DNA from: Streptomyces sp. NBC_01314
Lineage (GTDB): Bacteria; Actinomycetota; Actinomycetes; Streptomycetales; Streptomycetaceae
DNA: 64,000 nt
Assembly (NCBI RefSeq): GCF_041435215.1
Contig: NZ_CP108394.1
Location: 5,580,001-5,644,000, forward strand
Reading direction: 5' to 3'
The translations under genes and the position numbers were made by a program. How positions within the stretch are numbered: position 1 is the first letter of the stretch; each line of letters starts with the position of its first letter. The notes beneath the pieces are model-generated. The model was not told the DNA's origin. It worked only from the letters and a program-made list of their open reading frames with translations, and ran no database searches. Positions 1 through 64,000 of the stretch are shown one piece after another.

Positions 1-340
1 CTCTCCCCGTTCCCCTGTCCATACGGCGAGGGCAGCGGGCACGCCGAACCACGCCCTGGCCACAGGCCAGGGCGGGTCCGAGTGCTGATCTCCCCCTGAG
101 AGCCACCCGTTTCGGAGGTCAGCCGACCGGGTGGACATGTCAGAACCTACGCGGCGGGAAGAAGACCTATCCAGTCGTTTTTCGGGTGGGCATGATCACG
201 CGAAAGGCAGTGAACCCGGAGAGAAAAAGCCCCGTCCACGTGTGGACGGGGCCTTCCGGACGGGGCCTTCCTGCACTGAGCCGCGGACCTACAGCGTTTC
301 GCCGCGTGCCTATAGCCCTGGAGTCCTTGGGAACGCAGAC
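1..340. other. Left-edge intergenic region
   Basis: No gene is supported here. A perfect 10-bp stem with a 3-base loop lies at 52-74 (CGCCCTGGCC / GGCCAGGGCG), and a 7-bp stem pairs 103-109 with 128-134 (CCACCCG / CGGGTGG). These may be a terminator of a gene left of the window and a structured leader. The terminator of the pirin gene is at 229-252. Confidence 0.4.
229..252 (-). terminator. Rho-independent terminator of pirin gene
   Basis: An 11-bp perfect inverted repeat (GCCCCGTCCAC, GT, GTGGACGGGGC) is flanked on its low-coordinate side by AAAAA (224-228). Read on the minus strand this is a GC hairpin followed by a T run, about 90 bases beyond the pirin stop. Confidence 0.75.
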
Positions 341-1312
341 CTACAGTCCTTCGGCGGTCATCCCGTGAACCGCCGGGATCGTCCCCAGCCGCCCCTTCTG
401 GAAGTCCTCGAACGCCTGCTGCAGCTCGTCGCGGGTGTTCATGACGAACGGGCCGTAGTGGGCCATGGGCTCACGGATCGGCTGTCCGCCGAGGAGCACG
501 ATCTCCAGGTCGGGGGCGTTGGAGTCCTGCTGCTCGTCCGCGCGGAAGGTGATCGAGGAGCCCGCGCCGAAGACAGCCGTCTGGCCGAGCTGGATCGGAC
601 GCCGGTCCGCACCGACGGTGCCGCGTCCACCGAGGACGTACGCGAGGGCGTTGAAGTCCTCGCGCCACGGCAGGGTGATCTCCGCGCCCGGCGCGACGGT
701 CGCGTGGAGCAGGGTGATCGGGGTGTGGGTGATGCCCGGCCCCTCGTGGCCGTCCAGCTCACCGGCGATGACGCGGAGGAGCGCGCCGCCGTCGGGGGTG
801 GTGAGCAGCTGGACCTGGCCGCCGCGGATGTCCTGGTACCTCGGGGCCATCATCTTGTCCCTGGCCGGGAGGTTCACCCACAGCTGGATGCCGTGGAAGA
901 GACCGCCGGACATGACGAGGGACTCCGGCGGCGCCTCGATGTGGAGGAGGCCCGAGCCGGCCGTCATCCACTGGGTGTCGCCGTTGGTGATGGTGCCGCC
1001 GCCGCCCTGGCTGTCCTGGTGGTCGAAGATCCCGTCGATGATGTAGGTGACGGTCTCGAAGCCGCGGTGGGGGTGCCAGGGGGTGCCCTTCGGCTCTCCC
1101 GGCGCGTAGTCCACCTCACCCATCTGGTCCATCATGATGAACGGGTCGAGGTGGCGGTAGTTGATCCCGGCGAACGCGCGGCGGACCGGGAAGCCCTCGC
1201 CCTCGAAACCACTGGGCGCGGTCGTCACGCTGAGCACCGGACGGGCCACCGCGTCGGTCGGCGCGGCGACACGGGGCAGGCTCAGCGGGTTCTCGACGGT
1301 CACTGCAGGCAT
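341..1312 (-). CDS. Pirin family protein
   Basis: A 323-residue bicupin of the pirin family. The four metal ligands of pirins are visible as H80 and H82 in the motif HPHRGFETVTY and H124 with E126 in LLHIEAPPE. Family members bind Fe or another metal; some show quercetin 2,3-dioxygenase activity and others act as redox-linked regulators, so the substrate is not known here. The start is firm: an AAGGAGGT Shine-Dalgarno sequence sits six bases before the ATG. The gene is monocistronic, with its own terminator and an AT-rich upstream region holding a possible operator. Confidence 0.9.
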   Translation of the reverse strand: MPAVTVENPLSLPRVAAPTDAVARPVLSVTTAPSGFEGEGFPVRRAFAGINYRHLDPFIMMDQMGEVDYAPGEPKGTPWHPHRGFETVTYIIDGIFDHQDSQGGGGTITNGDTQWMTAGSGLLHIEAPPESLVMSGGLFHGIQLWVNLPARDKMMAPRYQDIRGGQVQLLTTPDGGALLRVIAGELDGHEGPGITHTPITLLHATVAPGAEITLPWREDFNALAYVLGGRGTVGADRRPIQLGQTAVFGAGSSITFRADEQQDSNAPDLEIVLLGGQPIREPMAHYGPFVMNTRDELQQAFEDFQKGRLGTIPAVHGMTAEGL

Positions 1313-1339
1313 GTCGGTACCTCCTTGTGCGCTCAGTTT

Positions 1340-1355
1340 AGTTGATTATTGAACT
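1340..1355. promoter_or_regulatory. AT-rich inverted repeat upstream of pirin
   Basis: AGTT-N8-AACT (spacer GATTATTG) lies 28 bases upstream of the pirin ATG, in an AT-rich patch that stands out from the surrounding GC-rich sequence. It could be a MarR-type operator or part of the promoter. This is inference from symmetry and position only. Confidence 0.3.
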
Positions 1356-1413
1356 TCCTGCCAGCCCCAACAGCGCACGGACGGCATCCCATTCCCTCCC
1401 CGCGGTGGACGCC

Positions 1414-2331
1414 TCATCCCGCTCCGGGCCACGGAACCAGTGCCACCACTCCCACGGCCATGAAGACCACCCCGGCCACCACAGCCGGACCCTCGACCAG
1501 ACCAGCACTACGAGCAGCCACGTCCCGGCCGACCGCACCGCCGCCCCGCGTCCGACCTTGTTGTTCGCCGGGCCCTAGGGGTCGTAGACGATGTTGTTCT
1601 CCGGGCCCTCGGGGTCGTAGACGATCCCGACCCGCTCGGCGCCCCGGCCCTGCGCGCCACGGCGCTCGCGGCCCCGGCCGCACACGTCGGCGAAGGAGGC
1701 GAAGGAGACGAAGGAGTAGACGTACTTCGTGACGGTGCCGTCCCCGGACCGCTCCTCGTACGACGACTCCAGCTGCCCTTCCACCGTGATCCCCCGGCTG
1801 CGCAGCGCGGCGGCCATCCGCTTCCTCCCCCAGCCGCCCGTCACGGCCCAGACTCCGGCCACGGCCACCACGGGGCCCAGCAGCCACAGGACGAGCGGCG
1901 TCACCCGGTCGGGCGAGCCACAGCACGAGCGGCACCAGCGGACAGGCGGCGAGCAGACCCGCCGCGACCCGGTGCCGGGGGCTCGGCGACCAGCGCCGCA
2001 CCGTCTCCTCGGACACCGGCCCCGCCCCGTCGACGCGCGGCTCCCTGGCGTCCCGCACGGGCAGCACCCGGCTCACGGCCGCCGCGAACTCCCGGACCAT
2101 CGGAGCGCTACGTGCCCGCATGACGTACGTCACAGGGGGCGGCGGCGCGGCCGTCAGCACGACGGTCAGCTCCTGATCCCGAGGACCGCCCACATCCACC
2201 CGTTCGCCCGCCGCCACGGGCATCCGCCCACGCGTCCACCCCTGATCCAGCGACAGCACTCCGGCCCTCAGCCGGGCAACAGAACGCCGCCGGCCACGCA
2301 GGACCAGCGGCGATGTGTCGATCTCGGTCAC
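1414..2331 (-). pseudogene. Frameshifted DUF3592-like membrane protein
   Basis: Read from a GTG at 2331 the product begins VTEIDTSPLVLRGRRR and reaches a first membrane segment (ACPLVPLVLWLARPG). Homologous-looking coding then continues in another frame from about 1904 (TPLVLWLLGPVVAVAGVW, a second membrane segment, then RGITVEGQLESS and GIVYDPEGP, typical of DUF3592). That frame meets a TAG at 1575, while the last membrane segment (PAVVAGVVFMAVGVVALV) is back in the first frame and ends at 1414. At least two frame changes are needed to join one DUF3592 protein. The TAG lies in the second copy, in reading order, of a 33-bp tandem duplication. It could be a true pseudogene, two coupled short genes (GTG at 1904), or sequencing error. 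Confidence 0.55.
1560..1625. repeat. 33-bp tandem duplication inside DUF3592 remnant
   Basis: Positions 1560-1592 and 1593-1625 are 33-bp copies differing at two bases. On the minus strand each encodes IVYDPxGPxNN. One of the two differences turns GAG into the in-frame TAG at 1575. Confidence 0.8.
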
Positions 2332-2395
2332 CGGTGCACAGTAGGGGACCCCACGGACCGGACGAAACGCTTCAGCAAGCCTCCAAGGGGCAGCG

Positions 2396-2461
2396 ACCCC
2401 TAAGGGGCGCGGGGAACTACGCGAGCAACCACACACCACCCGCACCCGCACCCGCGACGAA
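2396..2461 (+). repeat. Possible dispersed Streptomyces intergenic repeat
   Basis: The stretch AAGGGGCGCGGGGAACTACG, followed by CGAGCAACC and CACCCGC triplets, matches by memory a short element scattered through Streptomyces intergenic regions. A related copy lies at 50119-50156 in reverse orientation. The neighbouring 2480-2512 is a low-complexity run of CCGAAC-like units. Confidence 0.45.
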
Positions 2462-2525
2462 CCACATCCCACCGAGCTGAAACCGAACCCGAACCCGAAA
2501 CCCGAACCCTGCTGAACCAGCGGAG

Positions 2526-3008
2526 CTATCCGTACATCCGCCGCATCGCGAACTCCACCATCTGCTCCACGGCCTTCGCGTCGAACACCATCCGGTGCTC
2601 CCCCTCCATGTCGAGGACGAAGCCGTACCCGGTCGGCAGCAGATCGATCACCTCCGCACCGGTGATCACGAAGTACTTGGACTCCTTGCCGGCGTACCGG
2701 CGGAGCTCCTTGAGCGAGGTGAACATGGGGATCACCGGCTGCTGGGTGTTGTGCAGCGCGAGGAACCCGGGGTTGTCGCCGCGCGGGCAGTACACCTTGG
2801 ACGTCGCGAAGACCTGCTGGAAGTCCTCCGCGGCCAGCTGACCGGTGGTGAAGGCGCGGACCGCGTCCGCGAGGGAGGGCGGGGACGGCTCCGGGTACAG
2901 CGGGGCCTGCTGCCCGTAACCGCCCCCCATCTGGCCGCCGGGCATCTGCTGCTGCGGCGGCGGGGCGTACTGCTGCTGGGAACCGGCGCTCTGGTCGTAG
3001 CCGTACAT
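2526..3008 (-). CDS. SseB family protein
   Basis: A 160-residue protein. The first ~45 residues are rich in Gly, Gln and Pro (SQQQYAPPPQQQMPGGQMGG) and likely disordered. Residues ~46-155 match the SseB N-terminal domain seen in many actinobacterial proteins of unknown role (PVIPMFTSLKELRRY and the closing DMEGEHRMVFDAKAVEQM). No signal peptide or membrane segment is present. It is divergent from the acyl-CoA dehydrogenase gene across ~150 bp. No catalytic residues are recognisable, so no activity is assigned. Confidence 0.75.
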   Translation of the reverse strand: MYGYDQSAGSQQQYAPPPQQQMPGGQMGGGYGQQAPLYPEPSPPSLADAVRAFTTGQLAAEDFQQVFATSKVYCPRGDNPGFLALHNTQQPVIPMFTSLKELRRYAGKESKYFVITGAEVIDLLPTGYGFVLDMEGEHRMVFDAKAVEQMVEFAMRRMYG

Positions 3009-3157
3009 GTGGCAAAGCGTAACCAGTCACAGATGGACCGCTCGGGGTTGCTTCTTATTACTGATGGGTAGCATCATCGACATAGAAGCTACTTGTTGGT
3101 ACGTGAACTAGCGCGAGGATCCAGTGCCTCGCCGATCTCTCTTACGGAGCCGTCGCC

Positions 3158-4999
3158 ATGGGGCACTACAAGTCGAATCTCCGCGACATCGAGTTCAACC
3201 TCTTCGAGGTGCTCGGGCGCGACAAGCTGTACGGCACCGGCCCGTTCGCGGAGATGGACACGGACACGGCCAAGAGCATCCTGGAGGAGCTGGCCCGTCT
3301 CGCGGAGAACGAGCTGGCGGAGTCCTTCACGGACGCCGACCGCAACCCTCCGGTCTTCGACCCGGAGACGAACACCGCTCCGGTGCCGGCCTCGTTCAAG
3401 AAGAGCTACAAGGCCTTCATGGACTCCGAGTACTGGCGTCTGGGCCTGCCCGAGGAGATCGGCGGCACCACCTCACCGCGCTCCCTGATCTGGGCGTACG
3501 CGGAGCTGCTGCTCGGCTCGAACCCGGCCGTGTGGATGTACGCCTCCGGCCCGGCCTTCGCCGCCCTCCTCTTCGACGAGGGCAACGACGTCCAGAAGAA
3601 GATCGCCCAGATCGCGGTCGAGAAGACCTGGGGCTCCACCATGGTGCTCACCGAGCCGGACGCCGGCTCGGACGTGGGCGCCGGGCGCACCAGGGCGATC
3701 CAGCAGGAGGACGGCTCCTGGCACATCGAGGGCGTGAAGCGCTTCATCACGTCCGGTGAGCACGACATGGAGGAGAACATCCTCCACTACGTCCTCGCCC
3801 GCCCCGAGGGCCACGGCCCCGGCACCAAGGGCCTCTCCCTCTTCCTCGTCCCGAAGTACCTCTTCGACTTCGAGACCGGCGAGCTGGGCGAGCGCAACGG
3901 CGCCTACGCCACCAACGTCGAGCACAAGATGGGCCTCAAGGCGTCCAACACCTGCGAGATGACCTTCGGCGACCGTCACCCGGCCAAGGGCTGGCTGATC
4001 GGCGACAAGCACGACGGCATCCGCCAGATGTTCCGCATCATCGAGTCCGCCCGCATGATGGTCGGCACGAAGGCGATCTCCACGCTGTCGACGGGCTACC
4101 TGAACGCGCTGGAGTACGCCAAGGAGCGCGTGCAGGGCACCGACCTGGCGAACTTCATGGACAAGACCGCGCCCAAGGTCACCATCACGCACCACCCCGA
4201 TGTCCGCCGCTCGCTGATGACGCAGAAGGCGTACGCGGAGGGCATGCGCTCGCTGGTCCTCTACACGGCCTCCATCCAGGACGAGATCCAGGTCAAGGAG
4301 GCCGCGGGCGAGGACATCTCCGCCCTGGAGGCCATGAACGACCTGCTCCTGCCCATCGTCAAGGGCTACGGCTCCGAGAAGGGCTACGAGCAGCTCGCCC
4401 AGTCGCTGCAGACCTTCGGCGGCTCCGGCTTCCTGCAGGAGTACCCGATCGAGCAGTACATCCGCGACGCCAAGATCGACACTCTGTACGAGGGCACCAC
4501 CGCGATCCAGGGCCAGGACTTCTTCTTCCGGAAGATCGTCCGCAACCAGGGCGCCGCGCTGAACACCCTCGCCGAGGAGATCAAGAAGTTCCTGGCGCTC
4601 GACGAGGGCGGCGAGCAGCTGACCGGCGCCCGCGAGCACCTCGCCAAGGCCGCCGTCGAGCTGGAGGCCATCGTCGGCCTCCTCCTCACCGACCTCGCCG
4701 CCACCGAGCAGGACGTCAAGAACATCTACAAGGTGGGCCTCAACACCAGCCGCCTGCTGCTCGCCTCCGGTGACGTGGTCGTCGGCTACCTGCTCCTCAG
4801 GGGCGCCGTCGTCGCCGCCGAGAAGCTGGAGACCGCCTCGGCGAAGGCTCTGTCTTCCAAGGATGTGGCCTTCTACACCGGCAAGATCGCGGCGGCGAAG
4901 TTCTTCGCGGCCAACGTCCTCCCGGGCGTCACCCTCGCCCGCAAGCTCTCCGAGGGCGTCGAACTGGACCTGATGGAGCTGGACGAGGCGGCGTTCTAG
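3158..4999 (+). CDS. Acyl-CoA dehydrogenase (long, ~600-aa class)
   Basis: A 613-residue FAD-dependent acyl-CoA dehydrogenase, expected to catalyse alpha,beta-dehydrogenation of a fatty acyl-CoA. The flavin/substrate signature [19 protein letters not shown] is at ~residue 162. [20 protein letters not shown] and [13 protein letters not shown] near residue 450 carry the catalytic-Glu region of this class. About 150 residues follow as a helical C-terminal extension, typical of the ~600-residue FadE group rather than the 380-residue short-chain class. The chosen ATG begins [20 protein letters not shown], the usual N-terminus of this group. The gene stands alone between a divergent SseB gene and its own hairpin. 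Confidence 0.9.
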
Positions 5000-5040
5000 A
5001 CAGCCCCTCCTCCGGCCACATCCCAGCCGCACCCGGTCGT

Positions 5041-5075
5041 GGCGTCGGACGGACCCTGCCCGTCCGTCCGACGCC
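5041..5075 (+). terminator. Terminator hairpin after acyl-CoA dehydrogenase
   Basis: A 14-bp perfect stem, GGCGTCGGACGGAC (5041-5054) with GTCCGTCCGACGCC (5062-5075), starts 42 bases after the stop codon. There is no T run, which is common in high-GC actinobacteria. Confidence 0.6.
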
Positions 5076-5152
5076 CCTTCCCCCGCACGCTCACCACGAG
5101 GGCCCGCTCCCATCCCCGGGAACGGGCTCTCGTACGTCGTTAAGGTGAACCC

Positions 5153-6451
5153 ATGCGCACACCCCCACGCTTCGACCGCGGCCACACCGACGACCTCATG
5201 ACCTTCTTGACGAGCAGCCCCACCCCGTATCACGCGGTGGCGAGCGCCGCGGAACGGCTGGAGAAGGCAGGCTTCCGGCAGGTCTCGGAGACCGACGCGT
5301 GGGACGGTTCGCTGGGCGGCAGGTACGTGCTGCGCGGCGGCGCGATCGTCGCCTGGTACGTGCCGGAGGGCGCCACCCCCCACACCCCCTTCCGCATCGT
5401 CGGCGCGCACACCGACTCCCCCAATCTGCGGGTCAAGCCCCGCCCCGACAGCGGCGCGCACGGCTGGCGCCAGATCGCCGTGGAGATCTACGGCGGCCCG
5501 CTGCTCAACTCCTGGCTCGACCGCGACCTCGGCATCGCCGGCCGGCTCTCCCTGCGCGACGGCACCAGCCGCCTCGTCAATGTCGACAGACCGCTCCTCC
5601 GCGTCCCCCAACTCGCCATCCACCTCGACCGTACGGTCACCTCCGAGGGCCTCAAGCTCGACAAGCAGCGTCACCTCCAGCCCGTCTGGGGCCTCGGCGA
5701 CGACGTCCGCGACGGCGACCTGATCGCCTTCCTGGAGGAGGAGTCGGGCGTCCCCGCGGGCGAGGTCACCGGCTGGGACCTGATGACCCACTCCGTCGAG
5801 CTCCCCGCGTACCTGGGTCGCGACAACGACCTGCTCGCCGGTCCCCGCATGGACAACCTCCTCTCCGTGCACGCCGGTACGGCCGCGCTCGCCGCGGTCG
5901 CCGGCTCCGGTGACGCACTTCCGTACATCCCCGTCCTCGCCGCCTTCGACCACGAGGAGAACGGCTCCCAGTCCGACACCGGCGCCGACGGCCCGCTGCT
6001 GGGCGGGGTACTGGAGCGCTCGGTCTTCGCCCGCGGCGGCTCCTACGAGGACCGGGCGCGGGCCTTCGCCGGCACGGTCTGTCTCTCCTCCGACACCGGG
6101 CACGCCGTCCATCCCAACTACGCGGAGCGCCACGACCCGACGCACCACCCGCGCGCGGACGCCGGCCCGCTCCTCAAGGTCAACGTCAACAACCGCTACG
6201 CCACGGACGGTTCGGGCCGTGCCGTCTTCGCCGCCGCCTGCGACAAGGCGGGCGTGCCCTTCCAGACGTTCGTCTCCAACAACTCCATGCCCTGCGGCAC
6301 CACCATCGGCCCCATCACCGCCGCCCGCCACGGCATCCGTACCGTCGACATCGGCGTCGCCATCCTCTCGATGCACAGCGTCCGTGAACTGTGCGGCGCG
6401 AAGGACCCCTACCTCCTGGCGAACGCTCTGGTGGCCTTCCTGGAGGGCTGA
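5153..6451 (+). CDS. apeB: M18 family aminopeptidase
   Basis: A 432-residue cytosolic zinc aminopeptidase of the M18 (aspartyl aminopeptidase-like) family, releasing N-terminal residues from peptides. Metal-binding motifs appear in the expected order: GAHTDSPNLRVKP (~residue 85), FDHEENGSQSDTGADGPLL (~residue 264), and the C-terminal SMPCGTTIGPITAARHGIRT and ILSMHSVRELCG, which hold the last His ligand. Full family length and an uninterrupted frame indicate an intact enzyme. It is preceded by the 5041-5075 hairpin, so probably has its own promoter. The symbol follows the usual bacterial name for this family; substrate specificity is inferred. Confidence 0.9.
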   Translation: MRTPPRFDRGHTDDLMTFLTSSPTPYHAVASAAERLEKAGFRQVSETDAWDGSLGGRYVLRGGAIVAWYVPEGATPHTPFRIVGAHTDSPNLRVKPRPDSGAHGWRQIAVEIYGGPLLNSWLDRDLGIAGRLSLRDGTSRLVNVDRPLLRVPQLAIHLDRTVTSEGLKLDKQRHLQPVWGLGDDVRDGDLIAFLEEESGVPAGEVTGWDLMTHSVELPAYLGRDNDLLAGPRMDNLLSVHAGTAALAAVAGSGDALPYIPVLAAFDHEENGSQSDTGADGPLLGGVLERSVFARGGSYEDRARAFAGTVCLSSDTGHAVHPNYAERHDPTHHPRADAGPLLKVNVNNRYATDGSGRAVFAAACDKAGVPFQTFVSNNSMPCGTTIGPITAARHGIRTVDIGVAILSMHSVRELCGAKDPYLLANALVAFLEG

Positions 6452-6572
6452 CCCCGGGCCCGGCTCTCAACTGCTGTTACTGACCGGCCTGTCCGGGTAC
6501 CCGGTGTCGACCGGTAGGACCGAACGACCGGAACCACCGGCCGACCCAACCGGACACTGGGAGGGAACACTC

Positions 6573-6809
6573 ATGGGCCTGGGCGGGTGCATCATTCTGA
6601 TCGCCGTGGGAGCCATCCTCACGTTCGCCACCGACTGGGACATGCAGGGGGTCAACCTCGACCTGGTCGGTGTCATCTTCATGATCGTCGGACTGATCGG
6701 TGTCGCCACGTTCAGCAGCATCGCCAGGCGGAGGCGGGTGGTGGTACCGCCCTCGACTCCCGTCATCGACGAGGACCGGCAACCGCGGGGCGGGTACCAG
6801 GGGTACTAG
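6573..6809 (+). CDS. DUF6458-like small membrane protein
   Basis: A 78-residue protein with two predicted membrane helices (CIILIAVGAILTFATDW and VGVIFMIVGLIGVATFSSIA) separated by a short loop, and a polar Arg-rich then Pro-rich cytoplasmic tail. A GGGAGG Shine-Dalgarno sequence lies 8 bases before the ATG. This pattern matches small actinobacterial DUF6458 proteins of unknown function. Its stop codon overlaps the end of the convergent cupin gene. Confidence 0.75.
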   Translation: MGLGGCIILIAVGAILTFATDWDMQGVNLDLVGVIFMIVGLIGVATFSSIARRRRVVVPPSTPVIDEDRQPRGGYQGY

Positions 6810-7264
6810 GACACGGTCTCCGGCGGACCGACCCTCGCGGGTCGGCTCAGCGCATGGCCTGTCGTCACGTCCACATGGTCCGGGACCTCGTCGTGCCGGT
6901 CGCCGACACTGAGGGTGCCGGAGGGCTCGATGACGAGGATCGCGGCGCGGGCCGGGGCGTACGGCCTGTGCTCGATTCCTCGCGGGACGGTGAAGACCGA
7001 GCCCTGGGGCAGGACGACCGTGCGCTCACCCGCGGGTTCGCGCAGGCCGATGTGCAGTTCGCCCTCCACGACCAGGAAGAACTCGTCGGTGTTCTCGTGG
7101 ACGTGCCAGAGATGCTCGCCCTCGACCTTGGCGATGCGGACGTCGTAGTCGTTGACGGTGGTGACGATGCGGGGGCTCCAGAGGGCGTCGAAGGACGCGA
7201 GGGCCCGGGTCAGGGAGATCGGTTCCGTGATTCCTGCGGCTTCCGCGGCCGGTGTGGTTTCCAT
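6806..7264 (-). CDS. Cupin domain protein
   Basis: A 152-residue single-cupin protein. Cupin motif 1 is seen in HLWHVHENTDEFFLVVEGEL (~residues 52-71) with two His and a Glu as metal ligands; motif 2 is VLPQGSVFTVPRGIEHRPYA with the final His. This fold binds a divalent metal and can be enzymatic or ligand-sensing; the substrate is unknown. It is divergent from a GlxA-type regulator with only 52 bp between starts, which suggests that regulator controls it. Confidence 0.85.
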   Translation of the reverse strand: METTPAAEAAGITEPISLTRALASFDALWSPRIVTTVNDYDVRIAKVEGEHLWHVHENTDEFFLVVEGELHIGLREPAGERTVVLPQGSVFTVPRGIEHRPYAPARAAILVIEPSGTLSVGDRHDEVPDHVDVTTGHALSRPARVGPPETVS

Positions 7265-7288
7265 GCGGCCATCGTGCGGGGTTCCGAC

Positions 7289-7305
7289 AGCACGGTACGA
7301 GTGCT
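7289..7305. promoter_or_regulatory. Inverted repeat between cupin and GlxA-type regulator
   Basis: AGCAC-N7-GTGCT is centred in the 52-bp divergent gap. Its place between the two starts makes it a candidate operator for the AraC-type protein. Support is symmetry and position only. Confidence 0.35.
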
Positions 7306-7316
7306 AGGAATCGCAC

Positions 7317-8336
7317 ATGTCGCAAGGATTCTCGCAACAGCGGAGACCGAACCCGCCGGTTCCGCATCGGGTCGCGGTGGTCGTGGACGAGTCCACGAAC
7401 CCGTTCGAGGTCGGTGTGGCGACCGAGCTGTTCGGGCTGCCGCGGCCCGAACTGGGGCTGCCGGGGCCGCTGTACGAGGTGACGCTGTGCACCCCCGGGC
7501 CCGAGGTCCGGATGAACCACGGGTTCTTCACCATGACCGGGGTGGCGGGGCTCGACGCCGTCGACGACGCGGACACCCTCGTCGTACCGGGCCGGCCGGA
7601 CAACGTCGTGCCGCGCGGTGCCGCCGTGCTCGACGCCATCCGGCGCACCCACGCGCGCGGGGCGCGGATCGTGAGCTTCTGCACCGGCACCTTCGCGCTG
7701 GCCGAGGCCGGAGTGCTCGACGGGCGCCGGGCCACCACCCACTGGCGCTGGGCAGAGGCGTTCCAGGAGCTGCATCCGAAGGTCCGGCTCGAACCGGACG
7801 TGCTCTACGTCGACGAGGGCGACCTGTTGAGCTCCGCCGGCAGCGCGGCCTCGCTCGACCTGGGGCTGCACATCTGGCGCCGGGACCACGGCGCGGAGCT
7901 CGCCAACACGGTGAGCCGTCGGCTGGTGTTCGCCGCCCATCGTGACGGCGGGCAGCGGCAGTTCGTGGAGCGGCCCGTTCCGCACATACCGGACGAGTCC
8001 CTCGGCCCTGTGCTGGCATGGGCGCAGGAGCGGCTCGACGCACCGCTCACCGTCGCGGACCTCGCCGCCCGCGCGGCCGTGTCGCCCGCCACCCTGCACC
8101 GCCGTTTCCGCGCTCAGCTCGGCACGACGCCCCTGGCCTGGCTCATCGGGGAGCGCGTGACCCTGGCCCGGCGGCTCATCGAACGCGGCGAGGAACGTCT
8201 GAACGTGGTCGCCGAGCGCAGCGGCCTCGGGACCGCGGCGAACCTGCGCGCGCGGTTGCGCCAGGAGACCGGACTGAGCCCTTCGGCCTACAGACGACGT
8301 TTCGGAACGGGCCCCGGGGAACGCCTGAAGGTATGA
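7317..8336 (+). CDS. GlxA family transcriptional regulator
   Basis: A 339-residue regulator with an N-terminal DJ-1/PfpI-like domain (residues ~15-190; nucleophile-elbow motif SFCTGTFALAEAG) and a C-terminal AraC-type double helix-turn-helix (residues ~235-330; VADLAARAAVSPATLHRRFR, then GLGTAANLRARLRQETGLSP and AYRRRF). The DJ-1-like part usually serves as a sensor rather than an enzyme in this family. The TGA overlaps the ATG of the next gene (ATGA), so the two are translationally coupled. It likely controls itself and the divergent cupin gene. Confidence 0.9.
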   Translation: MSQGFSQQRRPNPPVPHRVAVVVDESTNPFEVGVATELFGLPRPELGLPGPLYEVTLCTPGPEVRMNHGFFTMTGVAGLDAVDDADTLVVPGRPDNVVPRGAAVLDAIRRTHARGARIVSFCTGTFALAEAGVLDGRRATTHWRWAEAFQELHPKVRLEPDVLYVDEGDLLSSAGSAASLDLGLHIWRRDHGAELANTVSRRLVFAAHRDGGQRQFVERPVPHIPDESLGPVLAWAQERLDAPLTVADLAARAAVSPATLHRRFRAQLGTTPLAWLIGERVTLARRLIERGEERLNVVAERSGLGTAANLRARLRQETGLSPSAYRRRFGTGPGERLKV

Positions 8337-8824
8337 GATTCCTCGTGCGCGACCGGCTCCTCGGCATCGGTGACGACTACTGGATCGAGGACGAACACGG
8401 CAGAAAAGCCTTCCTCGTCGACGGCAAGGCCATGCGGCTGCGGGACACCTTCGAGCTGAAGGACACCCGGGGGCAGGTCCTGATCGACATCCGCCGCAAG
8501 ATGTTCGCCCTGCGCGACACCATGGTCGTCGAACGGAACGGCGAGCCCCTGGCCACCGTCCGCCGCAAACGCCTGTCCCTCCTGCGCAATCACTACCGGG
8601 TCTCTTTGGCGGAGGGCACCGAACTCGACGTCAGCGGCAAGATCCTCGACCGTGAGTTCGTCATCGAGTACGACGGCGAACTCCTGGCGCACATCTCCCG
8701 CCGATGGCTGCGGGTCCGCGAGACCTACGGCCTCGACGTCGTACGCGACGACGCGGACCCGGCGCTGCTGATCGCCGTGACGGTGTGCGTGATCAATCTG
8801 GCGGAGAAGGAGCGGGACGACTGA
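8333..8824 (+). CDS. LURP-one-related family protein
   Basis: A 163-residue protein of the LURP-one-related (DUF567, tubby-like) fold. It shows repeated beta-strand pairs with the family wording YWIEDEHGRKAFLVDGKAM, LRDTFELKDTRGQVLIDIR and KMFALRDTMVVERNG. No catalytic residues are known for the family; the eukaryotic relatives are thought to bind membrane lipids. The ATG overlaps the stop of the GlxA-type regulator, so expression is tied to it. The 3-prime end faces the accessory operon at 8834. Confidence 0.8.
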   Translation: MRFLVRDRLLGIGDDYWIEDEHGRKAFLVDGKAMRLRDTFELKDTRGQVLIDIRRKMFALRDTMVVERNGEPLATVRRKRLSLLRNHYRVSLAEGTELDVSGKILDREFVIEYDGELLAHISRRWLRVRETYGLDVVRDDADPALLIAVTVCVINLAEKERDD

Positions 8825-8833
8825 GACCACTCG

Positions 8834-9820
8834 TCAGGTCGCCAGGTGCTCCACGAAAATCCCGATGAGAACACGGTCGTCCTGCTCGGCGAGCGGCAGG
8901 GAGAAGTGCACCCGGTCGCGGTCCCACAGGCGCTTGCCGTGCCACTCGCAGCGGTAGGCCGCGTCGCCGTGGACCACCTTGCGCTGCTCCCACGCCTTCG
9001 CGTTCTTCTTCGTGTTCGGGCTCTCGGGGGAGATGTCCAGACCCAGGGCGGAGAATCTGGCCATGACCTGGTTCTGGTCGCCACCGCAGTCGGTCAGGGT
9101 ACGGCTGAAGTGGTCGTTGAGCGCTCCGAGCAGCTTCACCAGCCAGGGCAGGACCTCGTCGTAGGAGCCCTTGAAGTGGTGCAGACGCAGCGTCTCCGCG
9201 AAGAGCAGCCGCGGAAAGGCGTCCTCGGTGAGGGTGAAGAAGTGCTCGGCCGGGACGGGCTCGTGGGTGAACAGGCCTCGCCAGAAGTCCGGCGCGTCCT
9301 CCGGTGAGCGCAGCACATGCGCCTTCACCTCGTCCTGGCCCGTCTCCGTCGTCCGTGTGACGGTGACCCATCCGGACGGCCAGTCGGGCTCCTTGGCGTA
9401 GGGCGCGAGGAGACAGGACATGGCCCGGCCTTCCGCTGCTCTGGCCAGGGCGTGTGCCGTGCCCCAGGACGGTTCGCGCCAGGGACCGTCGGCCAGACGG
9501 ACGGGCTGCGGCAGGTCCGCCTCGTCGGGATCCACCCGCTTGCACTTGCCCAGCAGCGTCTGCAGACGGGCCCGCGTGTCACGGGGCAGTCCGCCGTCCG
9601 GCGAGTACAGGGCGTCGATCAGCGAGACCGAGGGCCGGCACTCGACGTCGTAGGCCGCGTTCATGAACGCGGCCTTGCGGCCGTCGGCCAGTGGCTCCAA
9701 TAACTTCGCGAGCGTGGCGAGGGCCTCGGGCAGATCGGCGTCCGCCAGCTCCCGCCAGTCGAAGGACTCCTCACCGACGACTACGCGGTAGTCGTCGGCG
9801 TCACCTGCTGCGTCCGGCAC
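8834..9820 (-). CDS. Unrecognised protein, last gene of DUF262/ATPase operon
   Basis: A 328-residue soluble protein with no family I can name. It has no signal peptide or membrane segment. The closing ~50 residues look most conserved in style: YRCEWHGKRLWDRDRVHF then GIFVEHLAT, a Cys/His/Lys/Arg-rich patch that could be catalytic or nucleic-acid binding. Two further Cys lie at CRPSVS and GRAMSCLLAP. The GTG at 9820 is chosen because a GGGGAGG Shine-Dalgarno sequence lies seven bases before it; a longer frame from GTG 9865 is possible but has no such site. The start lies 20 bases inside the ATPase gene, so the two proteins are probably made together and act together. Defence or toxin function is inference from context. 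Confidence 0.7.
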   Translation of the reverse strand: MPDAAGDADDYRVVVGEESFDWRELADADLPEALATLAKLLEPLADGRKAAFMNAAYDVECRPSVSLIDALYSPDGGLPRDTRARLQTLLGKCKRVDPDEADLPQPVRLADGPWREPSWGTAHALARAAEGRAMSCLLAPYAKEPDWPSGWVTVTRTTETGQDEVKAHVLRSPEDAPDFWRGLFTHEPVPAEHFFTLTEDAFPRLLFAETLRLHHFKGSYDEVLPWLVKLLGALNDHFSRTLTDCGGDQNQVMARFSALGLDISPESPNTKKNAKAWEQRKVVHGDAAYRCEWHGKRLWDRDRVHFSLPLAEQDDRVLIGIFVEHLAT

Positions 9821-10910
9821 GGGCCAGCCTCCCCAGGTCGGTCTCGATCTGGTCGAAGAAGCCACTCGGCCAGTGGCTGAGTTCGCCCTTGTCGTTGATG
9901 GCGATGGGCAGGGTCCGGTCGTGGTCGAAGTAGTGCGTGATCATGTCCTTCGCCGGGAGGGAGCGGTCCTGGGCGACGGCGAGCCGGGCTCCGTTGAGGA
10001 CATGGTCGCTGTGCGTCTCGACCAGGACCTGTACCCCGCTGCCCGCCACGCGCGCGAGGAAGCGGCCCAGCCGGGACTGCCCCGCCGGGTGCAGATGCGC
10101 CTCCGGGTTCTCCACGATCAGCAGGTCGCCCGGCTCGGTGAGCAGACCGGCGACGATGACGGGAAGGGCGTAGGAGACACCGAAACCGGTGTTGGCGGGG
10201 CGGATCTCCTCACCGCTCAGGCCCGTCTCGCCGAACCGGATGGTCCCGGCCAGGATGCCGACGGCCACCCGTGCGGTGATCCGCAGCGGACGGATGATCT
10301 CCGAGGCCCAGGCCTCGGCATGCACCCTCAGCTGTGGACCGGTCGCCTCCGGGTGGCGCAGGGGAACGCGGACCTTCGTCCGGGTGCCGACGGCTCGCGA
10401 CTCGCGCAGCGCGAGGACCTGTGCCGTGAACTCACCGCGTACCCCGACGCCGATGCGGTCGGGTTCGTCGGCGGACACCGACAGGGTGTCGCGCGGGCCG
10501 AGGCGTTCCGCACAGAGGTAGGTGAAGGCAGGGTCCACGACACCCGGTCCGATACCGGGTACGACGGCCACGGGCGACCGCCGTACGTCCAGGTGCAGGG
10601 CTTGTTCGGTGTCGGGCAGGCCGAACCCGAACACCCATGATTCACCGGCCGGGCCGCCCAGTCGTACGGTGATCTCCCGTGTGTCAGCCGTCCAGTTCAG
10701 CACGTCGCGGGCCTCGCCGAGGGCCAGACCGAGGGGGCCGTTCAGCCGGACGGTGCCGCTGGAGAGGGACGCCAGCCGCGCCAGCAGCAGAGACTGGATC
10801 GCGGTGCTCTTGCCACCGCCGTTGACACCGGTCAGGACGGTCAGGGGGCGTAGCTCGAACGACTCCGACTCGAAGCGCTTGAAGCCCCGGATCTCCAGAG
10901 AAGTGATCAC
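9801..10910 (-). CDS. AAA family ATPase, DUF3696/OLD-like
   Basis: A 369-residue ABC/SMC-type ATPase. The start TSLEIRGFKRFES is the usual RecF/OLD-like N-terminus; Walker A is GVNGGGKST (residues 28-36); Walker B is DLLIVENPEAHLHPAGQSRL; the switch His is in VETHSDHVLNGARLA. The end, NDKGELSHWPSGFFDQIETD, matches the C-terminal DUF3696 motif. No TOPRIM domain is present, unlike GajA/OLD nucleases. The ATG overlaps the DUF262 stop by four bases and the stop overlaps the next gene. Such ATPases commonly power or sense in phage-defence operons; that role here is inferred. Confidence 0.85.
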   Translation of the reverse strand: MITSLEIRGFKRFESESFELRPLTVLTGVNGGGKSTAIQSLLLARLASLSSGTVRLNGPLGLALGEARDVLNWTADTREITVRLGGPAGESWVFGFGLPDTEQALHLDVRRSPVAVVPGIGPGVVDPAFTYLCAERLGPRDTLSVSADEPDRIGVGVRGEFTAQVLALRESRAVGTRTKVRVPLRHPEATGPQLRVHAEAWASEIIRPLRITARVAVGILAGTIRFGETGLSGEEIRPANTGFGVSYALPVIVAGLLTEPGDLLIVENPEAHLHPAGQSRLGRFLARVAGSGVQVLVETHSDHVLNGARLAVAQDRSLPAKDMITHYFDHDRTLPIAINDKGELSHWPSGFFDQIETDLGRLARAGRSR

Positions 10911-12085
10911 CGGCCGGCTCCGGCGTCCGCGACGGCGGCCTTGAAGCGGTAGTCGACGCGATGACGGTCGGCGGTGGAGGAGGTGATGGCGTTGAGGTAG
11001 GTGACGTCAGTGGTCATCCGCTCCCGCGCGGCCTGCACGATCGCCTTCCGGCGCGTTCGCAGATCGGCGGTGGTGTGGTCGGGATCGGCCAGGGCGAGCG
11101 ACCAGCTCTCGAACATGGCTCGGTTGATCGGACGACGGTAGTCGTCGCCCTTCGGCCACTTGCGGAAGGCGTGCTCCCCGAAGACCAGGTAGGCATGGGT
11201 CATCGCCCGGTCGAAGGCGGCCTCCAGCGCCGCCACCCGCTCGTCGGGGACCTGCTTCGGATCGTCGAGCATCTCGGTGGCGTCCATCAGGAACAGCTCC
11301 ATCATGGGCCGCTCCTGGTAGGCCTCGATGTCCTTCAGCCAGAACGCGGCGAACCGCAGCGCCATCTCCCGGTCGTTCATCCGGATGTGGTTGGTCAGGC
11401 GGCCCCCGGTGGCCTTGGCGAAGGCGTCCGTGTGCGTCATCCGGTGCAGGATGTCCCTGCTGCGCGGACTGCTCATGCAGTGTCGGATCTCCTGCGCGTT
11501 CAGCGGGGTCCCACCGGTGTTGATCCGCTTGAAGATCTCGTATGTCACTCCGCGCGGTGTCGTCGGATCGATCACGTTGACGATCAACTGGGTGTTGTTG
11601 ATCCGCCGCTGGAACGGCACGGGGAGATCGGTGAAACGCAGGTCTTTCAGGTCTCTCAGATGCTCCAGCTTCCCGAGGGCGAAGCCGTTCTCGCCGCCCC
11701 GGACGAACGCGTGCAGCGTGGAGAGCCGCTGAAGGCCGTCGACGACCCGGAACGACCCGTCCGCATCCTCCGCGAAGTAGAACGCGGGCAGCGGGATCTG
11801 GAGCAGCAGGGACTCGATGAGCAGGGACTTCTGGTCGGCGCGCCAGACCTGGAGACGCTGGAAGTCCGGAGCGAGTTCGATGGAGCCCTCGTCGATCTGG
11901 TCGAGGATGTTGCGCAGGGAGAACTGGCTGGTGTTCACCCGGATCTGGTCGGGGTTCCACGGCCGTTGGATCCGCTCGGTCTCCTCACCGGGGTCCTCGA
12001 CCTCGATGTCAGTGGCGTGTCCCTCGAACACGTCCTCCACCACGTCCGGAGTCGTCTGCGCGCCATCCATAGCCATGCGGGCCAT
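10907..12085 (-). CDS. DUF262 domain protein (ParB/GmrS-like)
   Basis: A 392-residue protein with an N-terminal DUF262 (ParB/Srx-like) domain: ELAPDFQRLQVWRADQKSLL, LLQIPLPAFYFAED and the nucleotide-binding motif FRVVDGLQRLSTLHAF (DGLQR in place of the commoner DGQQR). Residues ~150-200 give TYEIFKRINTGGTPLNAQEI, also typical. The C-terminal half is helical and I see no DUF1524 HNH motif, so it is not a fused GmrSD enzyme. ATG 12085 is one base after the preceding stop; a GTG at 12136 in the same frame would overlap that gene. It is tightly coupled to the ATPase gene downstream. Confidence 0.85.
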   Translation of the reverse strand: MARMAMDGAQTTPDVVEDVFEGHATDIEVEDPGEETERIQRPWNPDQIRVNTSQFSLRNILDQIDEGSIELAPDFQRLQVWRADQKSLLIESLLLQIPLPAFYFAEDADGSFRVVDGLQRLSTLHAFVRGGENGFALGKLEHLRDLKDLRFTDLPVPFQRRINNTQLIVNVIDPTTPRGVTYEIFKRINTGGTPLNAQEIRHCMSSPRSRDILHRMTHTDAFAKATGGRLTNHIRMNDREMALRFAAFWLKDIEAYQERPMMELFLMDATEMLDDPKQVPDERVAALEAAFDRAMTHAYLVFGEHAFRKWPKGDDYRRPINRAMFESWSLALADPDHTTADLRTRRKAIVQAARERMTTDVTYLNAITSSTADRHRVDYRFKAAVADAGAGR

Positions 12086-12086
12086 C

Positions 12087-12341
12087 CTAGGGGCGGGTGA
12101 TCGAGCGGATGGAGGAGTTGTACCCATCGCCTCCACCCGGCTCGGGTGTGGGATCGCACCGGTCGGCGGCGATCCTGAGGACCTCCGCCAGGGACTCGAC
12201 CAGACGGCGGGCGATCCAGCGCAGTTGGTCGGCCGTGAGACATGCGTCGTCGTGCACCATCGGCCGCGCGAGGCCCAGGACGACGGCCGCCGATTCGAGT
12301 TGCCGCTGCTGAGGGTCGGGCGGGCGCGGCTCGTCGGTCAT
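12087..12341 (-). CDS. Small helical protein of unknown function
   Basis: An 84-residue acidic N-terminus/amphipathic-helix protein (QLESAAVVLGLARPMVHDDA, LTADQLRWIARRLVESLAEVL) ending in a Gly/Ser-rich tail. I do not recognise a family. Its ATG overlaps the stop of the anti-sigma-type ATPase gene (ATGA), and its TAG is one base before the DUF262 start. That spacing ties the regulatory-looking ATPase to the DUF262/ATPase genes. A role as an adaptor or binding partner is possible but not shown by sequence. Confidence 0.6.
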   Translation of the reverse strand: MTDEPRPPDPQQRQLESAAVVLGLARPMVHDDACLTADQLRWIARRLVESLAEVLRIAADRCDPTPEPGGGDGYNSSIRSITRP

Positions 12342-12781
12342 GGCGCCGCCATGCGCCGTACGGGCAGGTCCACGGGCAGGTCGAACCACACCGCCTTGCC
12401 CACCGGGTGCGTCGGGCCGCCGTACGGGATGTCCGGGCCGTGCCCCCAGTGGCCCTCGGTAAGGGCGTCCACCAGATACAGCCCACGGCCGCCACCGCAC
12501 TCCCACGTCCGTGCCGTCAGTTCCCTTGTCACCGGCGGGTTCTCGTCCCCGTCGTACACCACCACCCGGAGCCGTCCCTCCTCCACGGCCAGCCACAGCA
12601 CGGTGCCGTCACCGCCCTTGGCGTGCACACAGGCGTTGGTGACGAGTTCGGAGGTACAGAGGATGGCGTCGTCGACGAGGGTGCGGTCCAGGCGCAGCGT
12701 GTGCAGGACGGTGGCGACGAAGTCGCGGGCGATGTGGGGGGTGGTTTCGAGGGGTGGGCAAATGAGGGTGTACGAGGGCAT
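12338..12781 (-). CDS. Anti-sigma-type ATP-binding protein (HATPase_c_2)
   Basis: A 147-residue single-domain GHKL ATPase of the RsbW/SpoIIAB type abundant in Streptomyces. The N box is CTSELVTNACVHA, followed by VVVYDGDENPP (G1 region) and GGGRGLYLVDALTEG (G2). No response-regulator or phosphatase domain is attached. Proteins of this kind usually bind a sigma factor or anti-sigma antagonist, or pair with WhiJ-like regulators. It heads a minus-strand run of overlapping genes and lies next to the XRE-DUF5753/DUF397 pair, so it may belong to both units. Confidence 0.85.
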   Translation of the reverse strand: MPSYTLICPPLETTPHIARDFVATVLHTLRLDRTLVDDAILCTSELVTNACVHAKGGDGTVLWLAVEEGRLRVVVYDGDENPPVTRELTARTWECGGGRGLYLVDALTEGHWGHGPDIPYGGPTHPVGKAVWFDLPVDLPVRRMAAP

Positions 12782-13013
12782 GGGGCATCAACTCCGGTGA
12801 GGGGTGAGGGGCTTGCACGCCTCTGTCCGCGTTGCTGTCCGGCGCCCCGGTGTCGATGGTCGGGGTGGCGCTTCCAACGTGGGGAGGGCGTGCGGGAGTT
12901 GCGGATGAGTGACCAAATGGGCACCCTCCGTGAGGTACGTTACGACGCTAGCGGAGCAAGTTGCGCCGCATCAACTTGTTCCGCAAATCGGAGCGGATCG
13001 TGAGGAGGACGGC

Positions 13014-13859
13014 ATGCCCCCGAGGCTCAACCCCACAGCGCGCCAAGCGCGACTCGGAGCAGAACTGCGCAAGTTGCGCGAGGCCGCAGGCGTATCGAAC
13101 CGGGAGACCGCCGAGTTCCTGAACACCAGCCCGACCCAGATCAGCCACATTGAAGCGGGGCGCTCCGGGATCAGCCCGGAGCGGCTGCGTCGACTCACCA
13201 CCTTGTACGCCTGCGACGAAGCACAACTCGTGGACGTACTGTCCGAGATGGCGGCTGATCGCGGTAAAGGCTGGTGGGAGGAGTACCGCGGAGTCCTGTT
13301 GCCCGGGGCACTAGACCTCGCCGAACTGGAGCATCACGCCTCGTACATCAATCTGTTCGAAGCCGTGCACATCCCCGGGATTCTTCAGACCGAAGACCAT
13401 GTGCGCGCAGCCTCGACCTTCGTGGCCCCAGACCTACCCGAGAGCGACCGTGAAGCCCGGGTCTCGTTCCGCATGAGACGCCAGGAGGTTCTCGATTCGG
13501 GCACGCCTCTCGACGTGATCATTCATGAAGCCGCGCTGCGCATGCGCGTCGGAGGTCCCGGAGTCGCCCGCGCACAGCTCCAACACATCCTCAAGGCCGC
13601 CGAACGGGAGAACATCTCCCTGCGCGTGATCCCGTTCCAGGCCGACGGCTTCGCAGGGGCTGGTTTTCCCATGCAGTACGTTGGCGGAGTCGTCCCGCAG
13701 TTGGACACCGTGCAGACCGATACACCGCACGGCGTGGTTTTCATCGACGCTTCAGCCCAACTGCGTTATTACCGGAGCCAACTGGAGCGCGTTGACAGCG
13801 CCGCACTCCCACAAGACGCTTCCCTCGACCTCATCCGCCGTATCACGCAAGAGCTGTGA
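13014..13859 (+). CDS. XRE family regulator with DUF5753
   Basis: A 281-residue WhiJ-type protein. Residues ~10-65 form an XRE helix-turn-helix (RQARLGAELRKLREAAGVSN, SPTQISHIEAGRSGISPERL). Residues ~95-275 are the DUF5753 sensor-like domain (VHIPGILQTEDHVRAA, FRMRRQEVLD, IHEAALRMRVGGP, RVIPFQADG). The ATG at 13014 is favoured by an AGGAGG sequence five bases upstream; an in-frame ATG at 12909 lacks one. It is followed at 10 bp by a DUF397 gene, its usual partner. Confidence 0.9.
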   Translation: MPPRLNPTARQARLGAELRKLREAAGVSNRETAEFLNTSPTQISHIEAGRSGISPERLRRLTTLYACDEAQLVDVLSEMAADRGKGWWEEYRGVLLPGALDLAELEHHASYINLFEAVHIPGILQTEDHVRAASTFVAPDLPESDREARVSFRMRRQEVLDSGTPLDVIIHEAALRMRVGGPGVARAQLQHILKAAERENISLRVIPFQADGFAGAGFPMQYVGGVVPQLDTVQTDTPHGVVFIDASAQLRYYRSQLERVDSAALPQDASLDLIRRITQEL

Positions 13860-13869
13860 AAGGTTGCCG

Positions 13870-14073
13870 ATGTCCTCCACACCCCGCTGGCAGAAGTCGT
13901 CGTTCTCCGGAGGCGCGGAGAACACGTCCTGCGTGGAGATAGCCACCGCCCCCACCACCCTCCACCTACGAGAGAGCGACACTCCGGCCACGATCCTGTC
14001 GCCCACCCCCGTCGCCCTCCACGCACTACTCACCACTCTGCGCAACGGCCCCCGAACCGCACCGCAGGGCTGA
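13870..14073 (+). CDS. DUF397 domain protein
   Basis: A 67-residue DUF397 protein: RWQKSSFSGGAENTSCVEIA is the family signature and LLTTLRNG the ending. DUF397 proteins are small partners of XRE-DUF5753 regulators in Streptomyces, where they are thought to counteract or bind the regulator. Shine-Dalgarno GAAAGG sits six bases from the ATG, and the gene follows the XRE gene at 10 bp. Confidence 0.85.
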   Translation: MSSTPRWQKSSFSGGAENTSCVEIATAPTTLHLRESDTPATILSPTPVALHALLTTLRNGPRTAPQG

Positions 14074-14080
14074 ACCCAGC

Positions 14081-14899
14081 TCAACGACGCGGTGGCTCCA
14101 GTCCCAGCAGCCTGTCCTTCAGGGCCGGGAACTGCTCACGCGTGGCCGCCACCCTCGTCGGATCGAGCTCCACCGTGAGGACCTCCTCGTCGCGGCCCGC
14201 CTCCGCCAGCACCTCGCCCCAGGGGTCGACCACGATCGAGTGACCGGCCTGGGGAACTCCCGCGTGCGTACCGGCCGTTCCACAGGCGAGTACATAGGCC
14301 TGGTTCTCCACGGCCCGCGCCTGCGCCAGCAGTGTCCAGTGCGACCGCCGCCGCTCCGGCCACCCCGCCGACAGCACGAACATCTCGGCGCCGGCGTCGA
14401 CGAGCCCGCGGAACAGCTCGGGGAAGCGGAGGTCGTAGCAGGTGGCGATGCCGATGGTCGTGTCGGGCAGGCGGAGCGTCACCAGTTCCGAGCCCGCGCC
14501 CATCAGCACGGCCTCGCCCTTGTCGAAGCCGAAGCGGTGGATCTTGCGGTAGGCGGCGGCGAGGTCGCCGGACGGTGAGAAGACGAGGGAGGTGTTGTAG
14601 AGAGAGCCGTCACCCGCGGCGGAGCCGCTGCCGGAGGCAGCGCGCTCGGGGATCGAGCCCGCGTGCAGCCACACGCCCGCGTCGCTCGCCGCCTTGGCCA
14701 TCGCCTCGTACGTCGGCCCCTGCAGCGGTTCGGCCGCCTCCGCGAAGGATTCGTACGCGAACGCGCCGGTGGTCCAGAGCTCCGGAAGTACGACGAGATC
14801 GGCGCCGGCCTGGCCCCGTACCAGCGAGGCCACGCGCCGCCTGCGCGAATCAACCGATTCGTCCTCATCTACACCGATCTGGATGAGCGAGGCGCGCAC
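14081..14899 (-). CDS. Carbon-nitrogen hydrolase (nitrilase/omega-amidase-like)
   Basis: A 272-residue nitrilase-superfamily amidohydrolase. The Glu-Lys-Cys triad is visible as VVLPELWTTGAF, AYRKIHRFGFDKGE and GIATCYDLRFPELFR. The sequence resembles the branch containing omega-amidase and NIT proteins, which hydrolyse small amides such as 2-oxoglutaramate or deaminated glutathione; the true substrate is uncertain. GTG at 14899 fits the family start (VRASLIQIGVDEDES) with AGGAC upstream; an ATG at 14950 would add 17 unlike residues. It is convergent with the DUF397 gene. Confidence 0.88.
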   Translation of the reverse strand: MRASLIQIGVDEDESVDSRRRRVASLVRGQAGADLVVLPELWTTGAFAYESFAEAAEPLQGPTYEAMAKAASDAGVWLHAGSIPERAASGSGSAAGDGSLYNTSLVFSPSGDLAAAYRKIHRFGFDKGEAVLMGAGSELVTLRLPDTTIGIATCYDLRFPELFRGLVDAGAEMFVLSAGWPERRRSHWTLLAQARAVENQAYVLACGTAGTHAGVPQAGHSIVVDPWGEVLAEAGRDEEVLTVELDPTRVAATREQFPALKDRLLGLEPPRR

Positions 14900-15129
14900 A
14901 CTACCACCGTCCTGGCATTCGAGACGTCCACTCCGGCCTACGATCGTCACACCAAAGCACTGCCGGGGTGCCTCACAGCAGCGTAACTTAACGTCTCAGA
15001 ACACCCACTGACAGCCGCCGACGCCCACTCACCGCCGTCAACGCCGACGCCCCTACCGAAACCCGCCACCCACATACTGATACGCATCGACCGTACTGAC
15101 AGGTACCGACCGCCCGAGGGGTCCCGTTC

Positions 15130-15954
15130 GTGAGTCTGCATCCCACTCTTCAGCCCTACGCCGACGCCTGGACCCACTCCGTGGACGCGATATCCGAGCT
15201 GGTGACGCCGCTCGTGGAGGGTGAGTGGAACCGGCGGACACCGTGCCCCGCCTGGTCGGTGCGCGATGTGGTCTCCCATGTCATCGGCCTGGACAGCGAG
15301 ATGCTCGGCGACCCGCGGCCGATCCACACCCTCCCGCGCGACCTCTACCACGTACGGACCGAGCACCAGCGGTACATGGAGATGCAGGTCGACGCCCGCC
15401 GTCACCACACCGCGCCGGAGATGACCTCCGAGCTGGAGTACACGATCATCCGGCGCAACCGCCAGCTGCGGAACGAGTCCCGGGACCCGGGTCACAAGAT
15501 CCGCGGCCCGCTCGGCACGGAGCAGACCCTCGAACGCGCCATGCGCAACCGCGCCTTCGACGTGTGGGTCCACGAACAGGACCTGCGCGCCGCGCTGGGC
15601 CGGCCGGGGAACCTGGACTCGCCGGGCGCGTACGTCGTCCGTGACGAGCTGCTGTCCGTACTGCCGAAGGTCGTCGCCGAGGACGCGCAGGCGCCGCGCA
15701 GTTCGGCCGTCGTCTTCGACGTGCACGGCCCGGTGGAGTTCATCCGTACCGTCCGCGTCGACATGCAGGGCCGCGGCACCCTGGAGACCGCTCCCGCGCT
15801 CGGCCCCGCCGCCAGCATCACCCTCGACTGGGAGACCTACGTCCGCCTGGCCTGCGGCCGTGTCACCGCCGACCTCGTCGCCGACCGCGTCAAGGCCGAG
15901 GGCGACCCCCACCTGATCGCGGCGATCCTGCGCGCGTTCGCCGTGACCGTGTAG
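15130..15954 (+). CDS. Maleylpyruvate isomerase-like, mycothiol-dependent family protein
   Basis: A 274-residue DinB-like protein with the mycothiol maleylpyruvate isomerase N-terminal domain: AISELVTPLVEGEWNRRTPC, then PAWSVRDVVSHVIGLDSE with the metal His. The second metal-binding region is MRNRAFDVWVHEQDLRAALG (His and Glu/Asp). A C-terminal SCP2-like part (residues ~195-270) follows. Family members use mycothiol, the actinobacterial thiol, for isomerase or transferase reactions; the exact reaction here is unknown. The GTG start has AGGGG nine bases upstream. Confidence 0.85.
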   Translation: MSLHPTLQPYADAWTHSVDAISELVTPLVEGEWNRRTPCPAWSVRDVVSHVIGLDSEMLGDPRPIHTLPRDLYHVRTEHQRYMEMQVDARRHHTAPEMTSELEYTIIRRNRQLRNESRDPGHKIRGPLGTEQTLERAMRNRAFDVWVHEQDLRAALGRPGNLDSPGAYVVRDELLSVLPKVVAEDAQAPRSSAVVFDVHGPVEFIRTVRVDMQGRGTLETAPALGPAASITLDWETYVRLACGRVTADLVADRVKAEGDPHLIAAILRAFAVTV

Positions 15955-16019
15955 ATCTCAACGGCGCCCCACCCGGCGGTCGCACGCGCCCGCACGGCGC
16001 CCGCACGGCCGGGGCGCGC

Positions 16020-16787
16020 TCACGCGAACTGGTCGAACGCCATCTTCGTCACCATGCCCACCACCACGACCACCAGCACCACCCGGACGAAGCCCGAGCC
16101 CCGTTTGAGCGCGGTTCGGGAACCGAGCACCGCTCCGGCGATGTTCCCCACGGCCATGCCCAGCCCGAGCGCCCACAGCACGTTGCCCTGCCAGGCGAAC
16201 ACCGCGAGCGCGCCCAGGTTGGAGGAGGCGTTGACGACCTTCGCCATGGCCGCGCTCTCCAGGAACTGGGTGGCCAGGAGCGTGGTGAAGGAGATGATCA
16301 GAAAGGTGCCGACGCCGGGGCCGAACACCCCGTCGTAGAAGCCGATCCCGACGCCCGCCAGAAGGACGGCCGCGATACGGCGACGCCGGGTCACCGCCGC
16401 CTCCGGGTGCCGCACGCCGAACGACGGCTTGACCGCCACCAGGAGCGCCACGCCGACGAGCAGCGCCATGACAGCGGGGCGGAAGAGGCCGGTGGGGACG
16501 TTCGCCGCGAACAGCGCGCCCAGGGCGCTGGACGGGACGGCGAGCGCCGCGGCCGGCAGGAGTATCGAGCGGTCGAGCCGGGTCCGCCGCTGGTACATGT
16601 ACGCGGCGGTCGCGGTCCCCATGACAGCGGCGACCTTGTTGGTGCCCAGGGCCGTCGCGGGCGGCGCCTGCGGGAACGTGAGCAGCAGCACGGGGATGAG
16701 CAGCACCCCGCCCCCGCCCACCACCGCGTCCACCCATCCGGCCGCCGTCGCGGCGAGCAGCAGCCCGAGTACGTCGATGACATCCAT
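16020..16787 (-). CDS. TauE/SafE family transporter
   Basis: A 255-residue integral membrane protein with about seven to eight hydrophobic helices in the twofold pattern of the TauE/SafE family. Family motifs are present in both halves: GWVDAVVGGGGVLLIPVLLL with LGTNKVAAVMGT, and GFYDGVFGPGVGTFLIISF with AKVVNASSNLGALAVF. Members export sulfite, sulfoacetate or related organic anions. No sulfur-metabolism gene is adjacent, so the substrate is not assigned. Full length, with no sign of disruption. Confidence 0.88.
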   Translation of the reverse strand: MDVIDVLGLLLAATAAGWVDAVVGGGGVLLIPVLLLTFPQAPPATALGTNKVAAVMGTATAAYMYQRRTRLDRSILLPAAALAVPSSALGALFAANVPTGLFRPAVMALLVGVALLVAVKPSFGVRHPEAAVTRRRRIAAVLLAGVGIGFYDGVFGPGVGTFLIISFTTLLATQFLESAAMAKVVNASSNLGALAVFAWQGNVLWALGLGMAVGNIAGAVLGSRTALKRGSGFVRVVLVVVVVGMVTKMAFDQFA

Positions 16788-16909
16788 GGCGATTCCCCCC
16801 GTAGCCCACAGAGCTTGATCAAACTACGGGGCGGATCACCGTCTTGTAAGGGTTGAAAAGCGCCAGGGCACCTGACGAATCAAGACAGCAGTGTCAGGGA
16901 GCAAGCGCC

Positions 16910-18211
16910 TTACACCGGTACGTGAACCGTCTCCACCCGGCTCGCCACCAGCCGTTCCCGTTCCCGGCGGGCCGCGCGGCCGCGCAGGCGGAAAATCTGG
17001 GTGAGGCCGAGGGCCTGGAGGACGAAGACCGCGGAGAAGGCGACGCGGTAGTCGTCGTCGGTCAGGTCCAGGAGGACGCCCACCGCGAAGAGGGTGGTCA
17101 TCGAGGCGACGAAACCACCCATGTTGGTGATTCCGGAGGCGGTGCCCTGACGCTCCGGCGGGTTCGCCGGGCGGGCGAAGTCGAAGCCGAGCATCGAGGC
17201 CGGGCCGCAGGCGCCGAGGACCGCGCAGAGGACGATCAGGAGCCACATCGGCGCGTGCTCACCGGGGTACAGGATCGTGGTCGCCCACACCACCGCCGTC
17301 GTGAAGACCGTACCGAGGGCCAGCGGCAGCCGCGCCGCGTGGTGCCGGGCGACGATCTGGCCGTACACCAGTCCGACGACCATGTTGGACAGGACGACGA
17401 GAGTGAGCAGTTCACCGGCGGTGCCGCGGCTGAGACCCTGCGCCTGGACCAGGAACGGCAGCCCCCACAGCAGCAGGAACATCATCGCCGGGAACTGGGT
17501 GGTGAAGTGCACCCACATCCCGAGCCGGGTGCCGGGCTCCCGCCAGGACGCCGCGATCTGCCGCCGTACGAACGCGGCCCCGCGGTGCGGGAACGGCTCC
17601 GGCTCGTGCCCCTCGGGATGGTCCTTCAGGAACAGCAGGGTCAGGACCAGGACGACGAGACCGGCGACCGAGCTGCCCGCGAACGCCGCCGTCCAGCCCA
17701 CCCCGTGCAACAGCCGGGCCAGCAGCAGCGTCGAGACCAGGTTGCCCGCCATGCCGACCAGGCCCGCCATCTGAGCGACCATCGGCCCGCGCCGGGCCGG
17801 GAACCAGCGGCTGCCCAGCCGCAGCACACTGATGAACGTCATCGCGTCGCCGCAGCCCAGCAGCGCCCGCGACGCCAGCGCCGTGCCGTACGACGGCGAC
17901 AGCGCGAAGCCGATCTGGCCGGCCGTGAACAGCAGGATGCCCAGGATCAGCACCTTCTTGGTGCCGATTCGGTCGACCAGCAGGCCGACGGGTATCTGCA
18001 TGCCTGCGTAGACCAGCAGCTGGAGTATCGAGAAGGCCGACAGCGCGGAGGCACCCACCTGGAAGCGGTCGGCGGCGTCGAGGCCGGCCACGCCCAGCGA
18101 CGTACGGAAGATGACGGCGACGAAGTAGACGGAGACGCCCACACTCCAGACGGCGAGGGCGCGACGGCCGCCGGGCGGATCCCCGGGCAGGGACCCGGCG
18201 GACGACGACAT
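16910..18211 (-). CDS. MFS transporter
   Basis: A 433-residue major facilitator with 12 predicted membrane helices. The motif LLVDRIGTKKVLILG between helices 2 and 3 is the usual MFS motif A region, and residues ~195-215 form the central cytoplasmic loop (DHPEGHEPEPFPHRG). The start region (RRALAVWSVGVSVYFVAVIF) resembles anion/sugar-acid family transporters, but the substrate is unknown. It begins 12 bases after the GntR stop, so the regulator and transporter form one operon, suggesting substrate-responsive control. A TTG overlapping the GntR stop is an alternative start. Confidence 0.88.
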   Translation of the reverse strand: MSSSAGSLPGDPPGGRRALAVWSVGVSVYFVAVIFRTSLGVAGLDAADRFQVGASALSAFSILQLLVYAGMQIPVGLLVDRIGTKKVLILGILLFTAGQIGFALSPSYGTALASRALLGCGDAMTFISVLRLGSRWFPARRGPMVAQMAGLVGMAGNLVSTLLLARLLHGVGWTAAFAGSSVAGLVVLVLTLLFLKDHPEGHEPEPFPHRGAAFVRRQIAASWREPGTRLGMWVHFTTQFPAMMFLLLWGLPFLVQAQGLSRGTAGELLTLVVLSNMVVGLVYGQIVARHHAARLPLALGTVFTTAVVWATTILYPGEHAPMWLLIVLCAVLGACGPASMLGFDFARPANPPERQGTASGITNMGGFVASMTTLFAVGVLLDLTDDDYRVAFSAVFVLQALGLTQIFRLRGRAARRERERLVASRVETVHVPV

Positions 18212-18222
18212 GGCGGGGCGGC

Positions 18223-18903
18223 TCAACGGACCTCACCCCGCGCCAGCATGGAGAACCAGCTGACGTGCCGGTGCACGAGCGCCACGGCCGCCTCCGCGTC
18301 ATTCGCGCGCAGCGCCTGGAGGATCTCCTCGTGCTCGCTGAGCGTCTTGGTGATGCGGTCGGGATGGGCGTGCATCACGGCGACGCCCATACGCAGCTGC
18401 CGGTCGCGGAGTTGGTCGTAGAGGCGGGAGAGGATCTCGTTCCCCCCGCTGCGGACTATCTCGGCGTGGAAACAGCGGTCGGTGACCGCGGCGCCCGCCA
18501 GGTCTCCGGCGGCGGCCTGCGCCTTCTGCTGCTCCAGGAGGCTCTCCAGGCGCTCGATCAGCCGCGGCGAGGCCGGGACCGTCTTGCGGACCGCGTGCTC
18601 CTCGACCAACTGCCGGGTCTCGACGACGTCCGCGATCTCCTGCGCGGAGACGGGCAGCACCAGGGCGCCCTTCTTCGGGTAGAGCCTGATCAGCCCCTCG
18701 GCCTCCAGCCGCAGCAGGGCCTCCCGCACCGGCGTCCGGGACACCCCGACCGCCTCGGCCAACTCGCCCTCGGTGAGCAGCGTGCCGCCCTCGTAACGCC
18801 GTTCGAGAACACCCTGTTTGACGTGGGTGTAGACACGGTCGGCCGCGGGGGCCTGCTTCACGGCGGGGGCGGGGGTGGCAGCTGGCGCGGTGGGCATGCC
18901 CAC
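18223..18903 (-). CDS. GntR family regulator (FadR/FCD subfamily)
   Basis: A 226-residue regulator. The winged helix lies at residues ~20-85 (LTEGELAEAVGVSRTPVREA, LLRLEAEGLIRLYPKKGALV). The FCD ligand domain follows, with the metal-binding Asp/His pattern in DRCFHAEIVRSGGN and the closing HEEILQALRANDAEAAVALV and HRHVSWF. It precedes and probably controls the MFS gene. An AT-richer stretch just upstream (TTGTATCTAAG on the minus strand) may hold its operator or promoter. Confidence 0.9.
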   Translation of the reverse strand: MGMPTAPAATPAPAVKQAPAADRVYTHVKQGVLERRYEGGTLLTEGELAEAVGVSRTPVREALLRLEAEGLIRLYPKKGALVLPVSAQEIADVVETRQLVEEHAVRKTVPASPRLIERLESLLEQQKAQAAAGDLAGAAVTDRCFHAEIVRSGGNEILSRLYDQLRDRQLRMGVAVMHAHPDRITKTLSEHEEILQALRANDAEAAVALVHRHVSWFSMLARGEVR

Positions 18904-19132
18904 AGCTTAGATACAACACGTACCCATGGATGGCGGTCGTCCACGATCCGGACGAAATCCCACCGTGAACCTGTCGGAGGAGTGTGAAATGGACTTGAAT
19001 TGACCCCCGCGCCACCCGGAGCACATCCTTTTGTGCTACTCGTTTGTCACACGAGAAGCGGCCCTGCATGCCCGCAACCGGAGCCCAAGTGGCCGCGCTC
19101 CACAGACATTTGACGCAATCGGGGTACTTGAC

Positions 19133-20032
19133 TTGATTACCGCCATAAAGGGCGTACGTGTCCGCAGAGCCGCTGCAGTCGTCGTGACCACCGGTGCGAT
19201 GATCGCGACCGGAGTCGTCGGCTCCGCTCCCGCACAGGCCGCCCCCGCGAAGCCCACGATCACCGCCAAGGGCGGGTTCGTGATGAACAACGCGACCGGC
19301 AAGACGCTGTTCACCAAGGCCGCTGACACCAAGAGGCTCACCGCCTCCACCACGAAGATCATGACCGCCAAGGTCGTGCTGTCGCAGTCGAACCTGGACC
19401 TCAACGCCAAGGTGACGATCAAGAAGGCGTACAGCGACTACATCGTCGCCAATGGCGCCTCGACGGCCAACCTGATCGTCGGCGACAAGGTCACCGTCCG
19501 TCAGCTGCTGTACGGGATGATGCTGAAGTCGGGCTGCGAGGCGGCGATGGCGCTGGCTGACAAGTTCGGTTCCGGCTCGACGGTCTCGGCCCGCACCAAG
19601 AACTTCATCGCCAAGATGAACACCACGGCCAAGAGCCTCGGCATGACGAACACGAAGTTCGACTCGTTCGACGGCATCAGCAAGGGCGCGAACGCCTCGA
19701 CTCCGCGTGACCTCACCAAGCTCGCGCGCAACGTCATGAAGAACTCGACGTTCAAGACCATCGTGGCGACGAAGTCGTACACGGCGAAGACAGTCACCGC
19801 GTCCGGCAGCACCCGCACCATGGCGGCGTGGAACAACACCAACGAGCTTCTCGGCTGGAAGGGCACGATCGGCATCAAGACGGGCTCCGGCACCGAGGCC
19901 AAGTACTGCCTCGTCTTCGCCGCGACCCGCAGCGGAAAGACGATCGTGGGCACCGTCCTCACCGCCACCAACGCGACCACCCGCATGGCGGACGTGAAGA
20001 AGCTGATGGACTACGGCTTCGCCACGCTGTAG
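19133..20032 (+). CDS. dacA: D-alanyl-D-alanine carboxypeptidase
   Basis: A secreted penicillin-binding serine peptidase, 299 residues, that trims the terminal D-Ala of peptidoglycan stem peptides. The SxxK motif is STTK (in LTASTTKIMTAKVVL), the second motif is SGC (MLKSGCEAAMALADK), and the third is KTG (IGIKTGSGTEA). A signal peptide is clear (RVRRAAAVVVTTGAMIATGV, cleavage after SAPAQAA). The frame is open upstream to 19031, but only TTG codons are available; TTG 19133 gives a normal-length leader and is preferred with moderate confidence. A strong hairpin follows. Confidence 0.9.
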   Translation: MITAIKGVRVRRAAAVVVTTGAMIATGVVGSAPAQAAPAKPTITAKGGFVMNNATGKTLFTKAADTKRLTASTTKIMTAKVVLSQSNLDLNAKVTIKKAYSDYIVANGASTANLIVGDKVTVRQLLYGMMLKSGCEAAMALADKFGSGSTVSARTKNFIAKMNTTAKSLGMTNTKFDSFDGISKGANASTPRDLTKLARNVMKNSTFKTIVATKSYTAKTVTASGSTRTMAAWNNTNELLGWKGTIGIKTGSGTEAKYCLVFAATRSGKTIVGTVLTATNATTRMADVKKLMDYGFATL

Positions 20033-20052
20033 CCACAACAGCACCAGCATGA

Positions 20053-20090
20053 CGAAGGGGGCCGTCGCTCGACAGCGACAGCCCCCTTCG
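20053..20090. terminator. Bidirectional terminator hairpin
   Basis: A near-perfect 17-bp stem (CGAAGGGGGCCGTCGCT with AGCGACAGCCCCCTTCG, one mismatch) lies between the carboxypeptidase stop and the convergent DUF397 gene. Confidence 0.8.
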
Positions 20091-20094
20091 TGGT

Positions 20095-20286
20095 TCAGCC
20101 CCGAGTCCGCCCCACATGGTTGGCAAACGATGCCCACGCCCTTGGCGTGAGCCGGAGTATCGGCCCGTCCGGGTCCTTGGAGTCCCGGACGGCGACGGCG
20201 CCGGGGATGTTGCGGGCGACTTCGACGCACTCGCCGTGCGCATCGCCGCTGCTGTACGTAGACCTCGTGAACTCGAACCCGGGCAT
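20095..20286 (-). CDS. DUF397 domain protein
   Basis: A 63-residue DUF397 protein (FTRSTYSSGDAHGECVEVAR, then VRDSKDPDGPILRLTPRAW, both typical). It starts 6 bases after the XRE-DUF5753 stop, repeating the regulator-DUF397 order seen at 13014-14073. It ends at the bidirectional hairpin. Confidence 0.88.
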   Translation of the reverse strand: MPGFEFTRSTYSSGDAHGECVEVARNIPGAVAVRDSKDPDGPILRLTPRAWASFANHVGRTRG

Positions 20287-20292
20287 GTCGGC

Positions 20293-21171
20293 CTACATCT
20301 CCTTGCGGATGCTGTCGATGAAGCTGAGGGATTCATGCCGCGCCATCCCCAGCTGGGTGAGGCGATCGAAGATCGCGTTGTGGCGCGCGGCATCAGTTTC
20401 ACTCTCCAGCCAGACCTTCGTCGAGACGGTATCCGCCTGTACGAGGTCCAGGGCACCCGGCTCGGCGAAGGAAACCACAGTGAAGGCACTGGTCATCCCC
20501 GGGTGGGCACCCGCGAAGAACGGGACGATCTGCACCCGCACGTTGGGTAGTTGCGCCGTTCCGAGGAGGTGGTCCAACTGGGAACGCATCACGTCTCGCC
20601 CGCCGACCCACTGCCGCAGCGCCCCCTCATGCAGCATCACCCAGAGCTGCACCGGGCGCTCACCGGTCAGCCGCGCCTTGCGAGCCATCCTCGCCTCGAC
20701 AAAGGACTCGATTTCACCGGCGTCTTCCCAGGTTCCGTTACCCACCGCGAGGGCCCGAGCATAGTCCGGCGTCTGCAAGAGGCCCGGGACAAAGGTGAGT
20801 TGCCAGGTCCGTAGCTCTGTGGCGATGTCCTCCAAGGCGACGTACTCCATCTGCGCCTTCAGCTGGGGGTATTGGTTCCACCAACCCTGGACCCTGCGTC
20901 GGTCTCGGTCGGCCTTCGCGATGGCCAGCAGCCTACCGATCACCAACTCGTCCTTCTCGCCGTACAGATGGCAAAGTGCCCTGACGTCAGGATCCCGCAA
21001 CGGCACTTGGCCGCGCTCTATCTTCGCGACCTTCGTGACGGACGCCGTCAGCGCCTCGGCAGCATGCGCTTGGCGCAATGAGCACGCCTCACGCATGCGT
21101 AGCAGCTCTCCGCCAAGCCTGCGCCCCAGGACGGTTGTGACAGTCCGCCCACGGTCAGGGTTGTTGCCCAT
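20293..21171 (-). CDS. XRE family regulator with DUF5753
   Basis: A 292-residue WhiJ-type regulator. XRE helix-turn-helix at residues ~15-70 (GGELLRMREACSLRQAHAAE, TASVTKVAKIERGQVPLRDP), DUF5753 from ~105 (TFVPGLLQTPDYARAL, VEARMARKARLTGERPVQLW, LHEGALRQWVGG, VQIVPFFAGAHPG). GGAAGGA lies eight bases before the ATG. A DUF397 gene follows and an anti-sigma-type ATPase gene is divergent, making the second complete WhiJ-like set in the window. Confidence 0.9.
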   Translation of the reverse strand: MGNNPDRGRTVTTVLGRRLGGELLRMREACSLRQAHAAEALTASVTKVAKIERGQVPLRDPDVRALCHLYGEKDELVIGRLLAIAKADRDRRRVQGWWNQYPQLKAQMEYVALEDIATELRTWQLTFVPGLLQTPDYARALAVGNGTWEDAGEIESFVEARMARKARLTGERPVQLWVMLHEGALRQWVGGRDVMRSQLDHLLGTAQLPNVRVQIVPFFAGAHPGMTSAFTVVSFAEPGALDLVQADTVSTKVWLESETDAARHNAIFDRLTQLGMARHESLSFIDSIRKEM

Positions 21172-21428
21172 GCAGCGATCCTTCCAGCTGAGTGACCCCA
21201 GTCTGTAGGTCCTCGGAGCACCTCACAATCTTGGCAGGGATTTTTCTGCCACGTTCGATTGCTGCCGAAGCTCGCTCGGCGCTACGGTCGGTATCCGGTC
21301 GCCCACTCAGTGACACCAGTTGGCGGAAGGCACCGTACTGCCCAAGCCAGGGCCTGGACGGCAGAGCCACCACCCCACCCACCTGGTCACCGCCACGGGC
21401 ACCCGGTAATGCACAAGGAGGTGCGCCC

Positions 21429-21872
21429 ATGACCGATTCCTGTCCTCCCCCCTTCAACCGGCCCAAGGCCCACGAACGCTACGACGCCGTCAGCTACGCC
21501 CCCACCCCGGGCAACATCCCCGCCGCCCGCAGGCACGTCGCCCAACTCGCCGTCGACTGGGGCCATCCCGGCGCAGCCGGCGACGCGGCGCTACTCGCGA
21601 GCGAGCTGTGCACCAACGCTCTGCTGCACGGGCGCCTGCGGGACCGGCTGTTCCGCGTGGAGACGTCCCTGAACGGCAACGCGCTGCGCGTCGCCGTCAC
21701 CGATCCGAGGGGTGAACGGCTGCCGGAGGCCCGCACAGCGGAGGACAGCGACCAGTCCGGGCGCGGGCTGCTCATCATCCGCGCCCTCGCCAGCCGCTGG
21801 GCCGTCGAGAAGCTCACCGTGGGCAAGAGGATCTGGGCGGAGCTGGACGTTCCGGGAGGAGCGGATGCGTAG
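21429..21872 (+). CDS. Anti-sigma-type ATP-binding protein (HATPase_c_2)
   Basis: A 147-residue GHKL single-domain ATPase. N box is ASELCTNALLHG, the G1 region VAVTDPRGERLP, and the G2 region GRGLLIIRALASRWAV. AAGGAG lies eight bases before the ATG, a strong ribosome site. It is a paralogue in type of the protein at 12338-12781 but differs widely in sequence. It is divergent from the XRE-DUF5753 gene and may bind an anti-sigma antagonist or that regulator. Confidence 0.87.
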   Translation: MTDSCPPPFNRPKAHERYDAVSYAPTPGNIPAARRHVAQLAVDWGHPGAAGDAALLASELCTNALLHGRLRDRLFRVETSLNGNALRVAVTDPRGERLPEARTAEDSDQSGRGLLIIRALASRWAVEKLTVGKRIWAELDVPGGADA

Positions 21873-21936
21873 GCTCCTCGGCCGTCTCCGAAGGTGCCGC
21901 GGCGGTACCTTGGCCGCACGGCGAAAGGGGATGCAG

Positions 21937-22284
21937 ATGGCAGCCGAGTGGCAGAACGCGGTGACAGAGGCTCTGGAAGCCACGGGATTCAACAGCGTGG
22001 TCGTCCAGCGCAACGTCGACGGCATCGGGGCGGCCCTGCGAATCGACCACCGGGCCGACTTCTACGCGGAACTGGGCTCCCTCGCCGACTCCGCCCGCTT
22101 CGAGGCCTTCCTCAACCACTGGTGGACCCAGGCACTCGCCGACTCGGCGCCCGACGAGGACGCACGCGAGCGGGCAATCGAGTTCGCCGACGTGACCGTG
22201 TCCCTGTACGCGCGATCCGCAGGTGGACCCACATCCACCCAAGCCGAGATCGAAGCCCTCGTCGCCGGAGCGGAAGCCCCTTGA
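21937..22284 (+). CDS. Putative antitoxin of ParE/RelE-type pair
   Basis: A 115-residue protein (MAAEWQNAVTEALEATGFNS, FYAELGSLADSARFEAFLNH) with an acidic, helical C-terminus (ARERAIEFADVTVSLYA, AEIEALVAGAEAP). I do not recognise a named antitoxin family. The call rests on the overlap of its TGA with the TTG of a clear RelE/ParE-fold toxin (TTGA). AAAGGGG gives proper spacing to ATG 21937; ATG 21931 is the alternative. No helix-turn-helix is evident, so autoregulation is uncertain. Confidence 0.6.
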   Translation: MAAEWQNAVTEALEATGFNSVVVQRNVDGIGAALRIDHRADFYAELGSLADSARFEAFLNHWWTQALADSAPDEDARERAIEFADVTVSLYARSAGGPTSTQAEIEALVAGAEAP

Positions 22285-22535
22285 GCTACACGATCATCTG
22301 GGAGCGAGCCGCTTCCGAAGGCCTCAAGCGGCTCCGGGCGCGCGACGGCGGCGCCGTGAAGCCTCTCGTCCAAGCGATCAACGCACTCGCCCGGAATCCC
22401 GAGCCGGCCACGAGCGGCAAGCTCGGCAATACCAACCTGAGACGCCTGCGCGTCGGCGTCTACAGGGCCACGTACGAGATCGACGGTGACACCGTCTCCG
22501 TCAAGATCCTCATGGTCGGCAGCACAGCCGTTTGA
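22281..22535 (+). CDS. RelE/ParE family toxin
   Basis: An 84-residue basic protein with the RelE/ParE wording: SYTIIWERAASEGLKRL, INALARNPEPATSGKL, NLRRLRVGVYRATYEIDGDT and VSVKILMVGSTAV. RelE-type members cleave mRNA on the ribosome; ParE-type poison gyrase; sequence alone does not decide. The start is TTG, fused to the upstream stop as TTGA, so translation depends on the antitoxin gene. It is followed by Bro-N-like sequence. Confidence 0.82.
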   Translation: MSYTIIWERAASEGLKRLRARDGGAVKPLVQAINALARNPEPATSGKLGNTNLRRLRVGVYRATYEIDGDTVSVKILMVGSTAV

Positions 22536-22597
22536 CCGACAGCGGAACAGGACAGGGCTATCCCTTCGCGCGACGAAGGGGCAGCCCTCTTCATTTC

Positions 22598-23146
22598 ATG
22601 TTCCGCATGCCCAACACCAAGGCGATCCGACTGAATCACAAGCCGAACAGCCAGCGTCGGCGACTTCGTTACACGGCTACCGAGGCCCGCGTCCGCCGAC
22701 TGACCATGCCGGACGGGACGCACTGGTTCCCGGCGGTGGATGTCTGCAAGCAGTTGGGCTACACCACGCCGCGAAAGGCTCTCCTCGACCATGTCCCAGA
22801 GAAGCATCGAGACATTCTTGAGACAGTGACTGGAGGTCACTGTCTCAGCATTCCAGCAGGTAGAGAGTGGTGCCGAGACCTTAACCTCACCGATCTCCAG
22901 GGGCTGATCCTTCTCGTCAGCGCCTGCACCGATCGGAATGTATCCCTTAAAAGTCGGTCGCCGAAGTGATCGAGACCGTGCGATGGATGGCCCCTACACT
23001 CTTGAGGAGGCTGAGGTAGAGCCCGCCGAGCCAACCCCCCTCGCCTACGCCATGCCCGAGCAGGTCGCCGAAGCCATCGTCCGGCTCGAAGAGCGCAACC
23101 TTCGGGCGAACGAGCAGTTTGCGTGGCATAGCACAAATCGCTGGCT
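22598..23146 (+). pseudogene. Decayed duplicate of Bro-N antirepressor-like gene
   Basis: The sequence matches the intact gene at 23254-24234 over most of the Bro-N domain (VRRLTMPDGTHWFPAVDVCK, LNLTDLQGLILLVSACT), but one base is lost near 22670, four bases near 22950, and one base near 22985, where coding resumes as YTLEEAEVEPAEP and AMPEQVAEAIVRLEERNL. The copy stops matching near 23146 and lacks the C-terminal half. The region is less GC-rich than its neighbours. A further short shared string (CAAGCCGAACAGCC) lies at both ends, suggesting tandem duplication followed by decay. Confidence 0.75.
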
Positions 23147-23217
23147 GGATCGCAAGCCGAACAGCCGATCTTCCCTCGCAATGGGGAACATCGTTTATCT
23201 GGCTGGCATATTCGAAT

Positions 23218-23245
23218 TCCTCCGCCCTACGTTCCGGGGCGGAGG
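23218..23245 (+). promoter_or_regulatory. Hairpin covering the Bro-N gene ribosome site
   Basis: CCTCCGCCC pairs with GGGGCGGAGG, eight bases before ATG 23254. The right arm contains the GGAGG Shine-Dalgarno sequence, so the fold would hide it. This could be translational control or a terminator remnant. Confidence 0.4.
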
Positions 23246-23253
23246 TGGTTCAC

Positions 23254-24234
23254 ATGATCGAACCCAGCATGCACCAACCCGACCCGCGCACGCAGCAGGA
23301 TGCGCTCGACGTCGGCGACTTCGTCTACGCGGCCACCGGAGCCCGCGTCCGCCGACTGACCATGCCTGACGGGACGCACTGGTTCCCGGCGGTGGATGTC
23401 TGCAAGCAGTTGGGACACACCAACTCTCGGCAGGCACTCTCCGACCATGTTCCAGAGGAGCACCGAGAGATTATTGAGACCGTAACTGGAGCTTACGGTC
23501 TCAGCATTCCCGCAGGTAGAGAGTGGCGTCGAGACCTGAATCTCATCGACCTCCAGGGGCTGATCCTTCTCGTCAGCGCCTGCACCAAAGCCGAATGCGC
23601 ACCGTTCAAACAGTGGGTCGCCCAGGTCATCGAGACCATTCAGCGAGAGGGCTCCTACACGCTGGAGGAGGCCGAGGTACAGCCCACCGGGCCGGGCACC
23701 CCCGTCGCCTACGCCATGCCCGAACAGGTCGCCGAGGCCATCGTCCGGCTCGAAGAGCGCAACCTTCAGGCGGACGAGCAGCATGCAGTCGCACAGCACA
23801 AGTCACTCGCTCTGCAACAGGACACACTGGAGACCCAGCGCACCATGCTGGAGACACAGCGCGCCACACTCGCCGCCCAACAAGCCATCGCCCAGGCCAT
23901 GGAACGCATCGCGAACAGGCTCGACACCCTCGCGCTCGACCGGCCGGCACCCGCCCCCGAGTTCTCGACGCAGCCGACCACGGAGTCCGTGCTGGCCGAC
24001 TGGCGGAAGCGGTTGTCGGTGACGGAGGACGTGTGGACGGTGGCCGTGGTGATCGCCCCGGTGCTCGTCGAGGAGGGCGAGTTGCGTCAGCCACTGGAGG
24101 CGATCGCGGCCCGTACGGGGCTGTCGGTGCACCGCGTCAACGAATGTATGCGGATGCTGCGCAAGCACGCCTGCATCCATCCCCAGGGGGCGACGGTGGA
24201 AGGGGCACCGGTGTATGTGCTCAGCCCACGCTGA
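23254..24234 (+). CDS. Bro-N domain antirepressor-like protein
   Basis: A 326-residue protein. Residues ~25-130 form a BRO/prophage antirepressor N-terminal domain (VRRLTMPDGTHWFPAVDVCK, SDHVPEEHREIIETV, LQGLILLVSACTKAECAPFK). A coiled-coil-like Gln/Thr repeat follows (LALQQDTLETQRTMLETQRA, TLAAQQAIAQAMERI), then a C-terminal winged-helix-like region (LEAIAARTGLSVHRVNECMR). Bro-N proteins bind DNA and occur in phages and in chromosomal islands of Streptomyces; target and trigger are unknown. GGAGG with 8-base spacing fixes the start. It lies downstream of a toxin-antitoxin pair and a decayed copy of itself. Confidence 0.85.
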   Translation: MIEPSMHQPDPRTQQDALDVGDFVYAATGARVRRLTMPDGTHWFPAVDVCKQLGHTNSRQALSDHVPEEHREIIETVTGAYGLSIPAGREWRRDLNLIDLQGLILLVSACTKAECAPFKQWVAQVIETIQREGSYTLEEAEVQPTGPGTPVAYAMPEQVAEAIVRLEERNLQADEQHAVAQHKSLALQQDTLETQRTMLETQRATLAAQQAIAQAMERIANRLDTLALDRPAPAPEFSTQPTTESVLADWRKRLSVTEDVWTVAVVIAPVLVEEGELRQPLEAIAARTGLSVHRVNECMRMLRKHACIHPQGATVEGAPVYVLSPR

Positions 24235-24257
24235 CGGCGTCTGAGGGACTCACATAG

Positions 24258-24296
24258 AAAGGGCCGACCGCAAGGCAAAGTTGCGGTCGGCCCTTT
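24258..24296. terminator. Bidirectional terminator
   Basis: A 16-bp perfect stem (AAAGGGCCGACCGCAA with TTGCGGTCGGCCCTTT, 7-base loop) lies between the Bro-N gene and the convergent bkd E2 gene. Confidence 0.85.
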
Positions 24297-24322
24297 CGTG
24301 CTGAGCTTATCCGGTCACGCTC

Positions 24323-25792
24323 TCACGCCCAGGTGATCAGCCTCTTCGGCTGCTCAAGAATCGCCGCCACATCCGCCAGCACCTTCGAGCCCAGCTCCCC
24401 GTCCACCAGCCGGTGGTCGAAGGAGAGCGCCAGGGTGGTGACCTGACGGGCCTTCACCTTGCCCTTGTGGACCCACGGCTGGAGCTTGATCGAGCCGACC
24501 GCGAGGATCGCGGACTCGCCGGGGTTGAGGATCGGCGTGCCGGTGTCGATGCCGAAGACGCCGACGTTGGTGATGGTGACCGTGCCGCCCTGCATGGCGG
24601 CCGGTGAGGTCCGGCCCTCCTTGGCCGTGGAGACCAGCTCGCCCAGTGACTCGGCCAGCTGGGGCAGCGTCTTCGCGTGGGCGTCCTTGATGTTCGGGAC
24701 GATCAGGCCGCGCGGGGTGGCCGCCGCGATGCCCAGGTTCACGTAGTGCTTGACCACGATCTCCTGGGCCGCCTCGTCCCAGGAGGCGTTGATGTCCGGG
24801 TGGCGCTTGATCGCCACGAGTAGCGCCTTGGCGATCAGCAACAGCGGATTGACCCGCAGGCCCGCCAGTTCCCTGTCCTGCTTCAGCTCCTCGACCAGCT
24901 TCATCGTGCGCGTCACGTCGACCGTCACGAACTCCGTGACGTGCGGCGCGGTGAACGCCGAGCCGACCATCGCCGCCGCCGTGGCCTTCCGGACCCCCTT
25001 GACCGGGATACGGGTCTCCCGCGCGCCGTCGTACGACGCCACCGGCGCCGGGGCGACAGCGGGCGCGGCCGGGGCCGAGGGCGCCTCCACCACGGGCTCC
25101 GGGGCCTTCGGCGGGGCCACGGCCGCGTGGACGTCCTCGCGGGTGATGACGCCGTCCGGACCGGACGGGGTGATCGTCGCCAGGTCCACGCCGAGGTCCT
25201 TGGCCAGCTTGCGGACCGGCGGCTTCGCCAGCGGACGCTGTCCGCCCGGGGCGTGACCGTGCCCGTTCAGCTCGCCCTGGACGGCCTGGATCGCGGCGGC
25301 CGCGTACAGGGTGTCCTCGGCGGGCGCCGCCGTGGCCGGAACCCCCTTGCGGGGGCGGCGCTTCGTGGACGACTCGGCGACCCCGTAGCCGACGAGGACC
25401 GGCTTGCGGCCCTCGATCTTCTTGGCCGCCGGCGCGGGCTTCGCGGCGGGCGCGGCAGGCGTGGCGGGCGCGGCTTTCTCGGCCGATGCCGATGCCGACG
25501 CCGCTTCCGAGGCAGGGGCAGGGGCCGCGCCGCTCGCCACGTCCACCGCGATGATCGACGTGCCGACGTCGACCGTGGTGCCCTCGGGGAAGTGCAGTGC
25601 GCGTACGACACCGTCGTACGGGATGGGCAGTTCGACGGCGGCCTTGGCCGTCTCGACCTCGCAGACGACCTGGCCGTCGGTGACGGTGTCACCGGGCTGG
25701 ACGTACCACTTGAGGATCTCGGCCTCGGTGAGTCCCTCGCCCACGTCGGGCATCTTGAACTCGCGCGGAGACGTGTCTGTCATCGTCGTCAC
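24323..25792 (-). CDS. bkdC: 2-oxo acid dehydrogenase E2 (dihydrolipoyl acyltransferase)
   Basis: A 489-residue E2 core of a branched-chain 2-oxo acid dehydrogenase complex. Lipoyl domain: residues ~10-85 with lipoyl-Lys in EVETAKAAVELP. An Ala/Pro-rich linker follows, then a peripheral-subunit-binding domain (KPPVRKLAKDLGVDLATI, GPDGVITREDV), a second linker, and the catalytic acyltransferase domain ending in the active-site motif SFDHRLVDGELGSKVL. GTG 25792 has GAGGAG six bases upstream; ATG 25783 is three codons further in. Third gene of a three-gene operon. The numbering of the two bkd paralogues is not resolved by sequence alone. Confidence 0.9.
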   Translation of the reverse strand: MTTMTDTSPREFKMPDVGEGLTEAEILKWYVQPGDTVTDGQVVCEVETAKAAVELPIPYDGVVRALHFPEGTTVDVGTSIIAVDVASGAAPAPASEAASASASAEKAAPATPAAPAAKPAPAAKKIEGRKPVLVGYGVAESSTKRRPRKGVPATAAPAEDTLYAAAAIQAVQGELNGHGHAPGGQRPLAKPPVRKLAKDLGVDLATITPSGPDGVITREDVHAAVAPPKAPEPVVEAPSAPAAPAVAPAPVASYDGARETRIPVKGVRKATAAAMVGSAFTAPHVTEFVTVDVTRTMKLVEELKQDRELAGLRVNPLLLIAKALLVAIKRHPDINASWDEAAQEIVVKHYVNLGIAAATPRGLIVPNIKDAHAKTLPQLAESLGELVSTAKEGRTSPAAMQGGTVTITNVGVFGIDTGTPILNPGESAILAVGSIKLQPWVHKGKVKARQVTTLALSFDHRLVDGELGSKVLADVAAILEQPKRLITWA

Positions 25793-25802
25793 GGACCTCT
25801 CC

Positions 25803-26831
25803 TCAGAACGCCAGCGAGCGGTCGACGGCGTCGAGCACCCGGTCCAGATTCGGCAGGTACTCCTCCTCCAGGCGGGCCGGCGGATAAGGGGCGTGGTACC
25901 CGCCGACGCGGAGGACGGGGGCCTCCAGGTGGTAGAAGCACCGCTCGGTGATGCGGGCGGCGATCTCCGCGCCCGAGCCGAAGAACACCGGGGCCTCATG
26001 GACCACGATCAGGCGGCGCGTCCTCTCCACGGACGCCTGGATCGAGTCGAAGTCCAGCGGGGACACCGACCGCAGGTCCAGGATCTCCAGCGCCCGGCCC
26101 TCCTCGGCGGCCGCGTCGGCGACCTCTTGGCAGAGCTTCACCATCGGGCCGTACGCGGCGAGCGTGAGGTCGGTGCCCTCGCGGACGACACGGGCCTTGT
26201 GCAGCGGACCGGGGATGGCCTCCGGGTTGACCTCGGCCTTGTCCCAGTAGCGCCGCTTGGGCTCGAAGAAGATCACCGGGTCGTCGCTCTGGATGGCCTG
26301 CTGCATCATCCAGTAGGCGTCCGACGCGTTCGACGGCGAGACCACCTTCAGGCCCGCCACGTGCGCGAAGAGCGCCTCCGGGGACTCGGAGTGGTGCTCG
26401 ACCGCGCCGATGCCGCCGCCGTAGGGGATACGGATGACGACGGGGAGCTTGACCTTGCCCAGCGAGCGCGCGTGCATCTTGGCGAGCTGGGTGACGATCT
26501 GGTCGTACGCGGGGAAGACGAAGCCGTCGAACTGGATCTCGACCACCGGGCGGTACCCGCGCAGGGCCAGGCCGATGGCGGTGCCGACGATGCCCGACTC
26601 GGCGAGCGGGGTGTCGATCACCCGCTCCTCGCCGAAGTCCTTCTGGAGGCCGTCCGTCACCCGGAACACACCGCCGAGCTTGCCGACGTCCTCGCCCATG
26701 ACGAGGACCTTGGGGTCGGCTTCGAGGGCCCTGCGCAGCGATTCGTTGATCGCCTTGGCGATCGCCATGCTCTTCACGACGGAATGCCCGGCGGTCTGCC
26801 CTGCCGTCTGCGCGGCTGTCTGCGTGGTCAT
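25803..26831 (-). CDS. bkdB: 2-oxo acid dehydrogenase E1 beta subunit
   Basis: A 342-residue E1-beta subunit, partner of the upstream E1-alpha in thiamine-diphosphate-dependent decarboxylation of branched-chain 2-oxo acids. Typical segments: VMGEDVGKLGGVFRVTDGLQ (with the Glu that activates the cofactor nearby), FGEERVIDTPLAESGIVGTA, IPYGGGIGAVEHHSESPEAL, and the C-terminal VHEAPVFFGSGAEIAARI. The first 20 residues are a Gln/Thr-rich extension. It starts two bases after the E1-alpha stop. Confidence 0.92.
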   Translation of the reverse strand: MTTQTAAQTAGQTAGHSVVKSMAIAKAINESLRRALEADPKVLVMGEDVGKLGGVFRVTDGLQKDFGEERVIDTPLAESGIVGTAIGLALRGYRPVVEIQFDGFVFPAYDQIVTQLAKMHARSLGKVKLPVVIRIPYGGGIGAVEHHSESPEALFAHVAGLKVVSPSNASDAYWMMQQAIQSDDPVIFFEPKRRYWDKAEVNPEAIPGPLHKARVVREGTDLTLAAYGPMVKLCQEVADAAAEEGRALEILDLRSVSPLDFDSIQASVERTRRLIVVHEAPVFFGSGAEIAARITERCFYHLEAPVLRVGGYHAPYPPARLEEEYLPNLDRVLDAVDRSLAF

Positions 26832-26833
26832 CG

Positions 26834-28060
26834 CTACTTGCCCTCCTCTACGTCCACATCGGCGAACGACGCCTGGTACGCGGCGAACTGGGCGCGCTCC
26901 TCGTCCACGAGCGCGTGTCCGTCCGCGTACGCGTTCTCGAAGATGGCGAAGTGGTCCGGGTCGGGCATGGCACGCACCACTTCGCGCACTCGCTTTCCCA
27001 ACGCCTCGCTCTCCGCTTCGAGTTCCGCGAAGAATCCCTCGTTCGTGTCCGTTTCGGATTCCAGGTAACCGCGCAGACGCGCGATCGGGTCCTTGGCCTC
27101 CCAGGCCACCCGCTCGTCGTCATGGCGGTAGCGGGTGGGGTCGTCGGAGGTGGTGTGGGCGCCCATGCGGTAGGTGTAGGCCTCCACGAGGGTGGGGCCC
27201 TCGCCCCGGCGGGCGCGCTCCAGCGCCCACTTGGTGACCGCGAGGCAGGCCAGCACGTCGTTGCCGTCGACGCGGACGCCCGGGAAGCCGAAGCCCTGGG
27301 CACGCTGGTACAGCGGGACGCGGGTCTGCTTCTCCGTGGGCTCCGAGATGGCCCACTGGTTGTTCTGGCAGAAGAACACGACCGGCGCGTTGTAGACCGC
27401 GGAGAAGGTGAACGCCTCGGCGACGTCGCCCTGGCTGGACGCGCCGTCGCCGAAGTAGGCGATGACGGCCGAGTCGGCGCCGTCCTTGGCGATGCCCATG
27501 GCGTATCCCGTGGCGTGCAGCGTCTGGGAACCGATGACGATCGTGTAGAGGTGGAAGTTGTTGCTGCTCGGGTCCCAGCCGCCGTTGTTCACGCCGCGGA
27601 ACATGCCGAGCAGATTGGTCGGGTCCACGCCGCGGCACCAGGCGACGCCGTGCTCCCGGTAGGTCGGGAAGACGTAGTCGTCCTCACGGGTGGCCCGCCC
27701 TGAGCCGATCTGGGCGGCCTCCTGGCCGAGCAACGAGGCCCACAGGCCCAGCTCGCCCTGGCGCTGCAGGGAGGTGGCCTCGGCGTCGAAGCGGCGGGTC
27801 AGCACCATGTCGCGGTACAGGCCACGCAACTCGTCGGTGGTGATGTCGGCGACGAACGGGTCGTACGCCGCGTTATCTGCGTGCTTGACGCGCTTGCCCT
27901 CGGGCGTCAGCAGCTGAACCAGTTCGGGCTGAGCGTCGGTCGGCTTCTTGGCAGCGGCGCGCCTGGTGCCGGTGGTACCGGCCGCCTTGCTGCCGGTGGT
28001 GCCGGTCTTGCCTGCGGCGCTGCGTCGCGGCTTGCGCGCGGCAGTGCTCTCCACGGTCAC
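26834..28060 (-). CDS. bkdA: 2-oxo acid dehydrogenase E1 alpha subunit
   Basis: A 408-residue E1-alpha. The thiamine-diphosphate fold shows SLLGQEAAQIGSGRATREDD, the HGVAWCRGV region, and the metal/cofactor motif GDGASSQGDVAEAFTFSAVY with NNQWAISEPTEKQT. An extra N-terminal ~60 residues rich in Lys, Ala and Thr (KPRRSAAGKTGTTGSKAAGT) are absent from most relatives. GTG 28060 has GGAG five bases upstream. In Streptomyces these complexes supply isobutyryl-, isovaleryl- and 2-methylbutyryl-CoA as branched fatty acid and polyketide starters. Confidence 0.92.
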   Translation of the reverse strand: MTVESTAARKPRRSAAGKTGTTGSKAAGTTGTRRAAAKKPTDAQPELVQLLTPEGKRVKHADNAAYDPFVADITTDELRGLYRDMVLTRRFDAEATSLQRQGELGLWASLLGQEAAQIGSGRATREDDYVFPTYREHGVAWCRGVDPTNLLGMFRGVNNGGWDPSSNNFHLYTIVIGSQTLHATGYAMGIAKDGADSAVIAYFGDGASSQGDVAEAFTFSAVYNAPVVFFCQNNQWAISEPTEKQTRVPLYQRAQGFGFPGVRVDGNDVLACLAVTKWALERARRGEGPTLVEAYTYRMGAHTTSDDPTRYRHDDERVAWEAKDPIARLRGYLESETDTNEGFFAELEAESEALGKRVREVVRAMPDPDHFAIFENAYADGHALVDEERAQFAAYQASFADVDVEEGK

Positions 28061-28611
28061 GTGTGCTCCTCCGTCGGTCCGGCCCTCGGGGTTGCCGAAA
28101 GACCAGTGCGGCTCGCCTGATCCCGGTAACCCGTGCACGGGGTGGGTGCCCTTGGCCGGGAACAGACGTGACAGGTGCCCCGGCGAGCGCCCTGCACGAG
28201 GCACGTTACCCAGTGCTCCACATTCCTGTGAAACCCCTATTGACCTGCGATTTTCCTTGGATTTCCAAGTAATTCGGTACTAGGGGGTCCAAGTAAGTCG
28301 CGTCCGTAGGGAACACCTGCTGGTCACAGCACTGGTCACAGCCTGGCAGGGGGCCGGAACACGGGCACGTTATCCCGGCCACCCCGGCCACGGGAAGAGT
28401 TCGCCGGAGGCGGGCCGTGAGATCGGCCGTGGAAGTTGCTCCATCCGTGAAGACGACTGAACCCGCCCGGTTCCTCGTGGGCACGGCGGCCGCCCCATCC
28501 GCACGTCCGCACGTCGAGCCACAGTTCGGTTCTGCGCACTCCGTGATCGGTAACGACTGTGCGTGACAAGCACGAGATCAGCGGCATGGCGTGTGCCCTA
28601 ACATCTGGCGC
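28061..28611. other. Long divergent intergenic region
   Basis: About 550 bp between the first bkd operon (minus) and a phosphotransferase gene (plus). No gene is supported. An AT-rich patch at 28240-28300 carries paired TTACTTGGA sites and probably the bkd promoter. TAACAT at 28599-28604, eight bases before GTG 28612, could be a -10 element for a nearly leaderless transcript. Confidence 0.45.
28264..28296 (-). promoter_or_regulatory. Paired direct repeats upstream of bkd operon 1
   Basis: TCCAAGTAA occurs at 28264-28272 and 28288-28296 (TTACTTGGA on the operon strand), 24 bp apart, about 205 bp before the E1-alpha start in an AT-rich stretch. Two identical sites on about the same helix face are typical of regulator binding. 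No protein is assigned. Confidence 0.45.
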
Positions 28612-29775
28612 GTGCCGCGCTCATCTGTACCACCCGCTGTGCTCCACGCGCCCCCGCTGGGCCCTCTGCTGAAGCGGTACGCCGCCGGATCCGCACTCAC
28701 CTGTGAACCTGTCGACGAGGGGCTGCTCAACCGCGGCTACCGGCTCTCCACCACCCGCGGCCGGTACTTCCTCAAACACCACTTCGATCCCGAGACCGCC
28801 GACCCGGCCGCGATCGTCCGCCAGCACCGGGCCACCCAGCGCCTCGCCGAACTGGGCGTGCCGGTGGCCCCGCCCCTGACCGGGCGCGACGGGCGCACGG
28901 TCGCGGTCGTCGGCGGCCATGCCTACGCCCTGCACCCGTGGATCGACGGACGGCACCGGCACGGCGGCCAGCTCACCCCCGGGCAGTGCGGCCGCCTGGG
29001 GACCCTCCTGGGTGTCGTGCACGCGTCCCTGGAGCGGGTGATGCCGGCGCGGGAGGGGGTCGCTCCCGTACGAACGCGGCTGATCCCGGCGCAGCGGCAG
29101 CCTCGGGAGGGAATGCCAGCCGAAAGCCCCCGTACGGCAGACCGCGCGGGGACCCCGGGGGCCACGGGGGTCTTGGGGGCCATGGACACCGTCGGGTCCG
29201 AGAGCGCGGATCCCGTAGACACCTTCGCCCTCATCGACGCTCTGCTCGACCGGGTACGGCGGCACCGGCCGGCCGACACCTTCGACGCGCTCGCCCGGCA
29301 CCGGCTGCTGGAGCGGCGGGAGCTGCTGGAGCGGCAGGCGGAACGGCGGCCGCCCAGGGGCGGTTCGGTGGGGTGGGTGCACGGGGACTTCCACCCGTTC
29401 AACGTGCTCTACCGGGACGACGTGCCCGATGTGCCCGCCGCCATCCTCGACTGGGACCGGCTCGGTGTGCAGCCGCGCGCGGAGGAGGCGGTCCGGGCGG
29501 CGGTGATCTTCTTCGTGCGTCCGGTCGGCGCCCTGGACCTGGCGAGAGTACGGTCCTACGCGCGCGCGTACCGGCGTTCCGCGGGCGCCGCCCCGGCCGA
29601 ACTCTCGGCCGCCGTGCACCGCGTGTGGTGGGAGCGGCTCAACGACTTCTGGATGCTGCGCTGGCACTACGAGCGCGGCGACACCCGCGCCGACCCACAG
29701 TTCCCCGCGGCTTCGGCGTTGGCGGTGTGGTGGACGCGGGAGTACGACGCGGTGTGCGAGGCGTTCGTGGAGTGA
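28612..29775 (+). CDS. Aminoglycoside phosphotransferase-like (APH/HSK2) kinase
   Basis: A 387-residue protein kinase-fold small-molecule kinase. The nucleotide lobe has EPVDEGLLNRGYRLSTTRGR and FLKHH (ATP-binding Lys). The Brenner motif is GWVHGDFHPFNVLYRDD, and the metal Asp follows in AAILDWDRLGVQPR. It resembles the homoserine kinase type II/APH group; the natural acceptor is unknown. A ~55-residue insertion (~155-210, TADRAGTPGATGVLGAMDTV) interrupts the fold and looks disordered. GTG 28612 is preferred; the frame is open to 28591. The stop lies in a terminator stem. Confidence 0.85.
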   Translation: MPRSSVPPAVLHAPPLGPLLKRYAAGSALTCEPVDEGLLNRGYRLSTTRGRYFLKHHFDPETADPAAIVRQHRATQRLAELGVPVAPPLTGRDGRTVAVVGGHAYALHPWIDGRHRHGGQLTPGQCGRLGTLLGVVHASLERVMPAREGVAPVRTRLIPAQRQPREGMPAESPRTADRAGTPGATGVLGAMDTVGSESADPVDTFALIDALLDRVRRHRPADTFDALARHRLLERRELLERQAERRPPRGGSVGWVHGDFHPFNVLYRDDVPDVPAAILDWDRLGVQPRAEEAVRAAVIFFVRPVGALDLARVRSYARAYRRSAGAAPAELSAAVHRVWWERLNDFWMLRWHYERGDTRADPQFPAASALAVWWTREYDAVCEAFVE

Positions 29776-29793
29776 CCCGTGGAGGGTCACTCC
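29769..29793. terminator. Terminator overlapping phosphotransferase stop
   Basis: GGAGTGACCC and GGGTCACTCC form a 10-bp perfect stem. The left arm includes the TGA of the phosphotransferase; the convergent kinase gene ends 13 bases on. Confidence 0.65.
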
Positions 29794-29805
29794 GCCCGCC
29801 CGGGA

Positions 29806-31377
29806 TCACTCCTCGTCGTCGCCGACACCGCCCGGCAGACCGGCGGTGTCCCCGCTGCCGCCGTCGTCAGGGGTCTCGGTCACCGGGCTCTCCGGCTCCT
29901 CCGAGGGAGTCGGCTCCTCCGTCGTCGGCTCCTCCGTCGTCGGCTCGTCCGTCGGGCTCTGCGTCGGGGACTGGCTGAAGGACGGGGACCGTGTGTACGA
30001 CGGCGTGTAGTCGGGGTCGCCGCCCGAGCCGGTGTTCTCCTCCGTCGTCTCCTCCGTGGTCTCCTCTTCGCTGGGCGACTCGCTGGCGTCCTTGTCCTTG
30101 CTGGACGTCGAAGCCGTCGGAGACTTCGTGGTCTCGGTGCCGCCGTCGGTGCCGTTGTTGCCGCTGTTCAGCGCCAGCGCGACACCCGCCGAGATGGCGA
30201 TCACCGCGAGCACGGCGAGGATCCACAGCTTGCCGCGGCCGCTGCCCCGGTTGCCGTGCCCGTCGAAGCCGCCGTCGTCCCGGCCGCCTCCGCCGTACCC
30301 GGGCAGGATCGGCTGCGCGATCTGCGAGGTGCCCGACTCCCCGGGGTGCGGCATGACCGTCGTACCGGACATACCGCCCGGCGGCGTGTGCCGGCCGTCG
30401 TGCGCGGCGACCGGCCCGGTGTTCCAGGTGCCCGTGTGGCCGCCCTGGTCGTACAGCATCTGCAGGCCGTACTGGATGAGGCCGCGCATCTCCTCGGCCG
30501 TCTGGAACCGGTCGTCCGGCTCCTTGGCGAGGGAGCGCATGACGAGACCGTCGAGCTCCGGCGGCGCCGCCCCCTCCGAGACCTCGGAGGGCGGCATCGG
30601 GATGTCCTGGACATGCTGGTAGACCACCGACAGCGGGGTCTCGCCGATGAACGGCGGCCTGAGCGCAAGCAGCTCGTAGAGCAGGCAGCCGGTGGCGTAC
30701 AGGTCGGAGCGGTGGTCGACGGCCTTGCCGAGCGCCTGCTCCGGGGAGAGGTACTGGGGCGTGCCCATCACCATGCCGGTCTGCGTCATCGTCGTCGACG
30801 CCCCGTGCAGGGCGCGCGCGATGCCGAAGTCCATCACCTTCACGGCCCCGTTGTCGGTGATGATGACGTTCGCCGGCTTGATGTCGCGGTGCACGATGCC
30901 GTGCTGGTGGGAGTAGGCGAGCGCCTCCAGCACACCGGAGACGATGATCAGCGCCTGCTCGGGGCCGGGCGCCTCCGCGTTGATCAACAGATCGCGGATC
31001 GTGCGGCCCTCGACCAGCTCCATGACGATGTACGGCACGGGGGTGCCGTTCACGACGTCCTCGCCGGAGTCGTAGACCGCCACGATCGAGTGGTGGTTGA
31101 GACCGGCCACCGCCTGGGCCTCACGCGTGAAGCGGGCCTTGGAAATGGGGTCCTCGGCCAGGTCGGAACGGAGCAGTTTGACCGCGACCGTACGGCCGAG
31201 GCGCACGTCCTCGGCCGCGAACACCTCGGCCATACCGCCCCGGCCGAGTCTGTGGGTCATCCGGTACCGACCGTCACCGACAAGCCCGCCGTTGCCCCAC
31301 AACTCCGGCGCATCCGACATGCCGCTGCCAGTCGCCTCGGGGTCGGACGGGCCCTGAGAGCGCTGCTGCTGTGCCAT
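29806..31377 (-). CDS. Membrane Ser/Thr protein kinase with Thr/Pro-rich ectodomain
   Basis: A 523-residue Hanks-type kinase. Kinase domain residues ~40-300: glycine loop LGRGGMAEVFAAEDV, VAVKLL Lys, catalytic loop VHRDIKPANVIITDN, MDFGIARAL, and activation segment MTQTGMVMGTPQYLSPEQA. A juxtamembrane Gly-rich linker leads to one membrane helix (KLWILAVLAVIAISAGVALA). The external ~120 residues are Thr/Ser/Glu/Pro-rich (EEPTTEEPTPSEEPESP) with no PASTA repeat. ATG 31377 is preferred to an upstream in-frame ATG because it has GAGGA upstream. It is divergent from a PASTA kinase. Confidence 0.92.
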   Translation of the reverse strand: MAQQQRSQGPSDPEATGSGMSDAPELWGNGGLVGDGRYRMTHRLGRGGMAEVFAAEDVRLGRTVAVKLLRSDLAEDPISKARFTREAQAVAGLNHHSIVAVYDSGEDVVNGTPVPYIVMELVEGRTIRDLLINAEAPGPEQALIIVSGVLEALAYSHQHGIVHRDIKPANVIITDNGAVKVMDFGIARALHGASTTMTQTGMVMGTPQYLSPEQALGKAVDHRSDLYATGCLLYELLALRPPFIGETPLSVVYQHVQDIPMPPSEVSEGAAPPELDGLVMRSLAKEPDDRFQTAEEMRGLIQYGLQMLYDQGGHTGTWNTGPVAAHDGRHTPPGGMSGTTVMPHPGESGTSQIAQPILPGYGGGGRDDGGFDGHGNRGSGRGKLWILAVLAVIAISAGVALALNSGNNGTDGGTETTKSPTASTSSKDKDASESPSEEETTEETTEENTGSGGDPDYTPSYTRSPSFSQSPTQSPTDEPTTEEPTTEEPTPSEEPESPVTETPDDGGSGDTAGLPGGVGDDEE

Positions 31378-31766
31378 CAGTCCTCGCCGTCGTTTCTGCC
31401 CGCGGTCCGCGCGGTACTTGTTACGGTCTCCGTCGGCCACGCTACAGCCTTCATGCAAGCGGCCGGTCCGGGTTGGATGCGCGACGGGTTCACGACGGAT
31501 TCAAGGTGGATTCAAAGGTTGGTCGGCCATGAAACCCACAGCGCGCTCACTCGTGCAAGTTCTGTGTACCGGGCGTACGCCCCCTGTAACGCTTCCGCGA
31601 CGCTTCTTTCGCGTACGGTCACGGATCGGGCACCGCGCTTGACGTGTCGGTGCCCTGGGGCAGACTTGGCCGGGAATAGCACAAAGGATCACCAGCAGTT
31701 CGGGGATCACCGATCGCGGGAGCCACGCCAGCAGCTTTCGCGCGCGCCGATGGGGGACGCAGGAAG
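31378..31766. other. Divergent promoter region of two kinases
   Basis: 388 bp without a gene. A direct repeat GGATTCAA lies at 31497-31504 and 31508-31515 (11-bp period). No consensus promoter stands out. A ribosome site AGGAAG immediately precedes ATG 31767. Confidence 0.4.
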
Positions 31767-33410
31767 ATGAGCCAGGACGCCGCACAGGGCCGGTACGCGG
31801 GTCGGTCGCTAGCCGGTGGCCGCTATCAGCTGCGTGACCTGCTCGGCGAGGGCGGCATGGCCTCCGTCCACCTCGCGTACGACTCGGTGCTCGACCGACA
31901 GGTCGCGATCAAGACACTCCACACCGAGCTGGGCCGCGAACAGGCCTTCCGTGAGCGTTTCCGCCGTGAGGCGCAGGCCGTGGCGAAGCTCACCCACACG
32001 AACATCGTCTCGGTCTTCGACACCGGCGAGGACGAGATGGACGGCCTGACGACGCCGTACATCGTCATGGAGTACATCGAGGGCCAGCCGCTCGGTTCGG
32101 TTCTCGACGCGGACGTCACCCAGGTCGGCGCGATGCCCGCCGACAAGGCGCTGAAGATCACCGCGGACGTGCTGGCGGCGCTGGAGATCAGCCACGAGAT
32201 GGGCCTGGTCCACCGGGACATCAAGCCGGGCAACGTGATGATGACCAAGCGCAACATCGTGAAGGTCATGGACTTCGGCATCGCCCGCGCCATGCAGTCG
32301 GGCGTCACGTCGATGACGCAGACCGGCATGGTCGTCGGCACCCCGCAGTACCTGTCGCCCGAGCAGGCCCTCGGCCGCGGCGTCGACGCGCGCTCCGACC
32401 TGTACTCGGTCGGCATCATGCTGTTCCAGCTGACCACCGGACGGCTGCCGTTCGAGGCGGACTCTCCGCTGGCCATCGCGTACGCGCACGTCCAGGAGGA
32501 GCCGGTCGCTCCCTCCTCGATCAACCGTTCCCTGCCGCCGGCCGTCGACGCCATCGTCGCCCGCGCGCTGAAGAAGAACCCGAACGAGCGGTTCCCGAGC
32601 GCGGAGGCGATGCGGGACGAGTGCCTGCGGGTGGCCGCGTCCCTCCAGCCCGTCGCGCCGAGCATCGTGCCGGGCGCGCAGACGTCCAGCGGCGCCGGGG
32701 TCTCCGCCGCTGTCTTCCCGCCGATCGACCACACGGGCGCGCCGCAGTCGGGCAGCGTCCAAACGCCGTACCAGCCGCACGCGACGGGCGGATACGGTCC
32801 GCCGACGCCCGCGCCCGCCCCTTCCTACGGCTACCCGCAGCAGGGCGGCTACCAGACGCCGCCGCAGACGGCCGCGTACGCACCGCAGCACGGGGCGGCC
32901 ACCCCGCCGCCGTACAACCTGACGCCCCAGCCGTCGTCGCTCTCGGCCGGGCGTTCCGGAGGCGGGAAGAGCAACAAGGGCGTGATCGTGGGGGCGATCG
33001 TCATGTCGGTCCTCGCGGTCGGCGGTCTGATCGTGGCGCTCAGCCTGAACACCGGCAGCGAGGCCGAGGGCGGCGACAGCGGCGCGGAGGTGTCCGCCTC
33101 GCCGACGGTGGTCGAGGGGCACAAGGGCCCGGACACGTCGAAGGCCATCGAATCGACCGAGTGCACGGAGCCCACGGAGTCGTACAACGACCCCGACAAG
33201 ATCGAGCTGCCGGACTTCACCTTCAAGAACATCGACTCGGTGAAGAAGTGCCTCCAGGCCGCGGGCTGGGTGGCCGACGTGCAGAAGGTCGACGAGAACA
33301 CGTACGGGGAGGGCACGGTCATGGAGCAGTACCCCACGGCCGACGAGGACGTCGACCCCAAGGACATGCCCTCGATCATCCTCAAGGTCTCGACGGGCGA
33401 CCCGGCCTGA
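31767..33410 (+). CDS. Ser/Thr protein kinase with PASTA domain (PknB-like)
   Basis: A 547-residue receptor-like kinase. Kinase domain ~20-285: LLGEGGMASVHLAYD, VAIKTL, catalytic loop VHRDIKPGNVMMTKR, MDFGIARAM, MTQTGMVVGTPQYLSPEQAL. A Pro/Gln/Gly-rich linker (~295-395, YGYPQQGGYQTPPQTAAYAP) precedes one membrane helix (KGVIVGAIVMSVLAVGGLIV). The external part ends in one PASTA-like domain (~475-545, PDFTFKNIDSVKKCLQAAGW to SIILKVSTGD), expected to bind peptidoglycan fragments. Most PknB proteins carry three to four PASTA domains; one is unusual. A hairpin follows. Confidence 0.92.
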   Translation: MSQDAAQGRYAGRSLAGGRYQLRDLLGEGGMASVHLAYDSVLDRQVAIKTLHTELGREQAFRERFRREAQAVAKLTHTNIVSVFDTGEDEMDGLTTPYIVMEYIEGQPLGSVLDADVTQVGAMPADKALKITADVLAALEISHEMGLVHRDIKPGNVMMTKRNIVKVMDFGIARAMQSGVTSMTQTGMVVGTPQYLSPEQALGRGVDARSDLYSVGIMLFQLTTGRLPFEADSPLAIAYAHVQEEPVAPSSINRSLPPAVDAIVARALKKNPNERFPSAEAMRDECLRVAASLQPVAPSIVPGAQTSSGAGVSAAVFPPIDHTGAPQSGSVQTPYQPHATGGYGPPTPAPAPSYGYPQQGGYQTPPQTAAYAPQHGAATPPPYNLTPQPSSLSAGRSGGGKSNKGVIVGAIVMSVLAVGGLIVALSLNTGSEAEGGDSGAEVSASPTVVEGHKGPDTSKAIESTECTEPTESYNDPDKIELPDFTFKNIDSVKKCLQAAGWVADVQKVDENTYGEGTVMEQYPTADEDVDPKDMPSIILKVSTGDPA

Positions 33411-33421
33411 CGCGTCATAGG

Positions 33422-33452
33422 AAGGGCCCGGCACTTCGCGTGCCGGGCCCTT
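33422..33452. terminator. Bidirectional terminator
   Basis: AAGGGCCCGGCA pairs with TGCCGGGCCCTT around a 7-base loop, 12 bp perfect, between the PASTA kinase and the convergent proteasome-activator gene. Confidence 0.85.
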
Positions 33453-33486
33453 CGGGTACGTGTGGGCGGTGGGGGTCGGCCGGGGG

Positions 33487-34029
33487 TTAGAGGTACGGGC
33501 CGCCCGAGCGGCCGATCGTCCGCGGGTCGTCGTCGTCCTCGTGTCCGCCGACGCCGGGCGGCAGCGCGCGGCGCATCTGCTCCAGCTGGGCCCTGGCGGC
33601 CATCTGCTGGGCGAACAGCGTCGTCTGGATCCCGTGGAAGAGGCCTTCGAGCCAGCCGACCAACTGGGCCTGCGCGATCCGCAGTTCCGCGTCGCTCGGG
33701 ATCGCCTCGTCCGTGAAGGGCAGGGAGAGCCGCTCCAACTCCTCGACGAGCTCGGGCGCCAGACCGTCCTCCAGTTCCTTGACCGAGCTGGCGTGGATCT
33801 CCTTCAGCCGGGCCCGGCTGGCCTCGTCGAGGGGGGCGACCCGTACTTCTTCGAGCAGCTGCTTGATCATGCTGCCGATGCGCATGACCTTGGCCGGCTG
33901 TTCCACCATCTCCGTCACCGGGATTTCGCGGGAGCCCTCGTCTCCTGCGCCGCCCACCGCCATTCCGTCCTGGCCCACGACCAGGATCTGGGGCTGTTCG
34001 GGCGACCGTTCGTTCCTCGGCATCTCCAT
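33487..34029 (-). CDS. bpa: Bacterial proteasome activator (Bpa/PafE) family
   Basis: A 180-residue Bpa-like protein, which in mycobacteria forms a dodecameric ring that opens the 20S proteasome without ATP. A central four-helix core is readable (KVMRIGSMIKQLLEEVRVAP, SVKELEDGLAPELVEELERL, ELRIAQAQLVGWLEGLFHGI, QQMAARAQLEQMRR). The last residues GGPYL resemble the proteasome-docking HbYX-like end (GQYL in Mycobacterium). Ends are disordered and acidic. ATG 34029 has GAGAG upstream. The proteasome genes are not in this window. Confidence 0.85.
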   Translation of the reverse strand: MEMPRNERSPEQPQILVVGQDGMAVGGAGDEGSREIPVTEMVEQPAKVMRIGSMIKQLLEEVRVAPLDEASRARLKEIHASSVKELEDGLAPELVEELERLSLPFTDEAIPSDAELRIAQAQLVGWLEGLFHGIQTTLFAQQMAARAQLEQMRRALPPGVGGHEDDDDPRTIGRSGGPYL

Positions 34030-34120
34030 GCCGCCATTCTCTCGCACACCTACACCTCTACACTCTGGTGCCCCCCACACAGGGTGATCCACCGTTTACG
34101 TACCAACTGTCCGTTTCCTG

Positions 34121-34154
34121 GCCGGGGGCCGGGGACGGCCGGGGGCCGGGGACG
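34121..34154. repeat. 17-bp tandem duplication
   Basis: GCCGGGGGCCGGGGACG occurs twice head to tail (34121-34137, 34138-34154) with a partial third copy after it, between the Bpa start and a small membrane protein gene. Confidence 0.8.
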
Positions 34155-34237
34155 GCCGGGGAAGCCGGGGGCTTCGATCGGATCACCGACTGCCGGGCCG
34201 GGATGCCGGGGTGCGGGTGGCGTGTGAGTCTGGGGGC

Positions 34238-34669
34238 GTGGCTCCTTGGCTGCGCTCGGCGCGCGTGACGGGACTGGTCCTCGTCCCGGGACTGCTCGTG
34301 GTCCTGGTGGCGGGGCCCGTGCCGCGTGTGTACGCGGTCGAGCCCGACCCCGCGACGTCCTGGGCCGGCAGCCGCGCGGGCGAGGGTCGGGAGCGGCCGG
34401 GGCGGCAGGACGCCGGGCCCGTGGAACCGGAAGGCGAGGCGTACGCGCCCTCGGAGGAGGCCGCCGCCGAATCGGACGGCCCGGACGCCACCATCGCCCC
34501 CGAGCCGTCACAGAACGCCGCTCTGCCCTTCCCGACCGCCCCACCCGGAACCGGCGCCGCGACCGACGAGGGACCCGTCCTGCAGGTCGTCTCCCTCGGC
34601 GGCGGGCTCGTGCTCATGGGCCTGGGCCTCGGTCTGGCCTTCGTCGGGCTGCGGATAAGGCGGTACTGA
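34238..34669 (+). CDS. Small secreted, membrane-anchored protein
   Basis: A 143-residue type I membrane protein. Residues ~1-33 form a signal peptide (VTGLVLVPGLLVVLVAGP, cleavage near VYAVEP). The middle is acidic and disordered (EGEAYAPSEEAAAESDGPDA). A C-terminal helix (VVSLGGGLVLMGLGLGLAFV) ends in LRIRRY. It has no sortase LPxTG box, although the layout resembles one (PPGTGAATDEGP precedes the helix). GTG 34238 follows a GGGGG ribosome site. Function unknown. Confidence 0.7.
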   Translation: MAPWLRSARVTGLVLVPGLLVVLVAGPVPRVYAVEPDPATSWAGSRAGEGRERPGRQDAGPVEPEGEAYAPSEEAAAESDGPDATIAPEPSQNAALPFPTAPPGTGAATDEGPVLQVVSLGGGLVLMGLGLGLAFVGLRIRRY

Positions 34670-34766
34670 GCCGGGTCGAGCAGTGCCGAGTGCGCTGCCC
34701 GGGTCCCCTCGCAGGGCCGCGCAGAGCCGCGCGGGGACTTGTCACGGTGTTGGTGTTGCGGCCGGT

Positions 34767-35747
34767 CTACGGCACCACCAGCAGCACCTTGCCGATGTGG
34801 CCGCTCTCCTCCAGTACCCGGTGGGCCGTGGCCGCGTCGTCCATGGGGATCTCGCGGTCGACGACCGGGCGTACGTGACCGCCGTCGATCAGCGGCCACA
34901 CGTGCTCGCGTACGGCGGCGACGATGGCGGTCTTCTCCTCCAGCGGGCGGGCGCGCAGCGAGGTCGCGCTGATCGCGGCGCGCTTGGCGAGGAGTGCGCC
35001 GATGTTCAGCTCTCCCTTGATACCGCCCTGCATGCCGATGATCGCGAGGCGGCCGTTGACGGCGAGGACCCGGACGTTGCGGTCGAGGTACTTGGCGCCC
35101 ATGTTGTCGAGGACGACGTCCGCGCCCCTGCCGTCCGTGGCCCCGCGGACCTCCTCGACGAAGTCCTGCTCGCGGTAGTTGACCAGGATGTCGGCGCCCA
35201 GGGCGGCGCACTGTTCGAGCTTCTCCTTGGTGCCCGCCGTGACCGCGACCTTCGCGCCGACGGCCTTGGCGAGCTGGATGGCCATCGTGCCGATGCCGCT
35301 GGAGCCGCCGTGCACGAGGAGGGTCTCACCGGGGCGCAGATGCGCGATCATGAACACGTTCGACCAGACCGTGCAGGTCACCTCGGGCAGCGCGGCCGCC
35401 TGTGTCAGGCCGATGCCGGCGGGCACGGGCAGCAGCTGGGCGGCCGGAGCGACGGCCTTCTCCGCGTAGCCGCCGCCCGAGAGCAGCGCGCACACCTCGT
35501 CGCCGACGCTCCATCCGGCCACACCGGGCCCGATCTCCGCGATCCGCCCGGAGCACTCCAGGCCGGGGTAGGGGGAGGCGCCGGGCGGAGGGTCGTAGAA
35601 GCCCTGGCGCTGGAGCAGGTCGGCGCGGTTCACCGCGCTCGCCGCCACCTCGATGAGCACTTCGCCCTCGCCGGGCACCGGGTCGGGGACCTCGTCCCAC
35701 ACCAGGGCCTCGGGTCCACCGGGTTCGGGAATCGTGATCGCATGCAT
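34767..35747 (-). CDS. NAD(P)H-quinone oxidoreductase, zinc-independent MDR family
   Basis: A 326-residue medium-chain reductase of the quinone oxidoreductase/PIG3 branch. Start MHAITIPEPGGPEALVWDEV, substrate side AVNRADLLQRQGFYDPPPGA, and the NADPH fold HGGSSGIGTMAIQLAKAVGA. The catalytic and structural zinc Cys sets of alcohol dehydrogenases are absent. End EESGHIGKVLLVVP is typical. Expected to reduce quinones or enones using NADPH. It is single and divergent from the ABC transporter genes across 435 bp. Confidence 0.9.
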   Translation of the reverse strand: MHAITIPEPGGPEALVWDEVPDPVPGEGEVLIEVAASAVNRADLLQRQGFYDPPPGASPYPGLECSGRIAEIGPGVAGWSVGDEVCALLSGGGYAEKAVAPAAQLLPVPAGIGLTQAAALPEVTCTVWSNVFMIAHLRPGETLLVHGGSSGIGTMAIQLAKAVGAKVAVTAGTKEKLEQCAALGADILVNYREQDFVEEVRGATDGRGADVVLDNMGAKYLDRNVRVLAVNGRLAIIGMQGGIKGELNIGALLAKRAAISATSLRARPLEEKTAIVAAVREHVWPLIDGGHVRPVVDREIPMDDAATAHRVLEESGHIGKVLLVVP

Positions 35748-36182
35748 GAAGGGGACGCTACTCCTCGGCTTGCGTGCCATGCCCCCGGTCCCCAGCACCT
35801 TCACGTCCCCGGCCGACTCCGACTCCCGGCCCGGCCCGGCCGACCCGCGTTGCCGATCCGGCCGGCCCGTGTCCCCGGTCGGCCCGCGTCCCCGGCGCGG
35901 CCGACCCGCAGGTTGTGCGATCAGGTACGTCCCGGACTCCGGTCCGCCTGCGCCGCCGCCCGGTCCATCAGCGCCCCTGGTCCTCATTGAGGTGCGCTCG
36001 GACTCCATGGGCGAGACCCGGGGGACTTCATGGCCGCACGGGTTCTCACCGACACGCTTCGCCCCCCGGTGTCGAAGCGCGGCCCCGACTCCCCGCGCGG
36101 CGACCGATGAGTTTCGGCGGTCCCGGTGGTCTCCCTTTGCGTAGCCCCGGACACGGGCCCCGCACGCGGAAGGATTCCAGAC
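35748..36182. other. GC-rich intergenic region
   Basis: About 435 bp between the oxidoreductase (minus) and the ABC transporter (plus). No gene is supported: open frames here are low-complexity Pro/Arg/Gly. It holds degenerate CCCGGCC/GGCCGACC repeats at 35820-35910. GGAAGG at 36168-36173 is the ribosome site of the ABC ATPase. Confidence 0.4.
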
Positions 36183-37214
36183 ATGAGCGCACAGACGTCC
36201 GGCCTCGCGATCGAGACCGCGGGTCTGGTGAAGACCTTCGGCGAGACCCGGGCCGTCGACGGCGTCGACCTGGCCGTGCCCGCCGGCACGGTCTACGGCG
36301 TCCTCGGCCCGAACGGCGCCGGCAAGACGACCACGGTGAAGATGCTCGCCACCCTGCTGCGCCCCGACGGGGGCGAGGCGCACGTCTTCGGTCACGACGT
36401 CGTCCGGGAGGCCGACGAGGTACGCGGCCGGGTGAGCCTGACCGGGCAGTACGCCTCCGTGGACGAGGACCTGACCGGCACCGAGAACCTGGTGCTGCTC
36501 GCCCGGCTCCTCGGCCACGACAAGCGGGCGGCCCGCCATCGTGCCGGGCAGTTGCTGGAGGCATTCGGGCTGAGCGATGCGGCCGCGAAGCAGGTCAAGC
36601 ACTACTCGGGCGGTATGCGGCGCCGTATCGACATCGCCGCGTCCATCCTGAACACGCCCGACCTGCTGTTCCTCGACGAGCCGACGACCGGCCTCGATCC
36701 ACGCAGCCGCAACCAGGTGTGGGACATCGTGCGCGCGGTGGTCGCCCAGGGCACGACGGTGCTGCTGACCACGCAGTATCTGGACGAGGCGGACCAGCTG
36801 GCGTCCCGGATCGCGGTCATCGACCAGGGCAAGGTGATCGCGGAGGGCACGAAGGGCGAGCTGAAGGCGTCCGTGGGTGCCGGTTCCGTCCATCTGCGGC
36901 TGCGCGACGCGGCCCAGCGGCCACAGGCCGAGGAGGTGCTGCGCCGCGCCCTCGACGCCGATGTGCAGCGGGAGCCGGACCCGGTGGCGCTGACGGCACG
37001 CGTCGGCGGGGGGTCCGCCAACGGGCAGGGTGCCGCCGAGGCGGCCGCCCGAGCGCTGGCCGAGCTGGCCCGCACCGGCATCACCGTCGACAACTTCTCG
37101 CTGGGGCAGCCCAGCCTGGACGAGGTGTTCCTCGCCCTCACCGGACACGACACCAAAGCAGCGGCCGCGCAGGCCGACAACGCCCCCGAGACGAAGGACG
37201 AGGCGGCGGCATGA
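36183..37214 (+). CDS. Daunorubicin-resistance-type ABC transporter ATPase
   Basis: A 343-residue DrrA-like ATPase. Walker [13 protein letters not shown] (~residue 40), Q-loop [12 protein letters not shown], signature [15 protein letters not shown], Walker [17 protein letters not shown], switch region [15 protein letters not shown]. The C-terminal DrrA-specific domain (~225-330) ends [17 protein letters not shown]. An Ala-rich tail follows. It overlaps the permease start by four bases. Relatives export antibiotics or lipids; no biosynthetic cluster is adjacent, so the substrate is unknown. Confidence 0.92.
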
Positions 37215-38059
37215 GCACCGCGACCACCACCGAGAACAAGGAACTCGCCCCCGTCAGCGCCGAGTCGCTCGCCGCGCTGCTCATCGCCAGGGAACGACCG
37301 CCGCGTCCCAGCGCCCTGTCGGCGTCCCTGACCTTCGGCTGGCGGGCCATGCTCAAGATCAAACACGTGCCGGAGCAGCTCTTCGACGTCACCGCCTTCC
37401 CGATCATGATGGTGCTGATGTACACGTACCTCTTCGGCGGTGCGCTGGCCGGCTCCCCGGAGGAGTACATCCAGTTCCTGCTGCCGGGCATCCTGGTGAT
37501 GTCGGTCGTGATGATCACGATGTACACCGGTGTCTCGGTCAACACGGACATCGAGAAGGGTGTCTTCGACCGGTTCCGCTCGCTGCCGATCTGGCGGCCG
37601 TCGACGATGGTCGGCTATCTGCTGGGCGATGCCCTGCGCTACGCGATCGCGTCCGTGGTGATGCTCACCGTCGGCATGATCCTCGGCTACCGCCCGGACG
37701 GCGGGGTGCCGGGCGTGGTGGCCGGGGTCGCGCTGCTCATCGTCTTCTCGTTCGCGTTCTCGTGGATCTGGACGCTGTTCGGCCTGATGCTGCGCACCGA
37801 GAAGTCCGTGATGGGCGTCAGCATGATGGTGATCTTCCCGCTGACCTTCCTGTCCAACGTCTTCGTCGACCCGAGCACGATGCCGGGCTGGCTCCAGGCG
37901 TTCGTCAACAACAGCCCGGTCACGCATCTGGCTTCGGCGGTCCGCGAGTTGATGGCGGGCGAGTGGCCCGCCGCGGAGATCGCCTGGACTCTGGGCTGGT
38001 CGGCCCTGTTCGTGCTGGTCTTCGGGCCGATCACGATGCGGCTGTACAACCGCAAGTAA
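37211..38059 (+). CDS. ABC-2 type permease (DrrB-like)
   Basis: A 282-residue membrane protein with six helices. The cytoplasmic N-terminus (~60 residues) precedes [20 protein letters not shown]. The family segment [40 protein letters not shown] and the late [20 protein letters not shown] are diagnostic of ABC-2/DrrB permeases. ATG overlaps the ATPase stop (ATGA), so both subunits are coupled and form the exporter together. A strong hairpin follows. Confidence 0.92.
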
Positions 38060-38108
38060 GCGCCCCGCCGGACCGCTCGGTCATGCGGGACCGGTGGTCC
38101 ATGCGGTG

Positions 38109-38142
38109 AGGGCGCCCTGGGGATACGTCCCCGGGGCGCCCT
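38109..38142. terminator. Bidirectional terminator
   Basis: AGGGCGCCC-T-GGGGA pairs with TCCCC-G-GGGCGCCCT around TACG. It lies between the exporter operon and the convergent channel gene. Confidence 0.85.
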
Positions 38143-38176
38143 CTTCGTCGTTCCCGTACCCGTCGCCGTCGATCCG

Positions 38177-39268
38177 CTACGGCAGGTGCTTGGTCTCGGG
38201 GGTGATCTTCGTGCTCGGCGTGGCGCGGACGATGGTGATGAGCCGGTCCGTCAACTGAAGCTCGCCGATGGACGGATCGTCGTAGCCGAGCACCCGATGT
38301 CCGCGCAGCACGCTGACCACCAGGTCCTCCGTCTCCCGCACACCACGGCCCACCTCTGCCTTTATGACCGGCCGTTCGGCGATGTCGAGCCCGCTGCCCT
38401 GCTGGATGAGGTCTTCCATGACCATGCCGGCGGCGGGGCTGAGCACGGAGAGCCCGAGCAGGCGTCCGGCCGCGCTCGCGCTGGTGATGACGACGTCCGC
38501 CCCGGACTGCTTCAGCAGCGGCGCGTTCTCCTCCTCCCGTACGGCGGCCACGATCTTCGCCCCGCGGTTGAGCTGGCGGGCGGTCAGCGTGACCAGTACG
38601 GCGGTGTCGTCCCGCGCGGTCGAGATGATGATCTGCCGCGCCTTGTGCGCCTCGGCCTGCAACAGCACATCGCTGCGCGTCGCATCCCCGACGACCCCCG
38701 TGTACCCATCGGCCGTCGCGGCGTCGATGACCTTGGAGCTGGGGTCCACGACGACGACCTGCTCCTTCTTCAGCCCTGTCGTGCAGACGGTCTGGATCGC
38801 CGAGCGCCCCTTCGTTCCGAAGCCGACGACAACGGTGTGCTCCCTCAAGGCCGCCCTCCAGCGGTTCAGTCGCCATTCCTCACGCGTGCGCTCCGTGAGG
38901 ACCTCCAGCGTGGTTCCGACCAGGATGATCAGGAACAGCACGCGCAGCGGCGTGATCACGAAGATGTTGGTGAACCGGGCAGCGTCGCTGACCGGGGTGA
39001 TGTCGCCGTACCCGGTGGTGGAGAGGGTGACGGTGGCGTAGTAGAACGCGTCGAGCAGGTCCACGGAGCCGTCGGAGTTGTCGTTGTACCCCTCGCGGTC
39101 GGCGTAGACGATGAGCGCGGTCGCGAGCAGCACGAACAAGGCCATCGCCAGCCGCTTGCCGACCTGTCGGATCGGCCGTTCGAGCTCACGTTTCGGCAGC
39201 TTGACCTGGTGGGTCACCAGACGCTCGTCCGCGTTGCGGGCGATCGCATCATGGCCCGGCAGTTTCAC
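38177..39268 (-). CDS. Potassium channel protein with RCK/TrkA-N domain
   Basis: A 363-residue channel subunit. Helix 1 (RLAMALFVLLATALIVYADR), a pore loop with the K+ selectivity filter in TLSTTGYGDITPVS, helix 2 (FVITPLRVLFLIILVGTTLE), then a cytoplasmic RCK/TrkA-N domain (TVVVGFGTKGRSAIQTV, VVVVDPSSKVIDAA, GDATRSDVLLQAEAHKARQI). The C-terminal TrkA-C-like part ends near residue 360. GTG 39268 has GGGGAG eight bases upstream; an earlier GTG at 39277 is possible. A parS site covers the start region. Confidence 0.88.
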   Translation of the reverse strand: MKLPGHDAIARNADERLVTHQVKLPKRELERPIRQVGKRLAMALFVLLATALIVYADREGYNDNSDGSVDLLDAFYYATVTLSTTGYGDITPVSDAARFTNIFVITPLRVLFLIILVGTTLEVLTERTREEWRLNRWRAALREHTVVVGFGTKGRSAIQTVCTTGLKKEQVVVVDPSSKVIDAATADGYTGVVGDATRSDVLLQAEAHKARQIIISTARDDTAVLVTLTARQLNRGAKIVAAVREEENAPLLKQSGADVVITSASAAGRLLGLSVLSPAAGMVMEDLIQQGSGLDIAERPVIKAEVGRGVRETEDLVVSVLRGHRVLGYDDPSIGELQLTDRLITIVRATPSTKITPETKHLP

Positions 39269-39275
39269 GTGAAAC
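39262..39275. promoter_or_regulatory. parS: parS site 1 (ParB-binding)
   Basis: Exact 14-bp palindrome GTTTCACGTGAAAC, matching the Streptomyces parS core bound by ParB for chromosome segregation. It overlaps the start codon region of the potassium channel gene. Confidence 0.92.
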
Positions 39276-39328
39276 ACTCCCCGTTTCGACGTACATCCCC
39301 TGGCTGTACTCCACCCCCGGCTGCCCGT

Positions 39329-39344
39329 TGTTTCACGTGAAACA
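39329..39344. promoter_or_regulatory. parS: parS site 2 (ParB-binding)
   Basis: Perfect 16-bp palindrome TGTTTCACGTGAAACA in the gap between moeA-like and channel genes, 68 bp from site 1. Confidence 0.95.
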
Positions 39345-39376
39345 TCGTTGGCCGCAAGGCCGGTCGGCCATACCGA

Positions 39377-39392
39377 TGTTTCACGTGAAACA
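39377..39392. promoter_or_regulatory. parS: parS site 3 (ParB-binding)
   Basis: Perfect 16-bp palindrome TGTTTCACGTGAAACA, 48 bp from site 2. It contains the TGA stop codon of the moeA-like gene, whose last codons (VCFT) are encoded by the site. Confidence 0.95.
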
Positions 39393-40736
39393 CACCTGGA
39401 TCCCCGCTGTCGCCCAGGGCAGGTCGAGCAGCTCCAGCTCCTGACCGGGGCGGGCGCCGCCCGGCGGTACGACGGCAAGGGCATCAGCGGTGGCGATTCC
39501 GCGGAGCATAGCGGGACCGTTGTAGTGCAGCGGCACAGCGTCGTCACCGCGCAGACTGACGGGAACGAGCCGGGTGTCGTACGGATGCCCGTGCACCGCC
39601 TCCCGAAGAGGCATCGCGAACGGCTCCGGGGCCGGACGTCCGGCGAGGGTCCGCAGCAGGGGCTCGGCGAGCGTGAACAGTCCGGAGACGGCGGCCAGGG
39701 GGTTGCCCGGCAGACCGACGAGGTGCTGGTCCTGCTTGATGCGGGCCAGCAGCATGGGGTGGCCCGGGCGCACCTTCACACCGTCGACGAGGAGTTCGGC
39801 CCCGACGCGGCGCAGGATGGGGTGGACGTGGTCGACGGGTCCGGCGGCCGTGCCGCCCGTGGTGACGACGAGGTCGGCGGAGGACTTCTTCACGGCCCGG
39901 TACAGGGCGTCGGCGTCGTCCCCGAGGCGGCGTACGGCGGTGACCTCGGCGCCGAGCGCCCGGAGCCAGGACGGCAGCATCGGCCCGAGGGCATCTCGGA
40001 TCAGCCCCTCGCGCGGAAGCCCCTCGGTGAGCAGTTCGTCGCCCAGGACGAGCAGTTCGACGCGAGGGCGGGGGAGCACACTCACCGTGTCGTACCCGGC
40101 GGCCGCCGCGAGTCCGAGCGCGGCCGGGGTGATCTGCGTGCCGAGCGGCAGCAGTTGGTCGCCGATGCGGCATTCCTGGCCCCGTGGGCGGATGTCCTGT
40201 CCGTGTGCGAGGTCCCGGGTCGGGTGCAGCCGCCCCTTGTCGTCGGTGCGGCCGTGCTCGCTGCGCAGGACGGCGGTCGTGTCGGGCGGGATGCGGGCGC
40301 CGGTGGCGATCCGGACCGCCTCCCCGTCCGTGAGCCGCCGGGGATCGGCGTGTCCTGCCAGCACACCGTCCTCCCGAACTTCCCAGGGCCCGGGTCCCGC
40401 GACCGCCCAGCCGTCCATCGCGGAGGTGTCGAAGGAAGGGAGGTCGGTGAGGGCTGTGAGGGCGGCCGCGAGAACGAGACCGAGGGCCTTGTCCAGGGTG
40501 ACCGACACGGGGGCCCGGCGGCCGACCGAGCGGGCGGCGCGTTCGGCGGTGGCTCGGGCCTCGGGCCAGGAGGTGGCCCTGTGGTGGGAGTGGTCCTTGG
40601 CCCGGGGCGCGTCGGCCTGGCCGGTCGTGGGGGTCGCGCGGGAGGAGCGGGGCCCGTCCGGCCCCCGGACGGGCCTGTTGTTGGCCACGGCCAGCGCCTC
40701 CTCCACGTCGAGTTCTTCGGCGTCCTGAGCGGTCAT
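39381..40736 (-). CDS. moeA: Molybdopterin molybdenumtransferase (MoeA)
   Basis: A 451-residue MoeA-type enzyme that inserts molybdate into adenylated molybdopterin. Domain order: an unusual ~55-residue polar N-terminal extension, MoeA N-terminal domain (DKALGLVLAAALTALTDLPS, FDTSAMDGWAVAG), MoCF-binding domain (RVELLVLGDELL, LVVTTGGTAAGPVDHV, GVKVRPGHPMLLA, VGLPGNPLAAVSG), and a C-terminal beta domain. It overlaps the MobA-like gene by four bases, consistent with a cofactor-synthesis pair. The stop codon is inside a parS site. Confidence 0.9.
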   Translation of the reverse strand: MTAQDAEELDVEEALAVANNRPVRGPDGPRSSRATPTTGQADAPRAKDHSHHRATSWPEARATAERAARSVGRRAPVSVTLDKALGLVLAAALTALTDLPSFDTSAMDGWAVAGPGPWEVREDGVLAGHADPRRLTDGEAVRIATGARIPPDTTAVLRSEHGRTDDKGRLHPTRDLAHGQDIRPRGQECRIGDQLLPLGTQITPAALGLAAAAGYDTVSVLPRPRVELLVLGDELLTEGLPREGLIRDALGPMLPSWLRALGAEVTAVRRLGDDADALYRAVKKSSADLVVTTGGTAAGPVDHVHPILRRVGAELLVDGVKVRPGHPMLLARIKQDQHLVGLPGNPLAAVSGLFTLAEPLLRTLAGRPAPEPFAMPLREAVHGHPYDTRLVPVSLRGDDAVPLHYNGPAMLRGIATADALAVVPPGGARPGQELELLDLPWATAGIQVCFT

Positions 40737-41698
40737 CCGGTGGCCGGGCCGGTGCTGTGGCCGGTGCCGGGCGCGGCGCCGGGCTCGGTGTCCGGCTTGA
40801 CGTCCGGCTCGGTGTCCGGCTTGGCGTCGGGGGTGTCCTCGTCGGCCCAGCGGAGGGCCAGGGCGGACGCCTTACGGGCGGCCTCGGTGACCGCCTCGGG
40901 GCCTCCCCCGGCCTTGGCCGCGGCGTAGCCGATCAGGAACGTCGTCAGCGGAGCGGCGGGCCGGGCCACACTGTGGGCGGCGTCACGGGCGAGGTCGAGC
41001 AGTTCGGTGATGTCGACGTCGAGGTCGATCCCCAGCTCGTCCTTGACTGCGGAAATCCATTCATCCAACACGTGGCCATGCTCCCTGATCCGTGCGCGGG
41101 CGGCGGCGATGTCGTCCCAGGTGTCGCAGTCGAAGGACGCGACCGGGTCGGTGATGCGGGTGAGGCGCAGTGCGGCGGTCAGCCGCCGCAGAGGGAGCCC
41201 GGTGAGGCTTCCGTGCTCGGCGGCGAGCCGCGTGAGCTCACGGCGCACGGCCTCGGCCCGGTAGGCGGCCACGAGGGGCTGGTCGCGGCCGTCGGGGTCG
41301 GTGACCAGGACGCCGTCGGCGGGGCCCGCGCTGTCCGAGAGGGTGTCGAGCAGTCGCCGTACCGTCTCCTCGGCCAGAAACGGCAGGTCGGCGGAGAGGA
41401 CGACGACGTACGGCGCGGTGGTGTGCCGGAGTCCGGCGTCCAGCGCGGCGAGAGGGCCGCCGCCCGGGGGTTCCTCGCGGGCCCAGAGAACGGGTCGCGC
41501 GGTGGGCCGGGGTTCGGCGACGACGACGGTCGCTCCGGCCCCGGCGCAGGCGGTCAGCACCCGGTCGAGCAGGGCCCGTCCGCCTACGCGCACGGCGGGC
41601 TTGTCGGCGCCGCCGAGCCGCCGGGCGGCGCCTCCGGCGAGCACGACGGCGTCGAACGCCTCGGTACCGGGGCCGCCCGGGGGCTCGTACGCGGTCAC
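40733..41698 (-). CDS. MobA-like NTP transferase fused to DUF6457 domain
   Basis: A 321-residue fusion. Residues ~12-205 are a nucleotidyltransferase of the molybdenum cofactor guanylyltransferase type (VVLAGGAARRLGGADKPAV, VVVLSADLPFLAEETV, DGRDQPLVAAYR, SFDCDTWDDI). Residues ~215-290 match the DUF6457 helical domain (LDEWISAVKDELGIDLDVDI to LTTFLIGYAAAKAGG). The last ~40 residues are low-complexity (TPDAKPDTEPDVKPDTEPGA). It likely supplies GMP-molybdopterin with the coupled MoeA. GTG 41698 directly follows a GGGGGG ribosome site. Confidence 0.85.
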   Translation of the reverse strand: MTAYEPPGGPGTEAFDAVVLAGGAARRLGGADKPAVRVGGRALLDRVLTACAGAGATVVVAEPRPTARPVLWAREEPPGGGPLAALDAGLRHTTAPYVVVLSADLPFLAEETVRRLLDTLSDSAGPADGVLVTDPDGRDQPLVAAYRAEAVRRELTRLAAEHGSLTGLPLRRLTAALRLTRITDPVASFDCDTWDDIAAARARIREHGHVLDEWISAVKDELGIDLDVDITELLDLARDAAHSVARPAAPLTTFLIGYAAAKAGGGPEAVTEAARKASALALRWADEDTPDAKPDTEPDVKPDTEPGAAPGTGHSTGPATG

Positions 41699-41756
41699 CC
41701 CCCGAGTATGCGGGCCCTGACGATCACAGGGAACGCGGGGAGGCCGCGCAATCACG

Positions 41757-41801
41757 GCCCGGTCGGCTCCGACGGCGGAGGACGATCGGACCCGACCGGG
41801 C
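41757..41801. terminator. Branched hairpin after bkd operon 2
   Basis: GCCCGGTCGG (41757-41766) pairs with CCGACCGGGC (41792-41801), with a smaller CTCCG/CGGAG stem inside. It lies downstream of the E2 stop (minus) and upstream of the MobA-like gene. Confidence 0.45.
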
Positions 41802-41812
41802 AAAGCCGGTGA

Positions 41813-43162
41813 TCAGAGTGTGCGCAGCAGCACCGCCGGCTGTTCGACGCAGTCCGCCACGAACCGCAGGAAGCCTCCCGCCGCGCCGCCGTCGCAGACC
41901 CGGTGGTCGAAGGTGAGCGAGAGCTGCACGACCTGCCGTACCGCAAGCTCGCCCTCGTGCACCCAGGGCTTGGGGACGATGCGGCCGACGCCGAGCATGG
42001 CGGCCTCGGGGTGGTTGATGATCGGTGTGGACCCGTCGACGCCGAAGACGCCGTAGTTGTTCAGCGTGAAGGTCCCGCCGGTCAGCTGGCCGGGCGTCAG
42101 CGTCCCGGTCCGCGCCGCCTCGGTCAGGCGGGCGAACTCGGCGCCCAGCGACTCCGCGTTCCTGGTGTGCGCGTCCCGCACGACGGGGACGACCAGCCCC
42201 CGTTCCGTCTGCGCGGCGAACCCGAGGTGCACCTGGTCGAGACGTACGACCTCGCGGGCCTCCATGTCGACCGTCGAGTTCAGCTCCGGGAAACGGGCCA
42301 GCGCCGCCGTGCAGATCCGGGCGAGCAGTGCGAGGACGGAGATCTTCGGACCGCCGGACGTGTTCAGCGCCGCACGGGTGCGCATCAGCTCCGTCGCGTC
42401 GGCGTCCACCCAGCAGGTCGCGTCGGGGATCTCGCGCCGGCTGCGGGAGAGCTTGTCGGCGACGGCGCCCCGGACGCCACGCAGGGGGATGCGGGTGGCG
42501 GAGGGGGCCCCGGCGGGCGCGGGCTGTGCGGCAGGTGCGGCGAGCGGCTGCGCGGTCACGGCCCGCGGCGCCTGCACCGGGGCCGAGGCGGCCCGCAGCG
42601 CGTGCTCCACGTCCGCCCGCAGGATCAGCCCCTCGGGGCCCGAGCCATGCACCTTCCGCAGGTCCAGGTCGTTCTCGCGGGCGAGACGGCGGACGAGCGG
42701 GGAGATGACCGGCACGGGTCCGTCCGGGCACTCGGGAGCGGCGACCGGGACGGCTGTCGTATCGACGGTGGTGAGCCGCACCGCCGGCGCGGCAGGCACC
42801 GCGGACCGGATCGGCTCCCCGGGCCGCACCCGCCTGCGTCGCGCCGGTGGTGCCCCGGTGCCGTATCCGACCAGCACGTTCCCGGAGCCCTCGTCGGCGG
42901 TGACGCCGGAGGCGGGCGCCCCTACGGCCACCGTCAACAGCGGTGCCCCGACGGGCAGTTCCGTGCCCTCCTCGCCGAAGCGTGCGGTGACGACCCCGCC
43001 GTAGGGGCAGGGGACCTCGACCATGGCCTTGGCCGTCTCGACCTCGACGACCGGTTGGTCGATCGCGACGACGTCCCCGACCTGGACCAGCCAGCGGACG
43101 ATCTCGGCCTCGGTCAGCCCCTCACCGAGGTCGGGCAGCTTGAACTCCAGCACGTGGGCCAT
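41813..43162 (-). CDS. bkdC: 2-oxo acid dehydrogenase E2 (paralogue)
   Basis: A 449-residue E2. Lipoyl domain ~4-80 with Lys in EVETAKAMVEVP; binding domain near residue 150 (ISPLVRRLARENDLDLRKVH, GSGPEGLILRADVEHAL); catalytic domain ending SLTFDHRVCDGGAAGGFLRF, with the active-site His. It is shorter in its linkers than the copy at 24323 and differs throughout, so the two are old paralogues. The ATG shares a base with the E1-beta stop (TGATG). Third gene of operon 2. Confidence 0.9.
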   Translation of the reverse strand: MAHVLEFKLPDLGEGLTEAEIVRWLVQVGDVVAIDQPVVEVETAKAMVEVPCPYGGVVTARFGEEGTELPVGAPLLTVAVGAPASGVTADEGSGNVLVGYGTGAPPARRRRVRPGEPIRSAVPAAPAVRLTTVDTTAVPVAAPECPDGPVPVISPLVRRLARENDLDLRKVHGSGPEGLILRADVEHALRAASAPVQAPRAVTAQPLAAPAAQPAPAGAPSATRIPLRGVRGAVADKLSRSRREIPDATCWVDADATELMRTRAALNTSGGPKISVLALLARICTAALARFPELNSTVDMEAREVVRLDQVHLGFAAQTERGLVVPVVRDAHTRNAESLGAEFARLTEAARTGTLTPGQLTGGTFTLNNYGVFGVDGSTPIINHPEAAMLGVGRIVPKPWVHEGELAVRQVVQLSLTFDHRVCDGGAAGGFLRFVADCVEQPAVLLRTL

Positions 43163-44166
43163 CAGTTCTCCGCCTCCCACTGCAGGCGCCCCACGGCGTC
43201 CAGGATCCTGTCGACGCCGGGGAGATGGTGCCGCTCCAGCATCGGCGGCGGATACGGGATGTCGAATCCGGCGACGCGCAGCACGGGCGCCTCCAGATGG
43301 TGGAAGCAGCGCTCGGTGACGCGGGCCGCGATCTCGCCGCCCGGCCCGCCGTAGGAGCCGGACTCGTGGACGACGACCGCGCGTCCGGTCCGCCGTACCG
43401 ACGCGGCGACCGTCTCGTCGTCGAAGGGCACCAGGGAGCGCAGGTCGACGACTTCGAGGTCCCAGCCCTCGGCCGTGGCCGCCTCGGCGGCCTCCAGGCA
43501 GACGGGCACGGACGGGCCGTAGGTGAGGAGCGTGGCGCTGCGGCCGGCGCGGCGCACGACCGCGCGGCCGATCGGCTCGACGGCCTGCGGTTCCTCGGGA
43601 TTCCAGGAGTCCTTCGACCAGTACAGGCGCTTGGGCTCCAGGAAGACGACCGGGTCGTCGGAGGCGATCGCGGCGCGCAGCAGACCGTAGGCGTCGGCGA
43701 CGGTGGCGGGCGTGACGACATGGAGCCCCGGAGTCGCCATGTAGTACGCCTCGGAGGAGTCGCTGTGGTGCTCGACGCCACCGATGCCGCCGCCGTACGG
43801 GACGCGGATGGTGATCGGCAGCGGCATCGCCCCGCGCGTGCGGTTGCGCGTGCGGGCGACGTGGCTGATGAGCTGCTCGAAGGCCGGGTAGGCGAACGCG
43901 TCGAACTGCATCTCCACGACCGGCCTGAGCCCGTACATGGCCATGCCGACGGCCGTGCCGAGGATGCCCGCCTCGGCGAGCGGGGTGTCGGTGACCCGGT
44001 CCTCACCGAACTCCTTCGTGAGCCCGTCGGTGACCCGGAAGACACCGCCGAGGGCGCCGACGTCCTCGCCCATGACGTGCACGGTGGGGTCGGCGGTCAT
44101 GGCGTCGCGGAGGGCGCGGTTGAGCGCCTGCGCCATGGTGGCGGGCTTGAGGGCGACGGTGGTCAT
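43162..44166 (-). CDS. bkdB: 2-oxo acid dehydrogenase E1 beta subunit (paralogue)
   Basis: A 334-residue E1-beta. VMGEDVGALGGVFRVTDGLT, FGEDRVTDTPLAEAGILGTA, VPYGGGIGGVEHHSDSSEAY and the C-terminal VVVHESGSYGGPGGEIAARV show the full domain. It lacks the Gln/Thr-rich N-terminal extension of the other copy. It overlaps the E1-alpha stop by four bases and the E2 start by one, giving a tightly coupled operon. Confidence 0.92.
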   Translation of the reverse strand: MTTVALKPATMAQALNRALRDAMTADPTVHVMGEDVGALGGVFRVTDGLTKEFGEDRVTDTPLAEAGILGTAVGMAMYGLRPVVEMQFDAFAYPAFEQLISHVARTRNRTRGAMPLPITIRVPYGGGIGGVEHHSDSSEAYYMATPGLHVVTPATVADAYGLLRAAIASDDPVVFLEPKRLYWSKDSWNPEEPQAVEPIGRAVVRRAGRSATLLTYGPSVPVCLEAAEAATAEGWDLEVVDLRSLVPFDDETVAASVRRTGRAVVVHESGSYGGPGGEIAARVTERCFHHLEAPVLRVAGFDIPYPPPMLERHHLPGVDRILDAVGRLQWEAEN

Positions 44167-45299
44167 CGGTGCGCCCCTTCTCGTTCCGCCGCCAGCTCGG
44201 CCCTGAGCAGGGCCTCCTGTTCGCGCAGTTGGGGGGTGGGTTCGGCGTAGACGTGGGCGAAGAGGTCCATGGGGTCGAGGACGGGGTCCTGGTTCATGCG
44301 CTCGCGCAGGTCGGCCGCCATCGTCTCGGCGGCGTCGTGGGCGGCCCGGACGCCGTCCTCGTCGAGGAGGCCGCGCTCGGTCAGCTCGTGCTCCAGGAGG
44401 GCGATCGGGTCGTGCCCACGCCAGGTCTCGACCTCGGCGTCGCCCCGGTAGCGGGTCGCGTCGTCGGCGTTGGTGTGGGCGTCGATGCGGTACGTCACCG
44501 CCTCGACCAGCGTGGGACCGCCGCCCGCGCGCGCGTGGGCCACCGCTTCGGCGAGCACCTGGTGCACGGCCGCCGCGTCGTTGCCGTCGACCAGGCGGCC
44601 CGGCATCCCGTAGCCGACGGCCTTGTGGGCAAGCGACGGGGCCGCAGTCTGTTTCGCCAACGGGACGGAGATCGCGAAGCCGTTGTTCTGGACGAGGAAG
44701 ACGACCGGGGCCTGCCAGACGGCGGCGAAGTTGAGCGCCTCGTGGAAGTCGCCCTCACTGGTGCCGCCGTCGCCGACCAGGGCGAGCGCCACCACGTCGT
44801 CGCCCTTGAGGCGGGCGGCGTGCGCGAGGCCCACGGCGTGCGGGAGCTGGGTCGCGAGCGGGGTGCACAGGGGTGCGACGCGGTGCTCGTGCGGGTCGTA
44901 ACCGGTGTGCCAGTCGCCGCGCAGCAGCGTGAGCGCCTGCACGGGGTCGAGGCCACGGGCGACGGCGGCGAGGGTGTCGCGGTAGCTGGGGAAGAGCCAG
45001 TCCCGCTCTTCGAGGACGAGCGCGGCGGCGACCTCGCAGGCCTCCTGGCCGGTGCTGGAGGGGTAGACGGCGAGCCTGCCCTGCTTGGTCAGGGCCGTGG
45101 CCTGCGTGTTGTAGCGCCGACCGCGCACGAGCTCGGCGTAGAGCCGGCGCAGCAGCGCGGGGTCGGCGTCGGCCGCCGCGTCCGTGCCGAGCACGCGGTA
45201 CGGCAGCGCGTCGGGCAGCAGCGGCGCGGGGTCCGTGCGGGGCTGCCAGGCGGGCGGCGGTGTCGGGCGGTACGCGCCCCGCTGCTCCATGACCGTCAT
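44163..45299 (-). CDS. bkdA: 2-oxo acid dehydrogenase E1 alpha subunit (paralogue)
   Basis: A 378-residue E1-alpha. STGQEACEVAAALVLEERDW, the cofactor motif GDGGTSEGDFHEALNFAAVW and NNGFAISVPLAKQT are all present. It lacks the Lys/Ala-rich N-terminus of the other copy and starts TVMEQRGAYRPTPPPAW. GAGGAGG lies six bases before ATG 45299. The upstream gap carries two palindromes, one shared with the paaN region, and an Lrp-type regulator gene is divergent, as expected for control by BkdR. Confidence 0.92.
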   Translation of the reverse strand: MTVMEQRGAYRPTPPPAWQPRTDPAPLLPDALPYRVLGTDAAADADPALLRRLYAELVRGRRYNTQATALTKQGRLAVYPSSTGQEACEVAAALVLEERDWLFPSYRDTLAAVARGLDPVQALTLLRGDWHTGYDPHEHRVAPLCTPLATQLPHAVGLAHAARLKGDDVVALALVGDGGTSEGDFHEALNFAAVWQAPVVFLVQNNGFAISVPLAKQTAAPSLAHKAVGYGMPGRLVDGNDAAAVHQVLAEAVAHARAGGGPTLVEAVTYRIDAHTNADDATRYRGDAEVETWRGHDPIALLEHELTERGLLDEDGVRAAHDAAETMAADLRERMNQDPVLDPMDLFAHVYAEPTPQLREQEALLRAELAAEREGAHR

Positions 45300-45358
45300 A
45301 CGGCACCTCCTCGTGGGAGTGGCTCCGGGACGCGGCACGGCTGTGACACGTCTCACCT

Positions 45359-45372
45359 ACCGATTGTTCGGT
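45359..45372. promoter_or_regulatory. TetR-type palindrome before bkd operon 2
   Basis: ACCGA-TTGT-TCGGT, 60 bp upstream of the E1-alpha ATG. The same half-sites and spacing recur at 48269-48282 beside the TetR-containing operon, so both are candidate sites for the regulator at 46108-46698. Confidence 0.6.
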
Positions 45373-45400
45373 CGTTGACGCATTTTGGCTACAGGCACCC

Positions 45401-45434
45401 TCAGGCTGTGGACAAACGGTTCTGCACAGCCTGA
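45401..45434. promoter_or_regulatory. Long inverted repeat, candidate Lrp/BkdR operator
   Basis: Ten-base perfect arms TCAGGCTGTG and CACAGCCTGA are separated by 14 bases, ending 39 bases before the Lrp-type start. Position between divergent bkd and Lrp-type genes suggests autoregulatory binding. Confidence 0.55.
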
Positions 45435-45473
45435 AATGAACGCAGTACGTCCATGGTAGGGAGGCAGGGGCAC

Positions 45474-45974
45474 ATGGCACCTGAACAAATGGCCGAGCCG
45501 CCGGAGCACGGCCCGGCCCTGCCGCCCCCTCGACCGCTGGACGCCATAGACCAGGACATCCTGCGCATGCTGCAGGCCGACGGGCGCGCCTCGATACGGT
45601 CCGTCGCCGAACGCGTCCACGTCTCCCGCGCCAACGCCTACGCCCGCATCAACCGCCTCATCGAGGACGGCGTGATCCGTGGCTTCGGGGCGCGCGTGAA
45701 CCACGAGCGCGCCGGAAAGGGCACCTCGGCCTACATCACCCTCAAGATCGTGCAGAACTCCTGGCGCACGGTCCGCGACCAGCTGCGCCAGCTGTCCGGC
45801 GCCGCCCATATCGCCCTGGTGGGCGGCGACTACGACGTCCTGCTCCTGGTGCACACCTCGGACAACAGGGCCCTGCGCGAGGTCGTCCTCACCAAGCTCC
45901 AGGCCATCCCGGAGGTGCTCAGCACCCGGACACTGCTGGTGTTCGAGGAGGAGGACGTGGAACCGGAGGGCTGA
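45474..45974 (+). CDS. bkdR: Lrp/AsnC family regulator (BkdR-like)
   Basis: A 166-residue Lrp-type regulator. Helix-turn-helix at ~25-75 (AIDQDILRMLQADGRASIRS, VAERVHVSRANAYARINRLI), then the RAM effector domain (AYITLKIVQNSWRTVRDQLR, AAHIALVGGDYDVLLLVHTS). A Pro-rich N-terminal ~20 residues precede the fold. ATG 45474 follows AGGGAGG; ATG 45453 lacks a ribosome site. Divergent from bkd operon 2; in Streptomyces such a protein controls branched-chain amino acid breakdown, so the symbol is given with moderate confidence. Confidence 0.85.
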   Translation: MAPEQMAEPPEHGPALPPPRPLDAIDQDILRMLQADGRASIRSVAERVHVSRANAYARINRLIEDGVIRGFGARVNHERAGKGTSAYITLKIVQNSWRTVRDQLRQLSGAAHIALVGGDYDVLLLVHTSDNRALREVVLTKLQAIPEVLSTRTLLVFEEEDVEPEG

Positions 45975-46014
45975 CCGGGCCCGAGCCCGTTCGGGCCACC
46001 GGAGAGCCGGTCAG
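45971..46014. terminator. Composite hairpin between convergent regulators
   Basis: CTGACCGG (45971-45978) pairs with CCGGTCAG (46007-46014), enclosing GGCCCGA / TCGGGCC. It starts at the Lrp-type stop codon and precedes the convergent TetR gene end. Confidence 0.5.
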
Positions 46015-46107
46015 CCCCGAACTCCCGTGCCGCCGGAGTCGATCAGCCCTGGCTCCCGGCTCCCGGAGCATCGATCAGCCCCCGCTTCCCGGGCCCACCG
46101 GAATCAT

Positions 46108-46698
46108 TCAGTCCTGGGCGCGAAGCCCCGCGAAGACCAGGTGCGTCACCGCGTCGGACACTTCCCGCTCGCCCATGCCCCGCCCGTCCGGCCGGTACCA
46201 CTCCACGATCGAGTTGATCATCCCGAAGACGAGCCGGGTCGCGAGGCGCACCTCCACGTCACGGCGCACATCACCCTCGGCGGCCGCGGCCTTCAGCAGC
46301 TCGGCGACCCGGTGGTCGAAGTCACGGCGCCGCTCCAGGGCCCAGCGCTCGGTGTCGGTGTTGCCGCGCACGCGCAGCAGCAGGGTCACGTAGGGAAGCT
46401 CGCTCATGAGCACCTCGACCATGCGCCGTACGACGTGCTCCAGGCACTCCACCGCACGTCCCGCGCGCGCGGGTTCCTCGTCGAGGATTCCGAAGAGGCC
46501 GTCCAGCGCCCGGCTGACGGCCCGCCGCAGCAGTTCCTCCTTGCTCGTGACGTGGTGGTATATCGACGACTTGGAGATACCGGCCGCCTTGGAGAGGTGC
46601 TCCATGGACGTGCCGTCGTAGCCGCGTTCGTTGAAGACCCGGACCGCGACGGACAGCAGTGTCTCCGGGGTGTACGTGTCGCGCTTGGCGGTGGTCAT
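46108..46698 (-). CDS. TetR family regulator
   Basis: A 196-residue TetR regulator. The helix-turn-helix is at residues ~10-55 (LLSVAVRVFNERGYDGTSME, HLSKAAGISKSSIYHHVTSK). The C-terminal ligand domain resembles that of FadR/PaaR-type acyl-CoA sensors. Its ATG overlaps the stop of the 3-hydroxyacyl-CoA dehydrogenase gene (ATGA). Palindromes ACCGA-N4-TCGGT before that operon and before bkd operon 2 are likely targets. Ligand (phenylacetyl-CoA or an acyl-CoA) is inferred. Confidence 0.88.
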   Translation of the reverse strand: MTTAKRDTYTPETLLSVAVRVFNERGYDGTSMEHLSKAAGISKSSIYHHVTSKEELLRRAVSRALDGLFGILDEEPARAGRAVECLEHVVRRMVEVLMSELPYVTLLLRVRGNTDTERWALERRRDFDHRVAELLKAAAAEGDVRRDVEVRLATRLVFGMINSIVEWYRPDGRGMGEREVSDAVTHLVFAGLRAQD

Positions 46699-48212
46699 GA
46701 GGAGGTGCCCTCCCGCTTGTCGGAGGCGTAGGCGTGGCGGTAGAGCGCCAGCGAGGGCGCGTAGCGCCCGGAGGGGTCGCGCAGGTGCAGGTCGTCCAGG
46801 AGGGAGTACGCCCAGTTGCGGCCCAGCCTGCGGCTCCATTCGAAGGGCCCCAGCGGGTAGTTGACGCCCAGGCGCATCGCCGTGTCGATGTCCTCCTTGG
46901 TGGCCACGCCCTTGGCGACGGCGTCGTGCGCGAGGTCGACGATCCGCGCCACGATGCGGGCGACGATCATGCCGGGGGCGTCCCCGATGACGCTGACGTC
47001 CTTGCCCAGCGCCTGGAAGAGCCCGGTGGCCTCCGCGAGGGTCTGCGGCGAGGTGTCCCGGGAGGCGGACAGGGCGATCCGGGTGGCCCTGCGGTAATCG
47101 AGTGCGAGGTCGAAGTAGACGACGTCCCGGAACTCCACGGAGGTCTGCCCGTCGGCGAGGGCCAGCTGGCCGCCGCTCGGCAGCACGAACCGGGTGCCGT
47201 GGTCCTCCTCGTCCTCGCGGACGGCGATGCCCGCCTCCCGGATCAGCGGGAGCAGGTCGGCCGCGGGGCCCAGATCACCCTCGACGACGACGTACGCGGG
47301 CGCCGGGACCGGCTCGGCGGTGTGCGGCTCGGGGCGCTCGGCGTCGTCGGCGTACTCGTACCAGCCCTGCCCCGTCTTGCGGCCGAGCCGGCCGGACTCG
47401 ACGAGCCGTCGCTGGGCCAGCGAGGGCGTGAAACGCACGTCCTGGAAGAAGGCCTGCCACACGGAGTGGGTGACGGATTCGTTGACGTCCTGCCCGATCA
47501 GGTCGGTCAGCTCGAAGGCGCCCATCCTGAAGCCACCGCACTCGCGCAGGATCGCGTCGATGGTGACCGGCTCCGCGGCCTGGGACTCGTACACCGCGAA
47601 GGCCTCGGCGTAGAACGGGCGTGCGATGCGGTTGACGATGAAGCCGGGGGTGTCGGCACAGGCGACCGGCGTCTTGCCCCAGGCGCGGGCCGTCTCGTAC
47701 GCGCGCGTGGCCGACGTGAAGTCGGTGGAGAACCCGGAGACGACCTCGACGAGGGGCAGCAGCGGCGCGGGGTTGAAGAAGTGCAGGCCCACGAAACGGC
47801 CCGGATTGCGCAGGGCGCCGCCGATGGCCGTGACGGACAGGGAGGAGGTGTTGGTGGCGAGCAGACAGTCCTCGCCGACGACGTCCTCCAGCGCGCGGAA
47901 CAGCTCCTGTTTGACGTCCAGCCGCTCCACGACCGCCTCGACGACGAGACCGCAGTCCGCGAGGTCGGCGATGCCCTCGGCGGCGTGCAGCCGGGCGCGC
48001 GCGGCGTCCCGGTCGGCGGCGGTCATGCGGTCCTTCGCGACGAGCCGGTCGAGCCGCGCGCCGACCGCCTCCGCGGCCTCCCGCGCACGGCCGGGAACAG
48101 CATCGAACAGCCGTACGAGGTGGCCCGCGACCAGTGCGACCTGGGCGATGCCCTGGCCCATGGTGCCGGTGCCTACGACGGCCACGGGGCTGCCGGGGTC
48201 GAGTCCTGTCAT
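46695..48212 (-). CDS. paaH: 3-hydroxyacyl-CoA dehydrogenase (PaaH-like)
   Basis: A 505-residue NAD-dependent dehydrogenase. N-terminal Rossmann domain (VAVVGTGTMGQGIAQVALVA), catalytic region LATNTSSLSVTAIGG and RFVGLHFFNPAPLLPLVEVV, then C-terminal dimerisation domain (DTPGFIVNRIARPFYAEAFA, FRMGAFELTDLIGQDVN). A second, partial dehydrogenase C-domain fills residues ~400-500 (MIVARIVARIVDLAHDAVAK, AMRLGVNYPLGPFEW). This two-domain build is that of PaaH/PaaC, 3-hydroxyadipyl-CoA dehydrogenase of phenylacetate degradation. 3-Hydroxybutyryl-CoA is an alternative substrate. It is divergent from paaN. Confidence 0.88.
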   Translation of the reverse strand: MTGLDPGSPVAVVGTGTMGQGIAQVALVAGHLVRLFDAVPGRAREAAEAVGARLDRLVAKDRMTAADRDAARARLHAAEGIADLADCGLVVEAVVERLDVKQELFRALEDVVGEDCLLATNTSSLSVTAIGGALRNPGRFVGLHFFNPAPLLPLVEVVSGFSTDFTSATRAYETARAWGKTPVACADTPGFIVNRIARPFYAEAFAVYESQAAEPVTIDAILRECGGFRMGAFELTDLIGQDVNESVTHSVWQAFFQDVRFTPSLAQRRLVESGRLGRKTGQGWYEYADDAERPEPHTAEPVPAPAYVVVEGDLGPAADLLPLIREAGIAVREDEEDHGTRFVLPSGGQLALADGQTSVEFRDVVYFDLALDYRRATRIALSASRDTSPQTLAEATGLFQALGKDVSVIGDAPGMIVARIVARIVDLAHDAVAKGVATKEDIDTAMRLGVNYPLGPFEWSRRLGRNWAYSLLDDLHLRDPSGRYAPSLALYRHAYASDKREGTSS

Positions 48213-48268
48213 GTGCGCGATCCTCCCGCACGGGGTTGTCCACAGATGCGGCGGACCCCCTTGTACCG

Positions 48269-48282
48269 ACCGATCGTTCGGT
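48269..48282. promoter_or_regulatory. TetR-type palindrome between paaH and paaN
   Basis: ACCGA-TCGT-TCGGT lies 57 bp upstream of the paaH-like start and 77 bp upstream of paaN, well placed to control both. It matches 45359-45372. Confidence 0.65.
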
Positions 48283-48359
48283 TACTCTAGCCTTGTCCGC
48301 CTGTTCCTGCCCAGGTCAGAGCTTGACGAAGAGCTTCTGACGTGAGGAGTTGGTCAAGC

Positions 48360-50072
48360 ATGGCCGCCGAGCCGTCCGCGCACGCCCTGATCGCCAAGCA
48401 CCGGCCCACCCTCGACCAGGCGCTGGAAGCGATCCGCACCCGCGCGTACTGGTCGCCCCACCCCGAGCACCCCAAGGCGTACGGCGAGAACGGCAGCCTG
48501 GGCATGGCCGAGGGCAAGGCCGCCTTCGACGCCCTCCTCGGCACCCGACTCGACCTCGGCCAGCCCGGCACCGACGACTGGGTGGGCGGCGAGGTCTCCC
48601 CGTACGGCATCGAGCTGGGCGTCACCTACCCGCACGCGGACATCGACACGCTGCTGCCCGCCATGAAGGCGGGCCGGCGCGCGTGGCGCGACGCGGGCGC
48701 GGAGGCGCGCGCGGCGGTGTGTCTGGAGATCCTCAAACGGATCAGCGACCGCACCCACGAGTTCGCCCACGCCGTCATGCACACCAGCGGCCAGGCCTTC
48801 ATGATGGCCTTCCAGGCGGGCGGCCCGCACGCCCAGGACCGAGGCCTGGAGGCTGTGGCGTACGCGTACGCGGAGCAGGTCCGCACCCCGGACACCGCGG
48901 AGTGGAGCAAGCCCCAGGGCAAGCGCGATCCGCTCGCGCTCACCAAGAAGTTCAAGCCGGTGCCGCGCGGCACCGCCCTCGTCATCGGCTGCAACACCTT
49001 CCCGACGTGGAACGGCTACCCGGGCCTGTTCGCCTCCCTCGCCACCGGCAACGCGGTGCTCGTGAAGCCCCATCCGCGCGCGGTGCTACCGCTCGCCCTG
49101 ACGGTTCAGGTCGCCCGCGAGGTCCTCGCCGAAGCCGGCTTCGACCCCAACCTGGTCGCGCTGGCCGCCGAGCGCCCCGGCGAGGGCATCGCCAAGGACC
49201 TGGCCACCCGCCCCGAGATCCGCATCATCGACTACACCGGTTCGACGTCCTTCGGCGACTGGCTGGAGGCCAACGCCCGCCAGGCGGAGGTCTACACGGA
49301 GAAGGCCGGCGTCAACACGGTGCTCGTCGACTCCACCGACGACTACAAGGGCATGCTCTCCAACCTGGCCTTCTCCCTGTCCCTGTACAGCGGCCAGATG
49401 TGCACCACCCCGCAGAACCTGCTCATCCCCCGCGACGGCATCACCACCGACCAGGGCCCCAGGTCCTACGACGAGGTCGTCGCCGACCTCGCCACCTCGG
49501 TCGGCGGCCTGCTGGGCGACGACGCGCGCGCGAACGCACTGCTCGGCGCGATCGTGAACCCCGACGTCAGGACCCGCCTCGAAGCCGCCGCGTCGCTCGG
49601 CGAAGTCGCCCTCGCCTCACGGGAGATCAGCAACCCGGAGTTCCCCGGCGCGGTCGTCCGTACACCGGTGATCGTGAAGCTCGACGGCGCGCGGAAGTAC
49701 TGGGAGCGGACCGAGGACGAGGCCGCCTACATGAGCGAGTGCTTCGGGCCGGTGTCGTTCGCCGTGGCCGTCGACTCGGCCGCGGACGGCCTGGAGTTGC
49801 TGCGGCGGACCATCGGCGACAAGGGCGCGATGACCGTCGGCGCGTACACGACCTCCGACGAGGTGGCCGAGGCCGTCGAGGAGGTCTGCCTGGAGGAGTG
49901 CGCGCAGTTGTCGCTGAACCTCACGGGTGGGGTGTATGTGAACCAGACCGCGGCGTTCTCGGACTTCCACGGGTCCGGTGGGAATCCGGCGGCGAACGCG
50001 GCTCTGTGCGACGGAGCGTTCGTGGCCAATCGGTTCCGGGTGGTCGAGGTCCGGAGCGAAGCGCTCCGCTAG
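48360..50072 (+). CDS. paaN: Phenylacetic acid degradation protein PaaN
   Basis: A 570-residue aldehyde dehydrogenase-fold protein of the PaaN type. Signatures: RAYWSPHPEHPKAYGENG near the start, GCNTFPTWNGYPGLFASLAT, cofactor region IIDYTGSTSFGDWLEANARQ, catalytic Cys in SGQMCTTPQNLLIP, and a C-terminal FSDFHGSGGNPAANAALCDG. It lacks the hydratase domain of PaaZ. It acts in ring-opened phenylacetyl-CoA processing; in many actinobacteria it replaces PaaZ. GAGGAG lies ten bases before ATG 48360. The rest of the paa cluster is not in this window. Confidence 0.9.
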   Translation: MAAEPSAHALIAKHRPTLDQALEAIRTRAYWSPHPEHPKAYGENGSLGMAEGKAAFDALLGTRLDLGQPGTDDWVGGEVSPYGIELGVTYPHADIDTLLPAMKAGRRAWRDAGAEARAAVCLEILKRISDRTHEFAHAVMHTSGQAFMMAFQAGGPHAQDRGLEAVAYAYAEQVRTPDTAEWSKPQGKRDPLALTKKFKPVPRGTALVIGCNTFPTWNGYPGLFASLATGNAVLVKPHPRAVLPLALTVQVAREVLAEAGFDPNLVALAAERPGEGIAKDLATRPEIRIIDYTGSTSFGDWLEANARQAEVYTEKAGVNTVLVDSTDDYKGMLSNLAFSLSLYSGQMCTTPQNLLIPRDGITTDQGPRSYDEVVADLATSVGGLLGDDARANALLGAIVNPDVRTRLEAAASLGEVALASREISNPEFPGAVVRTPVIVKLDGARKYWERTEDEAAYMSECFGPVSFAVAVDSAADGLELLRRTIGDKGAMTVGAYTTSDEVAEAVEEVCLEECAQLSLNLTGGVYVNQTAAFSDFHGSGGNPAANAALCDGAFVANRFRVVEVRSEALR

Positions 50073-50118
50073 GGGCGCCGGGTGACCGCGATGGCCGGGC
50101 GTCCGTGGGCCGTCCCCG

Positions 50119-50156
50119 GCTGGTCGCGCGGTTCCTCACGCCCTTGAAGGGGCGCA
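50119..50156 (-). repeat. Second copy of dispersed intergenic repeat
   Basis: On the minus strand AAGGGCGTGAGGAACCGCGC continues into GACCAGCC. It aligns with the element at 2402-2430 and lies in the 98-bp gap between convergent genes, where it may also fold as a terminator. Confidence 0.45.
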
Positions 50157-50170
50157 CCCACCACGTCCCT

Positions 50171-51007
50171 TCAGAAGGAACCCGTGCTCCAGTGGTACAG
50201 CGTCATCGCCACGCTTGTCGCCAGGTTGTAGCTGGAGACCTGGGGGCGCATCGGGAGGGCCAGCAAGTGGTCGGTTCGTGCCCGGAGTTCGGCGGACAGG
50301 CCGCTGCGTTCCGAGCCGAAGGCGAGGACGGCGTCGTCCGGGAGCCTCAGGCCCCGGATGTCGTCGCCCTCGGGGTCGAGTGCGAAGAGCGGGCCGGGTG
50401 GCAGGTCGGCGACCTCCAGGCGCTCGACGGCGGTCGCAAAGTGCAGGCCCGCCCCACCGCGTACGACCGTGGGGTGCCAGGGGTCCATGGTGCCCGTGGT
50501 GACCACACCGGTCACGCCGAAACCGGCGGCCAGCCGGATCACGGCCCCCGCGTTGCCCAGGTTGCGCGGGTTGTCGAGGACGACGACGGGGGCGGTGCGC
50601 GGGGTGTGGGCGAGGACGGCCAGATGGGCCGCGCGCGAGGGGCGTACGGCCAGGGCGGCGACGGCGGTAGGGTGCGGTCGCGGTACGAGGGCCCGGTACG
50701 CCTCCTGCGGGACCTCCTGGAGAAGCTGCGCGAGCCGGTCCCGTACGTCCGGGGCCAGCTCGTCGGCGAGGGCGAGCGCCGCCGTGCGGTCGGCGGTGAC
50801 GGCCACCGGCACCTCGGCACCGAAGCGCACGGCGTGCTTGAGGGCGTGGAAGCCGTCGAGCAGGACCGCGGCGTCGGCGAGGCGGCGCCAGGCCCGCAGG
50901 ACGTCGTCCGCCGGACGGACGATCGACGCGGTCGCCGGGCTGACCGCCCGTCCGTCCTCCGGTCCGTCCTCTGATCCGCTCACCGGACTCTTCACCGGAT
51001 CGTTCAT
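50171..51007 (-). CDS. SpoU/TrmH family RNA 2'-O-methyltransferase
   Basis: A 278-residue SPOUT methyltransferase. The N-terminal ~120 residues are a substrate-binding part (AWRRLADAAVLLDGFHALKH). The knotted domain follows with motif 1 VVVLDNPRNLGNAGAVIRLA, motif 2 AVLAFGSERSGLS and motif 3 RPQVSSYNLATSVAMTLYHW, the SAM-binding set. It targets tRNA or 23S rRNA; which is not clear. Its ATG overlaps the stop of the HTTM gene, so three genes (DUF5819, HTTM, methyltransferase) form one operon. Confidence 0.85.
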   Translation of the reverse strand: MNDPVKSPVSGSEDGPEDGRAVSPATASIVRPADDVLRAWRRLADAAVLLDGFHALKHAVRFGAEVPVAVTADRTAALALADELAPDVRDRLAQLLQEVPQEAYRALVPRPHPTAVAALAVRPSRAAHLAVLAHTPRTAPVVVLDNPRNLGNAGAVIRLAAGFGVTGVVTTGTMDPWHPTVVRGGAGLHFATAVERLEVADLPPGPLFALDPEGDDIRGLRLPDDAVLAFGSERSGLSAELRARTDHLLALPMRPQVSSYNLATSVAMTLYHWSTGSF

Positions 51008-52311
51008 GCGGTGAAGCCTACGTTGGCCTGCTCGGCCGACTCCTTCTCCTGGGAGAGCGGTGACCGCCGCGGGTCACGCGGGCCAGGGATCGTGAGGGCG
51101 CGCCCGGGCAGCACGCGACGTACGACGCGGTCACGCCCGCGTGCCACCAGGCCACCCAGGCGCTTCAGGAAGGGCGTCGGCAGGAACACGGCGTCGGCGG
51201 CGATCATCGCGAGCGAGAAGAACGGCAGGCCCAGCACGACGGCGATCACGGCGTGCTCGGTCATCATGACCGCCAGCAGGACGTTCTTGACGCGCCGGTT
51301 GAAGAGCGTGAACGGGAAGGCGACCTGCACGATCACCGTCCCGTACGTCGCCAGCATCACCATCGTGCCGCTGGACGACAGCAGGTCGGAGAGCCCGGCC
51401 CAGGGCGAGAAGTAGTCCAGGTGGAACGGGTAGTAGGCGGCCGTGCCGTCCTGCCAGCGCCCGCCCTGGATCTTGTACCAGCCGGCCGCCGCGTAGATCA
51501 GACACGCCTCGGCCATGATCACGACCAGGACGGCGTTGTGCGTGAGGTTGCCGACGATGTCGAGCAGCGCGCGCGGCTTGGTGTCCGACGTGACGCGGCC
51601 GACGGCCCACCACAGGGCGTGCACCACCCACAGCCCCCAGAAGAACGTCAGCCAGCCGCCCGGCACCAGATCGCCGCCCGGAATCAGACCACCGAACGTC
51701 GCCACCAGCAGCGCGAACCCGAGCACGCACCACAGGGCGGGGCCGACCCTGTCCTGCGGTGCGCTGCCGTCCCGCTCCAGGCGCTCGCGCCCGCGCCGTA
51801 CACGCCGCGCGTCCAGCGACCAGACCTGGGCGCAGCGGACGAAGACGAGATAGATCGCCATGAGGTGGAGGACGTTGTCGCCGCCGTCACCCATGAAGAC
51901 GCTGCGGTTCTGCAGCGAGAGAACGCCCACCATGAAGAGCACGCTCACGGCGCGGGTGCGCCAGCCGAGCAGCAGAAGGAAGGTGGCCAGGATGGCGACG
52001 GCGTAGACGATCTCGAACCACACCATGCTGTCGGACCACATCAGCACCGTGAAGGCGTCGTTGGTCGCGATCAGTTGCTGGGCCAGCTCCCAGCTCCAGG
52101 GCCCCTCGGGGCCGTACAACTCGCGTCGGTGCGGGAACTCGCGCAGCAGGAACAGCAGCCAGGTCGCGGAGAAGCCGATACGGATGATCGCGCTCTGGTA
52201 CGGGCCCAGCGCGCGATCCGTGACACGGGTGATCCCGTTGCCTATCACGGTGGTGAGGCGCCCCACCGGGCTCACCGGCCGGACCGGGTCGGTCGGGTTC
52301 ACGGAGCTCAT
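51004..52311 (-). CDS. HTTM domain membrane protein
   Basis: A 435-residue membrane protein with about eight to nine helices, of the HTTM (horizontally transferred transmembrane) family related to vitamin K gamma-carboxylase. The family start (ALGPYQSAIIRIGFSATWLL) is followed by SVLFMVGVLSLQNRSVFMGD and GDNVLHLMAIYLVFVRCAQV, then GWYKIQGGRWQDGTAAYYPF, typical of HTTM. A cytosolic Arg-rich tail ends it. Function in actinobacteria is unknown. It is coupled on both sides, with DUF5819 upstream. Confidence 0.85.
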   Translation of the reverse strand: MSSVNPTDPVRPVSPVGRLTTVIGNGITRVTDRALGPYQSAIIRIGFSATWLLFLLREFPHRRELYGPEGPWSWELAQQLIATNDAFTVLMWSDSMVWFEIVYAVAILATFLLLLGWRTRAVSVLFMVGVLSLQNRSVFMGDGGDNVLHLMAIYLVFVRCAQVWSLDARRVRRGRERLERDGSAPQDRVGPALWCVLGFALLVATFGGLIPGGDLVPGGWLTFFWGLWVVHALWWAVGRVTSDTKPRALLDIVGNLTHNAVLVVIMAEACLIYAAAGWYKIQGGRWQDGTAAYYPFHLDYFSPWAGLSDLLSSSGTMVMLATYGTVIVQVAFPFTLFNRRVKNVLLAVMMTEHAVIAVVLGLPFFSLAMIAADAVFLPTPFLKRLGGLVARGRDRVVRRVLPGRALTIPGPRDPRRSPLSQEKESAEQANVGFTA

Positions 52312-53240
52312 TCGGCGCCCGCCTCCGTCCGGCCGGTGACGGCCCGGCCGGCGCCGGCCGCGTTGGCGGCGGCGTCCGTCCGGTCATCACCGGTCACCGA
52401 CCACCAGGGCAGCTCACGGACGACGGGTTTGTCGGACACCTTTTCCTCGCTCCACTCGGGCGACGGCACGTTGGTCGTACGGGATCGGAGCTGGATCCGC
52501 TCGATCACACCGTCGGGACCGTCGGCCTGCTCGCGGTCGAGGCGCATCACCACGATGCGGCGCACATAGCGCTCGGAGAGGTCGCCGCGCGAGGTGGTGG
52601 CGCGGTCCTCGCCGTCGTGTGTGGAGACATAGAAGTCCCAGGCCCGGCGCAGCTCGTTCTGCTGGGTGTGGCTCGGCACCGGATTCCTGTCGATCGCGGC
52701 GCCGTCCAGCCCGGACAGGTCGTACCAGCCGGTCTCGCGCGTCTCACCGTCCGCGGTACGGACCTCGGCGCGCGCCTGCACCGAGATGTTCTGCTGCAAC
52801 GGGTTCGGCGCGAACAGCTTCCAGTTCTGCTCGAACTCCGGGTACACCCATTCGTCCACCGCCCCACCGTGCTGCTTCGTCAGCGTGTTCGAGGGTGCGA
52901 TATGGAGAAACACCAGCCCGACGTGCGCACAGGTCGCCACCGCCACGACCGCGAGCACCAGCGCCACGGCGATCTGGTACGGCAGGGTGAGCGCCGCGAT
53001 ACCGGCGGTCGACCGCACCGGTTCGGCCATCTGCTCGGGTCGCGGCCGGGGAGACTCCGGCGAGGACGGGGCTGCGGGGGCCGAGGTCAGGGACGAGGCC
53101 GAGGTCGGGGTCGAGGCTGGGGCCGAGGCCGGGGTCTGCTGGGGAGGCTGGGCCTGCGGGTTCCCCTCGCTCACGGAGGCGGGGCCCTCGGGCTCGTCCG
53201 GCCCCCGCCGGGCGTTCGAGACCTCGTCGTTCGCGTCCAT
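52308..53240 (-). CDS. DUF5819 family membrane protein
   Basis: A 310-residue protein. The first ~80 residues are Pro/Ala/Ser-rich and disordered (ASAPASTPTSASSLTSAPAA). One helix follows (IAVALVLAVVAVATCAHVGL), then a DUF5819-like external domain (PEFEQNWKLFAPNPLQQNIS, TRETGWYDLSGLDGAAIDRN). This family is regularly next to HTTM genes in Streptomyces; the two probably form a membrane complex. ATG 53240 is chosen in preference to an upstream frame start. Four-base overlap with HTTM. Confidence 0.82.
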   Translation of the reverse strand: MDANDEVSNARRGPDEPEGPASVSEGNPQAQPPQQTPASAPASTPTSASSLTSAPAAPSSPESPRPRPEQMAEPVRSTAGIAALTLPYQIAVALVLAVVAVATCAHVGLVFLHIAPSNTLTKQHGGAVDEWVYPEFEQNWKLFAPNPLQQNISVQARAEVRTADGETRETGWYDLSGLDGAAIDRNPVPSHTQQNELRRAWDFYVSTHDGEDRATTSRGDLSERYVRRIVVMRLDREQADGPDGVIERIQLRSRTTNVPSPEWSEEKVSDKPVVRELPWWSVTGDDRTDAAANAAGAGRAVTGRTEAGAE

Positions 53241-53557
53241 TCCGCCCCGCTCCCCGATTCCCACTACCCGGTCCACTTCCCCACCGGAACTTACTCAGCC
53301 GCGTCCCTCCGGCACAGCCCCGATGGCCACAGCAGTCACATCGTCACACCGCTCACACGGCACCCATGAGGTTATCCACAGCGGGGGACACCTTACGGCT
53401 CAGTGTGGTCCGCCTCTCTCGCGAAAGCCGTCACGGCCGCTCAGCAGCCTGCCGCGCCCGACGCCCGTGACACCACCGCGCCCCACACCATTCCCCTCTT
53501 CTAGAACCTGTTCTATCTTGACGCCCTGTCATCGGCGACACGGAAGGGGCGGGAACC
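53241..53557. other. Divergent promoter region
   Basis: 317 bp between DUF5819 (minus) and acyl-CoA dehydrogenase (plus). No gene is seen. The KstR-like palindrome at 53502-53515 lies 43 bases before the dehydrogenase start. Confidence 0.5.
53502..53515. promoter_or_regulatory. KstR-like palindrome before acyl-CoA dehydrogenase
   Basis: TAGAACCTGTTCTA, a perfect inverted repeat (TAGAAC-N2-GTTCTA). It fits the TnnAACnnGTTnnA pattern known for the TetR-type cholesterol regulator KstR of mycobacteria and Rhodococcus. No kstR gene is in the window. Confidence 0.6.
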
Positions 53558-54757
53558 GTGGACTTCACCTTCACCGAGGAACAGCAGGCGGCGGCCGAGG
53601 CGGCGAGGGCGGTGTTCGCCGGGGTCGCGCCGGACGGGGTACCGAGCCCCTCTCTCGTGCCGGGGGCCGTGGCCGACGACTTCGACCGGGTCCTGTGGGC
53701 GAAGCTCGCCGAGGCGGACCTGCTCAGCCTGTTGCTGGACCCCTCGTACGGCGGCTCGGGCCTCGATCCGATCGCGTTGTGCCTGGTGCTGCGCGAGTCG
53801 GCGAAGGTGCTGGCCAGGGGACCGCTGCTGGAGAGCAGCGCGGCCGCCGTGGCCGTACAGGCGCACGGGAGTGAAGAGCTGAAGACGGATCTGCTCGCAC
53901 GCGTCGGCCGGGGCGAGATCGTCCTGACCGTCGCCGCGCACGGCCGCACCGGCCACGACCCGGCCGAACTCGCCGTGACCGCACGGCGGGACGCCGACGG
54001 CGCCTGGGTCCTGGACGGCGTGCAGACAGCGGTGCCATGGGCGTACAACGCGGACTTCGTCGTCGTCCCCGCGACGGTCCCACCGGAGTCGGTCGCCCCC
54101 GGCGTGCCCGGCGACGGAGCCGAGCAGGACGCTGCCGCTGCCGCCGACGGCCGGACCGTGCTCGCCCTCGTTCCCCGCGTCCACGACGGGGTGACGCTCG
54201 CCGAGCAGATCTCCACCAGCGGCGAACGGCTCGCGCGGTTGCGGCTGGACTCGGCACGGATCGCCGCCCGGAACGTCATCGACGCCGAGGGGGCGTGGGA
54301 GCGGCTGCGGGAGCTGCTGGCCACCGGAACGTGCGCGCTGGCGCTCGGCCTCGGCGAAGGTGTACTAGGCATGACCAGCGAATACGCCGGAAAAAGGGAA
54401 CAGTTCGGTTTCCCGATCGCCTCGTTCCAGGCCGTCGCTGTACAGGCCGCCGACCGCTTCATCGACCTTCGCGCGATGGAGGCGACGCTGTGGCAGGCCG
54501 CCTGGCGCATCACCTCCGGCGCGGGGGGTGCGCTGCCCGTCGGCGGGGACGTCTCCGTGGCCAAGATCTGGGCCTCGGAGGGGGTACGACGAGTCGTGCA
54601 GACCGCCCAGCATCTGCACGGGGGCTTCGGCGCCGACGTCGAATACCCCCTGCACCGCTATCACGCCTGGGCCAAGTACCTCGAACTGTCACTCGGCCCC
54701 GCAGCAGCCCACGAGGAGGCGCTGGGCGACCTTCTCGCAGCGCACCCACTGGGCTGA
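53558..54757 (+). CDS. Acyl-CoA dehydrogenase (FadE/ChsE-like)
   Basis: A 399-residue acyl-CoA dehydrogenase fold protein (MDFTFTEEQQAAAEAARAVF, SLLLDPSYGGSGLDPIALCL, KREQFGFPIASFQAVAVQAA, QTAQHLHGGFGADVEYPLHR). The flavin-binding segment is divergent from canonical FadE (AHGRTGHDPAELAV in place of TEPxAGSD), as in the heteromeric steroid side-chain dehydrogenases where one subunit lacks part of the site. That and the KstR-like operator suggest sterol or acyl-CoA side-chain catabolism. No second subunit gene adjoins it. Confidence 0.82.
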   Translation: MDFTFTEEQQAAAEAARAVFAGVAPDGVPSPSLVPGAVADDFDRVLWAKLAEADLLSLLLDPSYGGSGLDPIALCLVLRESAKVLARGPLLESSAAAVAVQAHGSEELKTDLLARVGRGEIVLTVAAHGRTGHDPAELAVTARRDADGAWVLDGVQTAVPWAYNADFVVVPATVPPESVAPGVPGDGAEQDAAAAADGRTVLALVPRVHDGVTLAEQISTSGERLARLRLDSARIAARNVIDAEGAWERLRELLATGTCALALGLGEGVLGMTSEYAGKREQFGFPIASFQAVAVQAADRFIDLRAMEATLWQAAWRITSGAGGALPVGGDVSVAKIWASEGVRRVVQTAQHLHGGFGADVEYPLHRYHAWAKYLELSLGPAAAHEEALGDLLAAHPLG

Positions 54758-54778
54758 GCACCGCGCAGTCCACGCCTC

Positions 54779-54807
54779 GGGGCGCGCACGTCCTGTCCGC
54801 GCGCCCC
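54779..54807. terminator. Terminator hairpin after acyl-CoA dehydrogenase
   Basis: GGGGCGCGC pairs with GCGCGCCCC around an 11-base loop, 22 bases after the stop codon, between convergent genes. Confidence 0.65.
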
Positions 54808-54832
54808 GCACCTACCCGCGGTCCCGCCGAAC

Positions 54833-54882
54833 GTTCCCTGGAGAACGAGGTTTCCTGGAGAACGAGGTTCCCTAGAGAACGA
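54833..54882. repeat. 17-bp tandem repeat at rhodanese 3-prime end
   Basis: Three head-to-tail copies of GTTYCCTGGAGAACGAG (54833-54849, 54850-54866, 54867-54882 with a changed base). The third copy holds the rhodanese stop codon, so extra copies lie just past the gene. Confidence 0.8.
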
Positions 54883-55219
54883 ACCCGGACGCGCCCTCGT
54901 CGTCCACCACCGGACGGCCGGCGGCTGCCCAGACCTGCATGCCGCCGTCCACGTTCACGGCGTCGAGGCCCTGCTGGACGAGGTACATGGTGACCTGCGC
55001 CGAACGACCGCCCGAGCGGCAGATCACATGAATCCTGCCGTCCTGCGGAGCCGCCTCGGTCACCTCGCCGTAGCGCGCCACGAACTCACTGATGGGGATG
55101 TGCAGCGCCCCTTCGGCGTGACCCGCCTGCCACTCGTCGTCCTCCCGGACATCCAGCAGAAAGTCGTCGTCCTTGAGGTCTCCGACCTCAACCGTGGGCA
55201 CACCAGCTCCGAGATGCAT
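54872..55219 (-). CDS. Rhodanese-like domain protein
   Basis: A 115-residue single rhodanese domain. The fold shows DDDFLLDVREDDEWQAGHAE, GALHIPISEFVARYGEV and the active-site loop VICRSGGRSAQVTMYLVQQG with the catalytic Cys. Such domains transfer sulfur between donors and acceptors such as thiosulfate and thiols. ATG 55219 (MHLGAGVPTVEVGDL) is preferred over an upstream in-frame start. Single gene. Confidence 0.87.
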   Translation of the reverse strand: MHLGAGVPTVEVGDLKDDDFLLDVREDDEWQAGHAEGALHIPISEFVARYGEVTEAAPQDGRIHVICRSGGRSAQVTMYLVQQGLDAVNVDGGMQVWAAAGRPVVDDEGASGFVL

Positions 55220-55296
55220 ACAGACGACGCTACCCGACCGGACAGCCACCGACCCGAGCCCTCGACTGTTCCGACCAGGCAGAGCAGGGCGGGCAC

Positions 55297-55350
55297 AGTC
55301 ACAGCCGCAGTCACAGCCGCAGTCACAGGCACAGGCACAGGCACAGGCAG
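55297..55350. repeat. 12-bp and 6-bp tandem repeats
   Basis: AGTCACAGCCGC occurs at 55297-55308 and 55309-55320, a partial third copy follows, and this passes into about four AGGCAC units up to 55350. The stretch lies between the rhodanese start and the J-domain gene stop. Confidence 0.75.
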
Positions 55351-55365
55351 GGCAGACCTACCGGG

Positions 55366-56334
55366 CTAATCCTCCTCGCCGAGCAACCCCGCCAGCTCCG
55401 CCTCCCGCTGTTCGACCTCCGCCAGCAGTTGGTCGGCGATCTCGTCGAGGAGGCGGTCGGGGTCGTCCGGCGCGAGGCGGAGCATCGAGCCGATGGCGCC
55501 CTCCTCCAGCTCCCGGGCGACGACGGCGAGCAGATCCTTGCGCTGGGCGAGCCATTCGAGCCGGGCGTACAGCTCCTCGGCACGACTCGGCCTGCGCTCC
55601 TCCGGCACGGGCCCGGCCGCCCATTCCTCGGACAGCTCCCGCAGCAGCACCTCGTCACCACGGCCGTACGCGGCGTTCACACGGACTATGAACTCGTCCC
55701 GTCGCCCCCGCTCCTTGTCGTCCTGTGCCAGGTCGGGGTGGGCCTTGCGGACCAGCTCGCGGTAGAGCCTGCGGGCCTCGTCGCTCGGGCGCACTCGCTC
55801 CGGGGACCGTACGGGCTGGTCGGTGAGCATCGCCGCGGCCTCGGGGAACAGGCCCTCCGAGTCCATCCAGCCGTGGAACAACTCCTCCACGCCCGGCATG
55901 GGCATGACCCGGGCCCGCGCCTCCTGGGCCTTGCGCACATCCTCCGGATCACCGGTGCGCGCGGCCTTCGCCTCGGCGATCCGGGCGTCCAGCTCGTCGA
56001 GCCGCGCGTACACGGGGCCGAGCTTCTGGTGGTGCAGCCGGGAGAAGTTCTCCACCTCGACCCGGAAGGTCTCGACGGCGATCTCGTACTCGATCAGCGC
56101 CTGCTCGGCCGCCCGCACAGCCCGCTCCAGCCGCTCCTCGGGCCGCCCCGAGCCGACGCTCTCAGCAAGGGTCGACCCCTCGGCGGGTGTCGTCCCATCG
56201 GCGGACGACGGCTTCTCGGCGGAGGGCTCACCGTCAGTGGAGCCCTTGCCCCCGGCAGACGCGGCGCCCTCATCGGGCTCCACGGGCTCGGTGAGGCGCT
56301 CGGACGGTGTCTGCTCGGCTTCCGGGGTCGTCAC
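55366..56334 (-). CDS. J-domain protein with coiled-coil region
   Basis: A 322-residue cytosolic protein. Residues ~1-65 are disordered (Glu/Pro/Ser/Thr-rich). Residues ~68-125 are helical (ERLERAVRAAEQALIEYEIA, VYARLDELDARIAEAKAA). A J-domain-like segment at ~185-230 carries the HPD motif: ARRLYRELVRKAHPDLAQDD, then FIVRVNAAYGRGDEVLL. The C-terminus is again helical (LLDEIADQLLAEVEQREAEL). HPD is the residue set that stimulates DnaK. Classical DnaJ zinc or Gly/Phe regions are absent, so it is a specialised co-chaperone if active. Confidence 0.75.
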   Translation of the reverse strand: MTTPEAEQTPSERLTEPVEPDEGAASAGGKGSTDGEPSAEKPSSADGTTPAEGSTLAESVGSGRPEERLERAVRAAEQALIEYEIAVETFRVEVENFSRLHHQKLGPVYARLDELDARIAEAKAARTGDPEDVRKAQEARARVMPMPGVEELFHGWMDSEGLFPEAAAMLTDQPVRSPERVRPSDEARRLYRELVRKAHPDLAQDDKERGRRDEFIVRVNAAYGRGDEVLLRELSEEWAAGPVPEERRPSRAEELYARLEWLAQRKDLLAVVARELEEGAIGSMLRLAPDDPDRLLDEIADQLLAEVEQREAELAGLLGEED

Positions 56335-56644
56335 CCGACCCAGCCTAGGCCACGACTCCGAGCCCCACCGAAAGCCACCGGGGACCCGGCGACGGAGTGA
56401 TAACGCCCCCGCTTCACCGGCTGCCCAGTCGGCGCGGCCGGCCCAGTCGCCTCACCCGGCGCAGTCACTTCACCTGGCGCAGTCGGCTCGTCCGGACACC
56501 CCCTGCCGCCTGCCGGACGTTTCCGAACACTCCGCGCGGGCTCAGACTCAGAACACGTCCCCCGGTCCGGCCGCCCCAGCCACCCGAGCGCCCCGGCCAC
56601 CCGGTCATCCCGACCACCCTGGGGCGCCCCCATCGGCTTTCCCC
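56335..56644. other. Intergenic region with 18-bp repeats
   Basis: 310 bp between the J-domain start and the DUF2252 stop, both minus. No gene is convincing; frames on both strands are low-complexity. The repeat at 56440-56493 is its only structure. Confidence 0.45.
56440..56493. repeat. 18-bp tandem repeat, three copies
   Basis: Units at 56440-56457, 56458-56475 and 56476-56493 follow GGCNCAGTCNNCTCNNCC. The length is a multiple of three, and on the minus strand would read six-residue TAPGEx units. Confidence 0.65.
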
Positions 56645-58123
56645 TCAGACCCCCGCCTCCGCCGCGATCCGTCCCGCCCGCACGGCCGCCACCAGGTCCG
56701 CGTGGTCCGCCTCCGTGCGGTCCGCGTAGGTCACGGCGAACGTGGCCGTCGCCTCGTCGAGTTCGTCGTTCTTGCCGCAGTAGCCGGCGATGAGGCGGGG
56801 GTCGGCGCTGTGGGCGTGCGCACGGGCGAGGAGGGCGCCGGTCATGCGGCCGTAGTCGTCCACCTGGTCGGCGGCCAGCGCCGCGGGGTCGACGCTGCCC
56901 TTGCGGTTGCGGAACTGGCGTACCTGGAAGGGGCGGCCGTCGACCGTGGTCCAGCCCAGCAGCATGTCGCTGACAACCTGCATACGCTTCTGGCCGAGGA
57001 CCACCCGGCGCCCCTCGTGTTCCACCTCCGGCACCTCGAAACCAGCGGTGGCGAGGTGTGGCTCGAGCGCCGAGGGACGGGCCTCCTTCACCTGAAGGAC
57101 GAGCGGTTCCCCTCGGTGGTCCAGGAGCAGGACGACGTACGACCGGGTTCCCACACTGCCGGTGCCGACCACGCGGAACGCCACATCGTGCACGGCGTAC
57201 CGGGCGAGCAGCGGATGGCGGTCCTCCGAGAGTGTGGTCAGGTACTGCGTCAGGGAAGCGGCCACGGCGGCGGCCTCCTCGTCCTCCACACGGCGCAGCA
57301 CCGGCGGGGCGTCCACGAAGTGACGGCCGCCCCCCTCCACCGGCCGGGTCGCCTTGGCCGCGAAACGGCCGCTCGTGTTGGCGCGCGCCTTCTCCGAGAC
57401 CCGCTCCAGCGTGCCCAGCAGGTCGTGGGCATCGGTGTAGGAGACCAGTTCCTCGTCCGCGATGGCGTTCCACGCGTCGAGCGCCGAGAGCTTGGCGAGG
57501 AGCCGCATCGTGCGCCGATAGGCGCCCGTCGCGTCGTAGGCCGCCTTGCGGCAGATGTCCTCGTCGGCGCCGGCCTCGCGTCCGGCGAGCACCAGGGAGG
57601 CGGCGAGGCGCTTGAGGTCCCATTCCCAGGGACCGTGGACGGTCTCGTCGAAGTCGTTGAGGTCCATGACGAGGTCGCCGCGGGCGTCTCCGTACAAACC
57701 GAAGTTGGCCGCGTGGGCGTCGCCACAGATCTGGGTGCCGATGCCGGTCATGGGCGTACGGGCGAGGTCGTAGGCCATGAGGCCTGCCGAACCGCGCAGG
57801 AACGCGAAGGGGGTGGCCGCCATCCTGCCGACCCGTATCGGGGTGAGGCCGGTGATCCGACCGCGGTTGGACTCCTCCACCGCGGACACCGCGTCCGGCC
57901 TGTCGGTGGTGAGGGTCAGATCGGCGTGCGCACTGCGGGGCACCCGCGTGCGCAAGGCCTTGCCCTCGTCCTTGGGCGACCCCTCCGAGGGCCACCGGGC
58001 GAATCCCGGCACCCCCGGCACCCGCGAGCCGGGCGACGGCGACGCCACCCTGGCCCCGGTCTCCCGGAACTGTGCCGACCCCGCCTCGGCCACCGGCCCT
58101 GCCGTCGTATCGGCCTCGGTCAC
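56645..58123 (-). CDS. DUF2252 domain protein
   Basis: A 492-residue protein of the DUF2252 family, a protein kinase/APH-like fold of unknown substrate. Key segments: FAFLRGSAGLMAYDLARTPM, the ICGDAHAANFGLYGDARGDL motif (resembles the APH catalytic loop HGDxHxxN), VMDLNDFDETVHGPWEWDLK (metal Asp) and RNRKGSVDPAALAADQVDDY. The GTG at 58123 starts VTEADTTAGPVAEAG; the frame is open far upstream but not homologous-looking. Single gene. Confidence 0.8.
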   Translation of the reverse strand: MTEADTTAGPVAEAGSAQFRETGARVASPSPGSRVPGVPGFARWPSEGSPKDEGKALRTRVPRSAHADLTLTTDRPDAVSAVEESNRGRITGLTPIRVGRMAATPFAFLRGSAGLMAYDLARTPMTGIGTQICGDAHAANFGLYGDARGDLVMDLNDFDETVHGPWEWDLKRLAASLVLAGREAGADEDICRKAAYDATGAYRRTMRLLAKLSALDAWNAIADEELVSYTDAHDLLGTLERVSEKARANTSGRFAAKATRPVEGGGRHFVDAPPVLRRVEDEEAAAVAASLTQYLTTLSEDRHPLLARYAVHDVAFRVVGTGSVGTRSYVVLLLDHRGEPLVLQVKEARPSALEPHLATAGFEVPEVEHEGRRVVLGQKRMQVVSDMLLGWTTVDGRPFQVRQFRNRKGSVDPAALAADQVDDYGRMTGALLARAHAHSADPRLIAGYCGKNDELDEATATFAVTYADRTEADHADLVAAVRAGRIAAEAGV

Positions 58124-58329
58124 AGCGACCGCCTCCCCCGCACACGTCCTCGCACGAACATCAACTCGTGATGACGTTACAGCCGGTGGCCGAAACGCGT
58201 CAGACCCTGTGGATAACTCCCCGCCCCGCCCGCCCACACCTGCGGAGAAACCGCCCCCGCACCGCTGGACCGGCCCACCCACCGACGCCACGTCCGCGCC
58301 GCCCCCCGCACACGGCCGGCTCTGCGGGA

Positions 58330-58646
58330 GATGGCCCTTGGCCCAGTCCCGGAGCTCCTGCGGCGCGACTCCCAGCGCGACCCCGGCCTCGGTCAGCCGG
58401 CGCGGCGACTCGCGGCGGTGGCCCTTCGTCGACCTCGCGCACCACCAGCCCGGCGGGGCCGAGTTCGGTGAGCCGATCGCCAGAGCATGCGCTCGCTGAT
58501 GCCGCTGATGCCGGGGACCGCTCTGCGCAGGCCGACGAAGTGCGCGGGATGCGGCATCGGCACGGCCACGATCGGACCAGTCCATCGCTTCCAGGCCGCC
58601 CGCGCCAAGGCCTCCCGCACCAAGGCCTCGACGACGCGGTCGTCAA
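58330..58646 (-). pseudogene. Decayed HxlR family regulator
   Basis: Pieces of one HxlR winged-helix protein are spread over three frames in order: EALVREALARAAWKRWTGPI and HFVGLRRAVPGISGISERML, then DRLTELGPAGLVVREVDEGP, then RRLTEAGVALGVAPQELRDW with AKGHLP. HxlR genes code these as one frame (LRRAVPGIS..RML / LxELExxGLVxREV / LTxxG..L / L..W). No single open frame covers it, so several indels have occurred. It lies between DUF2252 and the GH127 gene. Confidence 0.7.
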
Positions 58647-58743
58647 GGGCCTTGGAGAGTTTGGCCGAGTGCCTCGCCGCGCAGCCCCTCCCGGGGGAAC
58701 GCGAAGGGCGGTCGCCCCACCGCAGGAACGGCCGCCCGTGCCG

Positions 58744-61554
58744 TCAGGCCGCGTAGGTCGCGTTCTGCGCGGTGGTCACCACCTTCTGTCCGTCGGCCTG
58801 GCTCAGCAGCCCGGCCGACACCCAGGAGCCGGCGGTCGACTCCACACGCGCCACCAGCGCGCCCTTGTCGGCGAACGGCGCCCCGGCCCAGATCTCGTCC
58901 AGCAGGGTCGTGCCGTCGGACTTCGCCGGGTTGGCGACGCCCGAGTCGGTGCCGCCGAGGAAGACAGTCGGTTCGGAGCGCTTGACGTAGGCGTGGGTCG
59001 GGTCCTCGCTCCCCTCGTAGAAGGGAGCGAATTCGGTGCCGCCCAGCGTGTAGTGCAGCGGCTTTCCGCTCACCGGGGTGAGGGAGGGCAGCAGGTCGCC
59101 GGAGAGCCCCGCGTTGCGGTACAACCCGACCGGCAGATAGCTGGTGGCACTGTTCCTGCCGACCAGGTTGACCGGCCCGTAGAACAGCGTCTGGAGCGTC
59201 GGGTCGTCGAGGGCCTTCTCCACCCGCAGCCGGAACGGGATCGTCACGCGTACGACGTCCCCGCCACCCCAGGTGCGGGAGGGGATCGTGAAGTAGCTCC
59301 CCGCGGCCGGAGTGCCGCTCACCGCACTGCCGTTGACGGTCACCCGGAAGCCGGCGGTCGCCCATGACGGCACCCGCAGGCGCAGTTCGAAGGCCGCGCT
59401 GCCGCCCCCGACGGTGATCGTGGAGCCCTGCTCCCGGGGGTAGTCGGTGCTCTGGGCGAGCGTCACGCCCTTCGCGGACCAGTCCAGCGTGGCGGCGCTG
59501 TACAGGTTGACGTACAGCGCGCTGCCGTCTGCCTTGGTGAAGAACACGGAGTCCTGGTACTTGGTGGCGCTCTCCATGCCCGTGCCCTCGCAGCAGGTGG
59601 TGCCCTGCTTGGGGGTGTAGTCACGCACATGACCGGGATTCAGCCCGATGAAGTACGTGACCAGCGGCTTCTCCGCGTCGGCCTTGTCCTGCTTGGAGCC
59701 GAGGACCTGGTTGAGCAGGGCTCGCTCGTAGTAGTCCATGTACTTCGGGTCCTGCTCGTGGAAGAACAGGGTCCGGCTCAGCTTGAGCAGGTTGTACGCG
59801 CAGCAGGTCTCGGCGTTGGTGTCGCTGATCGTCCCGGAGACGACCCCGCGCGCCTTCCAGAACTCGGCCGTGCTGGTGCCGCCGATCCCGTACATGCGCT
59901 GCGGGATCACCATGCCCCAGAAGTTCTTCGCGGCGGTGAGGTAGCGGGTCTCGCCCGTCACGTCGTACAGCCGGACATAACCGGTCATGATCGGGATGTG
60001 CTGGTTGGCGTGAAGGCCATCCAGGATGTCGGTGTCGGCCGCGCAGGCGTCGATGAGCCGGTCGAGGTCGAACAGCTTGGCCAGCGCGAGGTGGTCGGCC
60101 TTGCCGGTGATCGAGTACAGGTCGACGATCGTCTCGACGATGCCGCCGAACTCACCGCTGGAGAAGATGCCCCACATCCGCTGCAGCGTGGACTCGGGCA
60201 GCTTGGACAGCCGGGAGTACATCCAGTCGCACATGCCGGACGCGAGGTCGAGCGCCCGGGCGTCGTCCGTGGCGAGGTAGGCGTCGAGCAGGCCCTTGAG
60301 GATCTTGTGCGCGGTGTAGTACGGCGCCCACACCTTGGTGTAGTCGGCGCTGGTCCGCGACTCCAGATCGATGAACTGCGTCTCCGGGTAGGCGGCGAGG
60401 AACCCGGCATGGCTCGGCCCGCCCCAGGTGCGGCGCAGGGTGGCGGTGAGCCCGCGCCCGGAGGCGTCGGCGAACGTGCCGCCGCTGGTGGCGAAGAAGT
60501 AGTACGACACGAGGTTGCCGAGCCCTGCCGAGGAGAGTTTGGCCTCGTTGGTCTGCAGCGAGGTGATCTCCGCCGGCGTCAGCGCCCGCGACCAGATGTT
60601 GAACTCGTCGAAGGCGCCCGCGAACGTCGGGTCGGAGGAGTAGTTGGAGCGGCCCAGCCAGTTGTTCGTCAGGGTCCCCAGGACCGATGGGTTGAGGGTC
60701 ATCGAGGTGTTCTGGGCGACCGCGGTGCCGTTGACGTAGAGGGTGCCCGTGCTGCCGGAGATGGTCACCGCCAGGTGACTCCACTGGTTCAGCGGCAGCG
60801 CGGCGGTGCCGTTGAGGCTCTGCTCCCCGCCCGCCCCGCTGGTGGTGATGGCGAAACGCGGAACCCCGCTCCCGTTGCGGGTGACCAGGTACATGTACCG
60901 GGTGGTGTTGTTACCGAAGTCGAAGACCCGCTGCCAGTTGGCGTTGTGGGTGGGCTTCACCCAGGTCGACAGGGTGATCGCCGACGCGCCGCCGAGCACG
61001 CTGTTCGGCAGGTCGACGTACTGGTAGGAGCCCCGGACGTTCTCGTGGGCACCGCCGAACTTCCCGGTGACGGCGAGCATGCGCGGGTCGGTGCGCAGCG
61101 CCGCGCGCACCTCGGTCATGGCGCCGACCATGTAGCGGATCCTGTCGGAGTACGCCGTGTCCTTGGTGCTCGCGTAGGCCTGGGCGAGCATCGTCAGGAA
61201 GTGCCCGGTGTAGTGGCCGCGGAGGTTGCCGTTGGCCTCGCCGTCGAGACCCTCCCAGCCGCCGGGGGCAACCGCGCCCTTGGTGGAAAGTCCCGCGTTG
61301 GCGCGGAAGACCTGCAACAGCCGGTCGACGTCGTAGCCACGGCCGTGGTCGAGCATCAACTGGCGTTTGTCGGCGAACAGGCCCTGGCCGAGCGCCACGT
61401 CCTTCAGCTCGAACGGCCGCACCGACCAGGCGGAAGGCGTGGGAACAGTGGCGGCGACCGCTCGGCCGCCGCCCGCCGCGAAAGAGACTCCGGGTACGGC
61501 TGCGGTGAGCAACGCGGACTGGAGGAGAAAGCGTCTGGAGAGCGGCGGTGCCAT
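58744..61554 (-). CDS. Secreted GH127-like enzyme with inserted LamG domain
   Basis: A 936-residue exported protein. A twin-arginine-like signal (SRRFLLQSALLTAAVPGVSF) is followed by an (alpha/alpha)6-barrel of the GH127 beta-L-arabinofuranosidase type: VALGQGLFADKRQLMLDHGR, GGWEGLDGEANGNLRGHYTG, then residues ~170-370 form a LamG/concanavalin-like lectin domain (ITLSTWVKPTHNANWQRVFD, FDEFNIWSRALTPAEITSLQ), after which the barrel resumes (TVWAPYYTAHKILKG-like). Zinc/catalytic Cys set is visible as DTNAETCCAYNLLKL and GTTCCEGTGMES. C-terminal beta domains follow. Predicted to release L-arabinofuranose or a related sugar from plant polymers outside the cell. Confidence 0.85.
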   Translation of the reverse strand: MAPPLSRRFLLQSALLTAAVPGVSFAAGGGRAVAATVPTPSAWSVRPFELKDVALGQGLFADKRQLMLDHGRGYDVDRLLQVFRANAGLSTKGAVAPGGWEGLDGEANGNLRGHYTGHFLTMLAQAYASTKDTAYSDRIRYMVGAMTEVRAALRTDPRMLAVTGKFGGAHENVRGSYQYVDLPNSVLGGASAITLSTWVKPTHNANWQRVFDFGNNTTRYMYLVTRNGSGVPRFAITTSGAGGEQSLNGTAALPLNQWSHLAVTISGSTGTLYVNGTAVAQNTSMTLNPSVLGTLTNNWLGRSNYSSDPTFAGAFDEFNIWSRALTPAEITSLQTNEAKLSSAGLGNLVSYYFFATSGGTFADASGRGLTATLRRTWGGPSHAGFLAAYPETQFIDLESRTSADYTKVWAPYYTAHKILKGLLDAYLATDDARALDLASGMCDWMYSRLSKLPESTLQRMWGIFSSGEFGGIVETIVDLYSITGKADHLALAKLFDLDRLIDACAADTDILDGLHANQHIPIMTGYVRLYDVTGETRYLTAAKNFWGMVIPQRMYGIGGTSTAEFWKARGVVSGTISDTNAETCCAYNLLKLSRTLFFHEQDPKYMDYYERALLNQVLGSKQDKADAEKPLVTYFIGLNPGHVRDYTPKQGTTCCEGTGMESATKYQDSVFFTKADGSALYVNLYSAATLDWSAKGVTLAQSTDYPREQGSTITVGGGSAAFELRLRVPSWATAGFRVTVNGSAVSGTPAAGSYFTIPSRTWGGGDVVRVTIPFRLRVEKALDDPTLQTLFYGPVNLVGRNSATSYLPVGLYRNAGLSGDLLPSLTPVSGKPLHYTLGGTEFAPFYEGSEDPTHAYVKRSEPTVFLGGTDSGVANPAKSDGTTLLDEIWAGAPFADKGALVARVESTAGSWVSAGLLSQADGQKVVTTAQNATYAA

Positions 61555-61619
61555 GTGCGCCTCGTCTCTGGCAGGTGTGGGGTCTGGCAGGTGTGGGGTG
61601 TCCGAGAAAGCGAGAATAT

Positions 61620-61637
61620 TGTTCGACATTGCGAACA
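61620..61637. promoter_or_regulatory. Inverted repeat upstream of GH127 gene
   Basis: TGTTCG-N6-CGAACA, 65 bases before the GH127 ATG. It is a candidate operator for a sugar-responsive regulator; no regulator gene is adjacent. Confidence 0.4.
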
Positions 61638-61751
61638 CTGTGCGAATTGCCGACCAGAAGATAGGGATGAGGCAGACGGGCGTCAACGGTACTGACGGGT
61701 TTCACGAAGCCATCACCCAGACAGGGAGGCCGCATACGCTGGCTCGGCACC

Positions 61752-61765
61752 GTTTCACGTGAAAC
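61752..61765. promoter_or_regulatory. parS: parS site 4 (ParB-binding)
   Basis: Exact GTTTCACGTGAAAC palindrome in the non-coding gap upstream of the GH127 gene, about 22 kb from the three-site cluster. Confidence 0.9.
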
Positions 61766-61966
61766 ATCGCTCGTATCCCCATCTACGACGATTCACATGA
61801 CGCTGACCCCGACGCCACCCACGACCGCGCACTCGGGACTCGGCACGCCCCCACGCCGTCCCGCGCCACCGGAAGCCGGAAGCCCTTACTGGACCCCTGA
61901 GAGACTCCTCACACTCAAGAGCCCCTGGCCGGCCCGTTCAACCCTCCGGGCAGTCCGCGAGCGAAC

Positions 61967-62008
61967 AAAAAAGAAGCGGTCCCATCGTGATCACGATGGG
62001 ACCGCTTC
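61967..62008 (-). terminator. Terminator of tRNA-Leu
   Basis: A perfect 36-nt palindrome (GAAGCGGTCCCATCGTGA and its complement, 61973-62008) is preceded on the plus strand by AAAAAA (61967-61972), giving hairpin plus T run on the minus strand just past the tRNA. Confidence 0.9.
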
Positions 62009-62012
62009 GCTG

Positions 62013-62096
62013 TGCGCGAGGGGGGAGTTGAACCCCCACGCCCTTGCGGGCACTGGAACCTGAATCCAGCGCGTCTGCCTATTCCGCCACCCGCGC
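62013..62096 (-). tRNA. tRNA-Leu (CAG anticodon)
   Basis: An 84-nt tRNA on the minus strand. Acceptor stem GCGCGGG pairs with CTCGCGC (one G-U). The anticodon arm is CTGGA-TTCAGGT-TCCAG with anticodon CAG at 62060-62062. A long variable arm (TGCCCGCAAGGGCG) marks it as class II, and the T arm reads GGGGGTTCAACTCCCCC. CCA is not encoded. Confidence 0.95.
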
Positions 62097-62153
62097 ATTA
62101 GGTGTGTCTTCAGGCCCCGTTCCTTGCGGTGTTGGTGCCTTCCGACATCGAGA

Positions 62154-62183
62154 AGATTAGCACGCTGGAGAGGGTGGCTTCAC
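62154..62183 (-). promoter_or_regulatory. Possible tRNA-Leu promoter
   Basis: On the minus strand GTGAAG, 18 bases, then TAATCT, with a start expected near 62147, about 50 bases before the tRNA. The match to TTGACA/TATAAT is partial. Confidence 0.35.
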
Positions 62184-62263
62184 ATCCCTTATCCGCGGCC
62201 GGCCCGCCCCACGACGACGTGACCCGGTCGACCAGCACGGACCGAACACACGGCCCTTCCGGC

Positions 62264-62296
62264 CACGTATCAACGCGTGCTGGTTCACGTATCAAC
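62264..62296. repeat. Direct repeats CACGTATCAAC
   Basis: Two exact 11-bp copies start 22 bp apart, i.e. two helical turns, in the fhaA upstream region. Possible regulator site. Confidence 0.5.
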
Positions 62297-62581
62297 CTCG
62301 TACCGGTCCCGGACATCTCCACTGGAGAGGGACGGGGTGCACAGTCCGGTGCGGGACACTGGTCTCGTACCGCCTCTACGATCCTTGGCAGAGTTCGGAC
62401 GGGGTAGTTCGAAGAAGAGCTCCGGTGGGAATCCGGGAAGGGACTTCAGTGGGCGTCGAGACCGGGTGACACCGATCGACCGGGCCGACGGGGGGAACCA
62501 GCCGATTTCCCGGCGCGTGGATACGATCAGTAAGCAGTACCGACCCGGTACGCCGAGCGGTGACGACGGAGGAGGTGCCCC

Positions 62582-63427
62582 ATGGGAGTCCTGAAGAAGT
62601 TCGAGCAACGTCTCGAAGGTCTGGTCAACGGCACCTTCGCCAAGGTGTTCAAGTCCGAGGTCCAGCCCGTGGAGATCGCGGGAGCACTCCAGCGGGAGTG
62701 CGACAACAACGCCACCATCTGGAACCGCGACCGCACGGTCGTCCCCAACGACTTCATCGTGGAGCTGAGCACGCCCGACTTCGAGCGCCTCAGCCCCTAC
62801 TCCGGCCAGCTCGGCGACGAGCTCGCCGGCATGGTGCGCGACTACGCCAAGCAGCAGCGCTACACCTTCATGGGTGCCATCAAGGTCAATCTGGAGAAGG
62901 CCGACGACCTCGACACCGGTCTGTACCGGGTACGCAGCCGTACGCTCGCCTCCTCCACCGACCAGCAGGCCCCCTCGGGCGCCCCGGCGAGCCCCGCCGC
63001 GGGCCGCCCCGGCGGTTACGGCTACCCGCCCACCGCGGCACCCGCTGGTGCCCCGCCCATGCCGGCCACGCCACCGCCCGGCGGTGGCCGTCCCGGCGCC
63101 GCCCCGCTCGGCCAGCGGCCGCCTACCGCTCCGGCGGCCGGCGGGCGCATGCGCTACTGGATCGAGATCAACGGCACCCGCCATCAGATCTCCCGCCCGA
63201 CGCTGGTACTGGGACGCAGCACGGAAGCCGACGTGCGGATCGACGACCCCGGCGTCTCCCGCCGGCACTGCGAGATCCGGACCGGAACGCCCTCGACGAT
63301 CCAAGATCTCGGATCCACCAACGGCATCGTGGTGGACGGGCAGCACACCACCCGCGCTACGCTCCGCGACGGCTCGCGGATCGTCGTGGGCAGCAGCACC
63401 ATCATTTACCGGCAAGCCGAAGGGTGA
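62582..63427 (+). CDS. fhaA: FHA domain protein FhaA (DUF3662)
   Basis: A 281-residue protein with the DUF3662 N-terminal domain (MGVLKKFEQRLEGLVNGTFA, FKSEVQPVEIAGALQRECDN, WNRDRTVVPNDFIVELSTPD; residues 1-~125), a Gly/Pro-rich linker and a C-terminal FHA domain (~190-280: PTLVLGRSTEADVRIDDPGV, SRRHCEIRTG, IQDLGSTNGIVVDG). FHA domains bind phosphothreonine; FhaA is a client of PknA/PknB kinases in cell-wall regulation. GGAGG lies eight bases from the ATG. First gene of the usual fhaA-fhaB-pstP-rodA-pbpA-pknAB order. Confidence 0.92.
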   Translation: MGVLKKFEQRLEGLVNGTFAKVFKSEVQPVEIAGALQRECDNNATIWNRDRTVVPNDFIVELSTPDFERLSPYSGQLGDELAGMVRDYAKQQRYTFMGAIKVNLEKADDLDTGLYRVRSRTLASSTDQQAPSGAPASPAAGRPGGYGYPPTAAPAGAPPMPATPPPGGGRPGAAPLGQRPPTAPAAGGRMRYWIEINGTRHQISRPTLVLGRSTEADVRIDDPGVSRRHCEIRTGTPSTIQDLGSTNGIVVDGQHTTRATLRDGSRIVVGSSTIIYRQAEG

Positions 63428-63437
63428 AGCGGGGGCA

Positions 63438-63971
63438 ATGTCAGAGCTGACCCTCACGGTCATGCGGCTGGGTTTCCTGGCCGTACTGTGGCTGTTCGTG
63501 ATCGTGGCCGTGCAGGTCATCCGCAGCGACCTGTTCGGTACGCGCGTCACCCAGCGGGGGTCGCGCCGGGAGGCCGCGCGGCCACAGCAGGCCGCGCGCC
63601 AGGCCGCCCCTCCACAGCAACGCGGCCAGCAGCCCGCGCCCGCCACCGGCGGCGGCGGCGGGCGCCGCGGGCGCAACGCCCCGACCAAACTCGTCGTCAG
63701 CGAGGGCACGCTGACGGGCACCACCGTGGCGCTGCAGGGCCAGACAATCAGCCTGGGCCGTGCACACGACTCCACGATCGTGCTGGACGACGACTACGCC
63801 TCCAGCCGGCACGCCCGGATCTACCCGGACCGCGACGGCCAGTGGATCGTCGAGGACCTGGGGTCCACCAACGGCACGTATCTCGACCGGAACCGACTGA
63901 CGACTCCCACGCCGATTCCGCTCGGCGCGCCGATCCGCATCGGCAAGACCGTCATCGAGCTGCGGAAGTAG
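63438..63971 (+). CDS. fhaB: FHA domain protein FhaB/FipA
   Basis: A 177-residue protein: one N-terminal membrane helix (VMRLGFLAVLWLFVIVAVQV), a polar Gln/Arg-rich linker, and an FHA domain (~85-175: GQTISLGRAHDSTIVLDDDY, SSRHARIYPD, VEDLGSTNGTYLDRNRL). FipA of mycobacteria links PknA signalling to septal FtsZ-FtsQ contacts. It starts 10 bases after fhaA. The remaining 29 bases after its stop are too short to assign; a phosphatase gene is the usual next neighbour. Confidence 0.92.
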   Translation: MSELTLTVMRLGFLAVLWLFVIVAVQVIRSDLFGTRVTQRGSRREAARPQQAARQAAPPQQRGQQPAPATGGGGGRRGRNAPTKLVVSEGTLTGTTVALQGQTISLGRAHDSTIVLDDDYASSRHARIYPDRDGQWIVEDLGSTNGTYLDRNRLTTPTPIPLGAPIRIGKTVIELRK

Positions 63972-64000
63972 TGCTACATCATGAATAGGCGCGAGCGGAG
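63972..64000. other. Right-edge fragment
   Basis: 29 bases after fhaB. An ATG at 63981 could begin the next gene, but the fragment is too short to identify. Confidence 0.3.

What the first reader, a model, noticed from the sequence alone, without database searches (positions are those of the whole stretch)
8834..12781. Five-gene coupled operon: anti-sigma ATPase, small protein, DUF262, DUF3696 AAA ATPase, unknown
Seen: all five genes are on the minus strand and overlap or touch (4-bp, 1-bp gap, 4-bp and 20-bp junctions). Known: DUF262 proteins and DUF3696-type ATPases occur in phage-defence systems; I recall, unchecked, that the three-gene Menshen family has a similar make-up. Inference: a defence module whose distinctive feature is an RsbW-type ATPase and small partner at its head. 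The site, between housekeeping genes near the origin and next to an XRE/DUF397 pair, is typical of an accessory insertion.
Basis: partly seen in the sequence, partly recalled or inferred. Interest (0 to 1): 0.8.

Follow-up and report, generated by a model that had tools for sequence, protein, structure and literature searches.

The report
Phage-defence genes behind a developmental switch
Three of the five genes are a known bacterial anti-virus system (Menshen) with its own promoter-like start, and the two in front belong to a separate Streptomyces regulatory gene set that has become attached to it and can be lost without it.

Summary
In detail: five minus-strand genes with overlapping or touching ends. 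The last three (12076-8834) match Menshen NsnA, NsnB and NsnC over full length in PADLOC. The first (12338-12781) is an AbaA-type HATPase; with the divergent XRE (WhiJ-type) and DUF397 (BldB-type) genes it forms the known WhiJ-BldB-AbaA cassette, and the 84-aa gene goes with it. The block is an insertion: 53 of 55 genus loci read at this site have none of it. The two parts separate: two genomes have the cassette in this region without Menshen; five of the eleven closest Menshen loci lack the cassette; in one draft genome XRE, HATPase and small gene are broken while NsnA-B-C are intact. NsnA carries a conserved start signature, TA[GC]GAT-N6/7-ATG (27 of 32 loci), suggesting a leaderless promoter; the small gene's stop codon lies in it. 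Yet XRE/DUF397 pairs lie within 3.5 kb of Menshen in 8 of 33 loci (11 with hand reading) against 0 of 40 other defence loci, with different AbaA subfamilies. Reading: two autonomous modules docked together; the switch may add regulated read-through but is not shown to be needed.

The parts
13870..14073 (+). DUF397 protein (BldB paralogue), second gene of the divergent regulatory pair
   Evidence: Pfam DUF397 9e-12; 3' end 7 bp from the nitrilase-family gene's 3' end (14081)
13014..13859 (+). XRE-HTH plus DUF5753 regulator (WhiJ paralogue)
   Evidence: Pfam DUF5753 5e-46, HTH_31 2e-15; 78% to L165 but 67% and 65% to L021 and L022; dS 0.97-1.28 to six relatives
12951..12984 (.). 13-bp-arm palindrome 30-63 bp before the XRE start, candidate XRE operator
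   Evidence: L165, with the closest XRE, has a similar palindrome; L021 has a different one; none was found in L162 (XRE 76%)
12907..12926 (.). 20-bp dyad GRGTG...CACYC between XRE and HATPase, candidate regulatory site
   Evidence: matched in 7 of 19 cassettes examined (win, L023, L026, L181, L182, L158, L162)
12338..12781 (-). AbaA-type HATPase (anti-sigma-like fold)
   Evidence: HATPase_c_2 1e-8; 84% and 87% to the L181 and L182 cassettes, which have no Menshen
12087..12341 (-). 84-aa small gene, follows AbaA with ATGA overlap
   Evidence: 12 clusters in the homologue search, its own included; no family above cut-off; omega 0.36-0.42; a shorter open version (about 67 aa) in L181 without Menshen; broken, shortened or absent in L026, L023, L028
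12084..12089 (-). TAGGAT, putative -10 box of a leaderless promoter for nsnA, 7 bp before the ATG at 12076; contains the small gene's TAG stop
   Evidence: TA[GC]GAT-N6/7-ATG in 27 of 32 loci; 2 of 507 other called genes; only match in the window
10907..12076 (-). NsnA (DUF262/GmrSD_N), Menshen
   Evidence: PADLOC NsnA 9e-120; VDGLQR seen in the sequence (one position off the (I/V)DGQQR motif quoted in PMC10952713)
9801..10910 (-). NsnB (ABC/OLD-like ATPase with DUF3696), Menshen
   Evidence: PADLOC NsnB 3e-102; GVNGGGKST and IVENPEAH seen in the sequence (Walker-type motifs, recalled)
8834..9820 (-). NsnC, Menshen, probable effector
   Evidence: PADLOC NsnC PDLC03914 2e-123; its C-terminal part matches further NsnC models; no significant PDB sequence match (best E 0.028)

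Best explanation
Two autonomous modules are docked in one block. Module 1 is the Streptomyces WhiJ-BldB-AbaA cassette: the XRE regulator and DUF397 protein read away from the AbaA-type HATPase, followed here by a small gene. Module 2 is Menshen (NsnA, NsnB, NsnC), with its own conserved leaderless-type promoter signature at the NsnA start. Likely working (inferred): Menshen is expressed from its own promoter at a basal level; NsnA (DUF262 NTPase) and NsnB (ABC/OLD-type ATPase) sense infection and license NsnC, the effector. The XRE protein acts at operators between it and abaA; when the cassette is on, transcription can read through abaA and the small gene into nsnA-B-C, adding regulated expression. 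Shown: gene content, family membership, separability, the NsnA start signature, decay of the head with intact Menshen, recurrent proximity. Inferred: promoter activity, read-through, defence activity, any regulatory benefit.
For: Menshen: full-length PADLOC hits to all three proteins; NsnA, NsnB and NsnC all found by blastp in 30 of 33 related loci, in this order in the maps. Cassette: XRE/DUF397//HATPase as described for whiJ-bldB-abaA (PMC10294661); 24 XRE//HATPase cassettes, the window's own included, in 36 own-genome stretches. Insertion: 53 of 55 genus loci with the backbone lack the block; nitrilase-LURP gap 2-556 bp in 54 of 58 loci. Separable: cassette without Menshen in G366 (L182) and G182 (L181); Menshen without AbaA in L024, L025, L027, L029, L034. 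Own start: TA[GC]GAT-N6/7-ATG in 27 of 32 loci, with or without AbaA, against 2 of 507 other genes; 30 motif matches (N5-8) in the 33 loci in all against 4, 2 and 4 in simulations. Head decay: L026 XRE 2 stops, HATPase 1 stop, small gene split; L028 small gene absent; L044 only the C-terminal part of XRE. Recurrence: 8 of 33 (automatic) or 11 of 33 (three added by hand) against 0 of 40 within 3.5 kb; AbaAs of L044, L049, L051 form a separate clade.
Against: In intact copies the head is tightly coupled to Menshen (ATGA overlap; small-gene stop next to nsnA), which can be read as one operon. The promoter reading is from sequence alone: no -35 box was recognised and the consensus scan found no promoter. 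Decay of L026 is seen in one draft assembly; sequencing error is not excluded. The recurrence test weakens with a 10-kb window (clustered p 0.02-0.06), and broken pairs were read by hand on the Menshen side only. AbaA-type HATPases without a pair also lie within 4 kb of 3 of 40 control loci.
Confidence: 0.65

Rival explanations
1. One five-gene defence system: the AbaA HATPase and small protein are working parts (sensor, regulator or brake) of this Menshen variant.
For: Tight junctions; all five genes read without stops at the same site in L021 and L022; AbaA lies next to Menshen genes again in L044, L049 and L051.
Against: Five close Menshen relatives (70-79% NsnC) lack AbaA; the head is broken in L026, the small gene absent in L028 and shortened in L023, with NsnA-B-C free of stops; cassette without Menshen in L181 and L182.
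Confidence: 0.1
2. Chance neighbours: two accessory modules landed in the same permissive region and have no functional tie.
For: A different gene (905-aa protein with a C-terminal HATPase-like part) sits in the same gap in L070; about 40 DUF397 genes in this genome make chance meetings possible; head decay; the block lies at two positions in the region, which fits an insertion-prone stretch.
Against: From the DUF397 density about 4% of loci would have one within 3.5 kb by chance, against 8-11 of 33; 0 of 40 control defence loci; different AbaA subfamilies involved.
Confidence: 0.21

Closest known systems
Menshen (NsnA-NsnB-NsnC)
   Same: Three genes, order, families; full-length PADLOC NsnA/NsnB/NsnC matches
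   Different: Joined to an AbaA-small-gene head and a divergent XRE/DUF397 pair; no Pfam family found in NsnC. Li et al. 2025 (gkaf357) on Menshen polymorphism is known to me only from reference lists; it is not held and was not read
WhiJ-BldB-AbaA paralogue cassettes of Streptomyces (PMC10294661)
   Same: XRE gene with DUF397 gene, divergent from an HATPase gene; dyads between them
   Different: Here the abaA operon runs on into a defence system; the WhiJ9 repeat CGNNCTCAAC is absent from the intergenic region
Cassettes on Streptomyces phages Picard and Darolandstone
   Same: Picard: DUF397-XRE divergent from an AbaA homologue that overlaps a further gene. Darolandstone: same layout by annotation (XRE, a 72-aa gene, a 'histidine kinase' and an overlapping gene)
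   Different: The overlapping gene is one unknown 159-160-aa protein; no NsnC match in the phage collection

Membership tests
Menshen | NsnA with DUF262 | tested here: met
   PADLOC NsnA 9e-120; Pfam GmrSD_N 2e-24
Menshen | NsnB ATPase with DUF3696 | tested here: met
   PADLOC NsnB 3e-102; DUF3696 5e-9
Menshen | NsnC gene in the same operon | tested here: met
   PADLOC NsnC 2e-123; 40 of 40 alignment members match the same model
Menshen | OLD-type nuclease/TOPRIM domain reported for the system (PMC10952713, passages) | tested here: inconclusive
   No Pfam hit in NsnC; NsnB matches an OLD-family chain weakly (3e-5); structure prediction not available
Menshen | Phage resistance | not testable with these tools
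   Needs plating
WhiJ-BldB-AbaA cassette | XRE regulator with adjacent DUF397 gene | tested here: met
WhiJ-BldB-AbaA cassette | HATPase_c gene next to the pair | tested here: met
   Divergent, 232 bp apart
WhiJ-BldB-AbaA cassette | WhiJ9-type direct repeats CGNNCTCAAC between the divergent genes (reported for one paralogue) | tested here: not met
   No match with up to 1 mismatch in 12782-13013; other dyads found. The repeat is reported for WhiJ9 only, so this does not exclude membership
WhiJ-BldB-AbaA cassette | Up-regulation of abaA when bldB is lost | not testable with these tools
   Needs RNA data

The most novel reading that the evidence does not exclude
WhiJ-BldB-AbaA cassettes are portable expression heads that dock onto conflict cargo. 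They put immunity genes (Menshen here), phage-borne genes (gp27 of Picard) and perhaps host inhibitors such as iosA under the BldB developmental network, so loss of BldB or entry into development would raise Menshen expression; phages carrying their own copies could interfere with it.
Probability: 0.17. Interest if true: 0.75.

Novelty: new variant of a known kind. Interest (0 to 1): 0.42.

Why it matters
What the many WhiJ-BldB-AbaA copies in Streptomyces do is an open question, and how defence systems are regulated in multicellular bacteria is little known. A block in which such a cassette runs straight into a Menshen system, recurring with other AbaA subfamilies, makes a link between development and immunity directly testable. 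The conserved NsnA start signature is also of practical use: it says where to start the gene and suggests that Menshen can work alone.

Tried and rejected
Rejected: that AbaA and the small gene are old residents of the site into which Menshen alone was inserted; 53 of 55 genus loci have neither, though two genomes have the cassette alone, so the order of assembly (gain or loss of Menshen) stays open. Rejected: the small gene as a conserved Menshen partner. Considered: XRE/DUF397 as toxin-antitoxin; fourteen S. coelicolor pairs did not behave so (PMC10364602, abstract and passages). Tried: a general rule that AbaA cassettes head defence genes. I sent to PADLOC the genes downstream of 7 of the 24 own-genome cassettes; 2 matched candidate models (Uma2 PDC-S03 4e-17, ATPase PDC-S27 5e-20), none a characterised system, so not supported. 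NsnC: no match in the phage collection; C-terminal matches only on 4 plasmid records. Literature: search listings showed me no paper on a WhiJ/BldB/AbaA link to Menshen; Li et al. 2025 and, by the DOI I recalled, Millman et al. 2022 are not held, so it may be in print there. A related precedent: DUF397 genes linked to about 4% of VMAP-ternary conflict systems (PMC7159879, passages). Other papers seen as passages only: PMC10952713, PMC2701414, PMC10117723 (no BldB, WhiJ or AbaA in it; no defence system consistently changed on infection but for one gene); PMC12704722 and PMC12839542 in their reference lists only.
Full report
OBSERVATION. The five frames and their junctions are as described. Pfam, PADLOC and NCBIfam give HATPase_c_2 for the first gene, nothing above cut-off for the second, and full-length Menshen NsnA (9e-120), NsnB (3e-102) and NsnC (2e-123) for the last three. 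The divergent pair at 13014-14073 is XRE-DUF5753 and DUF397.

TWO KNOWN KINDS. XRE (WhiJ), DUF397 (BldB) and HATPase (AbaA) genes sit together as paralogous sets in Streptomyces; in S. venezuelae, loss of BldB raises all five abaA paralogues and iosA, and WhiJ9 binds between whiJ9 and iosA (PMC10294661: abstract, outline, passages and one section read). The own genome has 46 DUF397 matches, about 40 genes by my count after joining split ones. In the 36 stretches fetched around them there are 24 divergent XRE//HATPase cassettes, the window's own included.

SITE. The block lies between the 3' ends of two convergent genes, a nitrilase-family gene (14081-14950) and a LURP-one-related gene (8333-8824). 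The nitrilase-family gene was found in 350 of 392 genus genomes. I fetched regions for 60 of these, from the upper part of the listing but skipping some. The gap is 2-556 bp in 54 of 58 loci measured. The block sits in this gap in the window, L021 (S. stelliscabiei) and L022 (MNU76), and a few genes away, between a cupin gene and the M18 peptidase, in L026 and L028, probably also in L023 (one side cut by the contig end). dS to L021, L022, L023 and L026 is 0.16-0.44 for AbaA, 0.13-0.50 for the Nsn genes and 0.08-0.50 for flanking genes, which fits mostly vertical residence. It is not uniform: NsnA against L022 (0.50) and NsnB against L021 (0.34) exceed the flanks of those pairs (0.14-0.30 and 0.08-0.23), so some exchange is likely.

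SEPARABILITY. NsnC relatives: 8 of 392 genus genomes, the own included, and 33 loci in named genomes. Among the 11 closest (NsnC 70% or more, window included) six have the AbaA head, all in this region, and five (L024, L025, L027, L029, L034) have none in the stretch held. AbaA relatives: G366 (L182) has DUF397-XRE//AbaA (87%) next to the LURP gene with no small gene and no Menshen; G182 (L181) has DUF397-XRE//AbaA (84%) plus a shorter open small gene (about 67 aa) and no Menshen. Both contigs begin at the DUF397 gene. L024 has a small-gene-like stretch before nsnA without AbaA. Decay: L026 has 2 stops in XRE, 1 in HATPase and a split small gene; L022 and L028 lack the first 28 and 19 XRE residues; L028 has no small gene, L023 a shortened one; in L044 only a C-terminal part of XRE and a weak DUF397-like stretch with 1 stop are seen. 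In all of these NsnA-B-C read without stops. These are draft assemblies in part; sequencing error is not excluded for single cases. The small gene shows moderate constraint (omega 0.42 and 0.36 against L021 and L022, like AbaA with 0.39 and 0.35).

OWN START. Before nsnA, TA[GC]GAT-N6/7-ATG is found in 27 of 32 loci (L025 has TAGAAT; L048, L050, L052 and L053 lack it at that spacing; in L031 and L045 the ATG lies a few codons inside the aligned start). In the 33 loci the motif with N5-8 occurs 30 times in all on both strands; three first-order Markov simulations gave 4, 2 and 4; 2 of 507 other called genes have it. In the window it occurs once. The TAG stop of the small gene is part of the TAGGAT. 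I read this as the -10 box of a leaderless promoter (inference; no -35 recognised; the consensus promoter scan found nothing).

RECURRENCE. An XRE/DUF397 pair lies within 3.5 kb of Menshen in 8 of 33 loci by the automatic count (L021, L022, L026, L028, L042, L047, L048, L049) and in 11 when L023 (DUF397 cut by the contig end), L044 (broken pair) and L051 (Menshen itself cut) are read by hand. Of 40 other defence loci (20 DUF262, 13 OLD-TOPRIM, 7 PglZ, chosen by me from the stronger hits) none has a pair within 5 kb and 3 have one within 10 kb. Fisher p: 0.001 (8/33 against 0/40) and 0.0015 after clustering NsnB at 85% (5 of 17), but 0.04 for 5 of 17 against the 3 of 40 at 10 kb; with the hand-read loci 5e-5 and 3e-4. 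Limits: the controls were not hand-read for broken pairs; three controls (L208, L215, L217) are under 13 kb and their midpoint stood in for the marker; some Menshen loci are short too. AbaA-type HATPases without a pair lie within 4 kb of 3 of 40 controls (L192, L214, L228), so HATPase proximity alone says less. The AbaAs of L044, L049 and L051 form a supported clade (96/99) away from the window's, and L048's stands apart; I infer more than one origin of the association.

REGULATOR SWAP. The window's XRE is 67% and 65% identical to those of L021 and L022, its nearest neighbours in the NsnA-B-C tree, and 78% to L165 of another cassette; L021 and L022 share 92%. XRE dS is 0.97-1.28 to six relatives where AbaA is 0.16-0.44; DUF397 is raised too (0.52-0.59 where measured). 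The palindrome next to the XRE start is similar to that of L165 and differs from L021's; L162, with a 76% XRE, showed none. I infer that regulator and operator were probably exchanged together, which marks the palindrome as the likely XRE site.

PHAGES. tblastn finds AbaA homologues (E 1e-6) in 3 and XRE homologues (E 1e-15) in 8 of 50,697 phage records, all Streptomyces phages. Picard carries DUF397-XRE divergent from AbaA, which overlaps a 160-aa gene (gp27), in the stretch between endolysin and serine integrase genes. Mojorita has XRE and AbaA matches at the same spacing (region not read). Darolandstone has the layout by annotation. gp27 and its Darolandstone counterpart have no Pfam or PADLOC match.

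VERDICT. A Menshen system already covered by PADLOC, docked to a WhiJ-BldB-AbaA cassette. The docking is real and recurrent; dependence is not shown, and the decay data speak against it.

Noticed in passing
20095-21872: A second DUF397-XRE//HATPase cassette lies 6 kb from the first; a Bro-N protein follows at 23245-24234.
   Followed up: partly
L230:3561-5806: Streptomyces phage Picard carries a DUF397-XRE//AbaA cassette with an overlapping unknown gene, near its integrase; Darolandstone has the layout by annotation and Mojorita has XRE and AbaA matches.
   Followed up: partly
12951-13859: The XRE gene and probably the palindrome next to it have been exchanged relative to the neighbours in the NsnA-B-C tree.
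   Followed up: partly
L070:1875-4592: A 905-aa protein ending in a HATPase-like part occupies the same nitrilase-LURP gap in another Streptomyces; it looks SpoIIE/PP2C-like to me (name recalled, no family search).
   Followed up: no
own genome C1 8.07-8.11 Mb (L134): Two XRE/DUF397 pairs lie within about 35 kb of a PglZ match and a DUF262 match, a possible further defence island.
   Followed up: no
L141:6540-8242 and L042:10962-12501: A distant relative of the small gene lies divergently next to XRE/DUF397 in the place where AbaA often stands.
   Followed up: no
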